Made by a program: the position numbers and the translations under genes. The notes under the pieces are model-generated. The model worked only from the letters and a program-made list of their open reading frames with translations. It did not search any database and was not told the origin of the DNA. Source: Curtobacterium herbarum (GTDB taxonomy: Bacteria > Actinomycetota > Actinomycetes > Actinomycetales > Microbacteriaceae). From it: DNA of 64,000 bases. Shown here piece by piece: positions 1 to 64,000 of this stretch (its first letter is position 1; each line of letters starts with the position of its first letter). The stretch is from assembly GCF_016907335.1 (NCBI RefSeq), contig NZ_JAFBBT010000001.1, positions 2,666,001 through 2,730,000 of the forward strand, in the 5' to 3' direction.

Positions 1-2
1 GC

Positions 3-191
3 TCGCAGCGCGAGTACCTCGTGCGCATGCCGGTCGACGACCTCGGGCTGTTCCTGACGCCCGGCGTCCGTGTCGCCGTCGACGGCGAAGCGGGCTGGGT
101 CGTGCCCGGCCGCTCCTGGCGCGGCGAGGCCAGCCGGACCATCCTGCAGGCTCGCGCCGTACAGGCTCCGGAGCTGGCGCTGGCCGCCTGA
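3..191 (+). CDS. 3' end of an unidentified gene (partial)
   Basis: An open frame runs in from the left edge and stops at TGA 189-191, giving the last 62 residues of a protein (starts SQREYLVRMPVDD, ends ALAA). Codons are strongly GC3-biased, as in the core genes here, and a 14-bp hairpin follows 14 bases after the stop, so the 3' end of a real gene is likely. No family is recognisable from this fragment. Confidence 0.6.
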   Translation, partial: SQREYLVRMPVDDLGLFLTPGVRVAVDGEAGWVVPGRSWRGEASRTILQARAVQAPELALAA

Positions 192-205
192 GCACCGCAG
201 CACGT

Positions 206-237
206 CGGAACGCCGTCCCTCCGGGGGCGGCGTTCCG
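206..237. terminator. hairpin terminator after the partial gene
   Basis: Inverted repeat CGGAACGCCG...CGGCGTTCCG with about 14 paired positions (one G-T) and a 4-base loop. It has no T-tract. It lies between the plus-strand gene ending at 191 and the minus-strand gene ending at 254, so it can serve both. The same GAACGCCG arm recurs in the hairpin after eno (52666-52700). Confidence 0.6.
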
Positions 238-253
238 TCGTTCCGAGGTCGGC

Positions 254-595
254 CTACCTCGCCTGGTCGCCCTCGGCTGCGCCGACGAACCGCGGGCGGC
301 CGTCCGCGTCCACGGGCTGCTGCCCACCGCACGTCGCCGCAGCGTCCCGCAGTCGGCGGATGAACGCGGCGTCTTCCGGCTCGAGCTCGTCGTCCGGTGC
401 CTCCCGCACCACGATCTCGCTCGCCGGGCCGATCAGCATCGTCGTCCGTTGCACGGCGCCGTCCTCGCCGACCGTCGGCACCGCGATCGTGTCCGTCCGG
501 ATGTTCGCACCGAGGACCGCCGCGTAGTCCGCGATGGCGTCGGCGATCAGGTCCCCCGTCAGGATGTCCGTGCTGTCGTAGTGGATGAACTTCAC
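254..595 (-). CDS. small hypothetical protein, 113 aa
   Basis: The open frame extends far upstream, but the GTG at 595 is chosen because GGAGGG precedes it at normal spacing and the protein then begins (M)KFIHYDSTDILTGD. The product is acidic and soluble, with no signal peptide or membrane segment. A valine/isoleucine-rich middle (residues about 35-70) is followed by an acidic stretch (APDDELEPEDA) and a helical C-terminus. I do not recognise the family. It is convergent with the partial gene at the window start and divergent from the XRE-MNT gene; the roughly 185-bp gap between them carries a heptamer repeat. Confidence 0.65.
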   Translation of the reverse strand: MKFIHYDSTDILTGDLIADAIADYAAVLGANIRTDTIAVPTVGEDGAVQRTTMLIGPASEIVVREAPDDELEPEDAAFIRRLRDAAATCGGQQPVDADGRPRFVGAAEGDQAR

Positions 596-720
596 GTGTC
601 GCCCTCCCTCGTGCCGACGGTAGGCACCGGGGTGGGGCACGCAGTACAGGATCGGGCACGAGGCGCGGGCGGTGGACAACTGGCCGTGTGCGCTCGCCTC
701 ATCCACAGCCCGGTAGCGTC

Positions 721-748
721 GATCGTCGATCGTCGATCGTCGATCGTC
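721..748. repeat. (GATCGTC)x4 heptamer repeat
   Basis: Four perfect head-to-tail copies of GATCGTC, with a further diverged copy around 755-763. The array ends about 32 bases before the ATG of the XRE-MNT gene, in its promoter/leader region. A regulatory role (operator cluster or copy-number-variable spacer) is an inference from position only. Confidence 0.8.
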
Positions 749-780
749 AAGCGGCGATCGTCGAGCGGTGAGGAGTTGCC

Positions 781-1245
781 ATGCAGCACGAGCACATCGC
801 GCGGCTGATCCGGCTTGCGCGTGAGGACGTCGGCATGAGCCAGGAGGCGCTGGCTGCCGTCGTCGGTGCGGCGGCGTCGTCGATCGCGGCCCACGAGGCC
901 GGTTCCGAGACACCAGACCCCGAGACACTGCAACTGATCACCGCGGCGACCGAGATGCGGCCGAGCATCCCGCTCGTCGTCCACGCCGACCGGATCCGAG
1001 CCGAAGCCACACGTCATCGTCTTCACGACGTGCGGGTGTTCGGATCGGTCGTCCGCGGGACCGACACCGCACGGAGCGACGTCGACCTGGTCGTCGGGAC
1101 CGAGCCGGGCGCGGACCTGTTCGACCTCGGCGGCTTCGTCGTCGCCGTCGAAAGGCTCACCGGGTTCCCCGTCGATGTGATGACTGAGGAGCAGCTCGAC
1201 GATGAGTACTTCGCGCACGTGCGGGACGACGCCGTCCCGTTGTGA
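781..1245 (+). CDS. XRE helix-turn-helix / MNT nucleotidyltransferase fusion (antitoxin-like)
   Basis: 154 aa, ATG preceded by GAGGAG. Residues about 5-62 form a Cro/C1-type helix-turn-helix (RLAREDVGMSQEALAAVVG...). Residues about 70-150 are a minimal nucleotidyltransferase domain with the family signature GSVVRG (88-93), S99-D100-x-D102, and a third acidic residue at D132 in FPVDV. MNT proteins of this kind act as antitoxins that AMPylate a partner HEPN ribonuclease; the helix-turn-helix suggests autoregulation. The stop is 23 bp from the stop of the convergent Abi_2 gene, which is itself HEPN-type, so the two may form a defence or toxin-antitoxin locus. The pairing is inference; the domain calls come from motifs. 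Confidence 0.8.
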   Translation: MQHEHIARLIRLAREDVGMSQEALAAVVGAAASSIAAHEAGSETPDPETLQLITAATEMRPSIPLVVHADRIRAEATRHRLHDVRVFGSVVRGTDTARSDVDLVVGTEPGADLFDLGGFVVAVERLTGFPVDVMTEEQLDDEYFAHVRDDAVPL

Positions 1246-1268
1246 CCGCGACCGTACCGTTCGGCTGC

Positions 1269-2168
1269 TCAACTCCGATGGTCGCGCGATCGCTCCGGAG
1301 CGGTGAGACCGCGCCAGAAATCAGACTCACACGCGTTCTGCTCGACGAGCACTGGCAACATCGGCGCCGAGGTGCCGGTCCGGCTGGTCAGGTCGTCGAG
1401 CGACACGACGACGTCCAGTACAGATCTCGGACCGAACTGCCCGGCAAGCTTCTTGGCGCGGCTTCGGACGTTGTTCGGGGTGGGCCCTGCATCGACCACC
1501 GAGTGATGCCACATCCGGCTTTGGTGCGCGCAACGGTTGCGGAGGTAGACGAGCGCCTTCACGCGCGCAGCGAATCCCGACTTCGCGATCCCGATACTCG
1601 AGGCGACCGCGCCGGCTAGTGTTCCTCGACCACCTCGTTCGATGGTCTTTGACAGCGTCCCGAAGGACAGGGCTTCGACTGCCGACCAGACGGGGAGCTT
1701 GCTGTAGTCGGAGTGCTCGCCCGTCTCGAGGCGATAGCGCAGGATGTGGCGGTCTCTGCTCCGAGCGATGTCCCGACGACAGGATGCAACGGTCGGCTCC
1801 CGGCCGGGGACGTCTGTGTAGAAGTCCCGCTCGAGGTAGCGGACGTACGGCCCATGCTGGTCAGCGATGACTCGAGCCGTGTGCGATCGGAGGAGCAGCT
1901 CTACCTCCGCAAGCGGTCGGACGAGAGCGATCCGGACGGCTTGGTCGGCGTCGTAGACAGCGCGGACCTGCTCGAACGTCGTGCCGGGGTGGAAGTCGTT
2001 GTTCCCGAGGTGCGGGGCAACCTGGAAGTACCGCGCGTAGCCGGAGAAGCGGTAGTAGTTCGATGCCGCCAGGAATCGACGACAAGCTGCCTCGTCGCCG
2101 ATCGCGAGCCCCCGTCGGAGCAGAAGGGCAACCTGCTCGTCCCAAGACAGACTCGGCTTCACGCGCAT
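1269..2168 (-). CDS. Abi_2 (AbiD/AbiF-like) abortive-infection HEPN protein
   Basis: 299 aa from the ATG at 2168, which has GGGGGG directly upstream. An in-frame upstream GTG was rejected because it would translate the hairpin. Family hallmarks in order: SNYYRFSGYARYF (36-48), LPVWSAVEALSFGTLSK (158-174) and LRNRCAHQSRMW (209-220). The last holds the HEPN RNase motif R-N-x3-H (R210, N211, H215). Abi_2 proteins give phage exclusion and are thought to be RNases; some AbiF genes are preceded by a small structured RNA. Here a hairpin with a short T-run ends 19 bp before the start. Third codon positions look less GC-rich than in core genes, which fits transfer. Confidence 0.88.
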   Translation of the reverse strand: MRVKPSLSWDEQVALLLRRGLAIGDEAACRRFLAASNYYRFSGYARYFQVAPHLGNNDFHPGTTFEQVRAVYDADQAVRIALVRPLAEVELLLRSHTARVIADQHGPYVRYLERDFYTDVPGREPTVASCRRDIARSRDRHILRYRLETGEHSDYSKLPVWSAVEALSFGTLSKTIERGGRGTLAGAVASSIGIAKSGFAARVKALVYLRNRCAHQSRMWHHSVVDAGPTPNNVRSRAKKLAGQFGPRSVLDVVVSLDDLTSRTGTSAPMLPVLVEQNACESDFWRGLTAPERSRDHRS

Positions 2169-2182
2169 CCCCCCGCGAACGA

Positions 2183-2226
2183 AAAGGCCCCTCCCATTTG
2201 AGCATCGTCGAGAGGCTTGGGAGGGG
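2183..2226 (-). terminator. attenuator-like hairpin upstream of Abi_2, possible end of a small RNA
   Basis: On the minus strand CCCCTCCCA (2226-2218) pairs with TGGGAGGGG (2196-2188) across a 21-nt loop, followed by CCTTTTCG. This has the form of an intrinsic terminator 19 nt before the Abi_2 ATG. A -10-like TAGAGT lies just upstream (about 2245-2240), so a short RNA of roughly 60 nt ending here is possible. The C-rich 5' arm could also pair with the GGGGGG ribosome-binding site (2169-2174), which would allow a switch between stopping and expression. The hairpin is seen; the RNA and the switch are inference. Confidence 0.6.
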
Positions 2227-2303
2227 GTCGATTGCTTCCACTCTAGCCGAAGCACCGTCCTGCGAGGGTGGCAAGAGTACTCGGTTTTGGGGTCCGTCTG
2301 ACG

Positions 2304-2597
2304 TCAGAGCAGGTCGCCCGTCGGGTAGAGGACCCAGGGGCCAATACCAGTCTCGGGGCAGTGCTCGTCCATCACCCGCGTGACCACCGAGTAGTCCGCC
2401 GGAGCACGGCGGTACATCAGCGTGACGAGGTGGACGTCCGTCTCGACATGGCCGCCGGGCCAGCGGGCCTCGTAGCGGATGGCACGCTTCGGCCGCCGCA
2501 GCCATTGCGGGGGACGGGTCTCCGCGACGGCACGAAAGACCGTCGGCAACTCATCCGCCTGGTCTGACCGCTCGGCTGCAGTTCTGCGTTCCCCCAC
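2304..2597 (-). CDS. small hypothetical protein, 97 aa
   Basis: GTG start at 2597; the last 60 or so codons have the GC3 bias of real genes here, while the first 30 are less typical, so the true start may be internal. The C-terminal half (AIRYEARWPGGHVETDVHLVTLMYRR...GPWVLYPTGDLL) looks like a compact folded domain without membrane segments. The family is not recognised. It sits between the Abi_2 leader and ychF, both also on the minus strand, and may belong to the accessory patch. Confidence 0.55.
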   Translation of the reverse strand: MGERRTAAERSDQADELPTVFRAVAETRPPQWLRRPKRAIRYEARWPGGHVETDVHLVTLMYRRAPADYSVVTRVMDEHCPETGIGPWVLYPTGDLL

Positions 2598-2633
2598 CCA
2601 CGTGATCCTAGGAGGGCGACGCGTGCTCGAGCA

Positions 2634-3707
2634 TCAGTTGTTGAAGCGGAACTCCACCACGTCGCCGTCCTGCATGACGTACTCCTTGCCCTCGATGCGG
2701 GCCTTGCCCTGCGACCGCGCCTCGGCGATGGAGCCGGTGGCGACGAGGTCGTCGAACGAGATGACCTCGGCCTTGATGAAGCCCTTCTCGAAGTCCGTGT
2801 GGATGACGCCGGCAGCCTGGGGAGCCTTCCACCCCTTGCCGATCGTCCACGCGCGGGACTCCTTCGGCCCTGCCGTCAGGTAGGTCTGCAGCCCGAGGGT
2901 CTCGAACCCGATGCGCGCGAGCTGGTCGAGGCCGGACTCGGTCTGACCCGTCGACTCGAGGAGCTCCTTGGCGTCCTCCGCGTCGAGGTCGATGAGCTCG
3001 GACTCGACCTGGGCGTCGAGGAACACGGCCTGCGCCGGTGCGACGAGCGCTGCGAGCTCGGCCTTCCGCGACTCGTCGGTCAGGATCGCCTCGTCGACGT
3101 TGAAGACGAAGATGAAGGGCTTGGCGCTGAGCAGCCCGAGCTCCTTGATCGGCTCGAGGTCGACCTTGCTCGCCGAGAGCAGGACACCCTTCTCGAGCTC
3201 GGCCTTCGCGGCGGTCGCCGCCTCGAGGACGGCGGGCTCGGCCTGCTTCAGCTTGAGCATCTTCTCGTAGCGGGGCAGTGCCTTCTCGATGGTCTCGAGG
3301 TCGGCGAGGATCAGCTCGGTGTTGATGACCTCGAGGTCGTCCTTCGGCGAGACCTTGTTCGCCACGTGCACGACGTCGTCGTCGGTGAACCCGCGGACGA
3401 CCTGCGCGATGGCGTCGGCTTCGCGGATGTTGGCGAGGAACTTGTTGCCGAGCCCCTCGCCCTCGCTCGCACCCTTGACGATGCCGGCGATGTCGACGAA
3501 CGACACCGGCGCGGGCACGGTCTTCTCGGAGTGGAACAGCTCGGCGAGCTGGTCGAGGCGCGGGTCGGGCAGGTTCACCACGCCGACGTTGGGCTCGATG
3601 GTGGCGAACGGGTAGTTGGCCGCGAGCACCTGGTTCTTTGTCAGGGCGTTGAACAGGGTCGACTTGCCGACGTTCGGGAGACCGACGATTCCGATGGTGA
3701 GAGCCAC
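2634..3707 (-). CDS. ychF: redox-regulated ATPase / translation-associated GTPase-fold YchF
   Basis: 357 aa, the usual YchF length, beginning (M)ALTIGIVGLPNVGKST. The P-loop GLPNVGKST is at residues 9-17; DIAGIVKGASEGEGLGNKFL is the switch II region; FNVDEA replaces the canonical NKxD, consistent with the ATP preference of this OLA1/YchF subfamily. The C-terminal TGS-like domain ends VMQDGDVVEFRFNN. The GTG at 3707 is chosen because the conserved N-terminus begins there; no clear Shine-Dalgarno precedes it. YchF binds ribosomes and modulates stress and redox responses. It is adjacent to but not overlapping its neighbours. Confidence 0.96.
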   Translation of the reverse strand: MALTIGIVGLPNVGKSTLFNALTKNQVLAANYPFATIEPNVGVVNLPDPRLDQLAELFHSEKTVPAPVSFVDIAGIVKGASEGEGLGNKFLANIREADAIAQVVRGFTDDDVVHVANKVSPKDDLEVINTELILADLETIEKALPRYEKMLKLKQAEPAVLEAATAAKAELEKGVLLSASKVDLEPIKELGLLSAKPFIFVFNVDEAILTDESRKAELAALVAPAQAVFLDAQVESELIDLDAEDAKELLESTGQTESGLDQLARIGFETLGLQTYLTAGPKESRAWTIGKGWKAPQAAGVIHTDFEKGFIKAEVISFDDLVATGSIAEARSQGKARIEGKEYVMQDGDVVEFRFNN

Positions 3708-3768
3708 GGGAGGACAGCCTACCGGCGGCAGCCCGGCGGGGCCGACCTGCGCCTCCAGGCCGGCACGC

Positions 3769-4323
3769 TCAGATGGCGGCGACGCGCTCCTCGACGACGG
3801 CCAGGACGTCGGCCTGGAGGCGCTGGGACGCCCGCCAGTCACCCGACACCTCGAGCGCGTGGTCGGCCTGGTCGATGGTCTGGAGGCGCGCCCGCGTCCC
3901 CCGCACCAGGTCCGGCCGCCAGACGGGATCCGCGGCGCCGCCGAGCGCGACGTGGGTGTCGTCGGCTGCGGCGAGCGCCTGGCGGACGGCGTCGTTGGTG
4001 AGGACCGGCGTGAGCCAGACGCCGGGCACCGCCTCGGCGAGCGCCCACGGCAGGGCGGCGCAGCCGAACGACTTGGCGACGACGAGGTCCGGTCGGCGCC
4101 CCGCGAGCGCGCTCGTCAGTTCGTGCTCGACGAAGCGGACCGGGTCGGCTGCGGCGATGTCGTCGACCGTCCACCGAGGTGCGACGACGGTGCAGCCGGC
4201 CTGCCGGACGATGGCGTCCGTCCACCAGAGCAGGGGCGCCTGCTGGCCGTATCCCGTACCCGCGAGGACCAGGACGAGCGGGCTGTGCGGCGCGGGGTTC
4301 TCCATCTGCGCGGGGTTCTCCAT
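3769..4323 (-). CDS. RBBP9/YdeN-type alpha/beta-hydrolase
   Basis: 184 aa from the ATG at 4323. A serine-hydrolase fold is supported by the strand-turn LVLVLAGTGYG (16-26), the nucleophile elbow AKSFG (Ser85), an acidic residue in GAADPVW (Asp132) and the catalytic-type histidine in DQADHALEV (His155). The substrate is unknown. The first 18 bases of the gene are duplicated (MENPAQ-MENPA), leaving two in-frame ATGs at 4323 and 4305; either could start the protein. The divergent exonuclease gene begins about 78 bp away. Confidence 0.75.
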   Translation of the reverse strand: MENPAQMENPAPHSPLVLVLAGTGYGQQAPLLWWTDAIVRQAGCTVVAPRWTVDDIAAADPVRFVEHELTSALAGRRPDLVVAKSFGCAALPWALAEAVPGVWLTPVLTNDAVRQALAAADDTHVALGGAADPVWRPDLVRGTRARLQTIDQADHALEVSGDWRASQRLQADVLAVVEERVAAI

Positions 4324-4400
4324 CTGTTCAGGGTAGGAGCGGGGGCACCACGCCGCGCCCGGTTCCGGTGATGTCGGTTCTCCGTGCAACGATCGACGGC

Positions 4401-5033
4401 GTGCTGAACTTCACCGCCATCGACTTCGAGACCGCGAACAACTCGCCCGCCAGCGCGTGTTCCGTCGGACTCGTCAAGGTGCGCGGCGGTCGCGTCGTCG
4501 ACCGGGCCTCCTGGTTCATCCGTCCGCCGGCCGGCCACGACGACTTCCTGGAGTGGAACACCCGCATCCACGGGATCGTCCAGACGGACGTCACGCACGC
4601 GAAGTCGTGGGAGCAGCAGTACCCGGACCTCGTGGCCTTCGCGGAGGGTGACGTGCTCGTCGCGCACAACGCCCGGTTCGACATGGGCGTGATCGCGGGC
4701 GGGTGTGCGGCGACGGGCATCGAGATCGCCGAGCACCACTCGATGTGCTCGCTGCAGGTCGCCCGCAAGACCTACACGCTCGACTCGTACCGCCTGCCGA
4801 TGGCCGCGATGGCCGCCGGGTTCTCGGGCTTCCAGCACCACGACGCCGCTGCCGATGCCGAGGCCTGCGCCGCGATCGTCGTGCACGCCGCCGGGTTCCA
4901 CGGGGTGCCGACGGTCGAGGCCCTCGGTGCCGCGACCCGGGTGACGATCAACCCCGTGCGCGCCCGCGTCGAGAAGCCGAAGGCGGCAGCGCAGCCTCGG
5001 CTGTCCCGTCGTCCGATGGTCTTCTCCGACTGA
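4401..5033 (+). CDS. DnaQ-like DEDDh 3'-5' exonuclease
   Basis: 210 aa. The exonuclease domain fills residues about 3-165 with all DEDDh acids visible: D8 and E10 (AIDFETANNSP), D94 (HNARFDMGVI), H147 and D152 (QHHDAAADAEA). It resembles stand-alone exonucleases and polymerase III epsilon proofreading domains. The tail (residues 180-210) is basic and low in structure, perhaps binding nucleic acid. The GTG at 4401 gives the family-like start LNFTAIDFE; an ATG at 4371 would add ten residues. No strong Shine-Dalgarno is visible, so leaderless translation is possible. Confidence 0.88.
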   Translation: MLNFTAIDFETANNSPASACSVGLVKVRGGRVVDRASWFIRPPAGHDDFLEWNTRIHGIVQTDVTHAKSWEQQYPDLVAFAEGDVLVAHNARFDMGVIAGGCAATGIEIAEHHSMCSLQVARKTYTLDSYRLPMAAMAAGFSGFQHHDAAADAEACAAIVVHAAGFHGVPTVEALGAATRVTINPVRARVEKPKAAAQPRLSRRPMVFSD

Positions 5034-5126
5034 CGCAGTCCCGCAGGCGCGTCGTGGTCACCGCCTCAGTCGATGACGGCGCGGCCGATGCCGGCGCGGC
5101 CGGTGGTGCCGCCGCGCCCGGTGGTA

Positions 5127-5138
5127 TTGTCACGACAA
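5127..5138. promoter_or_regulatory. TTGTC-AC-GACAA inverted repeat (candidate IolR/GntR operator)
   Basis: A perfect 5-bp-arm palindrome about 49 bp before the GntR start, where an autoregulatory operator would lie. Related sites stand before the tautomerase gene (6393-6404) and before iolC (18345-18356). The shared core is TGTC-NN-GACA. Confidence 0.65.
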
Positions 5139-5187
5139 CCTGCCCGGCACCCGTCCTCGGGCTCGTACTCCCCTCCGAAGGACCGCG

Positions 5188-5946
5188 ATGACCAACGATG
5201 GCCAGCTGCCGTCCGACCTGTTCATGGACCTGGACCGGTCGGGTCCGATGCCCCTGTACCACCAGGTCGCCTCGCGCATCGAGGAGTCGATCCGCAACGG
5301 CGCGATGCCGCCCGGCGCACGCCTGGAGAACGAGATCGCCCTCGGTGAGCGCCTCGGTCTGTCCCGCCCCACGATCCGTCGGGCCATCCAGGACCTGGTC
5401 GACAAGGGCCTCCTCGTCCGCCGCCGCGGCATCGGCACGCAGGTCGTGCACGGACCCGTCACCCGCAAGGTCGAGCTGACCAGCCTGTACGACGATCTGA
5501 CGCAGGGGTCGCAGCAGCCGACGACGAAGCTGCTCGACCGGACCGACGTGCCGGCGACCCCGGTCGTCGCCGAGGCCCTCGGCGTCGAGGTCGGAGCCAC
5601 CGTCGTGCACGTGCTCCGCGTCCGGTTCGCCGAGGACGTCCCGATGGCGGTTCTCGAGAACTACCTGCCGCCGGAGTTCGCCGACATCACCGACGAGGAC
5701 CTCCGTGCCCACGGGCTCTACCAGCTGCTCCGGTCACGCGGGGTGACGATGCGGGTCGCGAAGCAACGGATCGGTGCCCGTGCGGCGACGGACGACGAGG
5801 CCGGGCTGCTCGAGATCGAGGACGGCGACCCCGTGCTGACGATGAGCCGGACAGCGTACGACGCCTCGGGTCGAGCGGTCGAGTACGGCCTGCACTGCTA
5901 CCGGCCGGACCGGTACTCGTTCGAGGTCACGCTCGTCGACAAGTAG
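5188..5946 (+). CDS. GntR/HutC-family transcriptional regulator (candidate IolR)
   Basis: 252 aa. An N-terminal winged helix (residues about 20-88: MPLYHQVASRIEESIRNG...LSRPTIRRAIQDLVDKGLL) is followed by a UTRA effector-binding domain (about 105-248), as in HutC/IolR-type GntR proteins. GAAGGACC precedes the ATG. In Corynebacterium glutamicum a GntR protein, IolR, represses the inositol genes and binds a site recalled as KGWCHTRACA. TGTC-NN-GACA palindromes occur before this gene, the tautomerase gene and the iol operon, so it is probably the inositol-operon repressor although the operon promoter lies about 12 kb away. The ligand cannot be read from sequence. Confidence 0.85.
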   Translation: MTNDGQLPSDLFMDLDRSGPMPLYHQVASRIEESIRNGAMPPGARLENEIALGERLGLSRPTIRRAIQDLVDKGLLVRRRGIGTQVVHGPVTRKVELTSLYDDLTQGSQQPTTKLLDRTDVPATPVVAEALGVEVGATVVHVLRVRFAEDVPMAVLENYLPPEFADITDEDLRAHGLYQLLRSRGVTMRVAKQRIGARAATDDEAGLLEIEDGDPVLTMSRTAYDASGRAVEYGLHCYRPDRYSFEVTLVDK

Positions 5947-5961
5947 GGCTCGGCCGCCGCG

Positions 5962-6369
5962 TCAGCTGGCGGAGGGGACGCCGAGTTCGCCGGTCAGGTA
6001 CTGGGCGCGACCGAAACCGAACGACCAGTCCTGGGGGCCGTTCTCGACGTAGCCGATGAAGACGTCCTCCGAGGCGACTCCGACCCCGGCGAGCGCGTCG
6101 TGGATCGCGGCGTAGAGCGCCTGCTTCGCCTCGTCCGAACGGCCGCGCTGCGTGAAGACCTGGATCATGACGACACCCTCGGTGCGCTCGAAGCCCAGGC
6201 CGGCGTCCTGCGCGATGATCTGCGTCGCCGGGTGTTCGGTGATGACCTGGAAGCGGTCGCGCTCCGGGATCCCGTAGACGTCGACGATCGCCTGGTGCGT
6301 GGCGTCGGCGATCGCGCGGACTGCTTCGGGGGTGCGCCCGGTGGCGAGGTCGAATCGGACGAGCGGCAT
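5962..6369 (-). CDS. tautomerase-family protein
   Basis: 135 aa beginning MPLVRFDLATGRT, so processing exposes the N-terminal Pro that is the general base in the 4-oxalocrotonate tautomerase superfamily. At about 135 residues it resembles the longer Tautomerase_2 group (two beta-alpha-beta units fused), with DRFQVITEHPATQ in the middle. A TTGTC-AG-GACAT site lies 24 bp upstream of the start, matching the operators of the GntR gene and the iol operon, so co-regulation with inositol use is suggested. A tautomerase step on a keto/enol inositol intermediate is speculative. It is transcribed after, and separated by a strong palindrome from, the operon end. Confidence 0.82.
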   Translation of the reverse strand: MPLVRFDLATGRTPEAVRAIADATHQAIVDVYGIPERDRFQVITEHPATQIIAQDAGLGFERTEGVVMIQVFTQRGRSDEAKQALYAAIHDALAGVGVASEDVFIGYVENGPQDWSFGFGRAQYLTGELGVPSAS

Positions 6370-6392
6370 GGTGCCTCCTGCTGGTGGTGACT

Positions 6393-6404
6393 TTGTCAGG
6401 ACAT
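6393..6404. promoter_or_regulatory. TTGTC-AG-GACAT inverted repeat (candidate IolR operator)
   Basis: One-mismatch version of the palindrome before the GntR gene, located 24 bp upstream of the tautomerase ATG and immediately beside a possible -10 element (TACTAT at about 6404-6409, reverse strand ATAGTA). Confidence 0.6.
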
Positions 6405-6451
6405 ACTATCGCCTCTCCGTCGCTGCAGCGGACCGGCGTCATCCGACGCCG

Positions 6452-6503
6452 ACGACGGACGGGAGGCGCGTCACCAGCTGGTGACGCGCCTCCCGTCCGT
6501 CGT
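6452..6503. terminator. 52-bp perfect palindrome, GGACGGGAGG family
   Basis: Two perfect 26-base arms (ACGACGGACGGGAGG...) centred on CAGCTG. It follows the end of the ten-gene inositol operon (stop at 6575). A hairpin of this strength would stop transcription without a T-tract. Related palindromes occur at 30972, 36206, 48014 and 57811. Confidence 0.8.
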
Positions 6504-6574
6504 GTGGCCGAGTGGCCGGTGGCCCGTCCCAGAGGCCCGTGACCCCGTGGGCCGGCCCGGTCAGATCTCCGGAG

Positions 6575-7774
6575 TCAGATCACCGGAGTCGGGGCGTCGA
6601 ACGTGAGCGGTCCGTCGACGCGCGCCACCTCGTGCCACGCCCCGTCGGCGAGCGAGGCCTCCGCCGCCTCCACGATCGATGCTGCTGCGAGCCCGTCCGC
6701 CACCGAGGGCGCGAGCTGCCGCCCACTCCGGACGCTCGCCAGGAACTGCGCTGCCTCGATCGTCTTGAGGTCGTCGTAGCCCATCGCGGTGCCGGCACCG
6801 GGCTGGAAGCGGGCGAACTCGCCGTCACCGGGAGCGACGTACACGGTCGTGTAGCCAGCCGCCTCCTGCCCGTCGAGGCAGACCTGCAGTTCGTTCATCC
6901 GCTGGAAGTCCCAGCGGATCGAACCCGCCGTGCCGTAGACCTCGATCGTGTACTCGGCGTGCGGGCCGTGCACGACCCGGCTGGAGTCCATCGTGCCGAC
7001 CGCCCCGTCGTCGAAGCGGAAGAGCAGGGCTGCGTAGTCCTCGTTCTCGACGGGCTTCGTGTCCCCGGTCGCTGCGGCGCTGCGGTCGACGATCCCCGCA
7101 CCGGGCAGTGGGCGTTCGGTGATGACGGTCTGGGCGAGTGCGGTGACGCTGGCGATCCGGCCCACGAGGTACTGCGCCAGGTCGAGGCCGTGCGACAGCA
7201 GGTCACCGAGGACTCCTGAACCTGCACGTTCTCGCTCGAACCGCCAGGTCAACGGAGCGGCCGGGTCGGACGAGTAGTCGGCGAGCAGGGAGCCACGGAC
7301 GTTCGTGATCCGGCCGAGTCGCCCGCTGCGGATGAGGTCGCGGGCCCGTTCCACCGCCGGTGCGTGCCGGTAGTTGAACCCGACGCTCGTGATCACGCCC
7401 GCCTGCTGGACGGCGTCGTGGATGTCGCGGGAGTCGCTGGCGTACCGACCCATCGGCTTCTCGATCCAGAACGGCTTGCCCGCCTGGGCAGCGGCGATCG
7501 CCATCTCGCGGTGCAGGAAGTTCGGTGAGCAGATCGAGACGACGTCGACCTCCGGGTCGGCGAGGACCTCGTGCCAGTCGGCCACGGCACGTTCGTACCC
7601 GAGCCGTTCCGTGGCCTGCTCCCGGGCCTCCGGAACCGGATCGGCGGCGACCACCAGGCGCGGCTGGACCCCGAGTTCCGGGAAGTGGTCCGGCAGCGCC
7701 CGGTACGCGCGGGAGTGCAGCCGCCCCATCCAGCCCACCGAGATGAGGCCGACCCCGATCGTGTCCATGACCAT
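6575..7774 (-). CDS. Gfo/Idh/MocA oxidoreductase, last gene of the inositol operon
   Basis: 399 aa. The N-terminal Rossmann domain starts IGVGLISVGWMGRLHSRAY, and the cofactor-anchoring EKP motif is present in FWIEKPMG. The C-terminal GFO/IDH/MocA domain includes DLLSHGLDLAQYLVG, where the catalytic-type Asp/His region is found. It is NAD(P)-dependent in this family, acting on cyclitols or sugars. At the end of an iol operon it may be a scyllo-inositol dehydrogenase (IolW/IolX-like), but substrate is not determinable. AGGA precedes the ATG at 7774, 10 bp after the transaldolase-like stop. A second ATG two codons later is possible. Confidence 0.87.
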   Translation of the reverse strand: MVMDTIGVGLISVGWMGRLHSRAYRALPDHFPELGVQPRLVVAADPVPEAREQATERLGYERAVADWHEVLADPEVDVVSICSPNFLHREMAIAAAQAGKPFWIEKPMGRYASDSRDIHDAVQQAGVITSVGFNYRHAPAVERARDLIRSGRLGRITNVRGSLLADYSSDPAAPLTWRFERERAGSGVLGDLLSHGLDLAQYLVGRIASVTALAQTVITERPLPGAGIVDRSAAATGDTKPVENEDYAALLFRFDDGAVGTMDSSRVVHGPHAEYTIEVYGTAGSIRWDFQRMNELQVCLDGQEAAGYTTVYVAPGDGEFARFQPGAGTAMGYDDLKTIEAAQFLASVRSGRQLAPSVADGLAAASIVEAAEASLADGAWHEVARVDGPLTFDAPTPVI

Positions 7775-7784
7775 CGACGTCGTC

Positions 7785-8897
7785 CTACTCGGCCGGGACG
7801 ATGATGTCCCGGACCAGGGCGTCGAGCTTCGCGTCGGCGTCCAGGAACTGCCGCAGCGTCTTCACCGTGGCGCCGAACCGGTCGAACTCGTCGATGGTCA
7901 TGCCGTCGACGTCGTGGCCACGGGCGAACTCCGGCGTCGCGCGGCGGAGCGCGTCGATGACGTGCGCCGGGACCTCGTCGTCGATGGCGTCCGGCCGGAA
8001 CGGGAACGCGTTGTCGTTGATGTCCTTCGTCCACTGGAAGGGCGGCGACACGACGAGGTCACCGCCCTGGAACTCGGACCACTGCAACGCGTTGCGGAAG
8101 GCCGCCACCAGCACCCGCGAGCGGAACCCACGCTCCTGGAACACCCGGTACGCGTTCTTGACCGCGGCGACCCCGGCCCACTCCAGGTACCCGGGGTCGA
8201 TCAGCACGTGGTCACGCGCGACGACGGCCTTCAGCCAGTCGTCGAGCCGGCCGGCCATCAGCGTGACGACGTGGCCGAACTCCTGCTCGGGCAGGCCGTC
8301 GGCGGCGCGGCGGTCGAGGGCGCGCTCGATGGCCGCGCCGACGGCGACGACCTGCGCCACCGTGAACGAGACGGTCGCGTTGATCGAGACACCACGGTAG
8401 GCGGCTTCCTCGATGGCGGCGATGCCGACCTTCGTCGCCGGGATCTTCACGATGACGTTCGGCGCGAGGCCGGAGAACCGAACCGCCTGCTCGACGAGGG
8501 CGTCACGGTCGCGGTGCAGTCGCGGGTCCGTCTGCATCGAGAGTCGTCCGTTGCGGCCCCCGGAGGCCTGGAACGCCGGCAGCAGCTGCGCGGCGGCGTT
8601 GACGGAGAGCTCCTCGACGGCCATCCAACCGAGTGCGGACTCCCCCGCGGTCGGGTGTTCCTCGGCGAGCTGCCGGATGCGCGGCACCCACACCTCGGGG
8701 TCCTGCTGGATGCACGTGTAGGCGATGACCGGGTTGCAGGTCGCCCCGACCGCACCGTACTCAGCGATCGCGGTCGCGAGCTCGTGCGGGTCGGCGGAGT
8801 CGTTCCACAGCGCGGTCGGGGTCTGCTCCGTCGCCTGCAGGGTGACCGGGCGGTCGTCGACCGCGGCCGTGCGGTGCGTCTCGATCGTGCTCGTCAT
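7785..8897 (-). CDS. transaldolase-family protein in the inositol operon
   Basis: 370 aa, class I aldolase (TIM barrel) of the transaldolase family. The Schiff-base region is VIVKIPATKVGIAAIEEA (candidate Lys151), and an ALWNDSADP...GATCNPVIAY block matches the N-terminal transaldolase signature with TCNP in place of TSNP. It overlaps the preceding iolH-like gene by ATGA, so the two are translationally coupled. A transaldolase is not part of the classical Bacillus iol pathway; it may process a sugar phosphate branch or replace the aldol step. True transaldolase activity is uncertain. Confidence 0.85.
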   Translation of the reverse strand: MTSTIETHRTAAVDDRPVTLQATEQTPTALWNDSADPHELATAIAEYGAVGATCNPVIAYTCIQQDPEVWVPRIRQLAEEHPTAGESALGWMAVEELSVNAAAQLLPAFQASGGRNGRLSMQTDPRLHRDRDALVEQAVRFSGLAPNVIVKIPATKVGIAAIEEAAYRGVSINATVSFTVAQVVAVGAAIERALDRRAADGLPEQEFGHVVTLMAGRLDDWLKAVVARDHVLIDPGYLEWAGVAAVKNAYRVFQERGFRSRVLVAAFRNALQWSEFQGGDLVVSPPFQWTKDINDNAFPFRPDAIDDEVPAHVIDALRRATPEFARGHDVDGMTIDEFDRFGATVKTLRQFLDADAKLDALVRDIIVPAE

Positions 8898-9763
8898 CGG
8901 TGGAGTCCCTTCGTGATCTGGTCGAGCTGGAACCGCGACACCGCATCGGCGTTCTCGTCCTCGGCGAAGACGCTCGACACCGCGACGGTGTCGTCCCGCG
9001 CCGAGAACCCGACACGGTCGAGCGCGCGCCAGAACGCGTCGAAGTCGACGTCGCCCTGCCCGACCGGCAGGTGCTGGTGCACCCGGACCGGGTTGCCGGG
9101 CGGGTTCGTGATGTACCGGAGGCCGTGCGAACGACGGTGGTCGTACGCGTCGGCGACGTGGACCAGCTGCAGCGAGTCGCCGGCCGCGTCGATGACCGCG
9201 TCGATGTCCCCGCCGTAGTGGAAGGTGTGGCACGCGACGTAGACGAAGCCGATGTTCTTCGAGTTGAGCCCGCGGATCACCCGGAGCGCCTCGAGTCCGT
9301 CCTCGACGAAGTCGTCGGGGTGCGGGTCGATGAGCACCCGGAGGTCCGCGTCCTCGATGATCGGCAGCAGTTCCTCCATCGCCCAGTAAAACTGCGCCTC
9401 GGACTCCTCGGCACGCTCGGGGCGGCCGGAGAACTCGGTGTTGATGGTGTCCACGCCGAGCCGCTTCGTGATCTCGATGACCCGCTTCCACTGCTTGACG
9501 GCGGTCTCACGGGTCTCGCGGTCGGGTCCGGACCAGCGGAGCACCGGCAGGACCGACGCCACCTGCACCCCGGCGTCGACGCAGGCCGCCGCGAACGCGT
9601 CGACGAGGTCGTCGTCCGCCTTCGGGTGCCGGTAGAACGGGATGAAGTCCCGGTGCGGGGTCAGCTGCAGGTACTCGTACCCGAGGTCGGCGACCTTCCG
9701 CGGGAACTCCAGCAGGTCCAGGTCGTGGTGGAACGGTGTCGGGTCGAGCGCGATCTTCGGCAC
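8894..9763 (-). CDS. iolH: sugar phosphate isomerase/epimerase, IolH-like
   Basis: 289 aa, AP-endonuclease-2/xylose-isomerase-like TIM barrel. It begins (M)PKIALDPTPFHHDLDLLEFPRKVADLGYEYLQL, and candidate metal ligands are seen in NTEFSG, IDPHPDDF, CHTFHYGGD and VHVADAYDH. The GTG start lies 3 bp after the iolG stop. The C. glutamicum iol cluster carries iolH at this place after iolG, which is the basis for the symbol. The exact reaction is not established in the family; an isomerase acting on an inositol intermediate is likely. Confidence 0.82.
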   Translation of the reverse strand: MPKIALDPTPFHHDLDLLEFPRKVADLGYEYLQLTPHRDFIPFYRHPKADDDLVDAFAAACVDAGVQVASVLPVLRWSGPDRETRETAVKQWKRVIEITKRLGVDTINTEFSGRPERAEESEAQFYWAMEELLPIIEDADLRVLIDPHPDDFVEDGLEALRVIRGLNSKNIGFVYVACHTFHYGGDIDAVIDAAGDSLQLVHVADAYDHRRSHGLRYITNPPGNPVRVHQHLPVGQGDVDFDAFWRALDRVGFSARDDTVAVSSVFAEDENADAVSRFQLDQITKGLHR

Positions 9764-9766
9764 GGA

Positions 9767-10819
9767 CTACACCCCGGTCAGCGCGTCGGCCGTCGCGTCG
9801 TAGAAGGCCGGCTTCCGCACGGCGTACTCGACGTGCTCGGTCGCGCCGGACTGCTGGGCACGGACCGCGACCTCGGCGACGACGGACGCCGTGTAGCCGT
9901 CCCAGGCGCTCGGGCCGTCGATGCCGCCGTCGCGGGCTGCGTCCACCCAGCGCTGGACCTCTTCGTCGTACGCCGCCGCGAACCGCTCCTTGAACGACGG
10001 GGTGACGCCCTGACCCGAGACCCCGGCGGACACGATCGTCTGGGAGGTGTCGCGGCCGATGTACGCGACGCCGGACTCGAACACGGCGTCGGTCGTGACC
10101 TGGTACCCGAACTGGGCGTTCACGTTGATCTCGACGATCGCCATCGTCCCCGACTCGGTGGTGAACAGCACGAACTGCGGCTCGGGCAGGTCGGCCGGGG
10201 CCAGGGAGTTCTTCCGCGGCTTCTTGACCTCGACGCTCGTGATCGCCTCGCCCGTCAGGAACGGGATGATGTCGATCTCGTGGATCACCGAGTCGTGGAT
10301 GAGCATCGACTCGCTGAAGTTGGGCGGGGTCGTCGGGTTCCGGTGGGCGTGGTGCAGCGCGAGCAGCGCACCGTTCGCGCCGGACTCACGGAGCGCCTTG
10401 AGCTCCTGGTACCCGCTGTCGAACCGACGCATGAACCCGACCTGGATCGTCGGACGGCTGGCGTGCTCCTGCTCGAGCTCGACGATGCGCAGGCTGTCCT
10501 CGGCGCTGGTCGTCAGCGGCTTCTCGCAGAGGACGGCGAGGCCACGCTCGAGCGCGGTCACCAGGATCGGCTCGTGCAGGAACCCGGGGGTCGCGATGAT
10601 GACGCCGTCGATCTCGGTGGTGTCGAGGGCCTCCTCGAACGACGCTGCCGTGATCGCACCCGGGGCCAGGGCGGCTGCGGCAGCCGCGCGGCTGGCGTCG
10701 GGCTCGACGACGGCGACGACGTCCGCGTTCGAGATCTTCGCGGTGATGCGGCGGACGTGGTCGGCGCCCATCATGCCGGCGCCGACGACGGCGACGCGGA
10801 GGTTCTGCGTGGTGGTCAT
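9767..10819 (-). CDS. iolG: inositol 2-dehydrogenase
   Basis: 350 aa. Rossmann motif GAGMMG at 13-18, EKP at 99-101, and the catalytic pair D176 / H180 in HDSVIHEIDI, matching the Asp/His of Bacillus IolG. The enzyme oxidises myo-inositol to 2-keto-myo-inositol with NAD+, the first step of the pathway. The gene sits directly between iolE and iolH-like genes in one operon, which supports IolG over a generic Gfo/Idh/MocA assignment. Confidence 0.93.
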   Translation of the reverse strand: MTTTQNLRVAVVGAGMMGADHVRRITAKISNADVVAVVEPDASRAAAAAALAPGAITAASFEEALDTTEIDGVIIATPGFLHEPILVTALERGLAVLCEKPLTTSAEDSLRIVELEQEHASRPTIQVGFMRRFDSGYQELKALRESGANGALLALHHAHRNPTTPPNFSESMLIHDSVIHEIDIIPFLTGEAITSVEVKKPRKNSLAPADLPEPQFVLFTTESGTMAIVEINVNAQFGYQVTTDAVFESGVAYIGRDTSQTIVSAGVSGQGVTPSFKERFAAAYDEEVQRWVDAARDGGIDGPSAWDGYTASVVAEVAVRAQQSGATEHVEYAVRKPAFYDATADALTGV

Positions 10820-10862
10820 GGTGTTCTTCTCCTGGGGTTGCGGACGCTGCGTGGACGGGACG

Positions 10863-11816
10863 TCAGGAGACGCGAGCGGCCGAGGTGGCGCCGAAGATGT
10901 GATGGAAGGTGCGCTCCGCGATCGGGCCGGGGGCGTCGACCGAGCAGCCGTACATGTCCTGCTCGACGATGCCGAACACGTCCGGGTTGATCGCGGCGAC
11001 GGCCTCGATGATCGGGGCGAGCTCCGGGGTACCGTGCGGCGGTTCGGTCATGATGCCCTGGGCCACGGCGGTGGCGAACGGCACGTCGTTCTTCAGGACG
11101 TCGAACAGCAGGTCGGTGTCGACCTGCTTGAGGTGCAGGTAGCCGATGCGTTCGGGGTGCGCGGCGATCAGCTTGAGGTTGTCGCCGCCGTAGTACGCGA
11201 AGTGGCCGGTGTCGAGGCACAGGTTCGTGTACCGGGGGTCGGTGACGTCGAGGAAGCGCACGGTCTCCTTGTACGTCCCGACGTGGCTGTCGGCGTGGGT
11301 GTGGAACTGCTGGTGCACACCGAACTCCTCGAGCAGCGCCTTGCCGAGCCGGTCGTGGCCCGCACCCAGACGCTCCCACTGCTCGTCCGTCAGGGTTCGC
11401 GCCTCGAGCACCTCTTCCGTGGCGTCGGATCGCCAGAGGTCCGGGATCGTCACCAGGTGCTGGGCGCCCAGCTTCGCCGCCAGGCCCGCGACGGCGACGG
11501 CCTGGTCCCACGCGCGCTGGAACTGGTCCTCGCCCTTGTGGAACCCGGTGAAGACGGTGCCCGCCGACAGCTTGAGCCCCCTCGACTCGAGCTCGTCGGA
11601 CAGTTGCGACGGGTCGGTCGGCAGGTACCCGTACGGCCCGAGTTCGATCCACTCGTACCCGGCGGCGGCGGCCTCGTCGAGGAAACGCTGCCACGGCACC
11701 TGGTTCGGGTCGTCCGGGAACCAGACGCCCCACGAGTCGGGGGCGGTGCCGATGCGGATCGAGGCGGGCGCCCGGTCGGTGGTGGGGTCGCCGGTGGGGG
11801 TGGCGGTGTCGGTCAT
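10863..11816 (-). CDS. iolE: 2-keto-myo-inositol dehydratase
   Basis: 317 aa TIM-barrel protein of the AP-endonuclease-2-like family. IRIGTAPDSWGVWFPDDPNQVPWQRFLDEAAAAGYEWIELGPYGYLPTD is replaced here by naming its key parts: the start IGTAPDSWGVWF and the later WIELGPYGYLP, both hallmarks of IolE. Metal-binding style histidines occur in FHTHADSHVG and LDTGHFAYYGGD. It dehydrates 2-keto-myo-inositol to the trihydroxy-cyclohexane-dione, step 2 of the pathway. Placed 33 bp after iolD and 43 bp before iolG. Confidence 0.95.
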   Translation of the reverse strand: MTDTATPTGDPTTDRAPASIRIGTAPDSWGVWFPDDPNQVPWQRFLDEAAAAGYEWIELGPYGYLPTDPSQLSDELESRGLKLSAGTVFTGFHKGEDQFQRAWDQAVAVAGLAAKLGAQHLVTIPDLWRSDATEEVLEARTLTDEQWERLGAGHDRLGKALLEEFGVHQQFHTHADSHVGTYKETVRFLDVTDPRYTNLCLDTGHFAYYGGDNLKLIAAHPERIGYLHLKQVDTDLLFDVLKNDVPFATAVAQGIMTEPPHGTPELAPIIEAVAAINPDVFGIVEQDMYGCSVDAPGPIAERTFHHIFGATSAARVS

Positions 11817-11849
11817 GACGTCGCTGTCGCTTTCTGTCTCGGATCGGGT

Positions 11850-13790
11850 TCAGCCGAGCAGCGGACGCTGCGCGGCGACCTGCTGCTCGTACTCGGCGCG
11901 GGCGGCCTGGGTGCTGGGGAGGGTGGAGGTCTGCGCGACCGGCACGTCCCACCAGCCGTCGCCGTCCGGCGCGTACACCAGCGGGTCGGAGTTGATGTGG
12001 ACGAGGGTGGTGTGGTCGTTCGCCTTCGCCTGACGGACGGCTGCGGTCAGGTCGGCGATGCTGTCCGGTCCGGGCTGCACCTCGATGACGTCGACGCCGT
12101 ACGACCGGGCGTTGGCGGCCAGGTCGACGGGCAGCGGCTCGCCGTTCTCGAACGACAGCGTCTCGTCCCGGTAGCGGTACTTCGTGCCGTACCGCTCCGA
12201 CCCCACGGTCTCCGACAGGTGGCCGATCGATGCGTACCCGTGGTTCTGGATGAGCACGACGATGATCTTGATCCCCTCGGCGACGGCGGTCACGAGCTCG
12301 GTGTGCAGCATCAGGTACGAACCGTCGCCGACCATCACGATCGCGTCGCGGTCCGGTGCCCCACGGCGGACGCCGATGCCGCCCGCGATCTCGTACCCCA
12401 TGCACGAGAACGCGTACTCGACGTGGTACCCGAGCGCATCGCGGACCCGCCAGAGCTTGTGCAGGTCACCCGGCAGCGAGCCCGCGGCCTGGATGACGAC
12501 GTCCCGCGGGTCGGTGGCCGCCTGGACGGCACCGATGATCTCGGCCTGCCCCGGCAGCTCGGCGCCCGACGGGGTGAACGCCTCGTCGACGACCGCGTCC
12601 CACTGGCGCTTCCGGTCCTGGATCTCGGCGGCGTAGCCGGCGTCGACGGCGGTGGACGCGTCGGCGGCGGACGCGTCGGCGGAGGACACGTCGGTGGTGA
12701 GGGCCGCGGTCAGGGCGACCAGGGCCTCCCGGGCGTCCGCGATCACCGGCAGCTGCGTGCCGTGCTTGTACGCGTCGAAGGACGCCACGTTGACGTTCAC
12801 GAAGGTGACGTCCGGGTCCTGGAACGCGGTGCGGGACGCCGTCGTGAAGTCGCTGTAGCGCGTGCCGATCCCGATCACGACGTCTGCCCGGGCGGCGACG
12901 GCGTTGGCTGCAGCCGTGCCGGTCGCCCCGATGCCGCCGAGGTACTGCGGGTGGTCCCACAGCAGCGAACCGCCGCCGGCCTGTGAGGTGCCGACCGGGA
13001 TCCCGGTGGCCTCGACGAAGCGGCGCAGCTCGTCCTCGGCGCCGGAGTAGAGGACCCCGCCGCCGGCGACGATGACCGGACGCTTCGCCTGTCGGATCGC
13101 GGCGACGGCACGCTCGAGCGGACCGGTCTCCGGCAGCGGGCGCCGGATGTGCCACTCGCGGGGCTGCAGGAACGCGACCGGGACGTCGAGCTGTTCGGCC
13201 TGGACGTCCTCGGGCAGGGCGATCGTCACCGCACCGGTCTCCGCCGGGTCGGTGAGGACACGCATGGCCTGCAGCGCGATCGAGAAGAGCTGCTCCGGTC
13301 GGACCACGCGGTCGAAGAAGCGCGAGAGCGGCCGGAAGGCGTCGGTCACCTGGATCGAGGTGTCGTGCGGCATCTCGATCTGCTGCAGGACCGGGTCGGT
13401 GGTGCGCGTGGCGAAGGTGTCGGAGGGCAGCAGCAGTGCCGGCAGCCGGTTGGTCGTGGCGAGCGCCGCCGCGGTGAGCATGTTGGCCGCACCGGGGCCG
13501 ACCGATGCCGTGGCCGCGAAGGTCGCACGTCGGCGGTGCATCCGGGCGAAGCCGACGGCCTCGTGCACCATCGCCTGCTCGTTGCGCGCCTGGTGGTACG
13601 GCAGCAGCCCGGGCTGGTCGACGTGGAGCTGCTTGATGGCCTGGCCGAGACCGGCGACGTTGCCGTGGCCGAAGATGCCGAAGATCCCCGGGATCGTGCG
13701 CTCGCGGACGTCGCCGTCGACCGTCCACTGGTTGGCCAGGAACTCGACGAGCGCCTGCCCGACGGTCATGCGGCGTGTGGGAGTGGTCAC
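11850..13790 (-). CDS. iolD: trihydroxycyclohexane-1,2-dione hydrolase
   Basis: 646 aa, thiamin-diphosphate enzyme. N-terminal TPP pyrimidine-binding domain with YHQARNEQAMVHEAVGFA (65-82), middle NAD/FAD-like domain (about 220-370), and C-terminal TPP domain with MVGDGSYLML...IQNHGYAS, the GDG-x(n)-N metal motif. IolD opens the ring to 5-deoxy-glucuronate. The GTG at 13790 is preceded by AAGGAG and overlaps the iolB stop (GTGA). A short alanine/serine/aspartate repeat (SSADASAADASTAVDA) links the middle and last domains and looks strain-variable. Confidence 0.95.
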   Translation of the reverse strand: MTTPTRRMTVGQALVEFLANQWTVDGDVRERTIPGIFGIFGHGNVAGLGQAIKQLHVDQPGLLPYHQARNEQAMVHEAVGFARMHRRRATFAATASVGPGAANMLTAAALATTNRLPALLLPSDTFATRTTDPVLQQIEMPHDTSIQVTDAFRPLSRFFDRVVRPEQLFSIALQAMRVLTDPAETGAVTIALPEDVQAEQLDVPVAFLQPREWHIRRPLPETGPLERAVAAIRQAKRPVIVAGGGVLYSGAEDELRRFVEATGIPVGTSQAGGGSLLWDHPQYLGGIGATGTAAANAVAARADVVIGIGTRYSDFTTASRTAFQDPDVTFVNVNVASFDAYKHGTQLPVIADAREALVALTAALTTDVSSADASAADASTAVDAGYAAEIQDRKRQWDAVVDEAFTPSGAELPGQAEIIGAVQAATDPRDVVIQAAGSLPGDLHKLWRVRDALGYHVEYAFSCMGYEIAGGIGVRRGAPDRDAIVMVGDGSYLMLHTELVTAVAEGIKIIVVLIQNHGYASIGHLSETVGSERYGTKYRYRDETLSFENGEPLPVDLAANARSYGVDVIEVQPGPDSIADLTAAVRQAKANDHTTLVHINSDPLVYAPDGDGWWDVPVAQTSTLPSTQAARAEYEQQVAAQRPLLG

Positions 13791-14698
13791 GCGGGCTCCT
13801 TCTCGTGCGTGTAGGGCAGTCGGGGGTCGATCGTCTCCGACTCCCACACCTGGCGCACCCACCCGTGGGCGGGGTCGTCGGTGATGTTCCAGACGCGTTC
13901 CGGGTCGGGCCCGGCCATCACGTTGAGGTAGTACATGTCGTAGCCGGGAGCAGCGACGGCCGGGCCGTGCCAGCCGTACGGCACGAGGGCCACGTCACCG
14001 GTGCGGACCTGCCGGAACTCGTCGATCTGCCGGTCGTCCGACGCGTACGTGCGGTGCAGCGCGAACGGGTCGGCCGACTCCGGGGCGTCGACCCCGCGAG
14101 CCACGGCGGACTCGTAGTAGTAGATCTCCTCGAGGTCGGACTCCTGCCCGGGACGGTTCGTGTCGTGCTTGTGCGGCGGGTACGACGACCAGTTGCCCGC
14201 GGGCGTGATGACCTCGCACACGATGAACTTCACCGCGTCGAGCGCCGCGGGTGTGCCGAAGTTGTGCACCTGGCGACTCGACTGACCGGCACCGCGGAGC
14301 TCCACGGGGACGTCCTGCCTGGGCACGTAGGCGGCCGGCTTGTGCTGGTCGGTCGGTGCCTCGGCGACCGCGAACCGACCGCGGCCGGTGATCGTCGCCG
14401 TCGTGCCGGACCCGAGGTACAGCACGTCGGTCGGTCCGTCGAAGACGCTCGACCGACCGTCGAGCACCTGCGTGGTGTCCGCCTTCGTGGAGTCGGCGTA
14501 CGTCACGGTGAAGCTGCCCGCGAGCGGCACCACGATGCGCTCGACGGCGTCGGACGGCAGGTGCAGCTCGCCGCCGTCGGACAGCTCGCCGGTGCGGAGA
14601 CCGGTGTGCGTCCAGCCGTCGACGCGGCCGTCGACGACGGTCGACCAGCCGTCTTCGGGTCGGGAACCGGCCGGGATGAACCAGGTGTCGTTCGTCAT
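13787..14698 (-). CDS. iolB: 5-deoxy-glucuronate isomerase
   Basis: 303 aa double-cupin protein; IolB/KduI family. The C-terminal cupin has the typical metal-binding HKHD segment (YPPHKHDT) and EEIYYYE, followed by LVPYGWHGPAVAAPGYDMYYLNVMAG, a conserved IolB block. It converts 5-deoxy-D-glucuronate to 5-dehydro-2-deoxy-gluconate (DKG), the substrate of IolC. The ATG at 14698 begins MTNDTWFIPAGS. It starts 10 bp after iolA and its stop overlaps iolD by 4 bp. Confidence 0.94.
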   Translation of the reverse strand: MTNDTWFIPAGSRPEDGWSTVVDGRVDGWTHTGLRTGELSDGGELHLPSDAVERIVVPLAGSFTVTYADSTKADTTQVLDGRSSVFDGPTDVLYLGSGTTATITGRGRFAVAEAPTDQHKPAAYVPRQDVPVELRGAGQSSRQVHNFGTPAALDAVKFIVCEVITPAGNWSSYPPHKHDTNRPGQESDLEEIYYYESAVARGVDAPESADPFALHRTYASDDRQIDEFRQVRTGDVALVPYGWHGPAVAAPGYDMYYLNVMAGPDPERVWNITDDPAHGWVRQVWESETIDPRLPYTHEKEPA

Positions 14699-14708
14699 GC
14701 GCGGCCCG

Positions 14709-16247
14709 TCAGCTGTTCGACGGGAAGCCGAGGTCGACGCCGCCGTGCGAGGGGTCGAGCCACCGGGATGTGACGGCCTTCTGCCGCGTGAAGAAGCTGA
14801 CACCGTCGGCGCCGTACGCCTTGTGGTCGCCGAACAGCGAGTTCTTCCACCCGCCGAAGGAGTAGTAGGCCACCGGGACCGGGATCGGGACGTTGATGCC
14901 GATCATCCCGACCTGCACGTCCCGCTGGAACCGTCGGGCGGCGCCGCCGTCGTTCGTGAAGATCGCCGTGCCGTTGCCGTAGGCGCCACCGTTGATGAGC
15001 GCCAGTCCTTCTTCGTACGATGCCACGCGGACCACGCTCAGCACCGGGCCGAAGATCTCCTCGGTGTAGACGCGGCTCGACGTCGGCACCTGGTCGATCA
15101 GCGTCGGGCCGAGCCAGAAGCCGTTCTCGTCCCCGTCGGGACGGACGGTGCGGCCGTCCACCACGATGACCGCACCGTCCTGCTCTGCGACCTCGATGTA
15201 CGAGGCGACCTTGTCCCGGTGCTGCTCGGTGACGAGCGGACCCATGTCGCAGCCCCGACGGCCATCCCCGATGCGCAGCGTGGCGGCACGTTCGGCGATC
15301 TTCGCGATGAGCTCGTCGGCGACCGGCTCGACCGCGACGACGACCGAGATCGCCATGCAGCGCTCACCGGCGGACCCGAAGCCCGCGTTGATCGCGTTGT
15401 CCGCGACCAGGTCCAGGTCGGCGTCCGGCAGCACGAGCATGTGGTTCTTGGCACCGCCGAGGGCCTGCACGCGCTTGCCGTGCTTCGTCCCGGTCTCGTA
15501 GACGTACTGCGCGATCGGGGTCGACCCGACGAACGAGATCGACTCGACGTCGGGGCTGGTCAGCAGCCCGTCGACCGCGACCTTGTCGCCGTTCAGCACC
15601 GTGAAGACCCCCGGCGGCAGGCCGGCCTCGGTGAACTTCGCCGCCAGCCAGAGGGCCGCGGACGGGTCCTTCTCGCTCGGCTTCAGCACGACGGTGTTGC
15701 CGGCGGCGATGGCGATCGGCAGGAACCAGAGCGGCACCATCGCCGGGAAGTTGAAGGGGCTGATGATGCCCACGACGCCGAGCGGCTGACGGATCGAGTA
15801 CACGTCGATGCCGGTCGACACCTGGTCGGAGAACTCGCCCTTGAGCAGCTGCGGGATGCTCGTCGCGAGCTCGACGACCTCTTGCCCGCGGGCGATCTCC
15901 CCGAGCGCGTCGGAGACGACCTTGCCGTGCTCGCTCGTGATGATCTCGGCGAGCTCGGCCTTGTCGCGGTTCAGGATCTCGCGGAACGAGAACATGATCT
16001 GCTGCCGCTTGCTCAGGGACAGCTCGCTCCAGGCGGGGAACGCGGCTGCGGCGCTGGCGATCGCGGCCTGCACCTCGCGCTCGTCGGCGAGCGCGACCTG
16101 CTTCGTCACGACGCCTCGGGCGGGGTCGTACACGGGCGCGGTCCGGCCGGAGGTCGAGGGGACGTGGGCGCCGTCGATCCAGTGCCCGACGACCGCGTCC
16201 CCGGCGACGTCGCCGGTGGTCGTGGTGGGTGCGCTCGTGGTGGTCAT
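14709..16247 (-). CDS. iolA: (methyl)malonate-semialdehyde dehydrogenase
   Basis: 512 aa, CoA-acylating aldehyde dehydrogenase (MmsA/IolA). Visible marks: N166 in SPFNFPAM, the NAD-binding GSTP (241-244) and the catalytic Cys297 in GSAGERCMA. It converts malonate semialdehyde, the C3 product of the aldolase, to acetyl-CoA, and also serves valine breakdown. The start overlaps the upstream Cgl0159-like gene by 4 bp. A threonine-rich 12-residue extension precedes the domain. Confidence 0.95.
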   Translation of the reverse strand: MTTTSAPTTTTGDVAGDAVVGHWIDGAHVPSTSGRTAPVYDPARGVVTKQVALADEREVQAAIASAAAAFPAWSELSLSKRQQIMFSFREILNRDKAELAEIITSEHGKVVSDALGEIARGQEVVELATSIPQLLKGEFSDQVSTGIDVYSIRQPLGVVGIISPFNFPAMVPLWFLPIAIAAGNTVVLKPSEKDPSAALWLAAKFTEAGLPPGVFTVLNGDKVAVDGLLTSPDVESISFVGSTPIAQYVYETGTKHGKRVQALGGAKNHMLVLPDADLDLVADNAINAGFGSAGERCMAISVVVAVEPVADELIAKIAERAATLRIGDGRRGCDMGPLVTEQHRDKVASYIEVAEQDGAVIVVDGRTVRPDGDENGFWLGPTLIDQVPTSSRVYTEEIFGPVLSVVRVASYEEGLALINGGAYGNGTAIFTNDGGAARRFQRDVQVGMIGINVPIPVPVAYYSFGGWKNSLFGDHKAYGADGVSFFTRQKAVTSRWLDPSHGGVDLGFPSNS

Positions 16248-17233
16248 GCGTTGCTTCCTTCCGAGACGGGTTCGTTCATGCTCGCGGAGCCGACGGGTTC
16301 CCGAGTGGCGTCGTGCAGGTCTGTGGACAGATCACGGGTCGGCGTCCCCGTGTGGACGAGCCCGGCGGCCACGTCGACCGCCCCCGCCACGTCGCCGTCC
16401 GACGGGTAGAGGAGCGTCCGACCGACGACCAGCCCGCGGACGCCCGGCAGGGCGAGGGCGTCGGCCCACTTGGCGTACGTCTCGAGCGGACGGGACGCCG
16501 GGTCGCCACCGAGCAGGAGCGTCGGCAGCGTGGTCGCGGCCATCACCCGCTCCATGTCGTCGACGACCGGGATCTTCAGCCAGCTGTAGGCACTCGACTC
16601 CCCCAGGCCCGCGGCGATCGCCATCGAGGTGATCACGGCCTCGGCCGACAGGTCGTTCACGACGCTGCCGTTCCGGTGCTCGGACATGAACGGCTCGAGC
16701 ATGATCGGCAGCCGACGTGCGGCGGACTCGGTCACGGCCTTCGCGGTGGCCTCGAGCGTCGGCGCGGTGCCGGCGTCGGACAGGGCCACGCGGATGAGCA
16801 GCTTCGCGAAGTCGAACCCGGAGTCCGCGATCGACGCCGCCGAGTACGCCGTGTAGCGGTCGTCCATCTCGAAGGACGCACCGCGGAGCCCCCCGCGGTT
16901 CATCGAGCCGACGACCACCTTGTCGTCGAGGGCGCCGAGGAGCGCCAGGTCCTCCAGGATGTCGGGCGTGCCGAGCACCCCGTCGACACCGGGCCGGCCG
17001 AGGGCGACGACGAGCCGCTCGAGCAGGTCGTAGCGGTTCGCCATCGCGGCCGGGTCGTCCCGCACAGCGAGTGCACCACGGGCGGGGTGGTCCGCAGCCA
17101 CGATGAAGAGCTTGCCGTCCTCGCCCAGGAGGGGGCGCCTCCGTCGCGATGCGAGGACCGAGGCGATCCGCTCGGGGTGACCGGCGCGGGTGTCACGCAG
17201 CCGGTCGAAGTCGGAAGTGGTCAGCTCAGGCAC
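16244..17233 (-). CDS. Cgl0159-type (beta/alpha)8 protein, probable DKG-phosphate aldolase
   Basis: 329 aa. The GTG at 17233 lies inside the end of iolC, with GAGGAGG six bases before it, giving an 8-bp overlap. FIVAADHPARGA (residues about 49-60), GVLGTPDILEDLALLG, LIRVAL, IMLEPFM, WLKIPVVDDM and LLLGGDP form successive barrel strands as in class I (DeoC/LacD-like) aldolases; Lys in WLKIPV is the candidate Schiff-base residue. Actinobacterial iol operons carry this gene after iolC, where Bacillus uses IolJ, so it likely cleaves 6-phospho-5-dehydro-2-deoxy-gluconate to DHAP and malonate semialdehyde. This role is inference from context. Confidence 0.88.
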   Translation of the reverse strand: MPELTTSDFDRLRDTRAGHPERIASVLASRRRRPLLGEDGKLFIVAADHPARGALAVRDDPAAMANRYDLLERLVVALGRPGVDGVLGTPDILEDLALLGALDDKVVVGSMNRGGLRGASFEMDDRYTAYSAASIADSGFDFAKLLIRVALSDAGTAPTLEATAKAVTESAARRLPIMLEPFMSEHRNGSVVNDLSAEAVITSMAIAAGLGESSAYSWLKIPVVDDMERVMAATTLPTLLLGGDPASRPLETYAKWADALALPGVRGLVVGRTLLYPSDGDVAGAVDVAAGLVHTGTPTRDLSTDLHDATREPVGSASMNEPVSEGSNA

Positions 17234-18278
17234 GGAGCGCCTCCTCGGCGTTGGTTCCCTCGGTGTTCGTTCCCTCGGCGTTCGTTCCCTCGGTCGCCGT
17301 GCCCTGCGTCGGGTTGGCCCGCAGGAAGGCGTCGATCTCGTCGCTCGTCGGCATCGCCGTCGAGCACTCGAACCGCGTGGCGACGATCGCGCCGGCCGCG
17401 TTCGCGAACGACAGGACCCGCTCGAGCCCCCAGCCCTGCAGCAGCCCGTGCGTGAGCGCACCGCCGAAGCCGTCGCCGGAGCCGAGGCCGTTGACCACGT
17501 CGACGTGGTGCGGACGGACCTCGACGAACTCGTCGCGGGTCTTCGCGAGGACGCCCTTCGGTCCCTGCTTGACGATCGCGATCTCGACCCCGCGCTCGAG
17601 CAGGGCATCGGCCGCGCGGACCGGGTCGGACTCGCCGACGGCGACCTCGCACTCCTCGCGGTTCCCCACGGCGACGGTCGCGTGTTCGAGGGCGACGGCG
17701 ACCTCACGCGTGGCGGCCGCAGGCGTCGACCAGAACATCGAGCGGTAGTCGAGGTCCAGCACGGTGTGCACCTTGCTCGCGTGCTCCGATGCGGTCCGGG
17801 CCGCGTAGGCGACGTGGTGCGCGGTCCGGCTCGGCTCCTCGCTGAGCCCGGTGACCGTGGTCCAGAAGACCCGTGCGCGCTCGATCTCGTGCAGCGGCAG
17901 GGACTTGGCCGTGATCATCAGGTCCGGTGCCTTCGGCGCGCGGTAGAAGTAGAGCGGGAAGTCGTCCGGCGGGAAGACCTCGCAGAACGCGACCGGCGTG
18001 TTCAGTCCCTCGACGGTGTCGACGAAGTCGTTGGCGACGCCGAACTCCGGCAGCGTACGGGCGATGTACCGGCCGAACGGGTCGTTGCCGGTGCGGGTGA
18101 TGACGGCGGTGTCTGCGCCGTGCCGTGCCGCCGCGATCGCGACGTTCGTGGCGCTGCCGCCCACCGACTTCGAGAACGTCTCGACGTCTTCGAGGGGCCC
18201 GGTCTGCTGCGGGTAGATGTCGACGCTGACGCGTCCCATCGTGATCACGTCGTACGCGTGCGGTGCTTCGATCGTCAT
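17226..18278 (-). CDS. iolC: 5-dehydro-2-deoxygluconokinase
   Basis: 350 aa PfkB-family sugar kinase, first gene of the operon. N-terminal signature TMGRVSVDIYPQQTGPLEDVETFSKSVGGSATNVA (named in part: GGSATN at 40-45), catalytic loop NGLGSGDGFGG (263-273) with D269 as base. It phosphorylates DKG. The C-terminus (328-345) is a repeated TEGTN/AEGTN tail encoded by 15-bp repeats at 17241-17298, probably variable between strains and outside the fold. ATG at 18278 chosen; ten further codons upstream lack kinase similarity. An ATGTCATGACAT operator lies 67 bp upstream. Confidence 0.95.
   Translation of the reverse strand: MTIEAPHAYDVITMGRVSVDIYPQQTGPLEDVETFSKSVGGSATNVAIAAARHGADTAVITRTGNDPFGRYIARTLPEFGVANDFVDTVEGLNTPVAFCEVFPPDDFPLYFYRAPKAPDLMITAKSLPLHEIERARVFWTTVTGLSEEPSRTAHHVAYAARTASEHASKVHTVLDLDYRSMFWSTPAAATREVAVALEHATVAVGNREECEVAVGESDPVRAADALLERGVEIAIVKQGPKGVLAKTRDEFVEVRPHHVDVVNGLGSGDGFGGALTHGLLQGWGLERVLSFANAAGAIVATRFECSTAMPTSDEIDAFLRANPTQGTATEGTNAEGTNTEGTNAEEALRA
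17241..17298. repeat. 15-bp tandem repeat in the 3' end of iolC
   Basis: Three copies of GTTCCCTCGG(T/C)GTTC-type units (17254, 17269, 17284) plus a partial one. The unit length keeps frame, so copy-number change would lengthen or shorten the IolC tail without frameshift, but could affect the coupled ribosome-binding site of the next gene. Confidence 0.8.
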
Positions 18279-18344
18279 GCGACAGCAGGACCTTCCGTGC
18301 GGCTTCATCGTCGGACAGCCCGACTGTACACGACGCTTGGCCTA

Positions 18345-18356
18345 ATGTCATGACAT
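18345..18356. promoter_or_regulatory. ATGTC-AT-GACAT perfect palindrome (candidate IolR operator of the iol operon)
   Basis: A perfect 12-bp palindrome about 67 bp before the iolC start. Its core TGTCATGACA fits the C. glutamicum IolR consensus as I recall it (KGWCHTRACA). It is the strongest of the three TGTC-NN-GACA sites in the window. Confidence 0.72.
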
Positions 18357-18370
18357 GGCTGGTCCCGGTT

Positions 18371-18462
18371 GTCCGTCCCCGCTCTGCGCGGTGGCCTGAC
18401 CCCGCTCGGCGCGGTGGTCCGTCCCCGCCCGGCCCGGCGATCTGTCCCCGCCGGTCGCGGGC
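18371..18462. repeat. four 23-bp tandem repeats between iolC and rmuC
   Basis: Imperfect units of the form (g)TCCGTCCCCGC(t/c)..GCGCGGTG repeated with a 23-bp period. They occupy the divergent promoter region between the iolC operator and rmuC, and are followed by half of a GGACGGGAGGCGCG palindrome element (18465-18481). No function is evident. Confidence 0.75.
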
Positions 18463-18509
18463 ACACGGACGGGAGGCGCGGTGTCGGTGGGTCCTGCCAG
18501 GGTCGCGTC

Positions 18510-19769
18510 ATGCAGATCCTCGCCCTGGTCATCGGCCTCGTGCTCGGCGCCCTCGTCGGCGCACTCGTCGCGTGGACGCTCGCGAAGTCCCGCGCCGGTG
18601 TCGACGCCGCGGTCGCCCGCGCCACCGCCGAGGCGCTGCGCTCCCAGCTCGAGGAGTCCCGCCACGACGCCGACGACCGGCTCGACGCTCAGGACACGCA
18701 GTACCGGCGGCAGGTGGAGTCCCTCGAGCGCCGCGCAGCCGAGCTCGAGCACCTGGTGCAGCGACTCCACGGTGCGGAGTCCGCCCGGGCACAGGACGAG
18801 TCCAAGGTCCTGACAGCCCTGAGCCCGGTCGCCGACACCCTGCAGGTGATGCGCGAGAAGATCGCGGAACTCGAACGCTCCCGCAGCGAGCAGTACGGCG
18901 CGATCTCCGCCCAGCTCCGGTCCGCCGCCGAGTCCGAGGAACGCCTCCGCGCCACCGCCGAGACACTCGCCGGTGCCCTGTCGTCGAACAGCACGCGCGG
19001 GGTCTGGGGCGAGACGCAGCTGCGCAACGTGGTCGAGGCGGCGGGGCTGCTCGAACGCGTCGACTTCGACGTGCAGTCGGCCGTGACGACCTCGGCCGGC
19101 GCTGCCCGTCCGGACATGATCGTGCACCTGCCCGGCGGCAAGTCGATCGCCGTCGACGCGAAGGTGCCGTTCGCCGCCTACCTGCAGGCCTCCGAGATCC
19201 CGGCGAGTGCGACCGGGGCCGAAGCCGCACGTCGTGAACAGCTCATCGCGCAGCACGTCAAGGCGCTCCGTGCCCACGTCGACGCCCTCGCCGCGCGGGA
19301 GTACTGGTCGGGCTACGACGCCTCGCCGGAGCTCACCGTCGCGTTCATCCCGTCGGAGTCACTGATCGCCAGCGCCCTGGCCGCCGACCCGGGGCTGCTC
19401 GACCACGCCTTCCGGAAGCGTGTTGCGCTGGCCTCCCCCGTCACGCTCTGGTCGGTGCTGAAGACCGTCGCGTTCTCGTGGCAGCAGGACGTCGTCACAC
19501 AAGAGGCGCGTGAGCTCTTCACGATCTCCCGCGAACTGCACGGACGGCTCGCGACGATGGCAACCCACGTGGACAAGCTCGGCCGATCCATCCGGGGCAG
19601 TGTCGTCGACTACAACCGTTTCGTGGGGTCGCTCGAGCGGCAGGTGCTGCCGAGTGCCCGGCGGCTGTCACTGCTCGACGAGTCGAAGGTGATCGCGGAC
19701 CCGGCGAGCATCGAGGACGAGCCGCGGCTGTTGACGGCGCCGGAGCTCGTCAGCGCGACCGAGGACTGA
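18510..19769 (+). CDS. rmuC: DNA recombination protein RmuC homolog
   Basis: 419 aa from ATG 18510 (MQILALVIGLVLGALVGALVAWTLA), a single N-terminal membrane anchor at residues 1-22. Residues about 30-140 are charged and heptad-like (coiled coil), and the RmuC nuclease-like domain follows, with RGVWGETQLRNVVEAAGLLERVDF and IAVDAKVPFAAYLQA as signature blocks. RmuC limits inversions at short inverted repeats in E. coli, which is notable given how many palindromes surround it here. The longer upstream frame is not used because it reads through the 23-bp repeats. Confidence 0.92.
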   Translation: MQILALVIGLVLGALVGALVAWTLAKSRAGVDAAVARATAEALRSQLEESRHDADDRLDAQDTQYRRQVESLERRAAELEHLVQRLHGAESARAQDESKVLTALSPVADTLQVMREKIAELERSRSEQYGAISAQLRSAAESEERLRATAETLAGALSSNSTRGVWGETQLRNVVEAAGLLERVDFDVQSAVTTSAGAARPDMIVHLPGGKSIAVDAKVPFAAYLQASEIPASATGAEAARREQLIAQHVKALRAHVDALAAREYWSGYDASPELTVAFIPSESLIASALAADPGLLDHAFRKRVALASPVTLWSVLKTVAFSWQQDVVTQEARELFTISRELHGRLATMATHVDKLGRSIRGSVVDYNRFVGSLERQVLPSARRLSLLDESKVIADPASIEDEPRLLTAPELVSATED

Positions 19770-19796
19770 GCGCGGGCCGCTCGCGCTTCCCGCCAC

Positions 19797-19860
19797 CGGC
19801 CGGCCCCGGCTGCCCCGGGCTGCCCCGGCCGGCCCCGGCTGCCCCGGCCGGCCTCGGCCT
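19797..19860. repeat. CCCCGG/GGCCGG low-complexity repeat
   Basis: Alternating GGCTGCCCCGG and CCGGCCGG blocks, about 65 bp of almost pure G+C, lying between rmuC and the palindrome at 19871. It looks like slippage-generated sequence. Confidence 0.6.
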
Positions 19861-19870
19861 GCGTCGCAGA

Positions 19871-19920
19871 ACAGAAACCCGCCCGAACCACGGGATGCCG
19901 TGGTTCGGGCGGGTTCCTGT
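19871..19920. terminator. 50-bp palindrome with GAACCACGGGAT core (family B copy 1)
   Basis: Arms of 25 bases with a single mismatch, around GATG. It lies between the convergent ends of rmuC and glpX, as a bidirectional terminator would. The central half (CGAACCACGGGAT.CCGTGGTTCG) is shared with the palindrome at 31060-31111. Confidence 0.8.
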
Positions 19921-19960
19921 CGTGCGACGTCGATCGGCGCCGCGGGATCTGCTCAGCGGA

Positions 19961-20950
19961 TCAGAACCACTTCTCGGCGCGGTGGTCGGCCTGGATGCGG
20001 CGGATGGTGTTCGAGCGCGACCGCAGCACGAGCGAGTCGGTGTGGATGACGCCACGCGAACGGCGGACACCGTCGACGAGCACGCCGTCGGTGACACCGG
20101 TCGCGACGAAGAACGTGTTGTCACCGGTGACCAGGTCGTCCTGGTCGAGGACCTTGTCCAGGTCGTGGCCGGCGTCGATCGCCTTCTGGCGCTCCTCGTC
20201 GTCCTTCGGCTGGAGCTTGCCGAGCAGCACACCGCCGAGTGCCTTGATCGCGCAGGCCGTGATGATGCCTTCCGGGGTGCCGCCGACGCCGACGCACATG
20301 TCGATCGCCGAGCCGGGCAGGGCCGCCGCGATGCCACCGGCGACGTCACCGTCGAGGAGCAGTCGGGTACCGGCACCCGTCGCGCGGATGGCGCGGATGA
20401 GTTCGTCGTGGCGCGGACGGTCGAGCACGGCGACGACCATGTCCTCGAGGTCCTTGCCCTTCGCCTCGGCCAGCGCGCGGATGTTGTCGCCGATGGGCTT
20501 CTCGAGGTCCAGGACCCCGCGGCCCTCAGGACCGGCGGCGATCTTGTCCATGTAGAACACGGCGGACGGGTCGTACATCGAACCGCGGTCGGAGACGGCC
20601 ATCACCGAGATGGCGTTCTGGCGGCCGGCGGCGGTCAGCGAGGTGCCGTCGATCGGGTCGACCGCGATGTCGCAGGCCGGGCCGTGGCCGTTGCCGACGT
20701 GCTCGCCGTTGTAGAGCATCGGGGCGTTGTCCTTCTCGCCCTCGCCGATGACGACCACGCCGTCGAAGTTCACGGTGCCGAGGAACTTGCGCATCGCGTC
20801 CACCGCGGCGCCGTCGGCGAGGTTCTTCTCACCTCGGCCGACCCACGGCTGGGCCCGGATCGCAGCAGCCTCCGTCGCGCGGACGAGCTCGAGCGCGAGG
20901 TTGCGGTCGGGCTGGAGGAACAGGGAGCCGGTCTCAGTCGTGGGAGTCAC
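19961..20950 (-). CDS. glpX: class II fructose-1,6-bisphosphatase
   Basis: 329 aa from GTG 20950 (GGGGGG just upstream). GlpX motifs: [15 protein letters not shown], the metal/phosphate site [16 protein letters not shown], and [18 protein letters not shown]. It hydrolyses fructose-1,6-bisphosphate in gluconeogenesis. The divergent neighbour is fructose-bisphosphate aldolase, about 156 bp away, so two enzymes acting on the same metabolite share a control region. Confidence 0.96.
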
Positions 20951-21106
20951 ACCCCCCAGCGTACCGAGCGCCGACCGTCCGGCTTCCCCGGCGGACGGAT
21001 GTGCAGAGCGCGATCCGTCCACAGGCACCCCTGACACCGAACGCGCACCGACCGGCCCTGACTAGCATCGAACTGGACATCACCGAAGAAGTCGAAGGAG
21101 ATCCCA

Positions 21107-22135
21107 GTGCCCATCGCAACGCCGGAACAGTACGCCGAGATGATCGACCGCGCGAAGGCCGGGAAGTTCGCCTACCCCGCGGTCAACGTGTCGTCCTCGC
21201 AGACCATCAACGCGGTCCTCCAGGGACTGACCGAGGCGGGCTCCGACGGCATCATCCAGGTCACGACCGGCGGCGCCGACTACTTCGCCGGACAGACCGT
21301 GAAGAACCGGGCTGCGGGTGCACTCGCCATGGCTGCCTTCGCGCACGAAGTGGCGAAGAACTACCCGATCACGGTCGCGCTGCACACCGACCACTGCCCG
21401 AAGGACGCGCTCGACGGCTTCGTCCTGCCGCTCATCGCCGCGAGCGAGGAAGAGGTCCGCCAGGGCCGCCACCCGATCTTCCAGTCGCACATGTGGGACG
21501 GCTCGGCCGTGCCGCTCGACGAGAACATCGAGATCGCGAAGACGATGATCGAGAAGACGCGCAACATCAACGCCATCCTCGAGGTCGAGATCGGCGTCGT
21601 CGGCGGTGAAGAGGACGGCGTGCAGCACGAGGGCACGAACGACGCCCTCTACACGACGGCGAACGACGTCGAGCGTGTCGTCGAGGCACTCGGCATGGGT
21701 GACCAGGGCCGCTGGATCGCTGCGCTGACGTTCGGCAACGTGCACGGCGTCTACAAGCCGGGCAACGTCAAGCTCCGCCCCGAGCTCCTGGGCGAGATCC
21801 AGGACGCCATCGCGCAGAAGCACGGCACCGGTCAGAACCCGCTCGACCTCGTCTTCCACGGTGGCTCGGGCTCGACCGACGACGAGATCCACGAGGCCGT
21901 CCGCAACGGTGTCATCAAGATGAACATCGACACGGACACGCAGTACGCGTTCACGCGCTCGATCGCCGGGTCGATGTTCTCGAACTACGAAGGCGTCCTC
22001 AAGCTCGACGGCGAGGTCGGCAACAAGAAGCAGTACGACCCGCGTGCCTGGGGCAAGGTCGCCGAGTCCGCGATGGCCGCCCGTGTCGTCGAGGCCACGA
22101 AGGTCCTCGGTTCCGCGGGGCAGTCCCAGAGCTGA
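21107..22135 (+). CDS. fba: class II fructose-bisphosphate aldolase
   Basis: 342 aa, GTG start with AAGGAGA at ideal distance. Zinc and catalytic residues are visible in ALHTDHCPKD (His93, Asp95, His96), EVEIGVVGGEEDGV, LTFGNVHGVY and FHGGSGS, then MNIDTDTQYAF. The length is typical of the long class IIA form. It interconverts fructose-1,6-bisphosphate with GAP and DHAP, and could also handle DHAP made by inositol breakdown. The stop is embedded in the first of five 17-bp tandem repeats. Confidence 0.97.
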   Translation: MPIATPEQYAEMIDRAKAGKFAYPAVNVSSSQTINAVLQGLTEAGSDGIIQVTTGGADYFAGQTVKNRAAGALAMAAFAHEVAKNYPITVALHTDHCPKDALDGFVLPLIAASEEEVRQGRHPIFQSHMWDGSAVPLDENIEIAKTMIEKTRNINAILEVEIGVVGGEEDGVQHEGTNDALYTTANDVERVVEALGMGDQGRWIAALTFGNVHGVYKPGNVKLRPELLGEIQDAIAQKHGTGQNPLDLVFHGGSGSTDDEIHEAVRNGVIKMNIDTDTQYAFTRSIAGSMFSNYEGVLKLDGEVGNKKQYDPRAWGKVAESAMAARVVEATKVLGSAGQSQS

Positions 22136-22208
22136 GACGAGTACCGAGCTGAGACGAGTACCAAGCTGAGTCCAGTACAGAGCTGAGTCGAGTACCGAGC
22201 TCAGACCG
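22128..22208. repeat. 17-bp tandem repeats at the end of fba
   Basis: Four full units of the form (a/c)GAGCTGAGNCGAGTAC starting at 22128, 22145, 22162 and 22179, plus a partial unit. The fba stop codon (TGA 22133-22135) lies in the first unit, so the array may have grown from the gene end. Related sequence elsewhere was not seen. Confidence 0.8.
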
Positions 22209-22220
22209 GCCGGGAGGCCC

Positions 22221-22247
22221 GGGGGCGCGTCCGGCGGACGCGCCCCC
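22221..22247 (+). terminator. fba terminator hairpin
   Basis: Perfect 12-bp arms (GGGGGCGCGTCC / GGACGCGCCCCC) with a GGC loop, after the 17-bp repeats. There is no T-tract, but the stem is very stable. Confidence 0.75.
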
Positions 22248-22307
22248 GTCTGCGTCCGCCGCACGCCCACTGCACGCCGGCTCCGGACGACGTGCCACGA
22301 TGGTCGG

Positions 22308-23567
22308 ATGACCGTCGACGCCATCGCCAGCGAGTTCGCCCACTTCGTCACGGAGTCCCCCACCGCGTTCCATGCGGCGTCCGTCGCCCGTGACCGCCTG
22401 GTGGCCGCGGGGTTCACCGACCTGGACGAGACCGCGGCGTGGCCGACCGACCCGGGCGCCTACGTCGTCGTCCGCGACGGCGCGGTGATCGCTTGGCGAC
22501 TGCCGGAGAGCGCGACCGCGACGACGCCGTTCCGCATCCTCGGCGCACACACCGACTCCCCCGGCTTCCGCATCAAGCCGAACCCGACCGTCCGGGTCGG
22601 CGGCTGGGAGCAGCTCAACGTCGAGGTCTACGGCGGCCCGGTCCTGTCGACCTGGTTCGACCGCGACCTCCGCATCGCCGGCCGGGTCGTCCACCGCGAC
22701 GGCACCACCTCGCTGTTCGACACCGTCGACGCCGTCGCCCGGATCCCGAACCTGGCGATCCACCTCGACCGCGGCGCCAACGACGGTCCCGCCCTCGACA
22801 AGCAGCGGCACACCCTGCCGATCGTCGGGACCGACGGCAGCACGGGCGGCAGCGACGCGATGGCGTGGCTGCACTCCCGGCTCGGTGAGAGCGCGGTCTC
22901 GTGGGACCTCTTCTTCGCCGACGCCCAGGCGCCGTCGCGGATCGGCATCGACCGGGCGTTCCTGGCCTCGGGCCGGATGGACAACCTGACGAGCGTGCAC
23001 GCCGGTCTCCGCGGGCTGCTCGAGGCTCCGGGCGACGGCGACCACATCCCGGTCTTCGCGGCGTTCGACCACGAGGAGATCGGGTCGTCCTCGCCGTCGG
23101 GTGCGGGTGGGCCGTTCCTCGAGGACGTCCTGGCCCGCGTGCAGGAGGGCCTCGGCGCCAGCCGCTCCGACTCGGCCCGCGCCTTCCGTTCCTCGTGGCT
23201 GCTCTCCAGTGACGCCGGACACCTGGTGCACCCGAACTACTCCGAGAAGCACGACCCGACGAACCGCCCCCGGCCGGGCGGCGGCCCCCTGCTGAAGATC
23301 AGCGCGAACCAGCGGTACATGACCGAGGCGAAGGGCACCGCGGTGTTCGCTGCCGCGTGTGGAGCGGCCGGTGTCGACCACCAGCCGTTCGTCAACGTGA
23401 ACACGATCCCCGGCGGCTCGACCATCGGCCCGATCGCGGCGACCCGGTTGGGGATCCCGACGATCGACATCGGCGTCGGCCTGCTGTCGATGCACTCGGT
23501 GCGGGAGCTCGTGCACGTCGACGACCTGGCCGACCTGCACGCGGCGGTCGCGGCCTTCCTGGCCTGA
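22308..23567 (+). CDS. M18 family aminopeptidase
   Basis: 419 aa, the length of bacterial PepC/ApeB-type aspartyl aminopeptidases. Dizinc-site motifs: GAHTDSPGFRIKP (first His and Asp), AAFDHEEIGSSSPSG (catalytic Glu region) and GLLSMHSVREL (last His). It removes N-terminal residues from peptides in the cytoplasm. Starts ATG 22308 and is followed after 27 bp by an acetyltransferase gene on the same strand. Confidence 0.93.
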   Translation: MTVDAIASEFAHFVTESPTAFHAASVARDRLVAAGFTDLDETAAWPTDPGAYVVVRDGAVIAWRLPESATATTPFRILGAHTDSPGFRIKPNPTVRVGGWEQLNVEVYGGPVLSTWFDRDLRIAGRVVHRDGTTSLFDTVDAVARIPNLAIHLDRGANDGPALDKQRHTLPIVGTDGSTGGSDAMAWLHSRLGESAVSWDLFFADAQAPSRIGIDRAFLASGRMDNLTSVHAGLRGLLEAPGDGDHIPVFAAFDHEEIGSSSPSGAGGPFLEDVLARVQEGLGASRSDSARAFRSSWLLSSDAGHLVHPNYSEKHDPTNRPRPGGGPLLKISANQRYMTEAKGTAVFAAACGAAGVDHQPFVNVNTIPGGSTIGPIAATRLGIPTIDIGVGLLSMHSVRELVHVDDLADLHAAVAAFLA

Positions 23568-23594
23568 CCAGCGACCGCGTGCCAGGGTCGGACC

Positions 23595-24272
23595 ATGACG
23601 TGGAGCACGAGCGCTGACGCCCGACGGTACGGTTCGACCCTGCTGCAGGGCGAGCGGGTCCGGTTCCGTGCGCTCGAGGACCCCGACCTGGCCGACCTGG
23701 TGCGGTGGTGGCGGGACCCGGAGTGGTCGGTACTGCAGCAGATGGTCGTCCGCCCGCGGCCCGAGGCGCCGGTGACGGAACTCTTCCGGTCGTGGAGCAG
23801 CAGCGAGCGCGGCGGTGACGTCGGCTTCAGCGTCGTGGACCGCGAGTCGGACGTGCTCGTCGGGCACGTCACCCTGTTCGGTGGTGCGCTTCCGGTTCGT
23901 GCCGCGACCCTCGCGGTGATGATCGGCGCGGAGCACGTCGGCCGTGGCTACGGCACCGACGCGGTCCGGGTGCTCACGGACTACGGCTTCCGCGAGATGG
24001 GCCTGAACCGCATCGAGATCCGGGTGCACGCGTTCAACGACCGAGCACGTGCCGTGTACCGGACGGTGGGGTACCAGGAGGAGGGTGTCCGTCGAGCGGC
24101 GACGTTCCACGAAGGCCGCTTCCACGACGAGGTCGTCATGTCCGTGCTCGCCCACGAGTGGGCGGCCCGGACAGCCGCCCCGGCAGCACCGGCAGCAGAA
24201 CGCGGAGCGGCACCGACGGCAGAACAGGCCGCAGCCCCGTCACCGTCGGACGGTCAGCCCCCGGAGGCCTGA
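23595..24272 (+). CDS. GNAT N-acetyltransferase (RimJ/RimL-like)
   Basis: 225 aa. The GNAT fold covers residues about 18-185: VRFRALEDPDLADLVRWW, GHVTLFGG, the acetyl-CoA loop EHVGRGYGTDAVRVL and NRIEIRVHAFNDRARAVYRTVGYQEEGV, typical of RimJ/RimL/SpeG-type enzymes. A 35-residue Ala/Pro-rich tail is disordered. The 3' end overlaps the convergent DUF6264 gene by 19 bp. The acceptor is unknown. Confidence 0.9.
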   Translation: MTWSTSADARRYGSTLLQGERVRFRALEDPDLADLVRWWRDPEWSVLQQMVVRPRPEAPVTELFRSWSSSERGGDVGFSVVDRESDVLVGHVTLFGGALPVRAATLAVMIGAEHVGRGYGTDAVRVLTDYGFREMGLNRIEIRVHAFNDRARAVYRTVGYQEEGVRRAATFHEGRFHDEVVMSVLAHEWAARTAAPAAPAAERGAAPTAEQAAAPSPSDGQPPEA

Positions 24273-25114
24273 CGCATCATCGCCGCGACGAACCCGTCGT
24301 CCTGGAACACAACGATGACGAACACGACCGAGCTGAACACCGTCGCGACGGCTCCACCGAGCAGCGGTACCCAGAACGTCCGCTTGCCGGCCCGGAGTCG
24401 GACGACCGACCACCAGAGCACGAGGGCGAACACGACGAGCATGCCGACGGCGCTGATCATCGCGGCACCGTTGAGCGTGCCGGGGTCCTGCAGTTCCGTG
24501 TAATTCGTCTCGAGCGTCTGCCGGACGGTCGAGGCAACCGAACCGATCGACAGCGACTGCACGACGCTGACCAGGCCCATCGCCAGCAGCACGAAGGTCA
24601 GGAGCACGTCGACCGGCGAAGCACCGAGTCGGCGGCCGGCCGCTCCGTCGCGCGGGGTCGGCGCCCCGCCACGCTCACCCTGCGGCGTGCGCTCCGCCGT
24701 CCGGTTCGTCCGAGCCGTCGTCCGGTTCGTGCGCTCCGCCGTGCCGTTCGACCGGACAGCGGACGCGGCGGCCGAGGCGGCGGTGTGCTCCCGGTCCCGC
24801 TGCTCCTGGCGTTCCTGTTCGGCGAGCACGGGGTTGACCCATCCCTCGGGCGCGTACTCCCCGTACTGCGGAGCCGGACGGCCGACCACACCGGTCGCCC
24901 GGACGCCGGTCCCGTCACCGCCGGACGGACCAGCGCCGACAGGACCGGTGCCGGCCGGACCAGCGCCGGACGGACCGGCGCCGGAACCGGCGTCACCACC
25001 CGCGGAGTCGACGGATCCGTCGGAGGTGATCCGGGCCTCCCGGCCGTCCACCGCCGTCGTCGCACGCGGCGGGACCCCGGTCCAGCCGTCCGTCTGCGGA
25101 TCGGGGGCGGTCAT
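24254..25114 (-). CDS. DUF6264-like membrane protein
   Basis: 286 aa. The first 150 residues are low-complexity: a Gly/Ala/Pro repeat ([16 protein letters not shown]), the [10 protein letters not shown] motif seen in this actinobacterial family, and charged R/T/N repeats. Three membrane segments follow (about 172-192, 215-235, 250-272). The function is unknown. ATG at 25114 overlaps the ispH stop (ATGA), so the two are coupled. The domain name is from memory of the family. Confidence 0.75.
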
Positions 25115-26175
25115 CGGGTGCGCCCGCCGAGCGGACGCGTCGACTTGCCGTCGGCGTCGGTGCGGAGTTCGCGGGGCAGCGAGAACATCAGGTCCTCGTG
25201 CGCGGTGACGACCTCCTCGACCGAGCCGTAGCCGGCGTCGGCGAGCTGTCCGAGGACCTCGGCGACCAGGACCTCCGGCACCGAGGCGCCGCTCGTGACC
25301 CCGACGGTCCGGACGCCGTCGAGCCACTCCTGCCGGATCTCCTCGGCGTAGTCGACGCGGTGCGCGTCCTTCGCGCCGTACTCGAGGGCGACGTCGACGA
25401 GGCGGACGCTGTTCGACGAGTTCGCGGAGCCGACGACGATGACGAGGTCCGCGGCCGGCGCCACCTTCTTGACCGCGACCTGCCGGTTCTGGGTGGCGTA
25501 GCAGATGTCGTCCGAGGGCGGGTTCTCGATCGACGGGTACTTCTCGCGCAGGAGTCGCACCGTCTCCATGGTCTCGTCGACGCTGAGGGTGGTCTGCGAC
25601 AGCCAGACGAGGTTGTCCGGGTCGGGGACGTCGAGCGCGGCCACGTCGGCCGGGCCGTTGACCAGGATCGTGCGGTCGGGTGCGTGGCCCATCGTGCCCT
25701 CGACCTCTTCGTGGCCGGCGTGCCCGATCAGGATGATGGTGCGCTCGGCCTTGGCGAACCGGGTGGCTTCGCGGTGCACCTTGGTGACGAGCGGGCAGGT
25801 CGCGTCGATCGCGTGCAGGTCCCGTTCCGCTGCGCCGGCGACGACCGCCGGGGAGACGCCGTGCGCACTGAAGACGACGTGCGATCCGCGCGGTACTTCG
25901 GCGACGTCGTCGACGAAGACCGCTCCGCGCTGCTCGAGCGTGGACACGACGTGGACGTTGTGGACGATCTGCTTGCGGACGTAGACCGGTTCGCCGTACT
26001 GCTCGAGCGCCTTCTCGACCGCGACCACGGCCCGGTCGACGCCGGCGCAGTACCCGCGGGGTGCTGCGAGCAGGACACGCTTGGGCCCGCTGACCGGGAC
26101 GTCGCGCAGTCGACCGCGCGCTGCCGGGACCCGCGGCGGGGCGAGCGGGACCGAGTGGCCGTTGGTGATCGTCAC
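25111..26175 (-). CDS. ispH: 4-hydroxy-3-methylbut-2-enyl diphosphate reductase
   Basis: 354 aa from GTG 26175. The three cysteines that bind the Fe-S cluster are in [21 protein letters not shown] and ICYATQNRQ; the His residues HNVHV and [10 protein letters not shown] and the SGASVPE block are also intact. It performs the last MEP-pathway step, giving IPP and DMAPP for the UppS and quinone routes. A -10-like TATCAT lies 9 bases before the GTG. It is divergent from xseA. Confidence 0.96.
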
Positions 26176-26299
26176 GTCCCCGATGATAGGTGAGCAGGAC
26201 CCGCACAGCCTGGGCACCGACGAGCCTGTGGAGGAGCGTCACCGACCGGGATGTCACCGGTGTCCGGCAGCATGGTCCGCACGACGAGAGAGGGGCACG

Positions 26300-27556
26300 A
26301 TGGCGATCGAACAGGGGCCGCCCACGGCAGAGGACCCGTGGCCCGTCGCGCTGCTCGGCGCGAAGCTCCGCGACTGGATCGATCGGCTCGGCGTCGCCTG
26401 GGTCGAGGGCGAGATCACGCAGTGGAACGTCGCGGGCGGCAACGTCTACGGCAAGCTCAAGGACATCGAGGTCGACGCCACCGTCTCGTTCTCCATCTGG
26501 TCGAGTGTGCGCTCCCGGGTGCCGTCGGACCTCAAGCAGGGCGCCCGTGTCGTCGCGGCGGTCAAGCCGAACTACTGGGTCAAGGGCGGCTCGCTGACCA
26601 TGCAGGTCGTCGAGATGAAGCACGTCGGGCTCGGGGACCTGCTCGAACGGCTCGAACGGCTGCGCCGCGCCCTGGCAGAGGAAGGCCTGTTCGACCCGGC
26701 CCGCAAGAAGCGCCTGCCGTTCCTGCCGCACCGCATCGGGCTGATCACCGGCAAGGACTCCGACGCCGAGAAGGACGTCAAGCGGAACGCGCAGCTCCGG
26801 TGGCCGCAGGTCGAGTTCCGCACCGTGCACACCGCGGTGCAGGGCGACCGCGCGGTGGCCGAGGTCACCGCGGCGATCCAGGAGCTCGACGCGGACCCCG
26901 AGGTCGACGTCATCATCGTCGCGCGCGGCGGCGGCGACTTCCAGAACCTGCTCGGCTTCAGCGACGAGGGCCTGGTCCGCGCCGCCTCGGCCGCGGCGAC
27001 GCCCATCGTCTCCGCGATCGGGCACGAGGCCGACCGGCCGATCCTCGACGAGGTCGCGGACCTCCGCGCCTCCACCCCGACCGACGCCGCGAAGCGCGTG
27101 GTGCCGGACGTCGCCGAGGAACTGGCCAACGTCCGGCAGGCCCGGGCGCGACTCGGCCTGCGCCTCTCGCACACGCTCTCCGTCGAGGCCGACCGGATCG
27201 CGGCCCTGCGCTCGCGGCCGGCGTTGGCCTCCACCGCCTGGCTGGTGGACACCCGCGCCGAAGAGGTCGCTCGCGACCTGTCCCGCGCCCGTGAACTCCT
27301 GGACCGGCGGATCGAACGCTCCCACTCCGAGGTCGGGCACCTGACCGGTCGGCTGCGCGCCCTGTCGCCGCGGGACACCCTGCGCCGCGGGTACGCGATC
27401 GTGCAGACGAGCAGTGGTGCGGTTCTCCGCGGGGCGGACGAGCTCGACGGCGCGACGCCGGTGCACGTCACGCTCGGGACGGGGACCGCGGTCGGCACGC
27501 TCGAGGCGGACGGGCCCGGTCCCGATGGGTCGGGTCCCGATGGGTCGGGTTCCTAG
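26300..27556 (+). CDS. xseA: exodeoxyribonuclease VII large subunit
   Basis: 418 aa from ATG 26300 with GAGAGGGG upstream. The OB-fold domain (about 20-115: WVEGEITQWNVAGGNVYGKLKD) is followed by the XseA catalytic domain with LITGKDSDAEKDV, VIIVARGGGDFQNL, FSDE and SAIGHEADRPI, and a long helical region to the C-terminus. The enzyme degrades single-stranded DNA with XseB. The C-terminus ends in a small GPDGSGPDGSG repeat. xseB follows after 127 bp. Confidence 0.95.
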   Translation: MAIEQGPPTAEDPWPVALLGAKLRDWIDRLGVAWVEGEITQWNVAGGNVYGKLKDIEVDATVSFSIWSSVRSRVPSDLKQGARVVAAVKPNYWVKGGSLTMQVVEMKHVGLGDLLERLERLRRALAEEGLFDPARKKRLPFLPHRIGLITGKDSDAEKDVKRNAQLRWPQVEFRTVHTAVQGDRAVAEVTAAIQELDADPEVDVIIVARGGGDFQNLLGFSDEGLVRAASAAATPIVSAIGHEADRPILDEVADLRASTPTDAAKRVVPDVAEELANVRQARARLGLRLSHTLSVEADRIAALRSRPALASTAWLVDTRAEEVARDLSRARELLDRRIERSHSEVGHLTGRLRALSPRDTLRRGYAIVQTSSGAVLRGADELDGATPVHVTLGTGTAVGTLEADGPGPDGSGPDGSGS

Positions 27557-27683
27557 CCCGGGAGGCCCGTCCCGGCCCCGGCAGGTCGCCCGCCTCGTCC
27601 TCCACCAGCGCTGCATGCTCTGGTGTTCTCCACAGGCGTCCGCCACAGCGGTCCCTCCGGTGTCGGCTCGGTAGGATCGGAGC

Positions 27684-27947
27684 GTGTCTTCCGAGCAGCA
27701 GTCCGAGCAGCCCGACGTCCGCTCGCTGAGCTACGAAGCGGCGCGTGACGAACTCGTCCGTGTCGTCTCCGAGCTCGAGCAGGGGTCGGCGACCCTCGAG
27801 CGGTCCCTGGGCCTCTGGGAGCGCGGCGAAGCCCTGGCCGCCCGGTGTGAAGAGTGGCTCGTCGGTGCCCGTGCCCGGCTCGATGCCGCCCGCGCCGCGA
27901 CCGAGAACGGCAGCGCGGACCAGACAGCCGCGGGTGACGCCCGATGA
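27684..27947 (+). CDS. xseB: exodeoxyribonuclease VII small subunit
   Basis: 87 aa, GTG start. The core LSYEAARDELVRVVSELEQGSATLERSLGLWERGEALAARCEEWL (residues 15-59, given by its landmarks) matches XseB throughout, with two helices forming the coiled coil that binds XseA. Its stop overlaps the next start by ATGA. Confidence 0.94.
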   Translation: MSSEQQSEQPDVRSLSYEAARDELVRVVSELEQGSATLERSLGLWERGEALAARCEEWLVGARARLDAARAATENGSADQTAAGDAR

Positions 27948-28582
27948 GCGATCCGGAGACCGGTCGACCGATCGTCGCCGAACTCGGCCGCCCCGAGACG
28001 GCCGAGGAGACCTGGGCGCGGAAGGACACCGCGCGCCGGGCCCGTCGTGAGCACCAGACGGCGTTCAACCTCGTCCTCGCGCTCATCGCCTCGCTCGGCA
28101 TCGTGCTGTTCCTGGTGGCCGTCGTGGTCCGCCCCGACCAGGCCGTGGACCGCTCGGTCGACTACCGGCAGGTCGCGCAGCAGGCCGACGTCTCCGGCGC
28201 GGAGCTGCTCGTGCCGGACCTGCCGTCGTCGTACACCTCGAACAACGCCGAGTACCAGTCCGGTTCGGCTCGCGGCGTCGCCGTGTGGACGATCGGTCTC
28301 CTGACGCCGGACGAGCAGTACATCGGCATGCACCAGGGCATCGACGCCAACGACACCTGGGTCGCCGACCAGCTCGACCAGAAGTCCGCCACCGGTTCCC
28401 GCACGATCGCCGGGACGAAGTGGACCGTGTACGACCGTCGCGACGAGGGCAAGGCCGCCGGCAACAACGCGTACGCCCTCGTGACGACCTCCGGCAAGGA
28501 CACGGTGGTGCTCGCCGGCACCGCCGACCAGAAGTCCTTCACGACGGTGGCGACGGCGGTCGGCAAGGAACTCGACCGCTAG
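27944..28582 (+). CDS. DUF4245 membrane-anchored protein
   Basis: 212 aa. A 40-residue cytoplasmic N-terminus is followed by one membrane helix (about 42-63, LVLALIASLGIVLFLVAVVV) and an extracytoplasmic domain containing VDRSVDYRQVAQQA and VWTIGLLTPDEQYIGM, typical of the actinobacterial DUF4245 family. The function is unknown. It lies in the same place, after xseB and before fumC, in other actinobacteria as I recall. Translationally coupled to xseB. Confidence 0.88.
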   Translation: MSDPETGRPIVAELGRPETAEETWARKDTARRARREHQTAFNLVLALIASLGIVLFLVAVVVRPDQAVDRSVDYRQVAQQADVSGAELLVPDLPSSYTSNNAEYQSGSARGVAVWTIGLLTPDEQYIGMHQGIDANDTWVADQLDQKSATGSRTIAGTKWTVYDRRDEGKAAGNNAYALVTTSGKDTVVLAGTADQKSFTTVATAVGKELDR

Positions 28583-28676
28583 CCAGCAGCACCACGCAAC
28601 ACCGGCACCACCGCGACCACCAGCAGCACGACCCGACCATCCCCGCGAACCCGATCAGCCCGAGGAACGACACACG

Positions 28677-29291
28677 ATGACCGACCGCGCCGCCTCCACC
28701 CCCGCCGACGCCCTCCGACTCCTGGTCGAGGGCAACGCCCGCTTCGCCGCCGACAAGCGCCGCACCGGCCGGATCGACCCCGAACGCCGCTCCGAGCTGC
28801 AGGGTTCCCAGGCGCCGTTCGCGACGGTCCTCGGCTGCTCGGACTCCCGCGTGCCGTTCGAGCACGTGTTCGACGCCGGCATCGGTGACGTCTTCGCCAT
28901 CCGCAACGCCGGGCAGATCGTCGACGACGTCGTGCTCGGCTCGATCGAGTTCGCCGTCGTCGCACTCGGCACCCCGCTGGTCGTCGTCCTGCGGCACACG
29001 AAGTGCGGAGCCGTCGCTGCCGCACGCTCCGGCGAGCCGGTCCCCGCCCCGCACCTGCAGGCCCTGGTCGACGCGATCGCGCCGAGCGTCGAGCGGGTCC
29101 GCGCCACCGACCCGGACGTCGCGCAGGAGTCCGTCGGGGCCGCCCACCTCGAGTCCAGCCTGAAGTCGATCCTCGACCGGTCGGGTGCCGTCTCCGACGC
29201 GATCGCGGACGGTAGGTTGGCCGTGGTCGGCGCGACCTACGACCTCACCACGGGCGAGGTCTCGATCGACACCGTCGTCGGACAGGCCTGA
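28677..29291 (+). CDS. beta-carbonic anhydrase
   Basis: 204 aa. Zinc ligands are C54 (GCSDSRVP), H107 and C110 (RHTKCGA), with the catalytic dyad D56/R58. It interconverts CO2 and bicarbonate in the cytoplasm. The 94-bp leader before it is a low-complexity CACC/CAGC-rich spacer with GAGGAACGAC before the ATG. Confidence 0.94.
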   Translation: MTDRAASTPADALRLLVEGNARFAADKRRTGRIDPERRSELQGSQAPFATVLGCSDSRVPFEHVFDAGIGDVFAIRNAGQIVDDVVLGSIEFAVVALGTPLVVVLRHTKCGAVAAARSGEPVPAPHLQALVDAIAPSVERVRATDPDVAQESVGAAHLESSLKSILDRSGAVSDAIADGRLAVVGATYDLTTGEVSIDTVVGQA

Positions 29292-29394
29292 CCCGACGAC
29301 GTGACCGCTCCGGCAGCGACGAGCCGCCCGAGCGCCACCGACACCGCCGCGACCGCGACCCGGTGTGAGCACCACGAGGAAGGACCACGACGAC

Positions 29395-30807
29395 GTGACC
29401 GACACCACCACCCCCGCTGACGGCGAGTTCCGCATCGAGCACGACACGATGGGCGAGGTGCGGGTCCCCGCGTCGGCCCTCTACCGTGCGCAGACGCAGC
29501 GGGCCGTGGAGAACTTCCCGATCTCGGGCACCGGCCTCGAGTCGGCGCAGATCGTGGCCCTCGCCCGGATCAAGCGCGCTGCGGCGCTCGTGAACGGTCG
29601 GCTCGGCATCCTCGACGACAGCGTCGCGCAGGCGATCGCCACGGCGGCCGACGCGGTCATCGGCGGCGAGCACCACGAGCACTTCCCCGTCGACGTGTAC
29701 CAGACCGGCAGTGGCACCTCGTCGAACATGAACATGAACGAGGTCCTGGCGACCCTGGCCTCCCGAGTCGCCGGCGCCGAGGTCCACCCGAACGACCACG
29801 TCAACGCGTCCCAGTCCTCGAACGACGTCTTCCCCACCTCGGTGCACGTCGCCGTGACCGAGGCCCTCATCCGGTCACTCGTGCCGTCGCTCGAGCACCT
29901 CGCCGAGGCCCTCGAGCGCAAGGCGGTCGAGTGGGCAGACGCGGTGAAGTCCGGACGCACGCACCTGATGGACGCCACCCCGGTGACCCTCGGGCAGGAG
30001 TTCGGCGGCTACGCGCGCCAGATCCGCCTGGGCGTCGAGCGTGTGAACGCCACGCTCCCCCGCGTCGCCGAGGTCCCGCTCGGAGGCACGGCCGTCGGCA
30101 CCGGCATCAACACGCCGAAGGGGTTCCCGCAGCAGGTCATCGCCCAGCTCGCCGAGGACACCGGGCTGCCGATCACCGAGGCGCTCGACCACTTCGAGGC
30201 GCAGGGTGCCCGTGATGCCCTGGTCGAGGCGTCCGGCGCGCTCAAGGTCATCGCGGTCAGCCTGACGAAGATCAACAACGACCTGCGCTGGATGGGCTCC
30301 GGGCCGAACACGGGCCTCGGCGAGCTGCACATCCCCGACCTGCAGCCGGGCTCGTCGATCATGCCCGGCAAGGTCAACCCGGTCATCCCGGAGGCCACGC
30401 TGATGGTCGCCGCGCGGGTGATCGGCAACGACGCCACCGTGTCGTGGGCCGGCGCCTCGGGGTCGTTCGAGCTCAACGTCGCGATCCCGGTGATGGGCAC
30501 GGCGCTGCTCGAGTCCATCCGCCTGCTGGCGAACAGCTCGCGGGTGCTCGCCGACAAGACCGTCGACGGGCTCCAGGCGGACCTCGAGCGGGCGCGGGCC
30601 TACGCCGAGTCGTCGCCGTCGATCGTGACCCCGCTCAACCGGGTCATCGGCTACGAGTCGGCCGCGAAGGTCGCGAAGTACGCCGTCGCCGAGGGCCTCA
30701 CGGTCCGACAGGCAGTGGTCGCCCTCGGGTTCGTCGAGCGCGGCGAGGTCTCCGAGGAACAGCTCGACAGCGCCCTCGACGTCCTGAGCATGACGCACCC
30801 GAACTGA
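29395..30807 (+). CDS. fumC: class II fumarate hydratase
   Basis: 470 aa from the GTG at 29395, chosen over the in-frame start at 29365 because GAGGAAGGACC lies between them. Signatures: [35 protein letters not shown] and the superfamily loop [11 protein letters not shown]. It hydrates fumarate to malate in the TCA cycle. Three hairpins follow (30857-31111). Confidence 0.96.
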
Positions 30808-30856
30808 CCCGTCCGCACGACACCGGCGTCCTCCCGAGACGCCGCGACCACCTCGA

Positions 30857-30880
30857 GACGCCGCCCCACGGGGCGGCGTC
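30857..30880 (+). terminator. fumC terminator hairpin
   Basis: Eleven-base arms GACGCCGCCCC / GGGGCGGCGTC with a 2-base loop, about 50 bp after the fumC stop. Confidence 0.65.
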
Positions 30881-30971
30881 CCGCCCGCCCGGCACCGTCT
30901 CACCCGTCCGGCACCGCCTCGCCTGCCTGTCGGCGCCTCGCCTGCCCGGCACCGCCTCGCCCGCACCGCGA

Positions 30972-31015
30972 CGGACGGGAGGCGCGGCACCAGCCCGCAC
31001 CGCGCCTCCCGTCCG
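30972..31015. terminator. GGACGGGAGG-family palindrome
   Basis: Sixteen-base perfect arms CGGACGGGAGGCGCGG / CCGCGCCTCCCGTCCG separated by 12 bases. Confidence 0.72.
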
Positions 31016-31059
31016 CTATCCGCCCGCCCACCGCGCCCCGGCGCGAGGCGGCGGCGCAC

Positions 31060-31111
31060 AACCGAAACCGCTCCGAACCACGGGATCCCGTGGTTCGGAG
31101 CGGTTTCGGTT
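31060..31111. terminator. 52-bp perfect palindrome (family B copy 2)
   Basis: Arms of 26 bases (AACCGAAACCGCTCC...) around GGATCC without any mismatch. It shares the GAACCACGGGAT core with 19871-19920. Located about 70 bp beyond the phoH2 stop, between convergent genes. Confidence 0.8.
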
Positions 31112-31181
31112 ATGCCAGTCCGGCCGACACCGGCCGACCCCCGGCGGCGGGGCGGCCGGCCGCACCGGCCGCCCCGCCCCG

Positions 31182-32564
31182 CTACGCGAGGTCCGGCGAG
31201 TCCAGCATCTCCGTCACGAGCGCCGCGATCGCCGACCGCTCCGACCGCGTCAGCGTCACGTGGGCGAACAGCGGGTGCCCCTTCAGCCGTTCGATCACCG
31301 AGGCGACCCCGTCGTGCCGCCCGACCCGCAGGTTGTCCCGCTGGGCGACGTCGTGGGTCAGCACCACCCGGGAGTTCTGCCCGATGCGCGACAGCATGGT
31401 GAGCAGGACGTTCCGTTCGAGGGACTGCGCCTCGTCGACGATCACGAACGCGTCGTGCAGGGAGCGTCCACGGATGTGGGTGAGGGGCAGGACCTCGAGC
31501 ATGCCGCGTTCGACGATCTCGTCCAGCACGTTCTCCGAGACCAGCGCGCCGAGGGTGTCGAACACCGCCTGCGCCCAGGGGTTCATCTTCTCGGAGGCAT
31601 CTCCCGGCAGGAACCCGAGCTCCTGCCCGCCGACGGCGTAGAGCGGGCGGAACACCATGATCTTCTTGTGCTGCTGGCGTTCCAGGACGGCCTCGAGTCC
31701 GGCGCACAGGGCGAGTGCGGACTTGCCGGTGCCGGCGCTGCCGCCGAGCGAGACGATGCCGATCTCCGGGTCGAGCAGCGCGTCGATGGCCAGCCGCTGT
31801 TCGGCGGAGCGGCCGCGGAGGCCGAAGACCTCGCGGTCGCCGCGCACCAGCGACACCGCACCGGCGGCGTGCACGCGGCCGAGCGCTGAGCCGCGTTCGG
31901 AGTGGATGACGACGCCGGTGTTGACCGGGACGCCGTCGAGTTCCGGGGTGCGGATCTCCTCCTTCTCGTAGAGGTCGGCGACCTGGTCCCCGGACACCTG
32001 CAGGGTCGTGATGCCCGTGTAGCCGCTGTCGACGGCGAGTTCGGCGCGGTACTCCTGCGCGGCGAGGCCGATCGACGCGGCCTTCACGCGGAGCGGCAGG
32101 TCCTTCGACACGACGACCACGTCGAGCCCGTCGTTGGCCAGGTTCGACGCGACGGCCAGGATCCGGGAGTCGTTGTCGCCGAGCTGCAGCCCCGAGGGCA
32201 GGACGGACTGGTTGGAGTGGTTCAGCTCGACACGCAGGGAGCCGCCGTCGCCGACCGCGATCGGGAAGTCGAGGCGTTCGTGTTCGATGCGCAGCTCGTC
32301 GAGGATCCGCAGTGCCTGCCGAGCGAAGTACCCGATCTCCGGGTCGTTGCGCTTCGACTCGAGCTCGCTGACGACCACGACGGGCAGGACCACCGCATGC
32401 TCGTCGAACCGGAACAGTGCGCGCGGATCGCTGAGCAGCACCGACGTGTCCAGCACGTACGTGCGCTGGGCGACCGGCGTGGACGAGTCCGCGGCCCGGC
32501 TGCTCGCAGCGGTGGGCTGCGGCGAGGTGGAAGACGTTCCGCGAGAGACGTTCTGAGAGGTCAC
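31182..32564 (-). CDS. PhoH2-type protein: PIN RNase domain fused to PhoH ATPase
   Basis: 460 aa. After a Ser/Thr-rich start, the PIN domain (about 35-165) keeps acidic residues D39 (VLDTSVLL), E67 (VVSELES), D130 (LGDNDSRIL region) and D155 (VSKDLPL). The PhoH domain has Walker [10 protein letters not shown] (274-282) and Walker [10 protein letters not shown]. PhoH2 proteins are ATP-driven RNA helicase/ribonucleases linked to toxin-antitoxin loci in mycobacteria; no antitoxin gene precedes this one. GTG 32564 is preferred since GGAG sits five bases before it; GTG 32570 is an alternative. Confidence 0.93.
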
Positions 32565-33249
32565 GACCACTCCATCCCCGGGCCGCGATCGACCCGGTCA
32601 TGTCCTTCGACGCGGCCACTGGAGCGGTCCCGGAGCACCGACCGTGGCCGCTCCGACCGGGCGCGTTGCCCGATGTCGCCAAGCTACGACGCGCGGCCGG
32701 ACGGCACCAGCGACACGCCTGTTCCCGCGGTTACGGTCGTGTGTCGTCCGGCTGAACGTCCGGGAGGCGCGTTGCCGGCCCGCCACGCCCCTCCCGCCCG
32801 CCGAGCGGTCACGAACCGTCGGTCCAGCCGCCCCAGAGCGACAGAACGTGACCACTCGACGGAACGCAGACGGGGCGTCGTGACCACTCGGCGCCGCGGT
32901 CGGGAGGCGCAGTGCCAGCCCGCCACGCCCCTCCCGCCCGCCCCGACACGCCCCACACCCCCCGCCGAGCGGTCACGAACCGTCGGTCCAGCCGCCCCAG
33001 AACGACGCAACGCGACCACTCGACGGAACGCAGACGGGGCGTCGTGACCAGTCACGGAGGCGTCCGGGAGGCGCGGCACGGGCCCGCCCCGCGCCTCCCG
33101 CCCGACCCGACACGCCCCACACCGCCCGCCGAGCGGTCACGAACCGTCGGTCCAGCCGCCCCAGAGCAACAGGACGTGACCAGTCGGCGAGGCGCACACG
33201 GGGCGTCGTGACCGCTCGGCGAGAGCCGGGCGGGCAGGACGAGCCGGCG
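32565..33249. other. 685-bp gene-free region dominated by repeats
   Basis: The first 190 bp hold the phoH2 leader. The remainder is a three-copy tandem array (see 32757-33220). No frame in this stretch has plausible codon use beyond the repeats, and the short open frames in it merely translate the repeat (for example ERSRTVGPAAPE in all three copies). Confidence 0.75.
32757..33220. repeat. three-copy tandem array, 164-bp period (family C)
   Basis: Each unit has a GGGAGGCGC...CTCCCGCCCG hairpin, then an element from GCCGAGCGGTCACGA to GTCGTGACC.. (32800-32892, 32964-33055, 33128-33220). Outer arms GCCGAGCGGTCACGA and TCGTGACCACTCGGC pair with one mismatch; an inner CGTGACCACTCGAC can pair with the same left arm. 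The C elements are exactly 164 bp apart. Units 2 and 3 carry an extra 24-bp CGACACGCCCCACAC segment that unit 1 lacks. Diverged single copies lie at 38782-38842 and 39059-39119. Confidence 0.85.
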
Positions 33250-34362
33250 TCAGCCCATCGTGGCGTACGAGATGCACGCGTCGCGGAACATGCCGAGCGT
33301 CTCGTCCGTCGTGGACGCGAACGCGGAGACCCGCACCTCGCCCAGGCGCGCGGTCGCCGTGACGCCGTGGTTGTGCATCGCCGCGGTGAGCGCCGTGAGC
33401 CGGCCGGCGGCAGGGCGGAGGACGACGATGCCGGCACGCTCCCGGGGGTCGCGGCTGGACTCGACGGGCAGCCCGAACTCGTCGGCGATGTCGATGATCC
33501 GGTCGATCCGGTCGGCGATGCGCTCCTGCACGGCGGTGACCCCGACGGCGGTGAGGCGCTCGAGCGACACGGCGAGGCGCGCCTGGGACACGGGGTCCAC
33601 CCGCGACATGGCGAACGCGGCGGCTGCGGGGCGGACGCTCGGCACCTCGGTCGGCCAGCCGCTGGTGCCGTGCGGTCCGGACAGCGCCGGCTTGACGCGT
33701 TCGAGGGCCCGGTCGCTGAACGCGGTGAAGCCGGTGCCCCACCCGGCGTGCAACCACTTCTGCCCACCGGTGGCGACGACGTCGGCGACCTCGTACGGGG
33801 CATCGACGACGCCGAAGCCCTGGATGGCATCGACGATGAGCAGGCGGTCGCCGATGACGTCCCGGACGGCGGCGAGGTCGGCGAGGTAGCCGGTCCGCCA
33901 GTCGACGAGGGACAGCGCGACCGCGGTGACCTCGTCGGAGAGTCGCTCGCGGATGCGGTCGGGCGTGAGCCAGCCGGCGCCGGACTCGATCACGACGGGC
34001 TGCACGCGACCGCCGGTGGCCGAGGCGGCGCTGGCGAGGGCGAGCGGCAGCGACGGGTACTCGTCCGCGGCGACGAGCACCCCGCCGGTCAGGCCGAAGG
34101 CGGTGTGCAGCAGGCCGGGGGTGGTGGCGGTCTGCGAGACGACCTGGTCCTCCCGGCGACGGACGAGTCGGGCGGCGACGGCACGGACGCGGGCGTCCTG
34201 CTCGTCGAGCGTCTCGATCGCCCCGAAGCGCATGTGCTCCTGGATGTGGCCGAGGACGCGCTGTTCCTCGAGGACGGCGGTCTGCACGGGGCCGAAGGCA
34301 GCGTGGTCGAGGTAACCGGGCTCCTCGGCGAAGCCGGCGACGTACTCGTCGATCGTGGTCAC
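33250..34362 (-). CDS. class V aminotransferase (cysteine-desulfurase-like, PLP)
   Basis: 370 aa from GTG 34362, preceded by GGAAGG. The protein begins TTIDEYVAGFAEEPGYLDHAAFGP, as in class V PLP enzymes; the PLP Asp/Gln region is VDAIQGFGVVD and the PLP lysine is in ATGGQKWLHAGWG. There is no conserved catalytic Cys loop, so a cysteine desulfurase role is unlikely; a small-amino-acid aminotransferase or lyase is more probable. It stands alone between repeat regions. Confidence 0.85.
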   Translation of the reverse strand: MTTIDEYVAGFAEEPGYLDHAAFGPVQTAVLEEQRVLGHIQEHMRFGAIETLDEQDARVRAVAARLVRRREDQVVSQTATTPGLLHTAFGLTGGVLVAADEYPSLPLALASAASATGGRVQPVVIESGAGWLTPDRIRERLSDEVTAVALSLVDWRTGYLADLAAVRDVIGDRLLIVDAIQGFGVVDAPYEVADVVATGGQKWLHAGWGTGFTAFSDRALERVKPALSGPHGTSGWPTEVPSVRPAAAAFAMSRVDPVSQARLAVSLERLTAVGVTAVQERIADRIDRIIDIADEFGLPVESSRDPRERAGIVVLRPAAGRLTALTAAMHNHGVTATARLGEVRVSAFASTTDETLGMFRDACISYATMG

Positions 34363-34500
34363 GGGTGCACCTTCCAGTGGGCAGAACCCTGTGAGCCTAC
34401 TGGGACCCGGAGGTCGGGGCGAATGCAGTCCGCGAAGCGCCGGGAGCAGGTACCGGGTACCGGCAAGCCCTGAGCGGACCTCGCTTCCTGTGCAACAGCA

Positions 34501-34523
34501 CAGACAGACAGACAGACAGACAG
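34501..34523. repeat. (CAGA)5 tetranucleotide repeat
   Basis: Five perfect CAGA units followed by CAG in the spacer between uppS (stop 34594) and the aminotransferase gene (start 34362). It lies about 140 bp upstream of the aminotransferase start, so slippage could alter promoter spacing but no reading frame. Confidence 0.85.
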
Positions 34524-34593
34524 GACCACCAGCGCAGGCGGACAGGCGCACCAGCGCCGGCACCGGCACCGGCACCGCGCCCGAGCTCGGCCC

Positions 34594-35379
34594 TCAGCCC
34601 CCGAACCGCCGCGACCGCAACCCGAAGTCGCGCACCGCCCGGAGGAAGTCGACCTCGCGGAGGTCCGGGTAGAACGCCTCGACGAAGTAGAACTCGCTGT
34701 GCGCGCTCTGCCACAGCAGGAAGTCCGACAGCCGCTGCTCCCCCGACGTCCGGATCATCAGGTCCGGGTCCGGCTGCCCCTGTGTGTAGAGGTGGTCGCC
34801 GATGAGCTCGGGCGTCAGCACCTCGGCCAGGGTGTCGAGCGTCCCGCCGCCTTCACCGTGGCTGCGGACGATGCTCCGCATGGCGTCGGCGATCTCCCGG
34901 CGCCCGCCGTACCCGACCGCGAGGTTGATGTGCAGCCCGGTGTGGTCGGCGGTGCGGGCTTCGGCCGCGGCGAGCGCCGCCACCAGCTCCGGCGGCAGCC
35001 CGTCGTTCGAGCCCACGTGCTGGACGCGCCAGGTGCGGTGCTGCGACAGCCGCTCCGCCAGATCCGCGATGATCCCGACGAGCTGGTCGAGCTCCTCGCC
35101 GCCGCGGCCCTTCAGGTTGTCGGCGGACAGCAGGTAGAGCGTGACGACCTGGATGTCGAGGTCGTCGCACCAGGACAGGAACTCGGGGATCTTCGCCGCC
35201 CCCGCCCGGTGGCCGTGCGCCGCGGTCTCGAGGCCGAGCTGCCGAGCCCACCGACGGTTGCCGTCGACGATCATCGCGACGTGGCGGGGCTTCTGCGCAC
35301 CGTCGATCTCGCGTCGGATGCGCTTCTGGTAGGCGCGGTAGAGGAGCCCACGCCCCGCCCATCCCAGCCTGCCCGTCAC
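34594..35379 (-). CDS. uppS: isoprenyl transferase (polyprenyl diphosphate synthase)
   Basis: 261 aa from GTG 35379. Catalytic Asp39 in VAMIVDGNRRWA, the substrate loop HRAGAAKIPEFLSW, NLAVGYGGRREI, and DLMIRTSGEQRLSDFLLWQSAHSEFYF-type block (landmarks RTSGEQRLSDF) match cis-prenyltransferases. It makes the undecaprenyl or decaprenyl carrier for cell-wall synthesis. It is divergent from the hemolysin III gene, a pairing common in actinobacteria. Confidence 0.95.
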   Translation of the reverse strand: MTGRLGWAGRGLLYRAYQKRIRREIDGAQKPRHVAMIVDGNRRWARQLGLETAAHGHRAGAAKIPEFLSWCDDLDIQVVTLYLLSADNLKGRGGEELDQLVGIIADLAERLSQHRTWRVQHVGSNDGLPPELVAALAAAEARTADHTGLHINLAVGYGGRREIADAMRSIVRSHGEGGGTLDTLAEVLTPELIGDHLYTQGQPDPDLMIRTSGEQRLSDFLLWQSAHSEFYFVEAFYPDLREVDFLRAVRDFGLRSRRFGG

Positions 35380-35455
35380 GGCGTCGACTGTAGTGCAAGC
35401 ACCCCTCGTGTCGACTCCCAGCCACCGCCCCGTCCCCCGGCCGTACGGTCGGAGC

Positions 35456-36178
35456 ATGCAGTCAGACCAGGGCGCGCCCGCCCTCCCCCACGTGCCGTTC
35501 ACGGAGGAGGCCGAGACCACCCCGACCATGGTCGGCGCCGCCGACACCCGCCCGGCATGGCGCGGTTGGATCCACGCCGGCACGTTCCCGCTCGCCGCGG
35601 CGATGGGGATCGTGCTCATCACCCTCGCGGCCACCCCGGCGGCGAAGGGTGCGAGCGCGGTCTTCATGGCGACGTCGCTCATCATGTTCGGCGTCTCGGC
35701 GACCTACCACCGCTTCCCCTGGCGCCCGGTCGTCAAGCGCGTGCTCAAGCGCATCGACCACACGAACATCTTCCTGCTCATCGCCGGCACGTACACGCCC
35801 GTCGCGGTCTGCGCGCTGCCGCACGAGCTGATGGTGATCGTGCTGTGGGTGATGTGGGGCGGCGCACTGCTCGGTGTCGCGTTCCGCGTCTTCTGGATCG
35901 GCGCCCCGCGGTGGCTGTACGTGCCGCTCTACCTGGCGCTCGGCTGCGCGGCGTTCCTGATCCTGCCGCAGCTCTTCGCCGCGAGCGTCCCGATGACGGT
36001 GCTCGTCCTCGCCGGCGGGGTGGCGTACATCCTCGGAGCAGCGGTCTACGGCTTCAAGCGTCCGAACCCCTCGCCGACGTTCTTCGGCTTCCACGAGGTC
36101 TTCCACGCCCTCACGGTCGTCGCGTTCGTGGTGCAGTGGGCCGGCATCCTCGTGATCGCGCTGCACCCCGTCCGCTGA
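35456..36178 (+). CDS. hemolysin III / PAQR-family membrane protein
   Basis: 240 aa with seven predicted membrane segments between residues about 40 and 237. PAQR hallmarks: SATYHRF (H-x-F type), RIDHTNIFLLIAGTYTPV and FGFHEVFHALTVVAFVVQW, the three conserved His/Asp regions. A role in membrane fluidity or lipid hydrolysis is proposed for the family. A GGAG lies just before the ATG. A 60-bp palindrome follows. Confidence 0.9.
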   Translation: MQSDQGAPALPHVPFTEEAETTPTMVGAADTRPAWRGWIHAGTFPLAAAMGIVLITLAATPAAKGASAVFMATSLIMFGVSATYHRFPWRPVVKRVLKRIDHTNIFLLIAGTYTPVAVCALPHELMVIVLWVMWGGALLGVAFRVFWIGAPRWLYVPLYLALGCAAFLILPQLFAASVPMTVLVLAGGVAYILGAAVYGFKRPNPSPTFFGFHEVFHALTVVAFVVQWAGILVIALHPVR

Positions 36179-36205
36179 CCTCGTCACCGCCGGCGGCGGG
36201 CCGGG

Positions 36206-36265
36206 CCACACGACGGACGGGAGGCTCCCCACCAGCTGGTGGGGAGCCTCCCGTCCGTGGTGTGG
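36206..36265. terminator. 60-bp palindrome, GGACGGGAGG family
   Basis: Thirty-base arms with one mismatch centred on CCAGCTGG, between convergent genes ending at 36178 and 36288. It is the longest member of the family in the window. Confidence 0.85.
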
Positions 36266-36287
36266 TCGGGTCGACCACCGGGTCGCG

Positions 36288-36596
36288 TCAGCCGCGCTCG
36301 GTGTCGTCGCCGACGTCGGCCCGACCGTCCTCGGCAGCGCGACGGGACGGCTCGTCCGTCACCACGGCGTCCCCCGTGTCACCGGCGACCTCGGCCTCCA
36401 GGCGCTCCCGGATCTCGGCGCGGTAGCGGGTCCGGCGGATGCGCCGGGTCATGTCGACGACGAGCAGGATCGTCACGATCGCGACCAGGGCGATGGCGAC
36501 GAAGCCGGCGACCCCCGGGGTGACGTCGACGTCGGGGACGCCGCTCGGGCTCGGGCTGGGGGTGGTGGCGGCCAGTACCGCGGCGATGGTGCTCAC
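36288..36596 (-). CDS. small single-pass membrane protein
   Basis: 102 aa. A Pro/Ser-rich segment is followed by one membrane helix (about 28-48, VAGFVAIALVAIVTILLVV) and a basic then acidic cytoplasmic tail (DMTRRIRRTRYRAEIRERLEAEV). The GTG start overlaps the mca stop by GTGA, so it is coupled to mca. Small proteins of this type follow mca in related genera as I recall; no function is known. Confidence 0.78.
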   Translation of the reverse strand: MSTIAAVLAATTPSPSPSGVPDVDVTPGVAGFVAIALVAIVTILLVVDMTRRIRRTRYRAEIRERLEAEVAGDTGDAVVTDEPSRRAAEDGRADVGDDTERG

Positions 36597-37483
36597 GCGT
36601 GCGCGTCCTCTTCGGATGGGATGCCTGCGAACAGGTCGGACTCGGGGAGCTCGGTGGGGACCCGGGACTCGACGAGCTGGTAGTCCTCGGTCGGCCAGAC
36701 CTCGGCGAGCAGGTCGTTCGGCCAGTAGAAGAAGGGGCTGTCCGGCGGCACCTGGCTGGCGTGCGCGCGGAGGGCAGCGTCACGGGACTCGAAGTACTCG
36801 TGCACGTCGACGTGTGACGTGGCGAGGTCCGGCCGGTCCGCGAACCGGGCGACCCATTCGCCGAGCTGCTCGAGCAGGGGGTTCTCCGGCTCGCGCTCCC
36901 GCAGGGCGTCGTGGAAGGCGGAGAAGCGGCGCGGGTTCATCGTGCGCTCGTAGTAGAGCTTCGCGACGGACCAGGCAGGGCCGGCGTCCGGGTACTGCTC
37001 GGGGTCGGCGGCGGCGTGCCAGGCGGCGACCGAGACCTCGTGCGTCCGGATGTGGTCGGGGTGCGGGTAGCCGCCGTTCTCGTCGTAGGTGACCAGCACG
37101 TGCGGGCGGAAGCGCCGGATCACGCGGACCAGTGCCTCGGTGCTGTACTCGAGCGGGACGGTCGAGAAGGTGCCGGGACGGACGGTCTCGCCCTTCTCGG
37201 CGTCGGGCAGACCGGAGTCGTGGTAGCCGAGCCAGAGGTGGTCGATGCCGAGGGCTGCCTGCGCGGCGGCCATCTCGGTCCGCCGGAAGCCCGCCATGTC
37301 ACGGTGCGCCCGGGCCTTGGCGGCGTCGGAGAGCTGCTCGTTGAGGATGTCCCCCGCTTCGCCACCGGTGCACGAGACGACGAGGACCTGGGCGCCCTCG
37401 GCCACGTACTTCGCCGCCGTGGCCGCTCCCTTGCTCGACTCGTCGTCGGGGTGGGCGTGCACGGCCAGCAGACGATGGGGCAC
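36593..37483 (-). CDS. mca: mycothiol S-conjugate amidase
   Basis: 296 aa LmbE/PIG-L deacetylase-fold enzyme. Zinc motifs: HAHPDDE (9-15) and HPDH (141-144) with YDENGGYPHPDH as the family block; length and C-terminal extension fit Mca rather than MshB. Mca cleaves mycothiol conjugates during detoxification, so the organism makes mycothiol, an actinobacterial trait. It is divergent from the DUF4307 gene. Confidence 0.93.
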   Translation of the reverse strand: MPHRLLAVHAHPDDESSKGAATAAKYVAEGAQVLVVSCTGGEAGDILNEQLSDAAKARAHRDMAGFRRTEMAAAQAALGIDHLWLGYHDSGLPDAEKGETVRPGTFSTVPLEYSTEALVRVIRRFRPHVLVTYDENGGYPHPDHIRTHEVSVAAWHAAADPEQYPDAGPAWSVAKLYYERTMNPRRFSAFHDALREREPENPLLEQLGEWVARFADRPDLATSHVDVHEYFESRDAALRAHASQVPPDSPFFYWPNDLLAEVWPTEDYQLVESRVPTELPESDLFAGIPSEEDAHA

Positions 37484-37555
37484 GGCGTTCCTTCACAGCT
37501 CACGGACTTGCGGTCGCGGGTGGCGCACGGCGAGCGTGAACTACCCTGGGATCAG

Positions 37556-37561
37556 GATAAT
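37556..37561 (+). promoter_or_regulatory. -10-like GATAAT before the DUF4307 gene
   Basis: CAGGATAATC is the most AT-rich motif in the mca/DUF4307 gap and lies 19 bp before the proposed CTG start; a transcript from about 37567 would include GGGAG but none of the upstream GTG or ATG starts. The -35 is weak. Confidence 0.5.
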
Positions 37562-37579
37562 CACCCCGGGAGCCCCGAA

Positions 37580-38038
37580 CTGTCCGATCAGCACCACGCC
37601 CCAGCAGGCGGAACCGCACGCGGCACGTCCACCGTCCTCGACGGCCGGACGTCACTCGACGACCGGTACGGACGCAGTGCGGACACCCGGCGCCGCGGCA
37701 AGCTGCTGGCCGTCGTGATCGCGGTCGCCATCGCGGTCGTGTTCGCCGTCTGGGTGATCTGGGCGGGGCCGGGGCAGACCACGCACGGGCTCGACACCGA
37801 CGACGTCGGGTACGAGGTCCTGTCCGACCACAGCGTCGTCGTGCACACCCAGGTCGCCGTCGACCCGGGCACCAGTGTGCAGTGCGCGGTGCAGGCGCTC
37901 GACAAGTCGTACACGATCGTCGGCTGGCGGGTCGTGACGCTGCCGGCAGAGGAGCAGCGCGACCGGTCGATCTCCACGCAGGTCAACACGACGACCCGGG
38001 CCGTCACCGGGTTGATCCACTCGTGCTGGGTTCCCTAG
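37580..38038 (+). CDS. DUF4307 membrane protein, apparently started at CTG
   Basis: 152 aa. A 40-residue N-terminus, one membrane helix (about 45-68, LLAVVIAVAIAVVFAVWVIW) and an extracytoplasmic beta-rich domain ending GLIHSCWVP, as in DUF4307. The family-like start SDQHHAPAGG has no ATG, GTG or TTG; instead CTG 37580 stands seven bases after GGGAG (37568-37572). An in-frame GTG at 37520 lies upstream of the likely -10. Between mca and greA, the usual actinobacterial place of this gene. Confidence 0.78.
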   Translation: MSDQHHAPAGGTARGTSTVLDGRTSLDDRYGRSADTRRRGKLLAVVIAVAIAVVFAVWVIWAGPGQTTHGLDTDDVGYEVLSDHSVVVHTQVAVDPGTSVQCAVQALDKSYTIVGWRVVTLPAEEQRDRSISTQVNTTTRAVTGLIHSCWVP

Positions 38039-38055
38039 ACTGCTCGGAATCACGG

Positions 38056-38090
38056 ATCGAGACCGGCCGCCGGCCGGTCTCGATTCTTTT
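38056..38090 (+). terminator. Rho-independent terminator after DUF4307
   Basis: Thirteen perfect base pairs (ATCGAGACCGGCC / GGCCGGTCTCGAT), 3-base loop, then TCTTTT. One of the few classical U-tailed terminators in the window. It separates DUF4307 from greA. Confidence 0.88.
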
Positions 38091-38140
38091 GCGCCACACG
38101 CTGTGACCGGTCCCGACCGCCACGGCCGAAGGGAAACGAC

Positions 38141-38629
38141 ATGAGCAACGACACGCAGGGCACCTGGCTGACCCAGGAGGCGTTCGACCGTCTCACCGCC
38201 GAGCTCGAGCAGCTCTCCGGCCCGGCCCGCATCGAGATCGCGAGCCGCATCGAGGCTGCCCGTGAAGAGGGCGACCTCAAGGAGAACGGTGGCTACCACG
38301 CCGCCAAGGACGAGCAGGGCAAGATCGAGGCCCGCATCCGCGCCCTCACCGAGCTCCTCAAGCACGCCACGGTCACGGAAGCGCAGTTCGACGGCACCGT
38401 CGAGCCGGGCACCGTCGTCACCGCCACGATCGCCGGCGACCCGTCGACGTTCCTGGTCGGCAACCGCGAGATCGTCGCCGAGGGCTCGGACCTGACCGTG
38501 TACAGCCCGGTCAGCCCGGTGGGTGCCGCGATCGTCGGGCTCCGCGCCGGCGACTCGACGACCTACACGGCGCCGAACGGCAAGGAGATCGCCGTCCAGG
38601 TGACGAACGTCGAGCGCTACGAGCCGTAG
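38141..38629 (+). CDS. greA: transcription elongation factor GreA
   Basis: 162 aa. N-terminal coiled coil with the tip acids in AREEGDLKENGGYHAAKDEQ, then the FKBP-like C-terminal domain (VEPGTVVTATIAGD...VSPVGAAIVGLRAGDSTTY). It rescues backtracked RNA polymerase by stimulating transcript cleavage. GAAGGGAAAC precedes the ATG. Confidence 0.97.
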   Translation: MSNDTQGTWLTQEAFDRLTAELEQLSGPARIEIASRIEAAREEGDLKENGGYHAAKDEQGKIEARIRALTELLKHATVTEAQFDGTVEPGTVVTATIAGDPSTFLVGNREIVAEGSDLTVYSPVSPVGAAIVGLRAGDSTTYTAPNGKEIAVQVTNVERYEP

Positions 38630-38659
38630 GCCCGCACCACCGGACGGCATCGGACACCC

Positions 38660-38697
38660 CAGCCCGGCGTGCGGCGCCTCACGCGCACGCCGGGCTG
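38660..38697 (+). terminator. greA terminator hairpin
   Basis: Fourteen perfect pairs CAGCCCGGCGTGCG / CGCACGCCGGGCTG around a 10-base loop, no T-tract. Confidence 0.72.
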
Positions 38698-38749
38698 TCG
38701 CGTGTGCGGGCTCGTGCGCGCGGGCTCGTGCGCGTGCCAGCCCGCGCCG

Positions 38750-39119
38750 GCGCGAGTGGTCACGACACCCCGCTCACTTCCGCCGACCGGTCACGATCTG
38801 TCGCTCTCCGCGCCCCAGACCGACGGGACGTGACCAGTCGGCAGCCCGGGCTCGGCGAGTCCGCGCCGGTCGGGGACCGGGGACGTGACCAGTCGGCAGC
38901 CCAGGCTGGGCGAGTCCCCCGCCGGTCGGGGACCGGGGACCGGGGCCGTCTGGAGGCTCGACCACCGTCCGCCAGGTCGGCACGCGCCTCCTGACCAGAC
39001 CTCGCGTTCAGCCGGACCGACCGTGCGGCGAGCGGTCACGACGCACCGCGGGCAGGCCGCCGAACGGTCACGAACCGTCGGTCCGAGCTCCCCAAACCGA
39101 CAGAACGTGGCCAGTCGGC
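38750..39119. repeat. diverged family C repeats and a 55-bp direct repeat
   Basis: Core elements GCCGACCGGTCACGA...GTGACCAGTCGGC (38782-38842) and GCCGAACGGTCACGA...GGCCAGTCGGC (39059-39119) match the 33-kb array. Each is preceded by an inverted outer arm (38750-38773; 39025-39048). Between them GACGTGACCAGTCGGCAGCC and the following 35 bases occur twice, at 38827 and 38882. Confidence 0.75.
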
Positions 39120-39164
39120 AATGCACGCACGGCGGGTGCGGCGGCCGGCACCGCACGCGCGACG

Positions 39165-39227
39165 GGTGCGACAGGTGCGACAGGTGCGACAGGTGCGACA
39201 GGTGCGACAGGTGCGACAGTCGACACC
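39165..39227. repeat. (GGTGCGACA)x7
   Basis: Seven perfect 9-bp copies, 63 bp in all, ending 17 bp before the stop codon of the convergent-facing DUF6611-like gene (39245). A GCGGGTGCG precursor sequence lies just upstream. Confidence 0.9.
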
Positions 39228-39244
39228 TTGCAGGAACGCGGCGC

Positions 39245-39745
39245 TCAGCGTGCGGGGAGGGCGTTCCAGACGTGGCCCCAGGCCGCCTCGAACGCGACCG
39301 CGTCCACCCTGCCCGCACGCAGCGCCTCCTCGAACGCCGACAGTGCGTCGAGGGACACCGCGAACAGGTGCACCTGGCCGTGCACCTCGGGGTGACCGCT
39401 GCCGTGGAACGTCGTCACGGTGAGCGACCGGACGAGCGGACGCAGCCGCCGCGTGGCCGACCGGAGGACCGCGAACCCGAGCGCGTAGAGGGCGAACCCG
39501 ACGACGGCGCCGAGCACCGGAGCGGCGGTCCAGGCGACCGTGGCCGCTCCCGCCACCACCAGGCCCGCCAGCGGCCAGGCGTGCGCGACCCGCAGCAGCA
39601 GCCGTTCGTGTCGGTCCGTGCCGGGCGGGTAGACGACGAGCGTCCGGGTCTCCCACATCGTGCGGCCGACCGGGCGGACGTCGAGCCGGCCCCAGCGGTG
39701 CGGTCCGTCGGCGATCCGGGTGCGGACGCCGTCGACGGCGGTCAT
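39245..39745 (-). CDS. DUF6611-like small membrane protein
   Basis: 166 aa from ATG 39745, overlapping the upstream gene by ATGA. RIADGPHRWGRLDVRPVGR and TLVVYPPGTDRHERLLLRV precede two membrane segments (about 53-90), followed by a soluble C-terminal half (RSLTVTTFHGSGHPEVHGQVHLFAV...). The RWGR/YPPGT pattern recalls the DUF6611 family, by memory only. The function is unknown. Confidence 0.72.
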   Translation of the reverse strand: MTAVDGVRTRIADGPHRWGRLDVRPVGRTMWETRTLVVYPPGTDRHERLLLRVAHAWPLAGLVVAGAATVAWTAAPVLGAVVGFALYALGFAVLRSATRRLRPLVRSLTVTTFHGSGHPEVHGQVHLFAVSLDALSAFEEALRAGRVDAVAFEAAWGHVWNALPAR

Positions 39746-40398
39746 CGCGACGCCTCGGTCGACGTCACGGTCGCCACGATCTCCCGCTCCGCCAGGGCCT
39801 GAGGGGCGAGCGCACGAGGGGTCAGCGCACGATGGGTCAGCGCACGATGGGTCAGGGCCTGTCGGCACGGGAAGCAGACCAGGTCCCCGACCGCCACGTC
39901 GGCCGGCACGACGAGCACGGCAGCCCCGGCAGCCTGGTCGACACCGGCTGCCTCGTCGACACCGGCTGCCTCGTCGAACACGGCTCCGGCAGCGGCCCCG
40001 GCACCGGCGCGCTCCGCCGGGACCTCCCCCACGACCGCGGTCGCCCGGGGCGCCGTGGTCCGTCGTCCGATCAGCCGCGCCTCGTCGAGCACCGCGCACG
40101 CCGGCAGCACCGCGTCGAGCTCGAGCACGAGCCCGCCGTCCGTCCGCCGCACCCCGGTCACCGCGGCGACCGCGACGCTCATCCCCCGCGGTGTCCAGTC
40201 ACGCGAGCGGTAGCGGGGCGGAGCCTCCTCCGCAGTGTGCACGCACGGGGTGCCGGCGACGTCGGCGAGGCGGGACATCGACACGGCGCTGACGCGCACG
40301 TCGTCGGTCGTGGGCTCGGTGTGCGCCGGCCAGGCCGACGCGTCGAGCGGGTCGGGGATCGAGGCACGGAGCGACGGGAGGATCGCGGTCAGGGTCAT
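39742..40398 (-). CDS. hypothetical protein with two internal repeats
   Basis: 218 aa from ATG 40398. The N-terminal two thirds are soluble and ordered (residues 1-125). Then DEAAGVDEAAGVDQAAG (18-bp DNA repeats) and ALTHRALTHRALTPRALAPQAL (15-bp repeats) flank a short hydrophobic strand VLVVPADVAVGDLVCFPC. The repeats keep frame. No family is recognised. It is coupled to the DUF6611-like gene. Upstream GTG 40413 is an alternative start. Confidence 0.62.
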   Translation of the reverse strand: MTLTAILPSLRASIPDPLDASAWPAHTEPTTDDVRVSAVSMSRLADVAGTPCVHTAEEAPPRYRSRDWTPRGMSVAVAAVTGVRRTDGGLVLELDAVLPACAVLDEARLIGRRTTAPRATAVVGEVPAERAGAGAAAGAVFDEAAGVDEAAGVDQAAGAAVLVVPADVAVGDLVCFPCRQALTHRALTHRALTPRALAPQALAEREIVATVTSTEASR

Positions 40399-40511
40399 GT
40401 TGACGAGCCTCACCCCGGCAGCACCGGCGTGGTGCGCTCCTCACGGCTCGCTGACGCCCGCCGGACGGATCCGTGCGCGGCGCTGACAGGACGACACCGA
40501 CCGACGGCCGC

Positions 40512-40590
40512 TGACCGGCGAGCACCGACCGACGAGCACCGGCCGACGAGCACCGACCGGCGAGCACCGAGAGACAGCACCGACCGGCAC
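40512..40590. repeat. 14-bp tandem repeats upstream of 40398
   Basis: Five units of the type CGACC(G)RCGAGCAC plus a partial one, in the 295-bp spacer between ilvA (stop 40694) and the hypothetical gene (start 40398). A diverged GGGAGGCCCG...CGGGCCTCC element follows (about 40593-40655) and may terminate ilvA. Confidence 0.75.
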
Positions 40591-40693
40591 GGCCGGGAGG
40601 CCCGTGGCCCGTCGGGCGCGCGCCGCACGTCGGAGCCGTAGCGGGCCTCCAGGCCGGTCCGGTCGCACCGGAGGACCGGCGGCGACCCGTCCG

Positions 40694-41938
40694 TCAGTTG
40701 GTGAGCTGCTCCGGGCGGAACCCGGCTTCCTGCAGGCGCGCCATCACCTCGTCGGCGTGGTCCGGTCCGCGCGCCTCGATCGACAAGTCGAGCGCGACCT
40801 CGTTGATGACGAGCCCCTGGCCGTGGCGGGTGTGCAGGACCTCGACGACGTTGGCGCCGGCGTCCGAGATGATCTGCGAGACGCGGGCCAGCTGGCCGGG
40901 ACGGTCCGGCAGCATGATCCGGATGCCGATGTACCGCGAGGCGGCGACCAGGCCGCGCGTGATGATCCGCTCCATCATGAGCGGGTCGATGTTGCCCCCG
41001 CTGAGCAGCACCACGGTCCGGCCGGTGTCGTGCACGGCGCCGGACATGATCGCGGCGACCCCGACCGCTCCCGCTGCCTCGACCACGAGCTTGGCGCGCT
41101 CGAGGAGCACGAGCAGGGCCCGGGCGGTGTCGTCGTCCGAGACGGTGACGATCTCGTCGACCAGGTCCCGGATGATCGGGAAGTTCATGTCGCCGGGACG
41201 TGCGACCGCGATGCCGTCCGAGATCGTCGGCGAGGTCGTGATCGTCAGCGGCTCCCCCGCGACGATGGACGAGGGGTACGCGGCGGCGTTCTCGGCCTGC
41301 ACGCCGATGACCCGGATCGTCCGGCCCAGGCGTTCGGCCAGGCCCTTGACGGCGATCGCGATGCCCGAGATGACCCCGCCACCGCCGATCGGGACGACGA
41401 CCGTGTCGACGTCGGGGACCTGGTCGAGGATCTCGAAGCCGAGCGTGCCCTGTCCGGCGATGACGGCGGGGTGGTCGAACGGCGGGATGAAGACGGCTCC
41501 GGTGCGGGCGGCGAACTCCTTCGCGGCCGACAGCGCCTCCTCCACGGAGTGTCCACGCAGCACGACGTCGGCGCCGTACCGACGGGTGGCCTGCAGCTTC
41601 GGCAGGGCGACGCCGACCGGGGTGAAGATCGTCGCGGGGATGCCGAGCTCTCGGGCGGCGAACGCGACGCCCTGCGCGTGGTTGCCGGCGCTGGCGGCCA
41701 CGACCCCGGCCTGCCGCTCGGCGGCCGACAGGGTCGACAGCCGGTTGTAGGCACCACGGACCTTGTACGCGCCGGTGCGCTGCAGGTTCTCGCACTTCAG
41801 GTGCACCGGTGAGCCGAGCAGGCCCTCCAGGAACTTCGACGTCTCCATCGGCGTGACCCGTGCGACGCCCGCGATCGTCTCGCGCGCAGCCTCGATGTCG
41901 GCGAGCGTGGGGATCGGCGAAGCAGTCGTGTCGGTCAC
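40694..41938 (-). CDS. ilvA: threonine ammonia-lyase with C-terminal ACT-like domain
   Basis: 414 aa from GTG 41938. PLP lysine K59 in NLQRTGAYKVRGA, phosphate-binding loop GGGGVISG (about 186-192), SAGNHAQG (82-89). The last 75 residues (IGIRIMLPDRPGQLARVSQIISDAGANVVEVLHTR-type block) form an ACT-like regulatory domain, the medium-length form. It deaminates threonine to 2-oxobutyrate for isoleucine synthesis. A cytoplasmic homotetramer in the family. It is followed by the 14-bp repeats. Confidence 0.94.
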   Translation of the reverse strand: MTDTTASPIPTLADIEAARETIAGVARVTPMETSKFLEGLLGSPVHLKCENLQRTGAYKVRGAYNRLSTLSAAERQAGVVAASAGNHAQGVAFAARELGIPATIFTPVGVALPKLQATRRYGADVVLRGHSVEEALSAAKEFAARTGAVFIPPFDHPAVIAGQGTLGFEILDQVPDVDTVVVPIGGGGVISGIAIAVKGLAERLGRTIRVIGVQAENAAAYPSSIVAGEPLTITTSPTISDGIAVARPGDMNFPIIRDLVDEIVTVSDDDTARALLVLLERAKLVVEAAGAVGVAAIMSGAVHDTGRTVVLLSGGNIDPLMMERIITRGLVAASRYIGIRIMLPDRPGQLARVSQIISDAGANVVEVLHTRHGQGLVINEVALDLSIEARGPDHADEVMARLQEAGFRPEQLTN

Positions 41939-41984
41939 GGTCCCATCATCGTCGGTCGTGGAGTGTGCAGCTGCCACGTGACGC

Positions 41985-43238
41985 TCAGTTGGTGCTGGCG
42001 GTGCCCGGCTCGGCGGCCGGCTCGGCGTCGGTGCCCGGCGCCGGTACCTCGTCGCCGACCTGGTGCCGCCGTCGCCGGAGCTGGATGCGTCCGTGCTGGC
42101 CGCGCTTCGGGATGGCCTCGAGGACGTGGTCGGAGTCGAGCCCGCGCCAGCGTCCGCTCGCGATCGTCGTGACCATCGCGTTGAGGGTGGCGATGAGCGG
42201 GACGGCGAAGAACGCACCGGCGATGCCGGCCAGACCGGAGGCCGCGGTCACGCCGAGCACGACGGCCAGCGGGTGGACCTTGACGGCGTTGCCCATCACG
42301 AGCGGCTGCAGGATGTGCCCCTCGATCTGCTGGACGAGCAGCACGATGCCGAGCACCAGGACGGCGGCGAGCGGGCCGTTGAAGATGAGGGCGACGAAGA
42401 CGGCCAGGAAGCCCGTGACGATCGCACCGACGACCGGGATGAACGCGCCGAGGAACACGATCGCGGCGATCGGGATCACCAGCGGCATGCCGCCGAAGAA
42501 CAGGCCGACGATGAACGCACCGAGCCCGATGCCGACCGCGTCGACGAACGCGACGAAGATCTGCACGCGGATGAAGCTCGTCAGGGTGATCCAGCCGGCG
42601 ACACCCGCACCGTCGACGGTCGCCCGGGCCTTGCGCGGGAACAGGCGGACGGTCCACCGCCAGACGTTCTTGCCGTCGATGAGCAGGAAGATCGTGGTGA
42701 ACAGGATGATGAACAGCGCCTCGAACACGTGCGTGGCGCTCGAACCGGCGCTGGCGACCCCGGACAGGATCGTGCCCGAGTGTTCCTGCACCCACTTCGT
42801 GGCGTCATCGAGCCACTGGTTGACGTCTTTCTGTGAGATCCCGAATCCGGAGTTGAGCACGAACTGCCGCACGTTGCCGTACTGGGACACCATGCGGTCG
42901 CGGAGGGACGGGTACGAGGCGATGATCTGGTCGATCACGAGCCACACCAGTGCCGCCACGGCGGCGAGCCCACCGAGCAGGCTGATGATCACCGCGAGCC
43001 ACTTCGGGACGTGCCAGCGCTGCAGCCGGTTCGAGATCGGCACGAGCAGTGCGGAGATCACGACGCCGATGAGGAAGGGGATGAGGATCTCGCTGAAGAT
43101 CGTCACCAGCCAGATGAAGAGGGCGATGACCCCCGCGACGACGAGCACGCGCCACGAGAACGCTCCCGCGATGCGCATGCCGAGCGGTACCGAGTCCTCG
43201 ACCACGGGGTCGGGATGAGTCTTCTTTCCCCATGCCAT
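41985..43238 (-). CDS. AI-2E (TqsA/PerM-type) transporter family protein
   Basis: 417 aa with about eight membrane segments. The family pattern is paired N-terminal helices (about 30-95), a large soluble loop (about 100-190) and a C-terminal bundle with PLVIPIAAIVFLGAFIPVVGAIVTG and VQQIEGHILQPLVMG, both conserved AI-2E blocks. Substrates in the family range from AI-2 export to Na+/H+ exchange; this one is undetermined. The C-terminal tail is Glu/Ala/Pro rich. Confidence 0.9.
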   Translation of the reverse strand: MAWGKKTHPDPVVEDSVPLGMRIAGAFSWRVLVVAGVIALFIWLVTIFSEILIPFLIGVVISALLVPISNRLQRWHVPKWLAVIISLLGGLAAVAALVWLVIDQIIASYPSLRDRMVSQYGNVRQFVLNSGFGISQKDVNQWLDDATKWVQEHSGTILSGVASAGSSATHVFEALFIILFTTIFLLIDGKNVWRWTVRLFPRKARATVDGAGVAGWITLTSFIRVQIFVAFVDAVGIGLGAFIVGLFFGGMPLVIPIAAIVFLGAFIPVVGAIVTGFLAVFVALIFNGPLAAVLVLGIVLLVQQIEGHILQPLVMGNAVKVHPLAVVLGVTAASGLAGIAGAFFAVPLIATLNAMVTTIASGRWRGLDSDHVLEAIPKRGQHGRIQLRRRRHQVGDEVPAPGTDAEPAAEPGTASTN

Positions 43239-43342
43239 CCCGCCACTGTAGCCACGCGGAACCGGGGATGTACCGGTCGGGGCATGTGTGACCCCGGGGG
43301 GGCCGGATCCGGGCGTCGGCGGCCCTCGGTAGCGTTCCGGTC

Positions 43343-44587
43343 ATGGTCAGGACCACGCTCTCCGCCGCCGAGGCCCGCCGCGTCGCCCTGGCTGCCCAGG
43401 GCTTCGGCCGGGCGACCTCGGCAGCGCCCGTGACGACTCGTTCGGTGTCGGCTGGCCTGGCCCGGCTCGGGGTGCTGCAGATCGACTCCGTAAACGTCTT
43501 CGAGCGCAGCCACTACCTGCCGCTCTTCGCCCGGCTCGGCCCCTACGACAAGGGCACCCTCGACCGGTTGACGCTGACGCAGCGCAGCCCCTGGATCGAG
43601 TACTGGGCGCACGAGGCCGCGTTCGTCCCCCGGGAGGACCTGCGGCTGTTCCACTGGCGGATGGCGGCGTACCGGCAGCGCGACACCACGAACCCGCTCC
43701 GGGTCGCCGGCGTCGAACGCACCGCACGGGTCCGGGGCGAACTGCTGGCCCTGCTCGCCGCCGAGGGGCCGATGCCCGCGAGCGCCGTCGAGCACGAGTC
43801 GAACGTCCGACGCGGACCGTGGTGGGGGTGGAGCGACGTGAAGCACGGGCTCGAGCAGCTGTTCCGGTGGGGTGACGTGGTCAGCGCCGGACGGTCGGGG
43901 TTCGAGCGGGTCTACGCGCTGCCCGAGCAGGTGCTGCCGGCGGGGTACTTCGAGGCCGCGCCCGACCGGGCCGATGCCGTACGGGAGCTCGTCCGCCGCT
44001 CCGCCCGGGCCTTGGGTGTCGGCACCCGCGCCGACCTGGCCGACCACCACCGGCTGCGCTCCGACGACACCGCCGCCGCGATCGCCGACCTGCAGGACGC
44101 CGGGGAACTGGTGCCGGTGTCGGTCGAGGGGTGGCGCGACCGGGCGTGGATGCACGTCGACGCCCGGGTGCCCCGTCGAGTCGAGGTCGACGCGGTGCTC
44201 AGCCCCTTCGACCCCGTCGTGTGGTTCCGACCGCGGGCGGAGCGGCTGTTCGACTTCCACTACCGGATCGAGATCTACACCCCGGCGCCGAAGCGGGTGT
44301 TCGGGTACTACGTGCTGCCGGTGCTGCAGGACGACGTGCTGGTCGGGCGGATCGACCTGAAGAGCGATCGGCAGCGCGGGGTGCTGCACGTCCGGACGGC
44401 GTGGCACGAACCGGCAGCAGTGATCGACGTCGAGCGGCTGGCCGTACTGCTCCGGCGGACGGCTGCCTGGCAGGGGCTCGACGGGGTCGAGGTCACCGAC
44501 CGCGGCACCGCTGCCGGCGCGCTGGCAGCAGCGCTCGGCGTCGTCCCGGTCGAGGCACCGGAGCTCGGTGCCGTCCCGGTCGACTGA
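43343..44587 (+). CDS. YcaQ-like winged-helix DNA glycosylase family protein
   Basis: 414 aa, HTH_42/YcaQ family. The catalytic-type QxD motif is present in VLQIDSVNVFERSHYLPLFARLG (Gln and Asp at about 46-48). Further family blocks: YWAHEAAFVP, PVWWG-like RRGPWWGWSDVKHGLEQLFRWGDV, and LSPFDPVVWFRPRAERLFDFHYRIEIYTP. YcaQ/AZL enzymes remove alkylated or cross-linked bases. The gene is divergent from the AI-2E permease. Confidence 0.9.
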   Translation: MVRTTLSAAEARRVALAAQGFGRATSAAPVTTRSVSAGLARLGVLQIDSVNVFERSHYLPLFARLGPYDKGTLDRLTLTQRSPWIEYWAHEAAFVPREDLRLFHWRMAAYRQRDTTNPLRVAGVERTARVRGELLALLAAEGPMPASAVEHESNVRRGPWWGWSDVKHGLEQLFRWGDVVSAGRSGFERVYALPEQVLPAGYFEAAPDRADAVRELVRRSARALGVGTRADLADHHRLRSDDTAAAIADLQDAGELVPVSVEGWRDRAWMHVDARVPRRVEVDAVLSPFDPVVWFRPRAERLFDFHYRIEIYTPAPKRVFGYYVLPVLQDDVLVGRIDLKSDRQRGVLHVRTAWHEPAAVIDVERLAVLLRRTAAWQGLDGVEVTDRGTAAGALAAALGVVPVEAPELGAVPVD

Positions 44588-44632
44588 CGGCGGTCGGTGT
44601 GGTGGTCGCCGCGGTGGTCGCCGTGGTGCTCG

Positions 44633-45214
44633 CTAGAACTGCACCCGCGGCGGCTCGGCGATCGCGGCGGGCTCGGCGGTCTCGAAGAACGGTGCCTCGC
44701 CGACCCCGCGACGTTTGGCGATGCTCGACGCCGGGAACGACTTCACCTTGGTGTTGAGTTCGCGGACGCCACCGTTGTAGTGCCGGCGGGCGGACTGGAT
44801 CTTGTCCTCGGTCGAGACCAGCCGCGACTGCAGCTCGAGGAAGGACTGGCTGGACTGCAGCTGCGGGTACCCCTCGGCGACCCGGAACACGCCCCGCAGC
44901 GCCTTCTGCATGTGCCCCTCGGCAGCGGAGGCGGCGACCGCGTCGTGCGCGGCCAGCGTCTCGGCGCGGGCGTCGGTGACGGCCGCGATCGCGGACTTCT
45001 CGTGCGCGGCGTGACCCTGCACGGTGTCGACGATCGTCGGGATGAGCTCGGCGCGTTCCTGCAGCTGGGCGGCGATCTCGGCCCAGGCGGTGTCGACGCG
45101 GTGCTGCAGCGCGGTGAGGGACTTCTGGCTCGCCCAGAACCAGATCCCGATCACCACGAGGACGACGACCACAACGCCGATCACGATGAGCGTCGTGACG
45201 AGTCCGGTGTCCAT
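44633..45214 (-). CDS. lemA: LemA family protein
   Basis: 193 aa. One N-terminal membrane helix (5-28), then the helical LemA domain with LQHRVDTAWAEIAAQLQERAELIP and SRLVSTEDKIQSARRHYNGGVRELNTKV, including the conserved ARxxYN block. The function is unknown; it is often near membrane proteases. The C-terminus (ETAEPAAIAEPPRVQF) is typical. Confidence 0.93.
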   Translation of the reverse strand: MDTGLVTTLIVIGVVVVVLVVIGIWFWASQKSLTALQHRVDTAWAEIAAQLQERAELIPTIVDTVQGHAAHEKSAIAAVTDARAETLAAHDAVAASAAEGHMQKALRGVFRVAEGYPQLQSSQSFLELQSRLVSTEDKIQSARRHYNGGVRELNTKVKSFPASSIAKRRGVGEAPFFETAEPAAIAEPPRVQF

Positions 45215-45488
45215 TCGGGCGTACTCCTTTGCGCGTCGGGCCGCAGTTGCGTGCGGACCTCCGCAGCCCGCTGGTCGGACCTCAGCGGTCCGGATCGATC
45301 CTACCGAGCACCTCTGAGCACCCTCTCCGCCGGCCCATCTTCACGGCCGATTCCCGAGTGACGCACACCGAGCTCGCGGGCCACGTCCGGTACAGCCCCC
45401 GGGTCCCACTCAGGAACGGCCGCCGGAGCCGCGGAAGCGGGGTGTTCCTCCGCGCGGGGTGTTGACCGGAGCGCCCGGATCGCGTGGG

Positions 45489-47972
45489 ATGGACCGGATG
45501 GACACGGCCGGGGACAACGTGCAGCACCGGGACGTCGGGGGCGACGCCCGACCTCGACGACCCCGCAGGACCGCCGCGGCCCGCCTGCTGGTCGCGGCGC
45601 TCGGCCTGGTGCTCCTGCCCCTGGCGTCCGTCCCAGCCCTGGCGACGACGCTCCCCGGGGCCGAGACGCTGACCCGCGCCGCGGGCACGGACTCCAGCAC
45701 CGGCACCGGCACCGGCACCGGCACCGCAGCCACGCCGGCAACCCAGGCGTCGCAGACGAAGGCCCCGGCCTCCACGAACCCCGCACCGGCCCCCGGCGCG
45801 AGCGACGCCACGAGCCCGGCCCCCACGACCACCCCCACCCCACCGTCCGGCGGCGCCCCGACCGCACCCACGATCGTGGACCCGGGGGACATCACGACCG
45901 CCCTCGCGCGCTTCACCGGCCGGGCGACCCCGGGCCACCAGGTCCGTGTCGCCGAACCCGCCGTCCCCTCTGCCTCGGTCTGCCGTGCCACGGCGACGAC
46001 GACCGGGGACTGGTCCTGCGTCGGGACGGTCCACTCCGGCCCCGCGCAGGTCTTCACCGTCCTGGACACGACGGCGTCCGCACTGCCGAGTGCCGATGCC
46101 GCGCCGTCGGACGTCATCGTCCCGCCGACCATCGACGCCCGTCGGCCCAGCACGGGGACGGTCACCGGGACCGGCCACCCGGGCGCCACCGTGACCGTCA
46201 GCCGGTCCGGCTCCACCGCGGTGCTGACCGCCGTGGTCTCCGCCGGCGGCACCTGGACGGCCCGGTGGGGTTCCGGCGCGAGCGCACCGGCCGACGGCCC
46301 CGTCAGCGTCAGCGCCACCCAGACGGCGAGCACCGCGACCGGGTACCGCTCCGACCTCCGGAGTGCCGCCTCCGCCGCCCGGACCCTGGTCGTCGACCGG
46401 ACCGCCCCGGCCGCACCACGGATCACCGCGCCGGCCCGGTCCGCCACGGTCGGTCCCGAGCGGGTCCGGATCGCGGGGACCGCCGAGCCGGACACCGTCG
46501 TCACCGCCTACGTCGACTCGACCGCGGTCTGCCAGGCGTCGGTCGCCGCCGACGGCACGTGGTCCTGCCGGGCCGCCGACAGCCTCCGCGCCGGGTCGCA
46601 CCAGGTCCGGGCGGTCGCCCAGGACGAAGCGGGCAACGCCTCGTCCCCCGCGACCGCGCTCAGCTTCCGGGTCAGCGGGACCGCATCGTCCGCTCCGGCC
46701 ACCAGCACGCCCGGGTCGACCTCGGGCAGCGGGACCGGCAGCGGCGCGGACGGCACCGGCGACGGGTCCACCGGCCCGACGAACAGTGCCGGCCAGACCG
46801 GCGGTCCCAGCCCCGCCGACGGCGCTGGCTCGACGACCGGCTCGGGCCCGACGAACGGTGCCGGCCCGACGAGCGGCGCCGGGCAGACCGGCGGCCCGGC
46901 CGGCGGCTCCGGTTCGGGCGGCGCCGGGACCCCCGGCAGCGCACTGCCCGGCGGACCCGGCAGCCACGGCGGTGGTCCGGACTGGACGGGTCCGGCGGGC
47001 GACTGGACCGTCGCCACGGGCTACGACCACGCCGTCCCCACCATCCAGTCCGCGTTCTCCTGGCGCACCCTCGCCGTCGCCGCGGGCGTCGCGGCCGCGT
47101 TCCTCCTGCTCGTCGCCGGTCCGGGGCGCGTCCTCGCCGGGGCCGTCCGGAGTCGGATGCCGTTCGGGGCCGCCCGCTTCACCGGCCGCAACCGCACCCG
47201 CTCCGAACGCCGCCGCGGTGACGACGCCGTCGCGAGCTGGATCACGATCACGATCGGGATCGCCGTCGCCGGTCTGCTCGCGCTCCTCGGCACCGGCATC
47301 GCGCTGGAGGCCCGCTACGTCCGCCTCGCGATCGGCGTCGTCGCCGGGGTCGCGGTGCTCAGCGCCGGTGTCGTCCTCACCACGCGCTGGACCGCCGGCG
47401 AGGACCGCCACACCGTCACCTACCGGCTCTCCCCCGGTCTGCTCCTGGCCGCCGTCCTGGCGAGTGGGCTGACCCGGGCCGCGGACCTCTCCCCCGCCCT
47501 CGTCGTCGGCGTCCTCCTCGTGCCGGTCGCCCGGACCGACCTGGACACCGCCGCCCTGCACCTCGGCCGGAGCGTCGCGGCCTGCGCGCGGAGTGCGACC
47601 TGGCGGTCGGTCGCACTGCTCGTCCTGGCGGTCGTCGGCTGGGTCCTGCACAGCGTCACCCCGTCCTCCGGGTTCGCCGGCTCGCTCGTCTCCGAGTTCG
47701 CCAGTACCCTCTGCGTCGGCGGCCTCGGATCGCTCGTCGTGACGCTGCTGCCCCTCCGCGGGACGGCGGGTGCCGCGCTCGCCTCGGTCTCCCGGCCCCG
47801 GTACGCAGCCCTCGCGGCGGTCGGCGTCGGCCTCGCCGCCGCCGTCTACTCCGGCACGGCCGGCACGCACGTCCCCGTCGCCGCGATGGCCACCGGCGTC
47901 GGCGTGGTCCTGCTGGCGGCCGCGGCCGCCTGGGCGTGGCTCCGGTTCGACGGGGCCGCCGTCCGGTCCTGA
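45489..47972 (+). CDS. large secreted/membrane mosaic: Ig-like repeats plus polytopic C-terminus
   Basis: 827 aa from ATG 45489 (GTG 45459 or ATG 45498 also possible). Order: basic n-region and signal/anchor helix (about 32-52), a Thr/Ser/Gly/Pro linker (TGTGTGTG) to about 130, three Ig-like domains (about 130-205, 215-305, 315-405; GxxxPGxxVTV and DGTWSC-type strands; Cys pairs in the first and third), a Gly/Ser linker (405-525), and about eight membrane helices (535-820). Ig-like domains suggest adhesion or cell-wall contact; the membrane part is unrecognised. It is divergent from lemA. Confidence 0.85.
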   Translation: MDRMDTAGDNVQHRDVGGDARPRRPRRTAAARLLVAALGLVLLPLASVPALATTLPGAETLTRAAGTDSSTGTGTGTGTAATPATQASQTKAPASTNPAPAPGASDATSPAPTTTPTPPSGGAPTAPTIVDPGDITTALARFTGRATPGHQVRVAEPAVPSASVCRATATTTGDWSCVGTVHSGPAQVFTVLDTTASALPSADAAPSDVIVPPTIDARRPSTGTVTGTGHPGATVTVSRSGSTAVLTAVVSAGGTWTARWGSGASAPADGPVSVSATQTASTATGYRSDLRSAASAARTLVVDRTAPAAPRITAPARSATVGPERVRIAGTAEPDTVVTAYVDSTAVCQASVAADGTWSCRAADSLRAGSHQVRAVAQDEAGNASSPATALSFRVSGTASSAPATSTPGSTSGSGTGSGADGTGDGSTGPTNSAGQTGGPSPADGAGSTTGSGPTNGAGPTSGAGQTGGPAGGSGSGGAGTPGSALPGGPGSHGGGPDWTGPAGDWTVATGYDHAVPTIQSAFSWRTLAVAAGVAAAFLLLVAGPGRVLAGAVRSRMPFGAARFTGRNRTRSERRRGDDAVASWITITIGIAVAGLLALLGTGIALEARYVRLAIGVVAGVAVLSAGVVLTTRWTAGEDRHTVTYRLSPGLLLAAVLASGLTRAADLSPALVVGVLLVPVARTDLDTAALHLGRSVAACARSATWRSVALLVLAVVGWVLHSVTPSSGFAGSLVSEFASTLCVGGLGSLVVTLLPLRGTAGAALASVSRPRYAALAAVGVGLAAAVYSGTAGTHVPVAAMATGVGVVLLAAAAAWAWLRFDGAAVRS

Positions 47973-48013
47973 GTCGCCCCGCTCGCTGCGTGCGGTGGAG
48001 CCGGGGGTCCTGT

Positions 48014-48057
48014 CGGACGGGAGGCGCGGTGCGGCCCCGCCACGGACCTCCCGTCCG
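48014..48057. terminator. GGACGGGAGG-family hairpin
   Basis: Imperfect arms CGGACGGGAGGCGCGGTGCGG and its counterpart (about 17 of 21 pairs), between the convergent mosaic-protein gene and ThrE-like gene. Confidence 0.7.
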
Positions 48058-48169
48058 CCGCCGGCACCGTCACGGCACCGCACCGCGTCCCGCGTGCTGG
48101 TCGGGGCGTGGCCCCGACGTCGGTGCTGCAGTGCGTCAGTACGCCAGCGCGGTCAGCGCGACGGCGCCG

Positions 48170-49489
48170 TCAGTGCGTGGGGGCCGAGCGGGCGAAGAGG
48201 CCCGGCAGGAGGCCGCCGATCTTCGTGCCGACGCAGAGGCTGATGAACGTGGCGAGCGGCGTCGCGAGCGCCCCGGCGTCGAAGGTCGACAGCGCGACCA
48301 GCCCGACCGTGCCGGGCACGAGCAGCAGGAACGCCGGACGGAACGACACCGTCGCCGGGATGACGGGCACGATCCGCTCCAGCACACGCGTCGCGACGAA
48401 GAGCAGTGCGGCGGCCAGCCCGGTCGCGACGACGCTGCCGCTGAACGGGGTCAGCCACGAGACGACCGCGTAGGCGGTGACCATCACGACGACCGAGGCC
48501 GCGGTGAGCCGCCAGCCCGAGCCGAAGACCAGGCTGATGCCGGTCGCCAGGACCACGACGGCGACCCACGATGCCCAGAGTGGTGGCACGGCCTCCCACC
48601 CGGCGCGGTCGGTGCCGATGCCGGCGACCTCGCCGACGAGGGCAGCCGAGGTCGGGTCGACGTGCAGACCGGTGACCGCGCTGCCGGCCGCGATGCCCGC
48701 CGCCATGAAGCCGAGCATGATCAGGCCCTGCATCAGCCGGGCCGAGCCGGTGACGATGTCCGCCGCGGTGAGCTCGAGCAGCGCGTTGGTGATGAGCGCT
48801 CCCGGCACGAACACCGCGACCGGGGCGCAGACGGCGTACAGGGGGACGTGGTCGAACCCGGTGCTCGCGGCCACGAGCCCGACGACCGCGGTCGCACAGA
48901 ACGCGGCGAGGAACGGGACGACGGCGATGGCCTCACGGAAGCGCCGGAGCAGCAGCCCGATCACACCGACGAGGGCGCCGACCGCCAGCGCGACGAGCAC
49001 CGCCCACCACGGGCAGCGGAAGACGACGGCGAGGCCGGCCGACGTCAGCGCGTTGCCGAGTACCCAGGGCAGCGGTGCCGGCGGACGGGTGCCCTGCCGG
49101 ATGCTGCGGACCCGGGCGGGGATCTCGGCCAGGGCGATCGCGCCCCGCTCGAGTCCGAGGACCAGACGGTTCGCCCGCGCGGACTGGCGGAACGACAGCT
49201 CGATGCCCTCGGCGTTCACGATGGTGGCGGCGCCGGTCGCCGTCTCGCTGACGATCACCAGGGCCGGCAGCACGCCGACCGCCAGGCCGTCGACCCCGGC
49301 GGCGTCGCGGGTCTTCTCGAGGGCGGACCGGACGTCGGTGACCGAGCTGCCGGCGTCCAGCAGCAGGGCGCCGAGCGTGCCGAGGAGCATGCCGATCGGG
49401 ACGGTCTCGCCGTCGATGACCTCGACGTGGGCCTCGGGGCGCCGGAGCGCGTCCCGGAGGTTCGTCAGCGCACTCCCGATCCCGACCAC
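48170..49489 (-). CDS. threonine/serine exporter family protein (ThrE-like)
   Basis: 439 aa. The N-terminal cytoplasmic/PF06738-like part (SSVTDVRSALEKTRDAAG...ALVIVSETATG) is followed by about ten membrane helices, with the second half resembling the ThrE_2 domain (FRPAFLLLVPGTVGLVALSTFD...GTKIGGLLPGLF). ThrE exports threonine and serine in C. glutamicum, both domains fused as here. GTG 49489 has no Shine-Dalgarno, and leaderless translation is likely. The tRNA follows upstream of it by about 40 bp. Confidence 0.9.
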   Translation of the reverse strand: MVGIGSALTNLRDALRRPEAHVEVIDGETVPIGMLLGTLGALLLDAGSSVTDVRSALEKTRDAAGVDGLAVGVLPALVIVSETATGAATIVNAEGIELSFRQSARANRLVLGLERGAIALAEIPARVRSIRQGTRPPAPLPWVLGNALTSAGLAVVFRCPWWAVLVALAVGALVGVIGLLLRRFREAIAVVPFLAAFCATAVVGLVAASTGFDHVPLYAVCAPVAVFVPGALITNALLELTAADIVTGSARLMQGLIMLGFMAAGIAAGSAVTGLHVDPTSAALVGEVAGIGTDRAGWEAVPPLWASWVAVVVLATGISLVFGSGWRLTAASVVVMVTAYAVVSWLTPFSGSVVATGLAAALLFVATRVLERIVPVIPATVSFRPAFLLLVPGTVGLVALSTFDAGALATPLATFISLCVGTKIGGLLPGLFARSAPTH

Positions 49490-49526
49490 AGGGTCAGCGT
49501 AACGAGTCCGGGGCGGTCGGTTCTCG

Positions 49527-49600
49527 TACCCCCGGTGGGACTCGAACCCACAACTCAGCGATTTTAAGTCGCGTGCCTCTACCGATTGGGCCACGGGGGC
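49527..49600 (-). tRNA. tRNA with anticodon UAA (tRNA-Leu, short variable loop)
   Basis: 74 nt. Acceptor GCCCCCG / CGGGGGT then A73, D-arm with GGTAGAGGC, anticodon loop CTTAAAA (anticodon UAA), T-arm GTGGG-TTCGAGT-CCCAC. The CCA is not encoded. The variable region is only about 5 nt, whereas bacterial tRNA-Leu usually has a long (class II) arm. I call tRNA-Leu from the anticodon. It lies in the spacer between the ThrE-like and ndh genes. Confidence 0.85.
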
Positions 49601-49645
49601 GCACGACCGCTGCCGGTCGGGCCCGATCAGCCTACCGACGCGGAA

Positions 49646-49676
49646 GAGGGCGGCCACCCACCGGGTGACCGCCCTC
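49646..49676 (-). terminator. ndh terminator hairpin
   Basis: Arms GAGGGCGGCCACCC / GGGTGACCGCCCTC with one mismatch and a 3-base loop, 35 bp beyond the ndh stop. Confidence 0.7.
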
Positions 49677-49710
49677 CTCCGGACGTGTTCGAGCTGCGTG
49701 CTCGGTCGGC

Positions 49711-51183
49711 TTACTCGGTCTTCGCCGACTCGCCGGCGGCGACGGGCTCGGCTTCCTTCGAGACGTCCTCGGCGGGCGTCGCGTAGGCGGGGCCTGCTGC
49801 GCCGGCGGGCTGGCCGGCGGCCGGGGACTCCGCTTCCGGAGCAGCCTCGACGGCCGGCTTCGGACGGGAGGCCCAGGCCTCGAACGCGGCGCGAGGGGTC
49901 TCGCGGTCGTCGAGGGACGCGATGTCGCGCCCCAGGAAGAAGTTGCCGACCCAGTCGCCGACGACGCGGATCTTGCGCTCCCACGACGGCATGGCCAGGC
50001 CGTGGTAGCCGCGGTGGGCGCCCCAGGCGAGGAAGCCCTTCATGGCGAACTTGCCGGACTGGAACACACCGATGCCGAGCCCCAGGCCCGCGACGGCGCC
50101 GAGGTTCTCGTGCTTGTAGTCGACCGTCGCTTCGCCGCGGATCGTGGCGACGAGGTTCTTGGCGAGCTGCTTCGCCTGACGGACCGCGTGCTGGGCGTTC
50201 GGCACGCACATGCCGCCGACGCCACCACCGGTGAGGTCGGGGACGGCTGCGACGTCACCACAGGCCCAGGCGTCGGCGATGACGGTGTCCTCGTCGACGA
50301 TGCGCAGGTCGGGCTGCACGGTGATGCGGCCGCGCGGCTCGAGCGGGAAGTCGGTGCCCTTGACCATCGGGTTCGCCATGACGCCGGCGGTCCAGATGAT
50401 CAGGTCGGACTCGATGACCTCGATCGACTCGTCCTTGGCCTTGAGCTGGCAGACGCCGCCCACGGCCGAGGCCAGCTGTGTCTCGAGGTGCACCGTGGCA
50501 CCGCGTTCGGCGAGGTTCTTGAGCACCCAGTGCGACGTCTCGAGCGAGACCTCGGGCATGATGCGGCCCATCGCCTCGACCAGGTGGAAGTGCGTGTCCT
50601 CGAAGGCGATCTGCGGGTAGCTGCTGAGCAGGTCCGACACGAAGGAACGGAGCTCGGCGAACACCTCGATGCCGGCGAAGCCACCGCCGACGACGACGAC
50701 CGTGAGCAGACGCTGCCGCTCGGGGCCGGCCGGCATGTTGGCGGCCTTGGCGAAGTTGGTGAGGATCTTGTCGCGGATCGCGGCGGCCTCTTCGATGGTC
50801 TTCAGGCCGATGGCCTCGTCCGCGACACCCGGGATCGGGAACGTGCGGGACACGGCGCCGGCCGTCATCACGATCTGGTCGTAGGACTCTTCCCACGGCT
50901 CGCCGAGCTCGGGGGTGATCGTCGCGGTGCGGTTCGCGTGGTCGACCTTGGTGACCTTCGCGGTGACGACGCGCGTCGACTTGAGGTGGCGGCGGTGCGA
51001 GACCACGGCGTGACGCGGCTCGATGGACCCGGCGGCGACCTCGGGCAGGAACGGCTGGTACGTCATGTACGGCAGCGGGTCCACCATCACGACGTCGGCT
51101 TCGCCCTTGCGAAGGTGCTTCTCGAGCTTCCAGGCGGTGTAGAAGCCGGCGTAACCGCCGCCGACGACGAGGATCTTGGGCAC
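49711..51183 (-). CDS. ndh: type II NADH dehydrogenase (NDH-2 family)
   Basis: 490 aa. Two nucleotide-binding folds: FAD GGGYAG (8-13) and NAD GGGFAG (166-171); also MTAGAVSRTFPIPGV and WACGDVAAVPD, the FAD-binding Asp block. It passes electrons from NADH to menaquinone without pumping protons. C-terminal amphipathic region YHGLAMPSWERKIRVVGDWVGNFFLGRD anchors it; a 65-residue Ala/Glu/Pro tail follows. GTG start after AAGGAG. NADH dehydrogenase versus other FAD oxidoreductase is likely, not certain. Confidence 0.9.
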   Translation of the reverse strand: MPKILVVGGGYAGFYTAWKLEKHLRKGEADVVMVDPLPYMTYQPFLPEVAAGSIEPRHAVVSHRRHLKSTRVVTAKVTKVDHANRTATITPELGEPWEESYDQIVMTAGAVSRTFPIPGVADEAIGLKTIEEAAAIRDKILTNFAKAANMPAGPERQRLLTVVVVGGGFAGIEVFAELRSFVSDLLSSYPQIAFEDTHFHLVEAMGRIMPEVSLETSHWVLKNLAERGATVHLETQLASAVGGVCQLKAKDESIEVIESDLIIWTAGVMANPMVKGTDFPLEPRGRITVQPDLRIVDEDTVIADAWACGDVAAVPDLTGGGVGGMCVPNAQHAVRQAKQLAKNLVATIRGEATVDYKHENLGAVAGLGLGIGVFQSGKFAMKGFLAWGAHRGYHGLAMPSWERKIRVVGDWVGNFFLGRDIASLDDRETPRAAFEAWASRPKPAVEAAPEAESPAAGQPAGAAGPAYATPAEDVSKEAEPVAAGESAKTE

Positions 51184-51227
51184 GGTTCGTGTTCTCCTTG
51201 GGGTGGGGTGAGCTGCTGGGAGGCTGG

Positions 51228-51776
51228 TCAGTTCTCGCCGCCACCCGCCCCGACTCCGGCGTCTGCACCCTCATCATATGCCCGGCATTCGCACCGGGAG
51301 GGCGACCAGTCCGCGCGCTCGAGCGCGAGGTCGCCGATGGGGTTGACGCCGGGGCCGGCGGCGAGGGCGTGACCGACGAGCGCGTGCAGGCACTTGACGC
51401 GGGTGGGCATGCCGCCCGCGCTGATGCCCACGATCTCCTCGACGTGCTCGATCGACTCGCGGTCGTCGAGGTACGCCTGGTGTGCGCGTCGGTACTGCTC
51501 AGCGGTGTCGGGGTCCTCGAGGAGTGCGGCCAGTTCGGGCATGACCTGGTTCGCCTCGAGGGTGCTCACCGCCGCGGTGGCGGCAGGGTGGCACAGGTAG
51601 TACAGCGTCGGGAACGGGGTGCCGTTGCCCAGGCGTGGCTTCGTGGACACGACCGTCGGGTTGCCGCAGACGCAGCGTGCCGCGATGCCGATGACGTCGC
51701 GAGCGGGACGTCCGAGCTGGGCGGACACCACCCGGACGTCGTGGTCGGTCGGCGGGTCGAACGGAGGGGTCGTCAC
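51228..51776 (-). CDS. DUF501 domain protein
   Basis: 182 aa. Family blocks: RVVSAQLGRPARDVIGIAARCVCGNPTVVSTKPRLGNGTPFPTLYYLCHP (start, with Cys pair CVCG) and EIVGISAGGMPTRVKCLHALVGHALAAG. The Cys residues (CVCG, YLCHP, RCEC) may bind metal. DUF501 is restricted mainly to actinobacteria and stands next to eno and FtsB-like genes there, as here. Confidence 0.93.
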   Translation of the reverse strand: MTTPPFDPPTDHDVRVVSAQLGRPARDVIGIAARCVCGNPTVVSTKPRLGNGTPFPTLYYLCHPAATAAVSTLEANQVMPELAALLEDPDTAEQYRRAHQAYLDDRESIEHVEEIVGISAGGMPTRVKCLHALVGHALAAGPGVNPIGDLALERADWSPSRCECRAYDEGADAGVGAGGGEN

Positions 51777-51811
51777 GGGGACGTGAGCCTACCGGAATCC
51801 CGGCGTCGGCC

Positions 51812-52378
51812 CTACTTCGATGACGAGCCGCTGTCCGTGCTGCCCTTACTGTCGGTGCTGCCCTTGCTGCCCGTGCGTTCGAGCTCGCTGCGCGTCTCGT
51901 CCGACAGGCCGGCCTGCAGGACCGAGGTCAGCATCGACTGCACCCAGTCCACCTTCGGGGTCTGCACCGTCGAGCTGACCGGCGTCCCGGACTCGGTGGT
52001 CGGTGCCGGGGTCGCCGTGGCGCCCTTCTCCGCGCCCATCACGAGGTAGCTCTCCTCGCCCGGGTACACGTAGAGCAGGCGGTCGCGGGCCTGCGCCTCG
52101 ATGTACGCGGGGTCGTCCCAGCGTGCAAGGTCGTGCTTCTTCTGCGCGACGTCGGCCTTCTGCGCCGCCACCTGTCGCTCCATGCTACTGATCTGCTCCT
52201 GCTGCTGCACGAGGGTCCGCAGCGAGGGCGCGAGCACGACGACGAAGAGCACGATGATCGCGAGCATCAGCAGGCTGAAGCCGGAGAAGTGCAGCGAGCG
52301 GTACCAGGGCTGCGCGGCGGCGGCTCCCTCGGGCATCGCCACGGGGACGCGGCGGACGCGGGGCTTCTGGCTGGGCAC
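51812..52378 (-). CDS. FtsB/DivIC-like septum formation initiator family protein
   Basis: 188 aa from GTG 52378. A short basic N-terminus, one membrane helix (about 37-58, LLMLAIIVLFVVVLAPSL), a heptad coiled coil (LRTLVQQQEQISSMERQVAAQKADVAQKKHDLARWDDP) and the FtsB signature IEAQARDRLLYVYPGEESYLV. It binds FtsL/FtsQ in the divisome. The C-terminus has a GSTDSKGSTDSGSSSK repeat. Between eno and DUF501. Confidence 0.9.
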   Translation of the reverse strand: MPSQKPRVRRVPVAMPEGAAAAQPWYRSLHFSGFSLLMLAIIVLFVVVLAPSLRTLVQQQEQISSMERQVAAQKADVAQKKHDLARWDDPAYIEAQARDRLLYVYPGEESYLVMGAEKGATATPAPTTESGTPVSSTVQTPKVDWVQSMLTSVLQAGLSDETRSELERTGSKGSTDSKGSTDSGSSSK

Positions 52379-52728
52379 GTCTCGACGATAACCCGGCGCC
52401 GGAGGTCCGGCACTCCGGCACGCGCGTGTGCCGGACCCTCTCAGGGACCGCGGCCGGCGCGGAGGCGAACCACGGGCCTCCCGGCCGGACGGCGAGACGC
52501 CGCGTTGCCGGCGAGACGCCGCGACGTCCGTGAGACACCGCCGGGATCCGCGGCGTCGCACCCAGAGCGCGGCGCCGTCCGCAGACGGGGGCGTCTCGGC
52601 CGGGAGGCGCGCCGCACCTTCCCGGGTACGCCCCCGGCCCGTGCACACGGCCCGTGGACACGGCAGAACGCCGCCCTCCCCTGCCGGGAGGACGGCGTTC
52701 CGGTGGTGCTGACGTTCCGAGGTGCTGA
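52379..52728. other. 350-bp spacer upstream of the FtsB-like gene
   Basis: No gene supported. Contains GGCGAGACGCCGCG short repeats (52490-52520), half-copies of the GGGAGGCGCG element (about 52602) and a terminator hairpin for eno (52666-52700). Confidence 0.65.
52666..52700 (-). terminator. eno terminator hairpin
   Basis: GAACGCCG-C-CCTCCC pairs with GGGAGG-A-CGGCGTTC around CTGCC, 28 bp past the eno stop. Confidence 0.75.
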
Positions 52729-55354
<2,626 letters not shown>

Positions 55355-55385
55355 GCCGTCGATTCTCGCAGAGCGCGACGCCCGG

Positions 55386-55415
55386 TTGCAGCGGCTCGGT
55401 GTCCGGTGATATGCT
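55386..55415 (+). promoter_or_regulatory. TTGCAG-N18-TATGCT promoter
   Basis: A -35/-10 pair with an 18-bp spacer facing right, away from hisS and into the gene-free region 55421-55690. No coding frame follows it. Confidence 0.5.
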
Positions 55416-55420
55416 TCATC

Positions 55421-55590
55421 CAGAACCTCGGCCGGTGGGTGCCTGATCCACGCATCGGTCGTCAGCGGGGGCAAGTGCTGCAAACGCCCACGCGGTTCGA
55501 GCGGGATCCCCTGACGACGTTGCTCCCTGGTGGCGTCTTCTCCCGCTCGCGGGCGTCCTCCTTTTTCGGGTTAGGAGGGCGCCCGCTCTT
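55421..55590 (+). ncRNA. possible structured RNA between hisS and mazG
   Basis: Downstream of the promoter, GTCGTCAG-C-GGG (55458-55469) pairs with CCC-CTGACGAC (55508-55518) with one bulge, and a GTGGGTGCC...CCAC hairpin precedes it. The transcript would end at the hairpin 55549-55586. No frame with acceptable codon use is present. Not matched to any RNA family I know (not tmRNA, RNase P, SRP, T-box or the common riboswitches, by visible motifs). The structure is seen; RNA production is inference. Confidence 0.4.
55549..55586. terminator. hairpin with duplicated right arm, between mazG and the putative RNA
   Basis: GCGGGCGTCCTCC / GGAGGGCGCCCGC with one G-T pair and a 12-base loop containing TTTTT. 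The right arm with its flanks (TTCGGGT.AGGAGG.CGCCCGCTCTTCGT) is repeated at about 55611-55638. It can end both mazG (minus) and a rightward transcript. Confidence 0.65.
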
Positions 55591-55690
55591 CGTTCGGGTC
55601 CCGCTCCTGGTTCGGGTCAGGAGGACGCCCGCTCTTCGTCTCCGTACTGCGATCCCGGTGCTGGCGACGGCGACTCCGGCGCGGGGACGT

Positions 55691-56449
55691 CTACGACCCC
55701 GCCACCTCCTCGGCCGACACCTGCTCCGCCTGGCGAGCCGCCGCCTCCAGCAGCGCCACCGCCGCCCGCAGACTCGCCACCGGGTCGATCCCCTGCTCGT
55801 GCACCACCGCCACCTCGGCGAGCATCCCCGCTCCCCAGGCGACGTCGACCCGGCTGCCGAACGGCTGCTGCGCCGCCTCACCGACCGCAGGCACCGCAGG
55901 CGCCACGGGGTCGGCCCCACCGTCGACCGTCCCGACCTGCTCCACCACGCTGCCGTCCGCGACCGAGGCCACCGCCGCGTGCAGGTCCCCGCGCTCCTCC
56001 AGCCGTTCGAACAGCTTCACCGCACGCTCGAGCGGCGGCATCGCCCGCGGCACTCCGGCGTACACGCTGCTGCGGCCCGCCTTCTCCGCGGCCTTCGCAG
56101 CACGCCAGACGCGGACGACGTCCTCGACGGTGTGCGCCTCCTCGTCCCCGAACACGTGCGGGTGGCGGCGCTGCATCTTCTCGCGGACGCTGTCGGCGAC
56201 GTCGTCCAGGTCGAACCGCCCCTGGTGTGCAGCGATCCCGGCGTGCAGCACCACCTGGTACAGCACGTCGCCGAGTTCTTCGCGCAGTTCCTCGGTGTCG
56301 TCGCCGTCGATGGCGTCGACCAGTTCGTAGGTCTCCTCGACGGCGTACCGGGCGAGGCTCGCATGGGTCTGCTCGCGGTTCCAGACGCAGCCGTGCTCGG
56401 GGTCGAGCAGGCGGTCCACGACGGCGACGAGTGCGTCAACGGAGGTCAT
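55691..56449 (-). CDS. mazG: MazG NTP pyrophosphohydrolase
   Basis: 252 aa. MazG domain residues about 15-110 with the Mg-binding acids EETYELVDAI (E38, E39) and EELGDVLYQVVLHA (E58, D61), and RRHPHVFGDEEA. The C-terminal 100 residues are Ala/Val-rich, with a RAAVALLEAAARQAEQVSAEEV helix; an unusual long tail compared with single-domain forms. It hydrolyses NTPs/dNTPs to monophosphates. Usually next to eno in actinobacteria; here hisS intervenes. Confidence 0.92.
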   Translation of the reverse strand: MTSVDALVAVVDRLLDPEHGCVWNREQTHASLARYAVEETYELVDAIDGDDTEELREELGDVLYQVVLHAGIAAHQGRFDLDDVADSVREKMQRRHPHVFGDEEAHTVEDVVRVWRAAKAAEKAGRSSVYAGVPRAMPPLERAVKLFERLEERGDLHAAVASVADGSVVEQVGTVDGGADPVAPAVPAVGEAAQQPFGSRVDVAWGAGMLAEVAVVHEQGIDPVASLRAAVALLEAAARQAEQVSAEEVAGS

Positions 56450-56596
56450 GACGCCATGCTGCCACCGACGGCTCCGCGCCGATCGGACCCACCGCGCGCC
56501 GATCGGACAGCGGGCCGAGCCGGTAGGATGGTGGTGGCGTGTCGGGAAGTCTGGTCGACGATCCGTTCCCCGTACCCGAAACGCCCCCGGAGCCGC

Positions 56597-57775
56597 ATGC
56601 CCTCCTTCCTCCGTTCCCCCCGCTTCAGCGCCGTCGCGCTGCTCTCCGCCGCCGTCCTCGGTCTGGTGATCGCGAACACCGCGCTCGGCCCTGGCCTCGA
56701 GCGGGGCCTCGACTGGCACACCCCCTGGGGAGCGATCGGCCTCGACCTGTCGATCGCGCACTGGGTGAGCGACGGCCTGCTGGCAGTGTTCTTCCTGCTC
56801 GTCGCCGTGGAGCTGAAGCACGAACTCGTCGCCGGGGAGCTCGCGAACCCGAAGACCGCCGTGGTCCCCGCCATCGCCGCGGTCGGCGGCGTGCTCGTCC
56901 CGGCGCTGGTCTACCTGCTCGTCACCGCCGGCACCCCGTACACCCACGGCTGGCCGATCCCGACGGCGACGGACATCGCGTTCGCCCTCGGGGTCCTGGC
57001 GATGTTCGGTCGTGGCCTGCCCAGCACGATCCGGGTGTTCCTGCTGGCCCTGGCCGTCCTCGACGACCTCATCGCCATCGTCATCATCGCGGTGGTCTTC
57101 GCACACGGCACCGACTTCCTGGCGCTCGGGGGCGCCGCGGTCCTGCTCGTGGTGTTCGCGGTCCTCGGTCGTCGGCTGCGCCCCGGCAGTCGCGCGCAGC
57201 CGTACCTGATCGTCGCGATGGTCATCGTCGGCCTGGTCACCTGGTGGCTCGTCTACCACTCGGGCGTCCACGCGACGATCGCGGGCGTGGCGCTCGGACT
57301 CGTCCTCCCCCGCCGTCCGGCAGGCACGTTCCACGAGCACGTCGAGCCCTGGTCGAACGCCGTCGTCCTGCCGGTGTTCGCGTTCGTCTCCGCCGCGGTG
57401 GTCGTCCCCGCGGTCGGCATCAGCGACCTGTCGCCGACGTTCTGGGGCGTGGCCCTGTCGCTCCCCGTCGGCAAGGTCATCGGCATCACGCTCTTCGGCA
57501 CGATCGCGGGACGGCTGTTCCGCGGGCCGGGCCGGTCGACGCTGTCGTTCGGCTCGGTGATGACCGTCGGCGTGCTCGGCGGCATCGGGTTCACCGTGTC
57601 GCTCCTCATGAACGAGCTGGCGTTCGCCGCGAACGAGGAGATCGTCGACGAGGGAGTCCTCGCCGTGCTCGTCGGCTCGGGCATCGCGATGGTCGCCTCG
57701 GCGGTCGTCGTCTCGGTCCGCGCACGCCGGTACCGCGGGCGTCGCGAACTGTCCGAGGCCGAGGCGACCGAGTAG
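56597..57775 (+). CDS. nhaA: Na+/H+ antiporter NhaA
   Basis: 392 aa with 11-12 membrane helices. The ion site DD pair is D156-D157 (LAVLDDLIAI) with T125-D126 (PTATDIAF) opposite, matching E. coli D163/D164 and D133. CGGAG precedes the ATG. It exports Na+ in exchange for protons. A 48-bp perfect palindrome follows its stop. Confidence 0.95.
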   Translation: MPSFLRSPRFSAVALLSAAVLGLVIANTALGPGLERGLDWHTPWGAIGLDLSIAHWVSDGLLAVFFLLVAVELKHELVAGELANPKTAVVPAIAAVGGVLVPALVYLLVTAGTPYTHGWPIPTATDIAFALGVLAMFGRGLPSTIRVFLLALAVLDDLIAIVIIAVVFAHGTDFLALGGAAVLLVVFAVLGRRLRPGSRAQPYLIVAMVIVGLVTWWLVYHSGVHATIAGVALGLVLPRRPAGTFHEHVEPWSNAVVLPVFAFVSAAVVVPAVGISDLSPTFWGVALSLPVGKVIGITLFGTIAGRLFRGPGRSTLSFGSVMTVGVLGGIGFTVSLLMNELAFAANEEIVDEGVLAVLVGSGIAMVASAVVVSVRARRYRGRRELSEAEATE

Positions 57776-57810
57776 CGGCCGCGGCTGGCGGCGCACCAGG
57801 GCGACCAGCT

Positions 57811-57858
57811 GACGGACGGGAGGCCCGTGGCGGATCCGCCACGGGCCTCCCGTCCGTC
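57811..57858. terminator. 48-bp perfect palindrome, GGACGGGAGG family
   Basis: Arms of 24 bases (GACGGACGGGAGGCCCGTGG...) around GGATCC without mismatch, between nhaA and mfd, which converge on it. Confidence 0.85.
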
Positions 57859-57884
57859 CGGCGGTCACCGGACCGACCGCCGTC

Positions 57885-60800
57885 TCAGGCGGTCGACGCC
57901 TCTTCGCGCGCCGGCGCCCCGTAGACGGCGGTGAGGATGCTCTCCACCCAGCCGATCAGGGCGTCGTCCGGCAGGGTCTCGCCGTGCGGCTTCGGCACCG
58001 GGATGCTCGCCGCGTCCTGCTGCGGGAACCAGCGCGCCCCCGGGAACATCCGCTTCAACCGCACCTGCGCGGAGTCCGCCAGTTCCTTGCCGGCGACGCG
58101 CAGGTTCGAGCCCATCACGACGACGTCGGACAGGCCGACCTGCTGCGCCATCCGGCGCAGGCGGGAGACCTCGATCAGGGTGAGCACGGCCTGCGGGGGC
58201 GTGCCGTAGCGGTCGGTGAGCTCGTCGAGGACCATGTCGATCGCCTCGGCCTGCGCGGCCGGGGCCGACGCGGCGGAGAGCTTCTGGTACGCCTCGAGGC
58301 GCAGCCGCTCGGACTCGACGTAGTCGTCCGGGATGTGCGCGTCGACGGGGATCTCGAGCCGGAGCTCGGTCTGCCCCTCGGCGACGTCCCCACGGAACTG
58401 CGACACCGCCTCACCGATCATCCGGAGGTACAGGTCGAACCCGACGCCCGCGATGTGACCGGACTGCTCGCCGCCGAGCAGGTTGCCCGCACCGCGGATC
58501 TCGAGGTCCTTCATCGCGACCTGCATGCCGGCGCCGAGCTCGTTGTTCGCGGCGATCGTCTCGAGGCGGTCCTGAGCGGTCTCGGACAGCGGCTTGTCGG
58601 CGTCGTAGAGGAAGTACGCGTAGCCGCGCTCCCGGCCACGACCGACACGACCGCGGAGCTGGTGCAGCTGCGACAGCCCGTACTTGTCAGCCTTGTCGAT
58701 GATCAGCGTGTTCGCGTTCGCGATGTCCAGGCCGGTCTCGATGATCGTCGTCGACACCAGGACGTCGAACCGGCGCTCCCAGAAGTCGACCATGACCTGC
58801 TCGAGCGTGCTCTCCGCCATCTGTCCGTGCGCGACACCGATGCGGGCGTCCGGCACGATCTCGGCCAGGTGCGAGGCGACCGACTGGATGTCCTTGACGC
58901 GGTTGTGCACGTAGAACACCTGGCCCTCGCGGAGCATCTCGCGCTTGATCGCCGCGGCCACCTGCAGGTCGGACTGCGGGCCGACGAACGTCAGGATCGG
59001 GTGCCGGTCCTCCGGCGGGGTCGCGAGCGTCGACATCTCGCGGATGCCGGTGACCGCCATCTCGAGCGAGCGCGGGATCGGCGTCGCGGACATCGCCAGG
59101 ACGTCGACGTTGGTCTTGAGCTTCTTCAGCTGGTCCTTGTGCTCGACACCGAACCGCTGCTCCTCGTCGATGATGACGAGCCCGACGTCCTTGAACTGCA
59201 CGTTCTGCGACAGGATCCGGTGCGTGCCGATGACGATGTCGACGGTGCCGTCGGCCAGGCCGGCGAGCGTCTCCTTCGACTCCTTCTCGGTCTGGAACCG
59301 GCTGAGGGCGCGCAGGTTGACCGGGAAGCCGGCGAAGCGCTCCTGGAACGTCTCCATGTGCTGGCGGACGAGCAGCGTCGTCGGCACCAGGACCGCGACC
59401 TGCTTGCCGTCCTGCACGGCCTTGAACGCCGCCCGGATCGCGACCTCGGTCTTGCCGTAGCCGACGTCGCCGGACAGCAGCCGGTCCATCGGGATCGGGC
59501 TCTCCATGTCGCGCTTGATCTCGTCGATGGTGGTCAGCTGGTCGGCGGTCTCCGCGAACGGGAACGCCTCTTCCAGCTCGCGCTGCCACGGGGTGTCCGG
59601 GCCGAACGCGTGCCCCTTCGACGCCATCCGCGCCGAGTACAGCTTCACCAGGTCGACGGCGATGTCGCGGACGGCCTTGCGCGCCTTCGACTTCGCCGCG
59701 GACCAGTCCGAGCCACCCATCTTCGACAGGGTCGGGTTCTCGCCACCGACGTACCGGGACAGCTGGTCGAGCTGGTCGGTCGGCACGAAGAGCTTGTCGC
59801 CCGGGTAGTTCCGCTTCGACGGCGCGTACTCGAGCACCAGGTACTCGCGCTGCTGCTTCACGGCGTTCCGGCCGCCGCTCGAGACCTCTCGGCTGACGAG
59901 CTCGACGAACTTGCCGATGCCGTGGGTCGCGTGCACGACGACGTCGCCCGGCTTCAGCTGCAGCGGGTCGACGACGTTCTTCCGGCGGCTCGCGAGCTTC
60001 TTGACGGTCCGGGCGCCCTGCTGGACGCTCCGGCCGTAGAACTCGGCTTCGCTGAGCAGCGCGATGCGCGGGTCGGCAACGGCGAACCCGTGCTCGACGC
60101 TGGCGGTCGTGACGATGGCGACACCCGGTTCGGGAGGCCCGTCCAACGCCCCGGCGCGCGCGGCCACCCCGGCGTCGGCCAGCACCTGCACCGCACGCTC
60201 GACGAGCCCCTGGCCCTGCGCTGTCACCACGACGGCCCACTGGTCGGCGGTGAGCTCCCTGACGTGGGCGACCGCACCGTCGGCGCTGCCGGCGAAGCTC
60301 GGGATCGACTCACCCGGGACGCGGATGTACTCCCCCGCCTCGGCGACGGCGTCGGAGTCGGAGACCGGCTCGTCGGCACCGGAGTCGAACGGCGACACCG
60401 TCCACCAGGTGCGCTGCCCACGCGTGTTGCGGAGCTGCTGCACGGTCATGAAGTTGCCGGCGTCCAGGTCGATCGGCGCCTGCGCACCGGCGACCGCGGC
60501 GCTCCAGGCGGCCTGCAGGAACTCCTGGTTGGTCTCGGCCAGGCTGTGCGCACGGCCGCTCACCCGCTCGGGCGAGAACACCGCGATCGTCGCCGCCTCG
60601 GGCAGGTAGTCGGTGACCGGCACGAGCTTGCGGACCAGTGCGGGCGCGAGGGACTCCATGCCCTCGACCGGGATCCCCTCGGCCACCTTCGCCAGCATCT
60701 GGGACAGGTTCGGGAACTCGTGCAGCATCTCGCGCGCCCGCTGCCGGACGTCGTCGCTGAGGAGCAGTTCGCGGGACGCCGTCAGCTCGACCGAGCCGAG

Positions 60801-61478
60801 GTCGTCCTCCGTCGAACGCTGGTCGGCGACCGAGAAGGCCTTGACGCCGTCGATCTCGTCGCCGAAGAAGTCGACGCGGACCGGGTGGTCGGCGGTCGGC
60901 GGGAAGACGTCGAGGATGCCACCGCGGACGGCGAACTCCCCACGGCGGGTGACCAGGTCGACACGGGCGTACGCCAGGTCGACGAGCTGGGACGCCAGAC
61001 GGCTGAGGTCGTTGCCGCGCGACCCGGTGTGCAGCACGACCGGCGCGAGTTCGGTCAGGTTGTCGGCGATCGGCTGCAGCGCCGCACGGACGCTGGCGAC
61101 GACGACGGTCGTGCGGCGCTCGTCGACCGGGGTGTCCTGCCACCGCTGCAGCGCGCGGAGCGTGGCGATCCGGGTGCCGACCGTCTGCGGGCTCGGGCTG
61201 AGGCGCTCGTGCGGCAGGGTCTCCCACGCCGGGAACTCGAGCACGTCGGCGTCCGGGATCGTGCAGCTCAGGGCGTCGCGGACCGCCTCGGCCTCACGCC
61301 CGGTGGCGGTGATGACGAAGGCGCACTGCGGGCCGGTCCGGGCGGCCAGGAGTGCGGCGAACAGCGGCACGCGGAGCCCGTCGACGACCGAGAAGTCGGC
61401 GTCACGAGGAGCGGCACGGAGCGCACGATCGAAGGAGGAGGCGCGCGAGAGCGCAGGGATGAGGCCCGAGATCGTCAC
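57885..61478 (-). CDS. mfd: transcription-repair coupling factor Mfd
   Basis: 1197 aa, the full family length. UvrB-like N-terminal domains, RNA-polymerase-interacting domain (GDVVVHATHGIGKFVEL), then helicase motifs GDVGYGKTEVAIRAAF (Walker A), DEEQRFGVEHK (motif II), SATPIPRS (III), ETGLDIANANT and HQLRGRVGR (V/VI). It displaces stalled RNA polymerase and recruits UvrA. GTG start. The C-terminal domain ends EEASTA. Downstream palindrome shared with nhaA. Confidence 0.96.
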   Translation of the reverse strand: MTISGLIPALSRASSFDRALRAAPRDADFSVVDGLRVPLFAALLAARTGPQCAFVITATGREAEAVRDALSCTIPDADVLEFPAWETLPHERLSPSPQTVGTRIATLRALQRWQDTPVDERRTTVVVASVRAALQPIADNLTELAPVVLHTGSRGNDLSRLASQLVDLAYARVDLVTRRGEFAVRGGILDVFPPTADHPVRVDFFGDEIDGVKAFSVADQRSTEDDLGSVELTASRELLLSDDVRQRAREMLHEFPNLSQMLAKVAEGIPVEGMESLAPALVRKLVPVTDYLPEAATIAVFSPERVSGRAHSLAETNQEFLQAAWSAAVAGAQAPIDLDAGNFMTVQQLRNTRGQRTWWTVSPFDSGADEPVSDSDAVAEAGEYIRVPGESIPSFAGSADGAVAHVRELTADQWAVVVTAQGQGLVERAVQVLADAGVAARAGALDGPPEPGVAIVTTASVEHGFAVADPRIALLSEAEFYGRSVQQGARTVKKLASRRKNVVDPLQLKPGDVVVHATHGIGKFVELVSREVSSGGRNAVKQQREYLVLEYAPSKRNYPGDKLFVPTDQLDQLSRYVGGENPTLSKMGGSDWSAAKSKARKAVRDIAVDLVKLYSARMASKGHAFGPDTPWQRELEEAFPFAETADQLTTIDEIKRDMESPIPMDRLLSGDVGYGKTEVAIRAAFKAVQDGKQVAVLVPTTLLVRQHMETFQERFAGFPVNLRALSRFQTEKESKETLAGLADGTVDIVIGTHRILSQNVQFKDVGLVIIDEEQRFGVEHKDQLKKLKTNVDVLAMSATPIPRSLEMAVTGIREMSTLATPPEDRHPILTFVGPQSDLQVAAAIKREMLREGQVFYVHNRVKDIQSVASHLAEIVPDARIGVAHGQMAESTLEQVMVDFWERRFDVLVSTTIIETGLDIANANTLIIDKADKYGLSQLHQLRGRVGRGRERGYAYFLYDADKPLSETAQDRLETIAANNELGAGMQVAMKDLEIRGAGNLLGGEQSGHIAGVGFDLYLRMIGEAVSQFRGDVAEGQTELRLEIPVDAHIPDDYVESERLRLEAYQKLSAASAPAAQAEAIDMVLDELTDRYGTPPQAVLTLIEVSRLRRMAQQVGLSDVVVMGSNLRVAGKELADSAQVRLKRMFPGARWFPQQDAASIPVPKPHGETLPDDALIGWVESILTAVYGAPAREEASTA

Positions 61479-61582
61479 TCACACGATGGTACCGGCGGCC
61501 CCCGACAGCGGTTGCCCCGTGCGCGACCGGCGAACAGGAGGGGCGTGGCGGAGGCGGGACGGGCCTCCTGGCCGGGCCGGTG

Positions 61583-61762
61583 TCAGGACCGACCGGGCTC
61601 CAGGTCGTCCGGCGGGGGCGTCGGTTCGTCCGCGCGCGCCTGCGCGGCCGAGCGGCGGACGAGGAAGCGCGCTGTCCCGGCGAACGTGATCCCCACGACG
61701 GCGACGACGATGATCGCGCCCATCGCGAGCGGGTTCGTCGCGAGCACGACGGCGGTGGTCAT
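61583..61762 (-). CDS. 59-aa single-pass membrane protein
   Basis: Short frame MTTAVVLATNPLAMGAII...: one membrane helix (about 11-32), a basic patch (RFLVRRSAAQARAD) and an acidic Pro-rich tail (EPTPPPDDLEPGRS). ATG 61762 overlaps the pth stop by ATGA, implying translational coupling with pth. Family unknown. Confidence 0.6.
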   Translation of the reverse strand: MTTAVVLATNPLAMGAIIVVAVVGITFAGTARFLVRRSAAQARADEPTPPPDDLEPGRS

Positions 61763-62343
61763 GCCGGTGCGTGGAAGCGCTGCTGCGCGGCGAGCAGGCC
61801 GTCGGTCACGATCGCCTCGACCGCGTCGGCGGCGTCGGCCAGCAGGTTCGGCAGCAGCTTCTTCTCGGCGGCGGCGAAGTCACGCAGGACGTAGTCGGCC
61901 GGGTCCTGGCGACCGGGCGGACGGCCGATGCCGACCCGCACCCGCGCGAACTCGTTCGTGTTCGTCGCCTTGATGACGTCACGGATGCCGTTGTGCCCGC
62001 CGTGTCCGCCGTTGCCCTTGAGACGCACGGTGTCGAACGGCAGGTCGAGCTCGTCGTGGACCAGGATCAGGTCCTCCGGCGAGGCGGAGTAGAACCCGAG
62101 GACAGCCGACACCGGCCCCCCGGAGGTGTTCATGAACGACCCGGGCTTCGCGAGGACGAGCTTCGGGCCGCCCGGCACCAGGCGCCCCTCGGCGACCTGG
62201 TTCGGGGTCTTGTGCTTCTTGAACGTGGCACCCATGCGGGCGGCCAGTTCGTCGAGGACCATCTGGCCGACGTTGTGGCGGTTGCCCGAGTAGTCGGGCC
62301 CGGGGTTCCCGAGCCCGACCACGACGAACGAACGATCTGCCAT
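61759..62343 (-). CDS. pth: peptidyl-tRNA hydrolase
   Basis: 194 aa. GLGNPGPDYSGNRHNVGQMV contains the catalytic His23 and Asn13, with FMNTSG and HDELDLPFDTVRLK following. It recycles peptidyl-tRNA. It follows rplY, as in many bacteria, with a 33-bp gap. Confidence 0.97.
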   Translation of the reverse strand: MADRSFVVVGLGNPGPDYSGNRHNVGQMVLDELAARMGATFKKHKTPNQVAEGRLVPGGPKLVLAKPGSFMNTSGGPVSAVLGFYSASPEDLILVHDELDLPFDTVRLKGNGGHGGHNGIRDVIKATNTNEFARVRVGIGRPPGRQDPADYVLRDFAAAEKKLLPNLLADAADAVEAIVTDGLLAAQQRFHAPA

Positions 62344-62376
62344 CAGCGTCGACCAGATGCCTCTTCGGAGTGCTGC

Positions 62377-63009
62377 TTACTCGGAGTCGACCGGAGCGGA
62401 GCCGCCCTCGGCACCGGCTTCGGCGCCGGCCTCGGCGGAGGCCTCGTCCGCGGCCTCGTCGTCAGCGGTGCCACGCGGGGTGACGATCTGCACGACGAGT
62501 GCCTCGGGGTCGGTCTCGAGCTCGGCGCCCTCGGGGAGGGTCAGCTCGGAGGCGACGATCTGCTTGCCGTCCTCGAGGCCCTCGACGTCGACGACGACGT
62601 GCTCGGGGATGTCCGTCGCGAGGACGAGCAGCGAGACGGTGTTGAGGTCCTGCACGTGGATGGTGCCGGAGAAGGACTCGCCCTCGACGACCACGGGGAC
62701 GTCGACGGTGACCTTCTCGCCACGGCGGAGGACGACGAGGTCGATGTGCTCGATGATCTGACGCACCGGGTCACGCTGGACGTCCTTGACGAGGGCGAGC
62801 TGCGCCGCACCCTCGATGTCGAGGTCGACGACCGCGTTGGCGGTACGGACGAGCAGCATGGTCTCGTGGCCCGGCAGGCTGATGTGCTTCGGCTCGGTGC
62901 CGTGGCCGTAGACGACGGCGGGGATCTTGTCGGCAGCGCGGAGCTTGCGCGCCGCACCCTTGCCGAACTTGGTGCGGACTTCCGCCGCGAGCTTGGTGTA
63001 GTCAGCCAT
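62377..63009 (-). CDS. rplY: 50S ribosomal protein L25 / general stress protein Ctc
   Basis: 210 aa, the long Ctc form: N-terminal L25 domain (5-95, RKLRAADKIPAVVYGHGTEPKHISL) that binds 5S rRNA and a C-terminal TL5-like domain, ending in an acidic Glu/Ala tail. ATG 63009 is preceded by GAGGCAT. A leader of about 160 bp before it contains a GGCCGCG-CGTA-CGCGGCC hairpin (63137-63154). Confidence 0.96.
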   Translation of the reverse strand: MADYTKLAAEVRTKFGKGAARKLRAADKIPAVVYGHGTEPKHISLPGHETMLLVRTANAVVDLDIEGAAQLALVKDVQRDPVRQIIEHIDLVVLRRGEKVTVDVPVVVEGESFSGTIHVQDLNTVSLLVLATDIPEHVVVDVEGLEDGKQIVASELTLPEGAELETDPEALVVQIVTPRGTADDEAADEASAEAGAEAGAEGGSAPVDSE

Positions 63010-63220
63010 GATGCCTCCTGGTGTCGGGACGACGCCGGAGTGCCGGCATCGGGGGTCTGTGGTGTTGCAACTCGAACGCGTGCACGCGTGAGGAACGGTC
63101 CCAGAGTCTGGCCGGGTCTCCCACTGCGTCGATCACGGCCGCGCGTACGCGGCCCTCGCCGAAGTCGTGGGCAAGCCTACCAGTACCAGCCCGGGCGTGT
63201 CGCACCTCCGGTCGAGGCGG

Positions 63221-64000
63221 TCAGTCCAGGTCGTGGCGCCGACGGCGGGCTGCCACGAGGTCCGCACGCGCCCGGTCGCTCGCCTGCTCCGCGTCGTCGC
63301 GCTCGTGGCCGAGGCGCTCGGCCTCGGCGTCGAGGTCCGCCCGGTCTCCCCCGAGCTCACGGAGCTGTCGTTCGAGGTCCTGCCTGCGGCGCTCGAGGTC
63401 GGTGCGTCGTGCCGCGACGTCCTCGAGGGCGGACTCGGCGCCGTCGAGCGCGGCATCGGCGTCACGGGACGCCTGGCGGGCCTGCCGTTCGGCGTCCCGG
63501 GCAGCCCGACGCTCCGCTGCCGGGTCGCGTTGCGCGGGAGCCGCCGGGTCGCGTTCCGCGGGAGCCGCCGGACGGGAGGCACGCCCCGGCCCCGCCGCGT
63601 CCGTCCTCGTGTCCGCAGGGTCGGCAGGGTCGCGGTCGCGGGTGCCCACGGGACCGGAGGAGCGGGATCGACGTGCGCCGCGCCTCCCGGCCGTGATCGG
63701 GATGGGCGGGGCGTCGCTGCCGGACCACGCGTCGGGGACCGCGTCCGGCACGGCGAGGGCGCCGTCGAGGTCGACGTCCTCGAAGCCGACGCTCTCGAGC
63801 GGTTGCACGAGGAGCCCGGAGCGGACGGCGGCTCCGGCGTGCGGGTCGGCCATCGCGGCTTCGATCGTGGCGCGGACCTGCTGCAGGACCGCCGGCGTCA
63901 CGGGGTGGCCGGCGTCGTCGGCCAGGTCCGCCCCGGCCTGCACCAGGGCCCGCACCACGCTCGTGCGCTGGCGACGGAGCACGCTGATCTCCTGCGGGTC
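63221..64000 (-). CDS. 3'-part of an unknown coiled-coil gene (runs off the window)
   Basis: The open frame continues past 64000, so it is the last 259 residues or so of a longer protein. The N-terminal part seen (RTSVVRALVQAGADLADDAGHPVTPAVLQQVRATIEAAMADP) is helical; a Pro/Ala-rich linker (about 110-150) includes GRRGARRSR and repeated RDPAAPAQRDP, and a C-terminal coiled coil (ERRAARDAERQARQASRDADAAL...ERRRQDLERQLREL) is Arg/Glu/Ala-rich. Family not identified. A start at 63982 is only the first in-frame methionine. Confidence 0.75.
   Translation of the reverse strand, partial: DPQEISVLRRQRTSVVRALVQAGADLADDAGHPVTPAVLQQVRATIEAAMADPHAGAAVRSGLLVQPLESVGFEDVDLDGALAVPDAVPDAWSGSDAPPIPITAGRRGARRSRSSGPVGTRDRDPADPADTRTDAAGPGRASRPAAPAERDPAAPAQRDPAAERRAARDAERQARQASRDADAALDGAESALEDVAARRTDLERRRQDLERQLRELGGDRADLDAEAERLGHERDDAEQASDRARADLVAARRRRHDLD

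Follow-up and report, generated by a model that had tools for sequence, protein, structure and literature searches.

The window is a stretch of 64,000 nucleotides from the genome of Curtobacterium herbarum. Two convergent genes and the conserved gene ychF lie in the part described here. The plus-strand gene encodes a helix-turn-helix domain fused to an MNT nucleotidyltransferase (HTH-MNT), and the minus-strand gene encodes an Abi_2 protein (AbiF) preceded by a hairpin. As the initial annotation had noted, 23 bp (1246-1268) separate the two stop codons. The features are as follows.

721-748, no strand assigned: four GATCGTC 7-mers before HTH-MNT, at the place of a TATAGT-N-TATA palindrome in HepT-bearing relatives
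781-1245, plus strand: HTH-MNT fusion of 154 aa, a likely orphaned HTH-MntA antitoxin (PF01381, PF01909, GSX10DXD)
1242-1248, plus strand: GTGACCG overlapping the HTH-MNT stop codon, a tentative trace of a lost HepT start
1246-2290, no strand assigned: AbiF+RNA cassette, missing from the otherwise matching site of G036 (blastn synteny, junction)
1269-2168, minus strand: abiF, Abi_2 HEPN ribonuclease and predicted toxin, 299 aa from the ATG (PF07751, PADLOC, PDB)
2162-2160, minus strand: alternative GTG start of abiF, possibly the conserved one
2182-2233, minus strand: predicted extent of the small RNA, a block running from CAATCGACC to GGCCTTTT (conservation edges over 26 loci)
2189-2224, minus strand: abiF RNA motif, a predicted antitoxin RNA whose stem is also a likely terminator ahead of abiF (RF03085, covariation, fold)
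2240-2245, minus strand: -10-like TAGAGT of the putative RNA/abiF promoter (from upstream regions)
2634-3710, minus strand: ychF, the conserved right border of a variable slot (66/66 genomes)

The abiF gene and its leader hairpin

In a Pfam scan, AbiF matched PF07751 at E 1.1e-30 (107.8 bits; cut-off 25.6), and PADLOC gave an AbiD match at E 2.3e-41 (140 bits). The closest solved structure by sequence is PDB 8vz6 (E 5.1e-24), which is PbAbiF-ncRNA according to a figure legend of a review (PMC12737573; here and below, PMC numbers stand for excerpts of the sources). The HEPN catalytic motif R-(N/H/D)-x3-H is intact as R210-N-x3-H215, and its letters, RNRCAH, are invariant across three aligned AbiF relatives. 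The initial annotation had read the gene as an Abi_2/AbiF HEPN with this motif and had proposed the PF07751 search; the match and the motif bear it out. The activity of PbAbiF depends on R210 and H215 (PMC12373285), and the catalytic residues of the window AbiF share this numbering by chance. The GTG at 2162-2160 may be the conserved start of abiF, because the relatives begin at the codon before KPSLS.

It was found by cmscan of the whole window that a match to the Rfam abiF RNA (RF03085) sits directly before abiF, scoring 47.8 bits (E 1e-5) where the gathering score is 37. The hairpin folds at -21.6 kcal/mol (z -3.5), its stem ends 19 nt before the abiF ATG, and CCTTTT follows the stem. A terminator-like hairpin with CCTTTT had been placed at exactly this distance, where small RNAs linked to AbiF and type III antitoxin RNAs were said to end, with a covariance model proposed as the check; that model now identifies it. 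Since the stem itself directly precedes the U-run, one hairpin may be both antitoxin and terminator. A simple consensus terminator scan gave 0 sites and left the hairpin unreported, probably because its loop is longer than the scan allows, and a sigma-70 promoter scan gave no site at the locus. The RF03085 match is single, even at E up to 10 over 2000-2700, so the locus lacks the tandem motif repeats of type III systems. No plasmid copies of the RNA were found at E 0.01.

The sequence kept in 26 loci is either the block CAATCGACCCCCTCCCAAGCCTCTCnnnGATGCTCAAATGGGAGGGGCC followed by a T-run or a sister form, ATCCCCCACGCC...GCGCACTTGGGGGAT. When the ten pairs of the Rfam plan were followed through 26 relatives (20 distinct rows), standard pairs were formed in 200 of 200 cells, and five pairs change on both sides. 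None of 500 shuffles reached the percentage paired or the covariation score, while 14 reached the count of pairs changed on both sides and 209 reached the number of pair types. No slid version of the pairing plan comes near. At the -10 place, TAnnnT is present in 26/26 rows, GCTAnnnT in 21, and GGCTAnnnT in 12.

The protein search for AbiF yielded 19 loci, 14 at 54-74% identity and five at 25-36%. All 14 relatives of at least 54% identity carry the RNA, two of them being G057 and G023, and 12 of these RNAs are above the Rfam cut-off. They belong to Actinophytocola, Rothia, Clavibacter, Nocardia, Prauserella, Streptomyces, Austwickia, Frigoribacterium, Brevibacterium, and Curtobacterium. At the five loci of 25-36% identity, RF03085 has no match at its cut-off. 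The RNA is also present without an intact AbiF in four genomes (G044, G002, G233, and G114), which suggests that the antitoxin outlives the toxin. G002 and G233 might carry overlooked, diverged Abi_2 genes.

The AbiF-RNA module of the window is already known in kind as a published type III-like toxin-antitoxin type. In Clostridioides difficile, the RNA RCd22 neutralises AbiF in trans by binding it, and it restricts AbiF expression as well, through early termination (PMC12373285). The window locus resembles AbiF-Cd/RCd22 of the phage phi027 and PbAbiF-AbiFr (8vz6) in having an Abi_2 HEPN with R-N-x3-H (PMC12373285), and it resembles RCd22 in having an RF03085 hairpin upstream and, as predicted here, early termination before the gene. 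It differs in that the motif stem itself is the likely terminator and in that the locus lies in a chromosomal slot beside ychF, not in a phage lysis module. It also has one abiF motif, while RCd22 has two (PMC12373285); this difference was counted against the reading preferred below. Neutralisation of the window AbiF by RNA binding is predicted by analogy with type III toxin-antitoxin systems.

The HTH-MNT gene, HepT, and the slot beside ychF

The HTH_3 (PF01381) and NTP_transf_2 (PF01909) domains of HTH-MNT each score above their cut-offs, in line with the fusion first proposed for this gene, and its catalytic motif, GSVVRGTDTARSDVD, is GSX10DXD. A near-full HTH-MNT was found in 30 of 66 Curtobacterium genomes, namely, the window's own and 29 at 48-74% identity, and a partial copy in four further genomes of the 66. 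A more distant relative, at 33-42% identity, occurs in most of the genomes of the genus.

I found that a gene for a HepT-like HEPN protein (PF01934) with RX4HXY trails HTH-MNT, with overlapping stop and start codons in most copies. A search with 14 HepT rows gave a full-length HepT in 15 of the 66 genomes, always right behind HTH-MNT, so that 15 of the 30 near-full copies are paired and 15 are unpaired. The same search gave HepT fragments in five more genomes, and another comparison added two. PF01934 was found in 8/8 scanned HepT proteins (seven above the cut-off), R-(N/K)-I-L-S-H-D-Y is present in 13 of the 14 rows (L087 has HDD), and GSX10DXD is kept in 30/30 HTH-MNTs, including 15/15 orphans. 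Thus, 15 Curtobacterium relatives have the neighbouring RX4HXY HepT and GSX10DXD MntA that define type VII HepT-MntA. The pair of the genus is like the published system (PMC7641770) in joining a PF01934 HEPN with RX4HXY to a neighbouring PF01909 MNT with GSX10DXD; it differs in that MntA is fused to an XRE-type HTH and a palindrome lies at the promoter, and the window copy has no HepT.

No HepT was found beside the window HTH-MNT, nor anywhere in its own genome at E 0.001. The GTGACCG overlapping its stop codon recurs where HepT begins in relatives, G050 and G048 among them, and no HepT similarity was found past it. A HepT remnant under the convergent ORF at 1242-1619 (plus strand) was considered; the forced similarity to 14 HepT was 27%, and the candidate was dropped beyond the start codon. 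The window HTH-MNT is thus likely the left-over antitoxin of a different, lost HepT toxin.

The likely loss is accompanied by a change at the promoter. The palindrome TATAGT-N-TAT(A/G) lies upstream of 15/15 paired but 0/15 unpaired HTH-MNT genes, whether within 110 or 300 nt, a pattern defined after viewing nine of the paired upstream regions and in genomes that are not independent. Near misses were seen in G015, G014, and G064. On the best tree of the 30 HTH-MNT proteins, HepT presence changes 10 times, and at least three changes are forced by well-supported branches. Among twelve HTH-MNT pairs picked by hand, dN/dS was 0.24-0.35 in six orphan-orphan pairs, 0.00-0.14 in four paired-paired pairs, and 0.02 and 0.20 in two mixed pairs. 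With values of 0.24-0.35 and an intact GSX10DXD, the orphan HTH-MntA cannot simply be called dead and may have some function itself.

All 34 genomes that have a close copy of HTH-MNT, whether full or partial, carry it on the same contig as ychF, at a distance of 0.36-20.7 kb by coordinate subtraction, and the orientation differs in G060. In G036, whose DNA is 82-89% identical to the window along the region, HTH-MNT is followed after about 20 nt by the neighbouring 97-aa ORF, and AbiF and the RNA are absent. In G044 (92-94% identity), a deletion of 724-2036 has taken out HTH-MNT and the greater part of AbiF; what remains is the RNA and about 46 codons. In G057, AbiF+RNA adjoins ychF, and HTH-MNT is 15 kb distant, on the far side of a prophage-like region that has integrase and tail genes; in G023, AbiF+RNA is on a different contig from HTH-MNT. 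The cargo of other slots includes phage or prophage genes, GmrSD, RelA/SpoT-like, and TIR-like genes, as judged from 10 larger ORFs scanned. The distribution of AbiF+RNA is the pattern of a putative mobile cassette in a slot bordered by HTH-MNT and ychF. Thus, the 23-bp neighbourhood is likely an accident of a shared insertion slot.

Leader hairpins of other Abi_2 genes and phage copies without a toxin gene

Is a leader hairpin common among Abi_2 genes? Within 600 nt upstream, a hairpin was found for 37 of the 38 Abi_2 genes of the genus (39 match rows, with two pieces of one gene merged). Four are RF03085, and the other 33 fall in three classes not found in Rfam, namely, A (13), B (9), and E (11); the class patterns come from these very loci. 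In 124 kb lying outside the upstream stretches, they match once. A search of 15 Abi_2 loci, 12 of them of classes A, B, and E, against Rfam at gathering gave only a tRNA, and with E relaxed to 1, four loci matched nothing but a CRISPR repeat below the threshold. The covariation score was reached by 0/500 shuffles for B, 0/500 for E, and 3/500 for A, and the pairs changed on both sides number 4, 6, and 1, respectively, in alignments biased towards the model. Across the whole window, the class E model matches the abiF hairpin alone (17.8 bits, E 0.023), which suggests a shared plan of stem, A, 3-bp inner stem, loop, CAAA-type linker, and stem.

The three models were each run over 299 family genomes, a drawn sample searched with filters that lose weak matches. 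Outside the genus, they gave 63 matches (26 A, 30 B, and 7 E); a profile of 25 Abi_2 of the genus detected a same-strand Abi_2 gene immediately downstream of 23. Among strong matches, with the cut set afterwards, the proportion directly before Abi_2 is 23/29. With a 45-bit cut for A and B that was chosen after the result was known, Abi_2 follows 10/13 class A matches above it and 0/13 below, and 8/9 class B matches above it and 0/21 below; for class E, the figure is 5/7. The regions of the six strong matches lacking Abi_2 were read out, and no Abi_2 was found there. The weaker matches, under 45 bits, number 14 for class A (including one inside the genus) and 21 for class B; none has an Abi_2 gene, and they were taken as chance.

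With the 53-nt window RNA as the query and E up to 1 allowed, the abiF RNA was found in 72 of 50,697 phage records. The hosts are Mycobacterium in 68 records, Synechococcus in two, and Arthrobacter in two, and at least 13 phages are counted twice, in RefSeq and GenBank. As expected of an RNA mimic, the hairpin occurs without a toxin gene: tblastn of the same collection with two Abi_2 proteins gave 77 and 62 records, all from other host genera, and no Abi_2 in phages of those three. The hairpin abuts or sits between tRNA genes in seven of nine examined regions (Bromden, Lolly9, Lumos, Pomar16, Aziz, S-SZBM1, and Mimi), while the nearest listed tRNA is 1.1 kb away in LittleE and 0.3 kb away in Redno2. 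The Rfam cut-off is reached by 10 of 12 phage loci scanned, one of which (L231) repeats LittleE; the hairpins of Pomar16 and Mimi are below it.

The letters of the loop and bulge are largely kept in the phages, and the stem varies with pairing. In an alignment of 11 rows including the window, 107 of 110 pair cells are formed and three pairs change on both sides; 0/500 shuffles reach the covariation score, and 18 reach the count of pairs changed on both sides. This count includes the Arthrobacter phage Mimi (L258), in which two pairs of the outer stem are broken, while the cyanophage row L257, with a linker one base longer, and L231, L232, and L230, which are copies of LittleE, Bromden, and L229, were left out. 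Only L227 among the examined hairpins has a TTTT tail (Pomar16 was judged by eye). Thus, the part that is kept would be the AbiF-binding part, not the terminator. The window RNA has six exact matches in IMG/VR viral contigs, class A has one, and class B has 16; an Abi_2 gene comes after one, none, and eight of them, respectively, although four of the eight class B cases are a 75-residue match only and two loci end within 500 nt.

The toxin-less phage hairpins are candidate RNA counter-defences. They are like the pseudo-ToxI of PhiTE (PMC3475682) and the RNA anti-CRISPRs, or Racrs (PMC10651486), in being solitary phage copies of a bacterial defence RNA without a protein, and they differ in that the RNA is the abiF hairpin, lies mostly in tRNA arrays, and has a candidate role. 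An RF03085 hairpin has been described in a phage, the cyanophage S-CREM1; PMC9964418 lists this abiF sRNA, gives three phage genomes in Rfam, and regards it as functional during infection. The excerpted text gives it no counter-defence role and does not treat mycobacteriophages, and no prior report of mycobacteriophage abiF hairpins or of the counter-defence reading was found in the open-licence literature. The odds appear even that solitary phage abiF RNAs, mostly in tRNA arrays, neutralise host AbiF-type HEPNs, with Abi_2 proteins each matched to a class of hairpin, RF03085 being one.

The probable reading of two adjacent modules, and its alternatives

The reading preferred here, with a probability of roughly 0.85, is that two unrelated modules are adjacent, namely, AbiF with a predicted leader-RNA antitoxin and an HTH-MntA that likely lost its HepT. 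A promoter near 2245 would make an RNA of about 50 nt, most transcription would end at the hairpin's own U-run, and occasional read-through would yield AbiF. The hairpin RNA may bind AbiF and block its RNase site. Were transcription stopped or diverted by an infecting phage, the RNA would disappear first, and the freed AbiF would cut RNA and halt growth, as in type III toxin-antitoxin systems. HTH-MNT would be part of a type VII-like module (HTH-MntA and HepT) whose place in the genus is next to ychF; neither HepT nor the palindromic promoter is left in the window, and the AbiF+RNA cassette fills the slot between HTH-MNT and ychF.

The initial annotation had gone further and proposed the MNT protein as a second antitoxin of AbiF. 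The part concerning an AbiF HEPN with an abiF-type leader hairpin stands, but the second antitoxin is not supported. It would have AbiF held by both the leader RNA and the HTH-MNT protein, for which the mere 23 bp between the genes, the intact catalytic motif, and the use of MNT proteins as the usual antitoxins of HepT-type HEPN toxins (PMC7641770) speak. However, HTH-MNT has a HepT partner of its own, and its pairing with AbiF is not conserved; the survey of relatives that had been proposed revealed each of the two without the other. A close AbiF (at least 61% identity) is found in only three of the 30 near-full HTH-MNT genomes (G000, G057, and G023), and 9 of 28 genomes with an AbiF relative or abiF RNA have no PF01909 match at E 0.001. 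Among these 28, a PF01909 match lies within 2 kb of AbiF or the RNA only in Austwickia; labelled by reading, it is a plain nucleotidyltransferase ORF without HTH whose end lies 0.9 kb upstream, beyond a GNAT-type ORF, and was rejected as a counterpart. In HepT, the residue two after the catalytic His is the tyrosine that is AMPylated. AbiF lacks a tyrosine at this position, where the three aligned AbiF proteins have Ser, Ser, and Gly. Control of AbiF by HTH-MNT is therefore highly improbable.

A mere attenuator or terminator of abiF that binds no protein would also place a stem and U-run directly ahead of the gene, and the C. difficile RNA does lower abiF expression via early termination (PMC12373285). 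This is nevertheless unlikely, since the apical loop, inner stem, and CAAA bulge are conserved beyond a terminator's needs, the examined phage copies keep these parts with a TTTT tail in L227 only, and RCd22 acts in trans by binding AbiF (PMC12373285). Less easily set aside, though still doubtful, is the idea that the orphan HTH-MntA is not decaying and has been retained for a new job, as a regulator or as an antidote to incoming HepT modules. The motif intact in 15/15 orphans, the dN/dS below 0.4 in six orphan pairs, and the repeated changes of HepT presence (at least 3; 10 on the best tree) are in its favour; yet the orphan dN/dS exceeds that of the four paired-paired pairs, the palindrome is unmatched in all 15 orphans, and the gene is deleted in G044.

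In the reading of two adjacent modules, the window locus adds a further AbiF-RNA module, and the wider openings lie beyond the window. What is new is the series of orphaned HTH-MntA genes, the additional classes of hairpin, and the phage copies that lack a toxin. The HTH-MntA series, in which the antitoxin gene outlasts the toxin several times while the promoter palindrome disappears, is a clean comparative case for how such modules die. If true, the leader hairpins would mean that RNA controls not AbiF alone but much of a common family of HEPN defence proteins, which is related to Cas13. A phage hairpin without a toxin would let the virus disarm the AbiF defence of its host, and it would be a further natural counter-defence made of RNA, one that a short insert is enough to test directly.

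The slot between HTH-MNT and ychF

Two small ORFs of the window flank the slot, the variable stretch between the HTH-MntA antitoxin gene (HTH-MNT) and ychF in Curtobacterium genomes:

254-601, minus strand: small ORF, 115 aa
2304-2597, minus strand: small ORF, 97 aa

Neither has a significant Pfam match and, among the slots searched, the 97-aa ORF was found in near relatives only. Upstream of HTH-MNT lies a 7-bp tandem repeat, GATCGTC (721-748), whose left edge is one end of the deletion in the relative G044. It was found that prophage-like stretches lie between HTH-MNT and ychF in three genomes, G057 (locus L108), G003 (L112), and G007 (L120). All three stretches carry phage tail genes, and integrases were found in two of them (G057 and G003). 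These prophage-like stretches mark the slot as an integration hotspot.

Leader hairpins of further Abi_2 genes

C. herbarum itself (G000) has a second Abi_2 gene (L065; C1:183525-184238, minus strand) with a class A hairpin as its leader. Further leader hairpins precede the Abi_2 genes of L138 and L139 (Arcanobacterium, Mycetocola) and of L137 and L140 in Corynebacterium. The class E model matches the L139 hairpin (E 8e-7); it gave no match to that of L138. The Corynebacterium hairpin looks like another distinct form.

Hairpin RNAs with no intact toxin gene found

In phage records and viral contigs (L250-L258, L227, and L229), the abiF RNAs are solitary, with no Abi_2 gene nearby, and mostly adjoin tRNA genes. 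Likewise, two IMG/VR contigs (L241 and L244) carry class B hairpins without Abi_2, one adjacent to tRNA-Met, the other flanked by tRNA-Trp and tRNA-Asn.

Among bacterial loci, the Abi_2 gene behind the abiF-type RNA of L149 (G257) was matched in two reading frames and therefore looks broken. No intact Abi_2 was found behind ten bacterial leader RNAs, those of G002 (L067), G233 (L148), G114 (L150), G033 (L219), L162, L167, L170, L190, L220, and L226. These loci suggest that the leader RNA outlasts its Abi_2 toxin gene.
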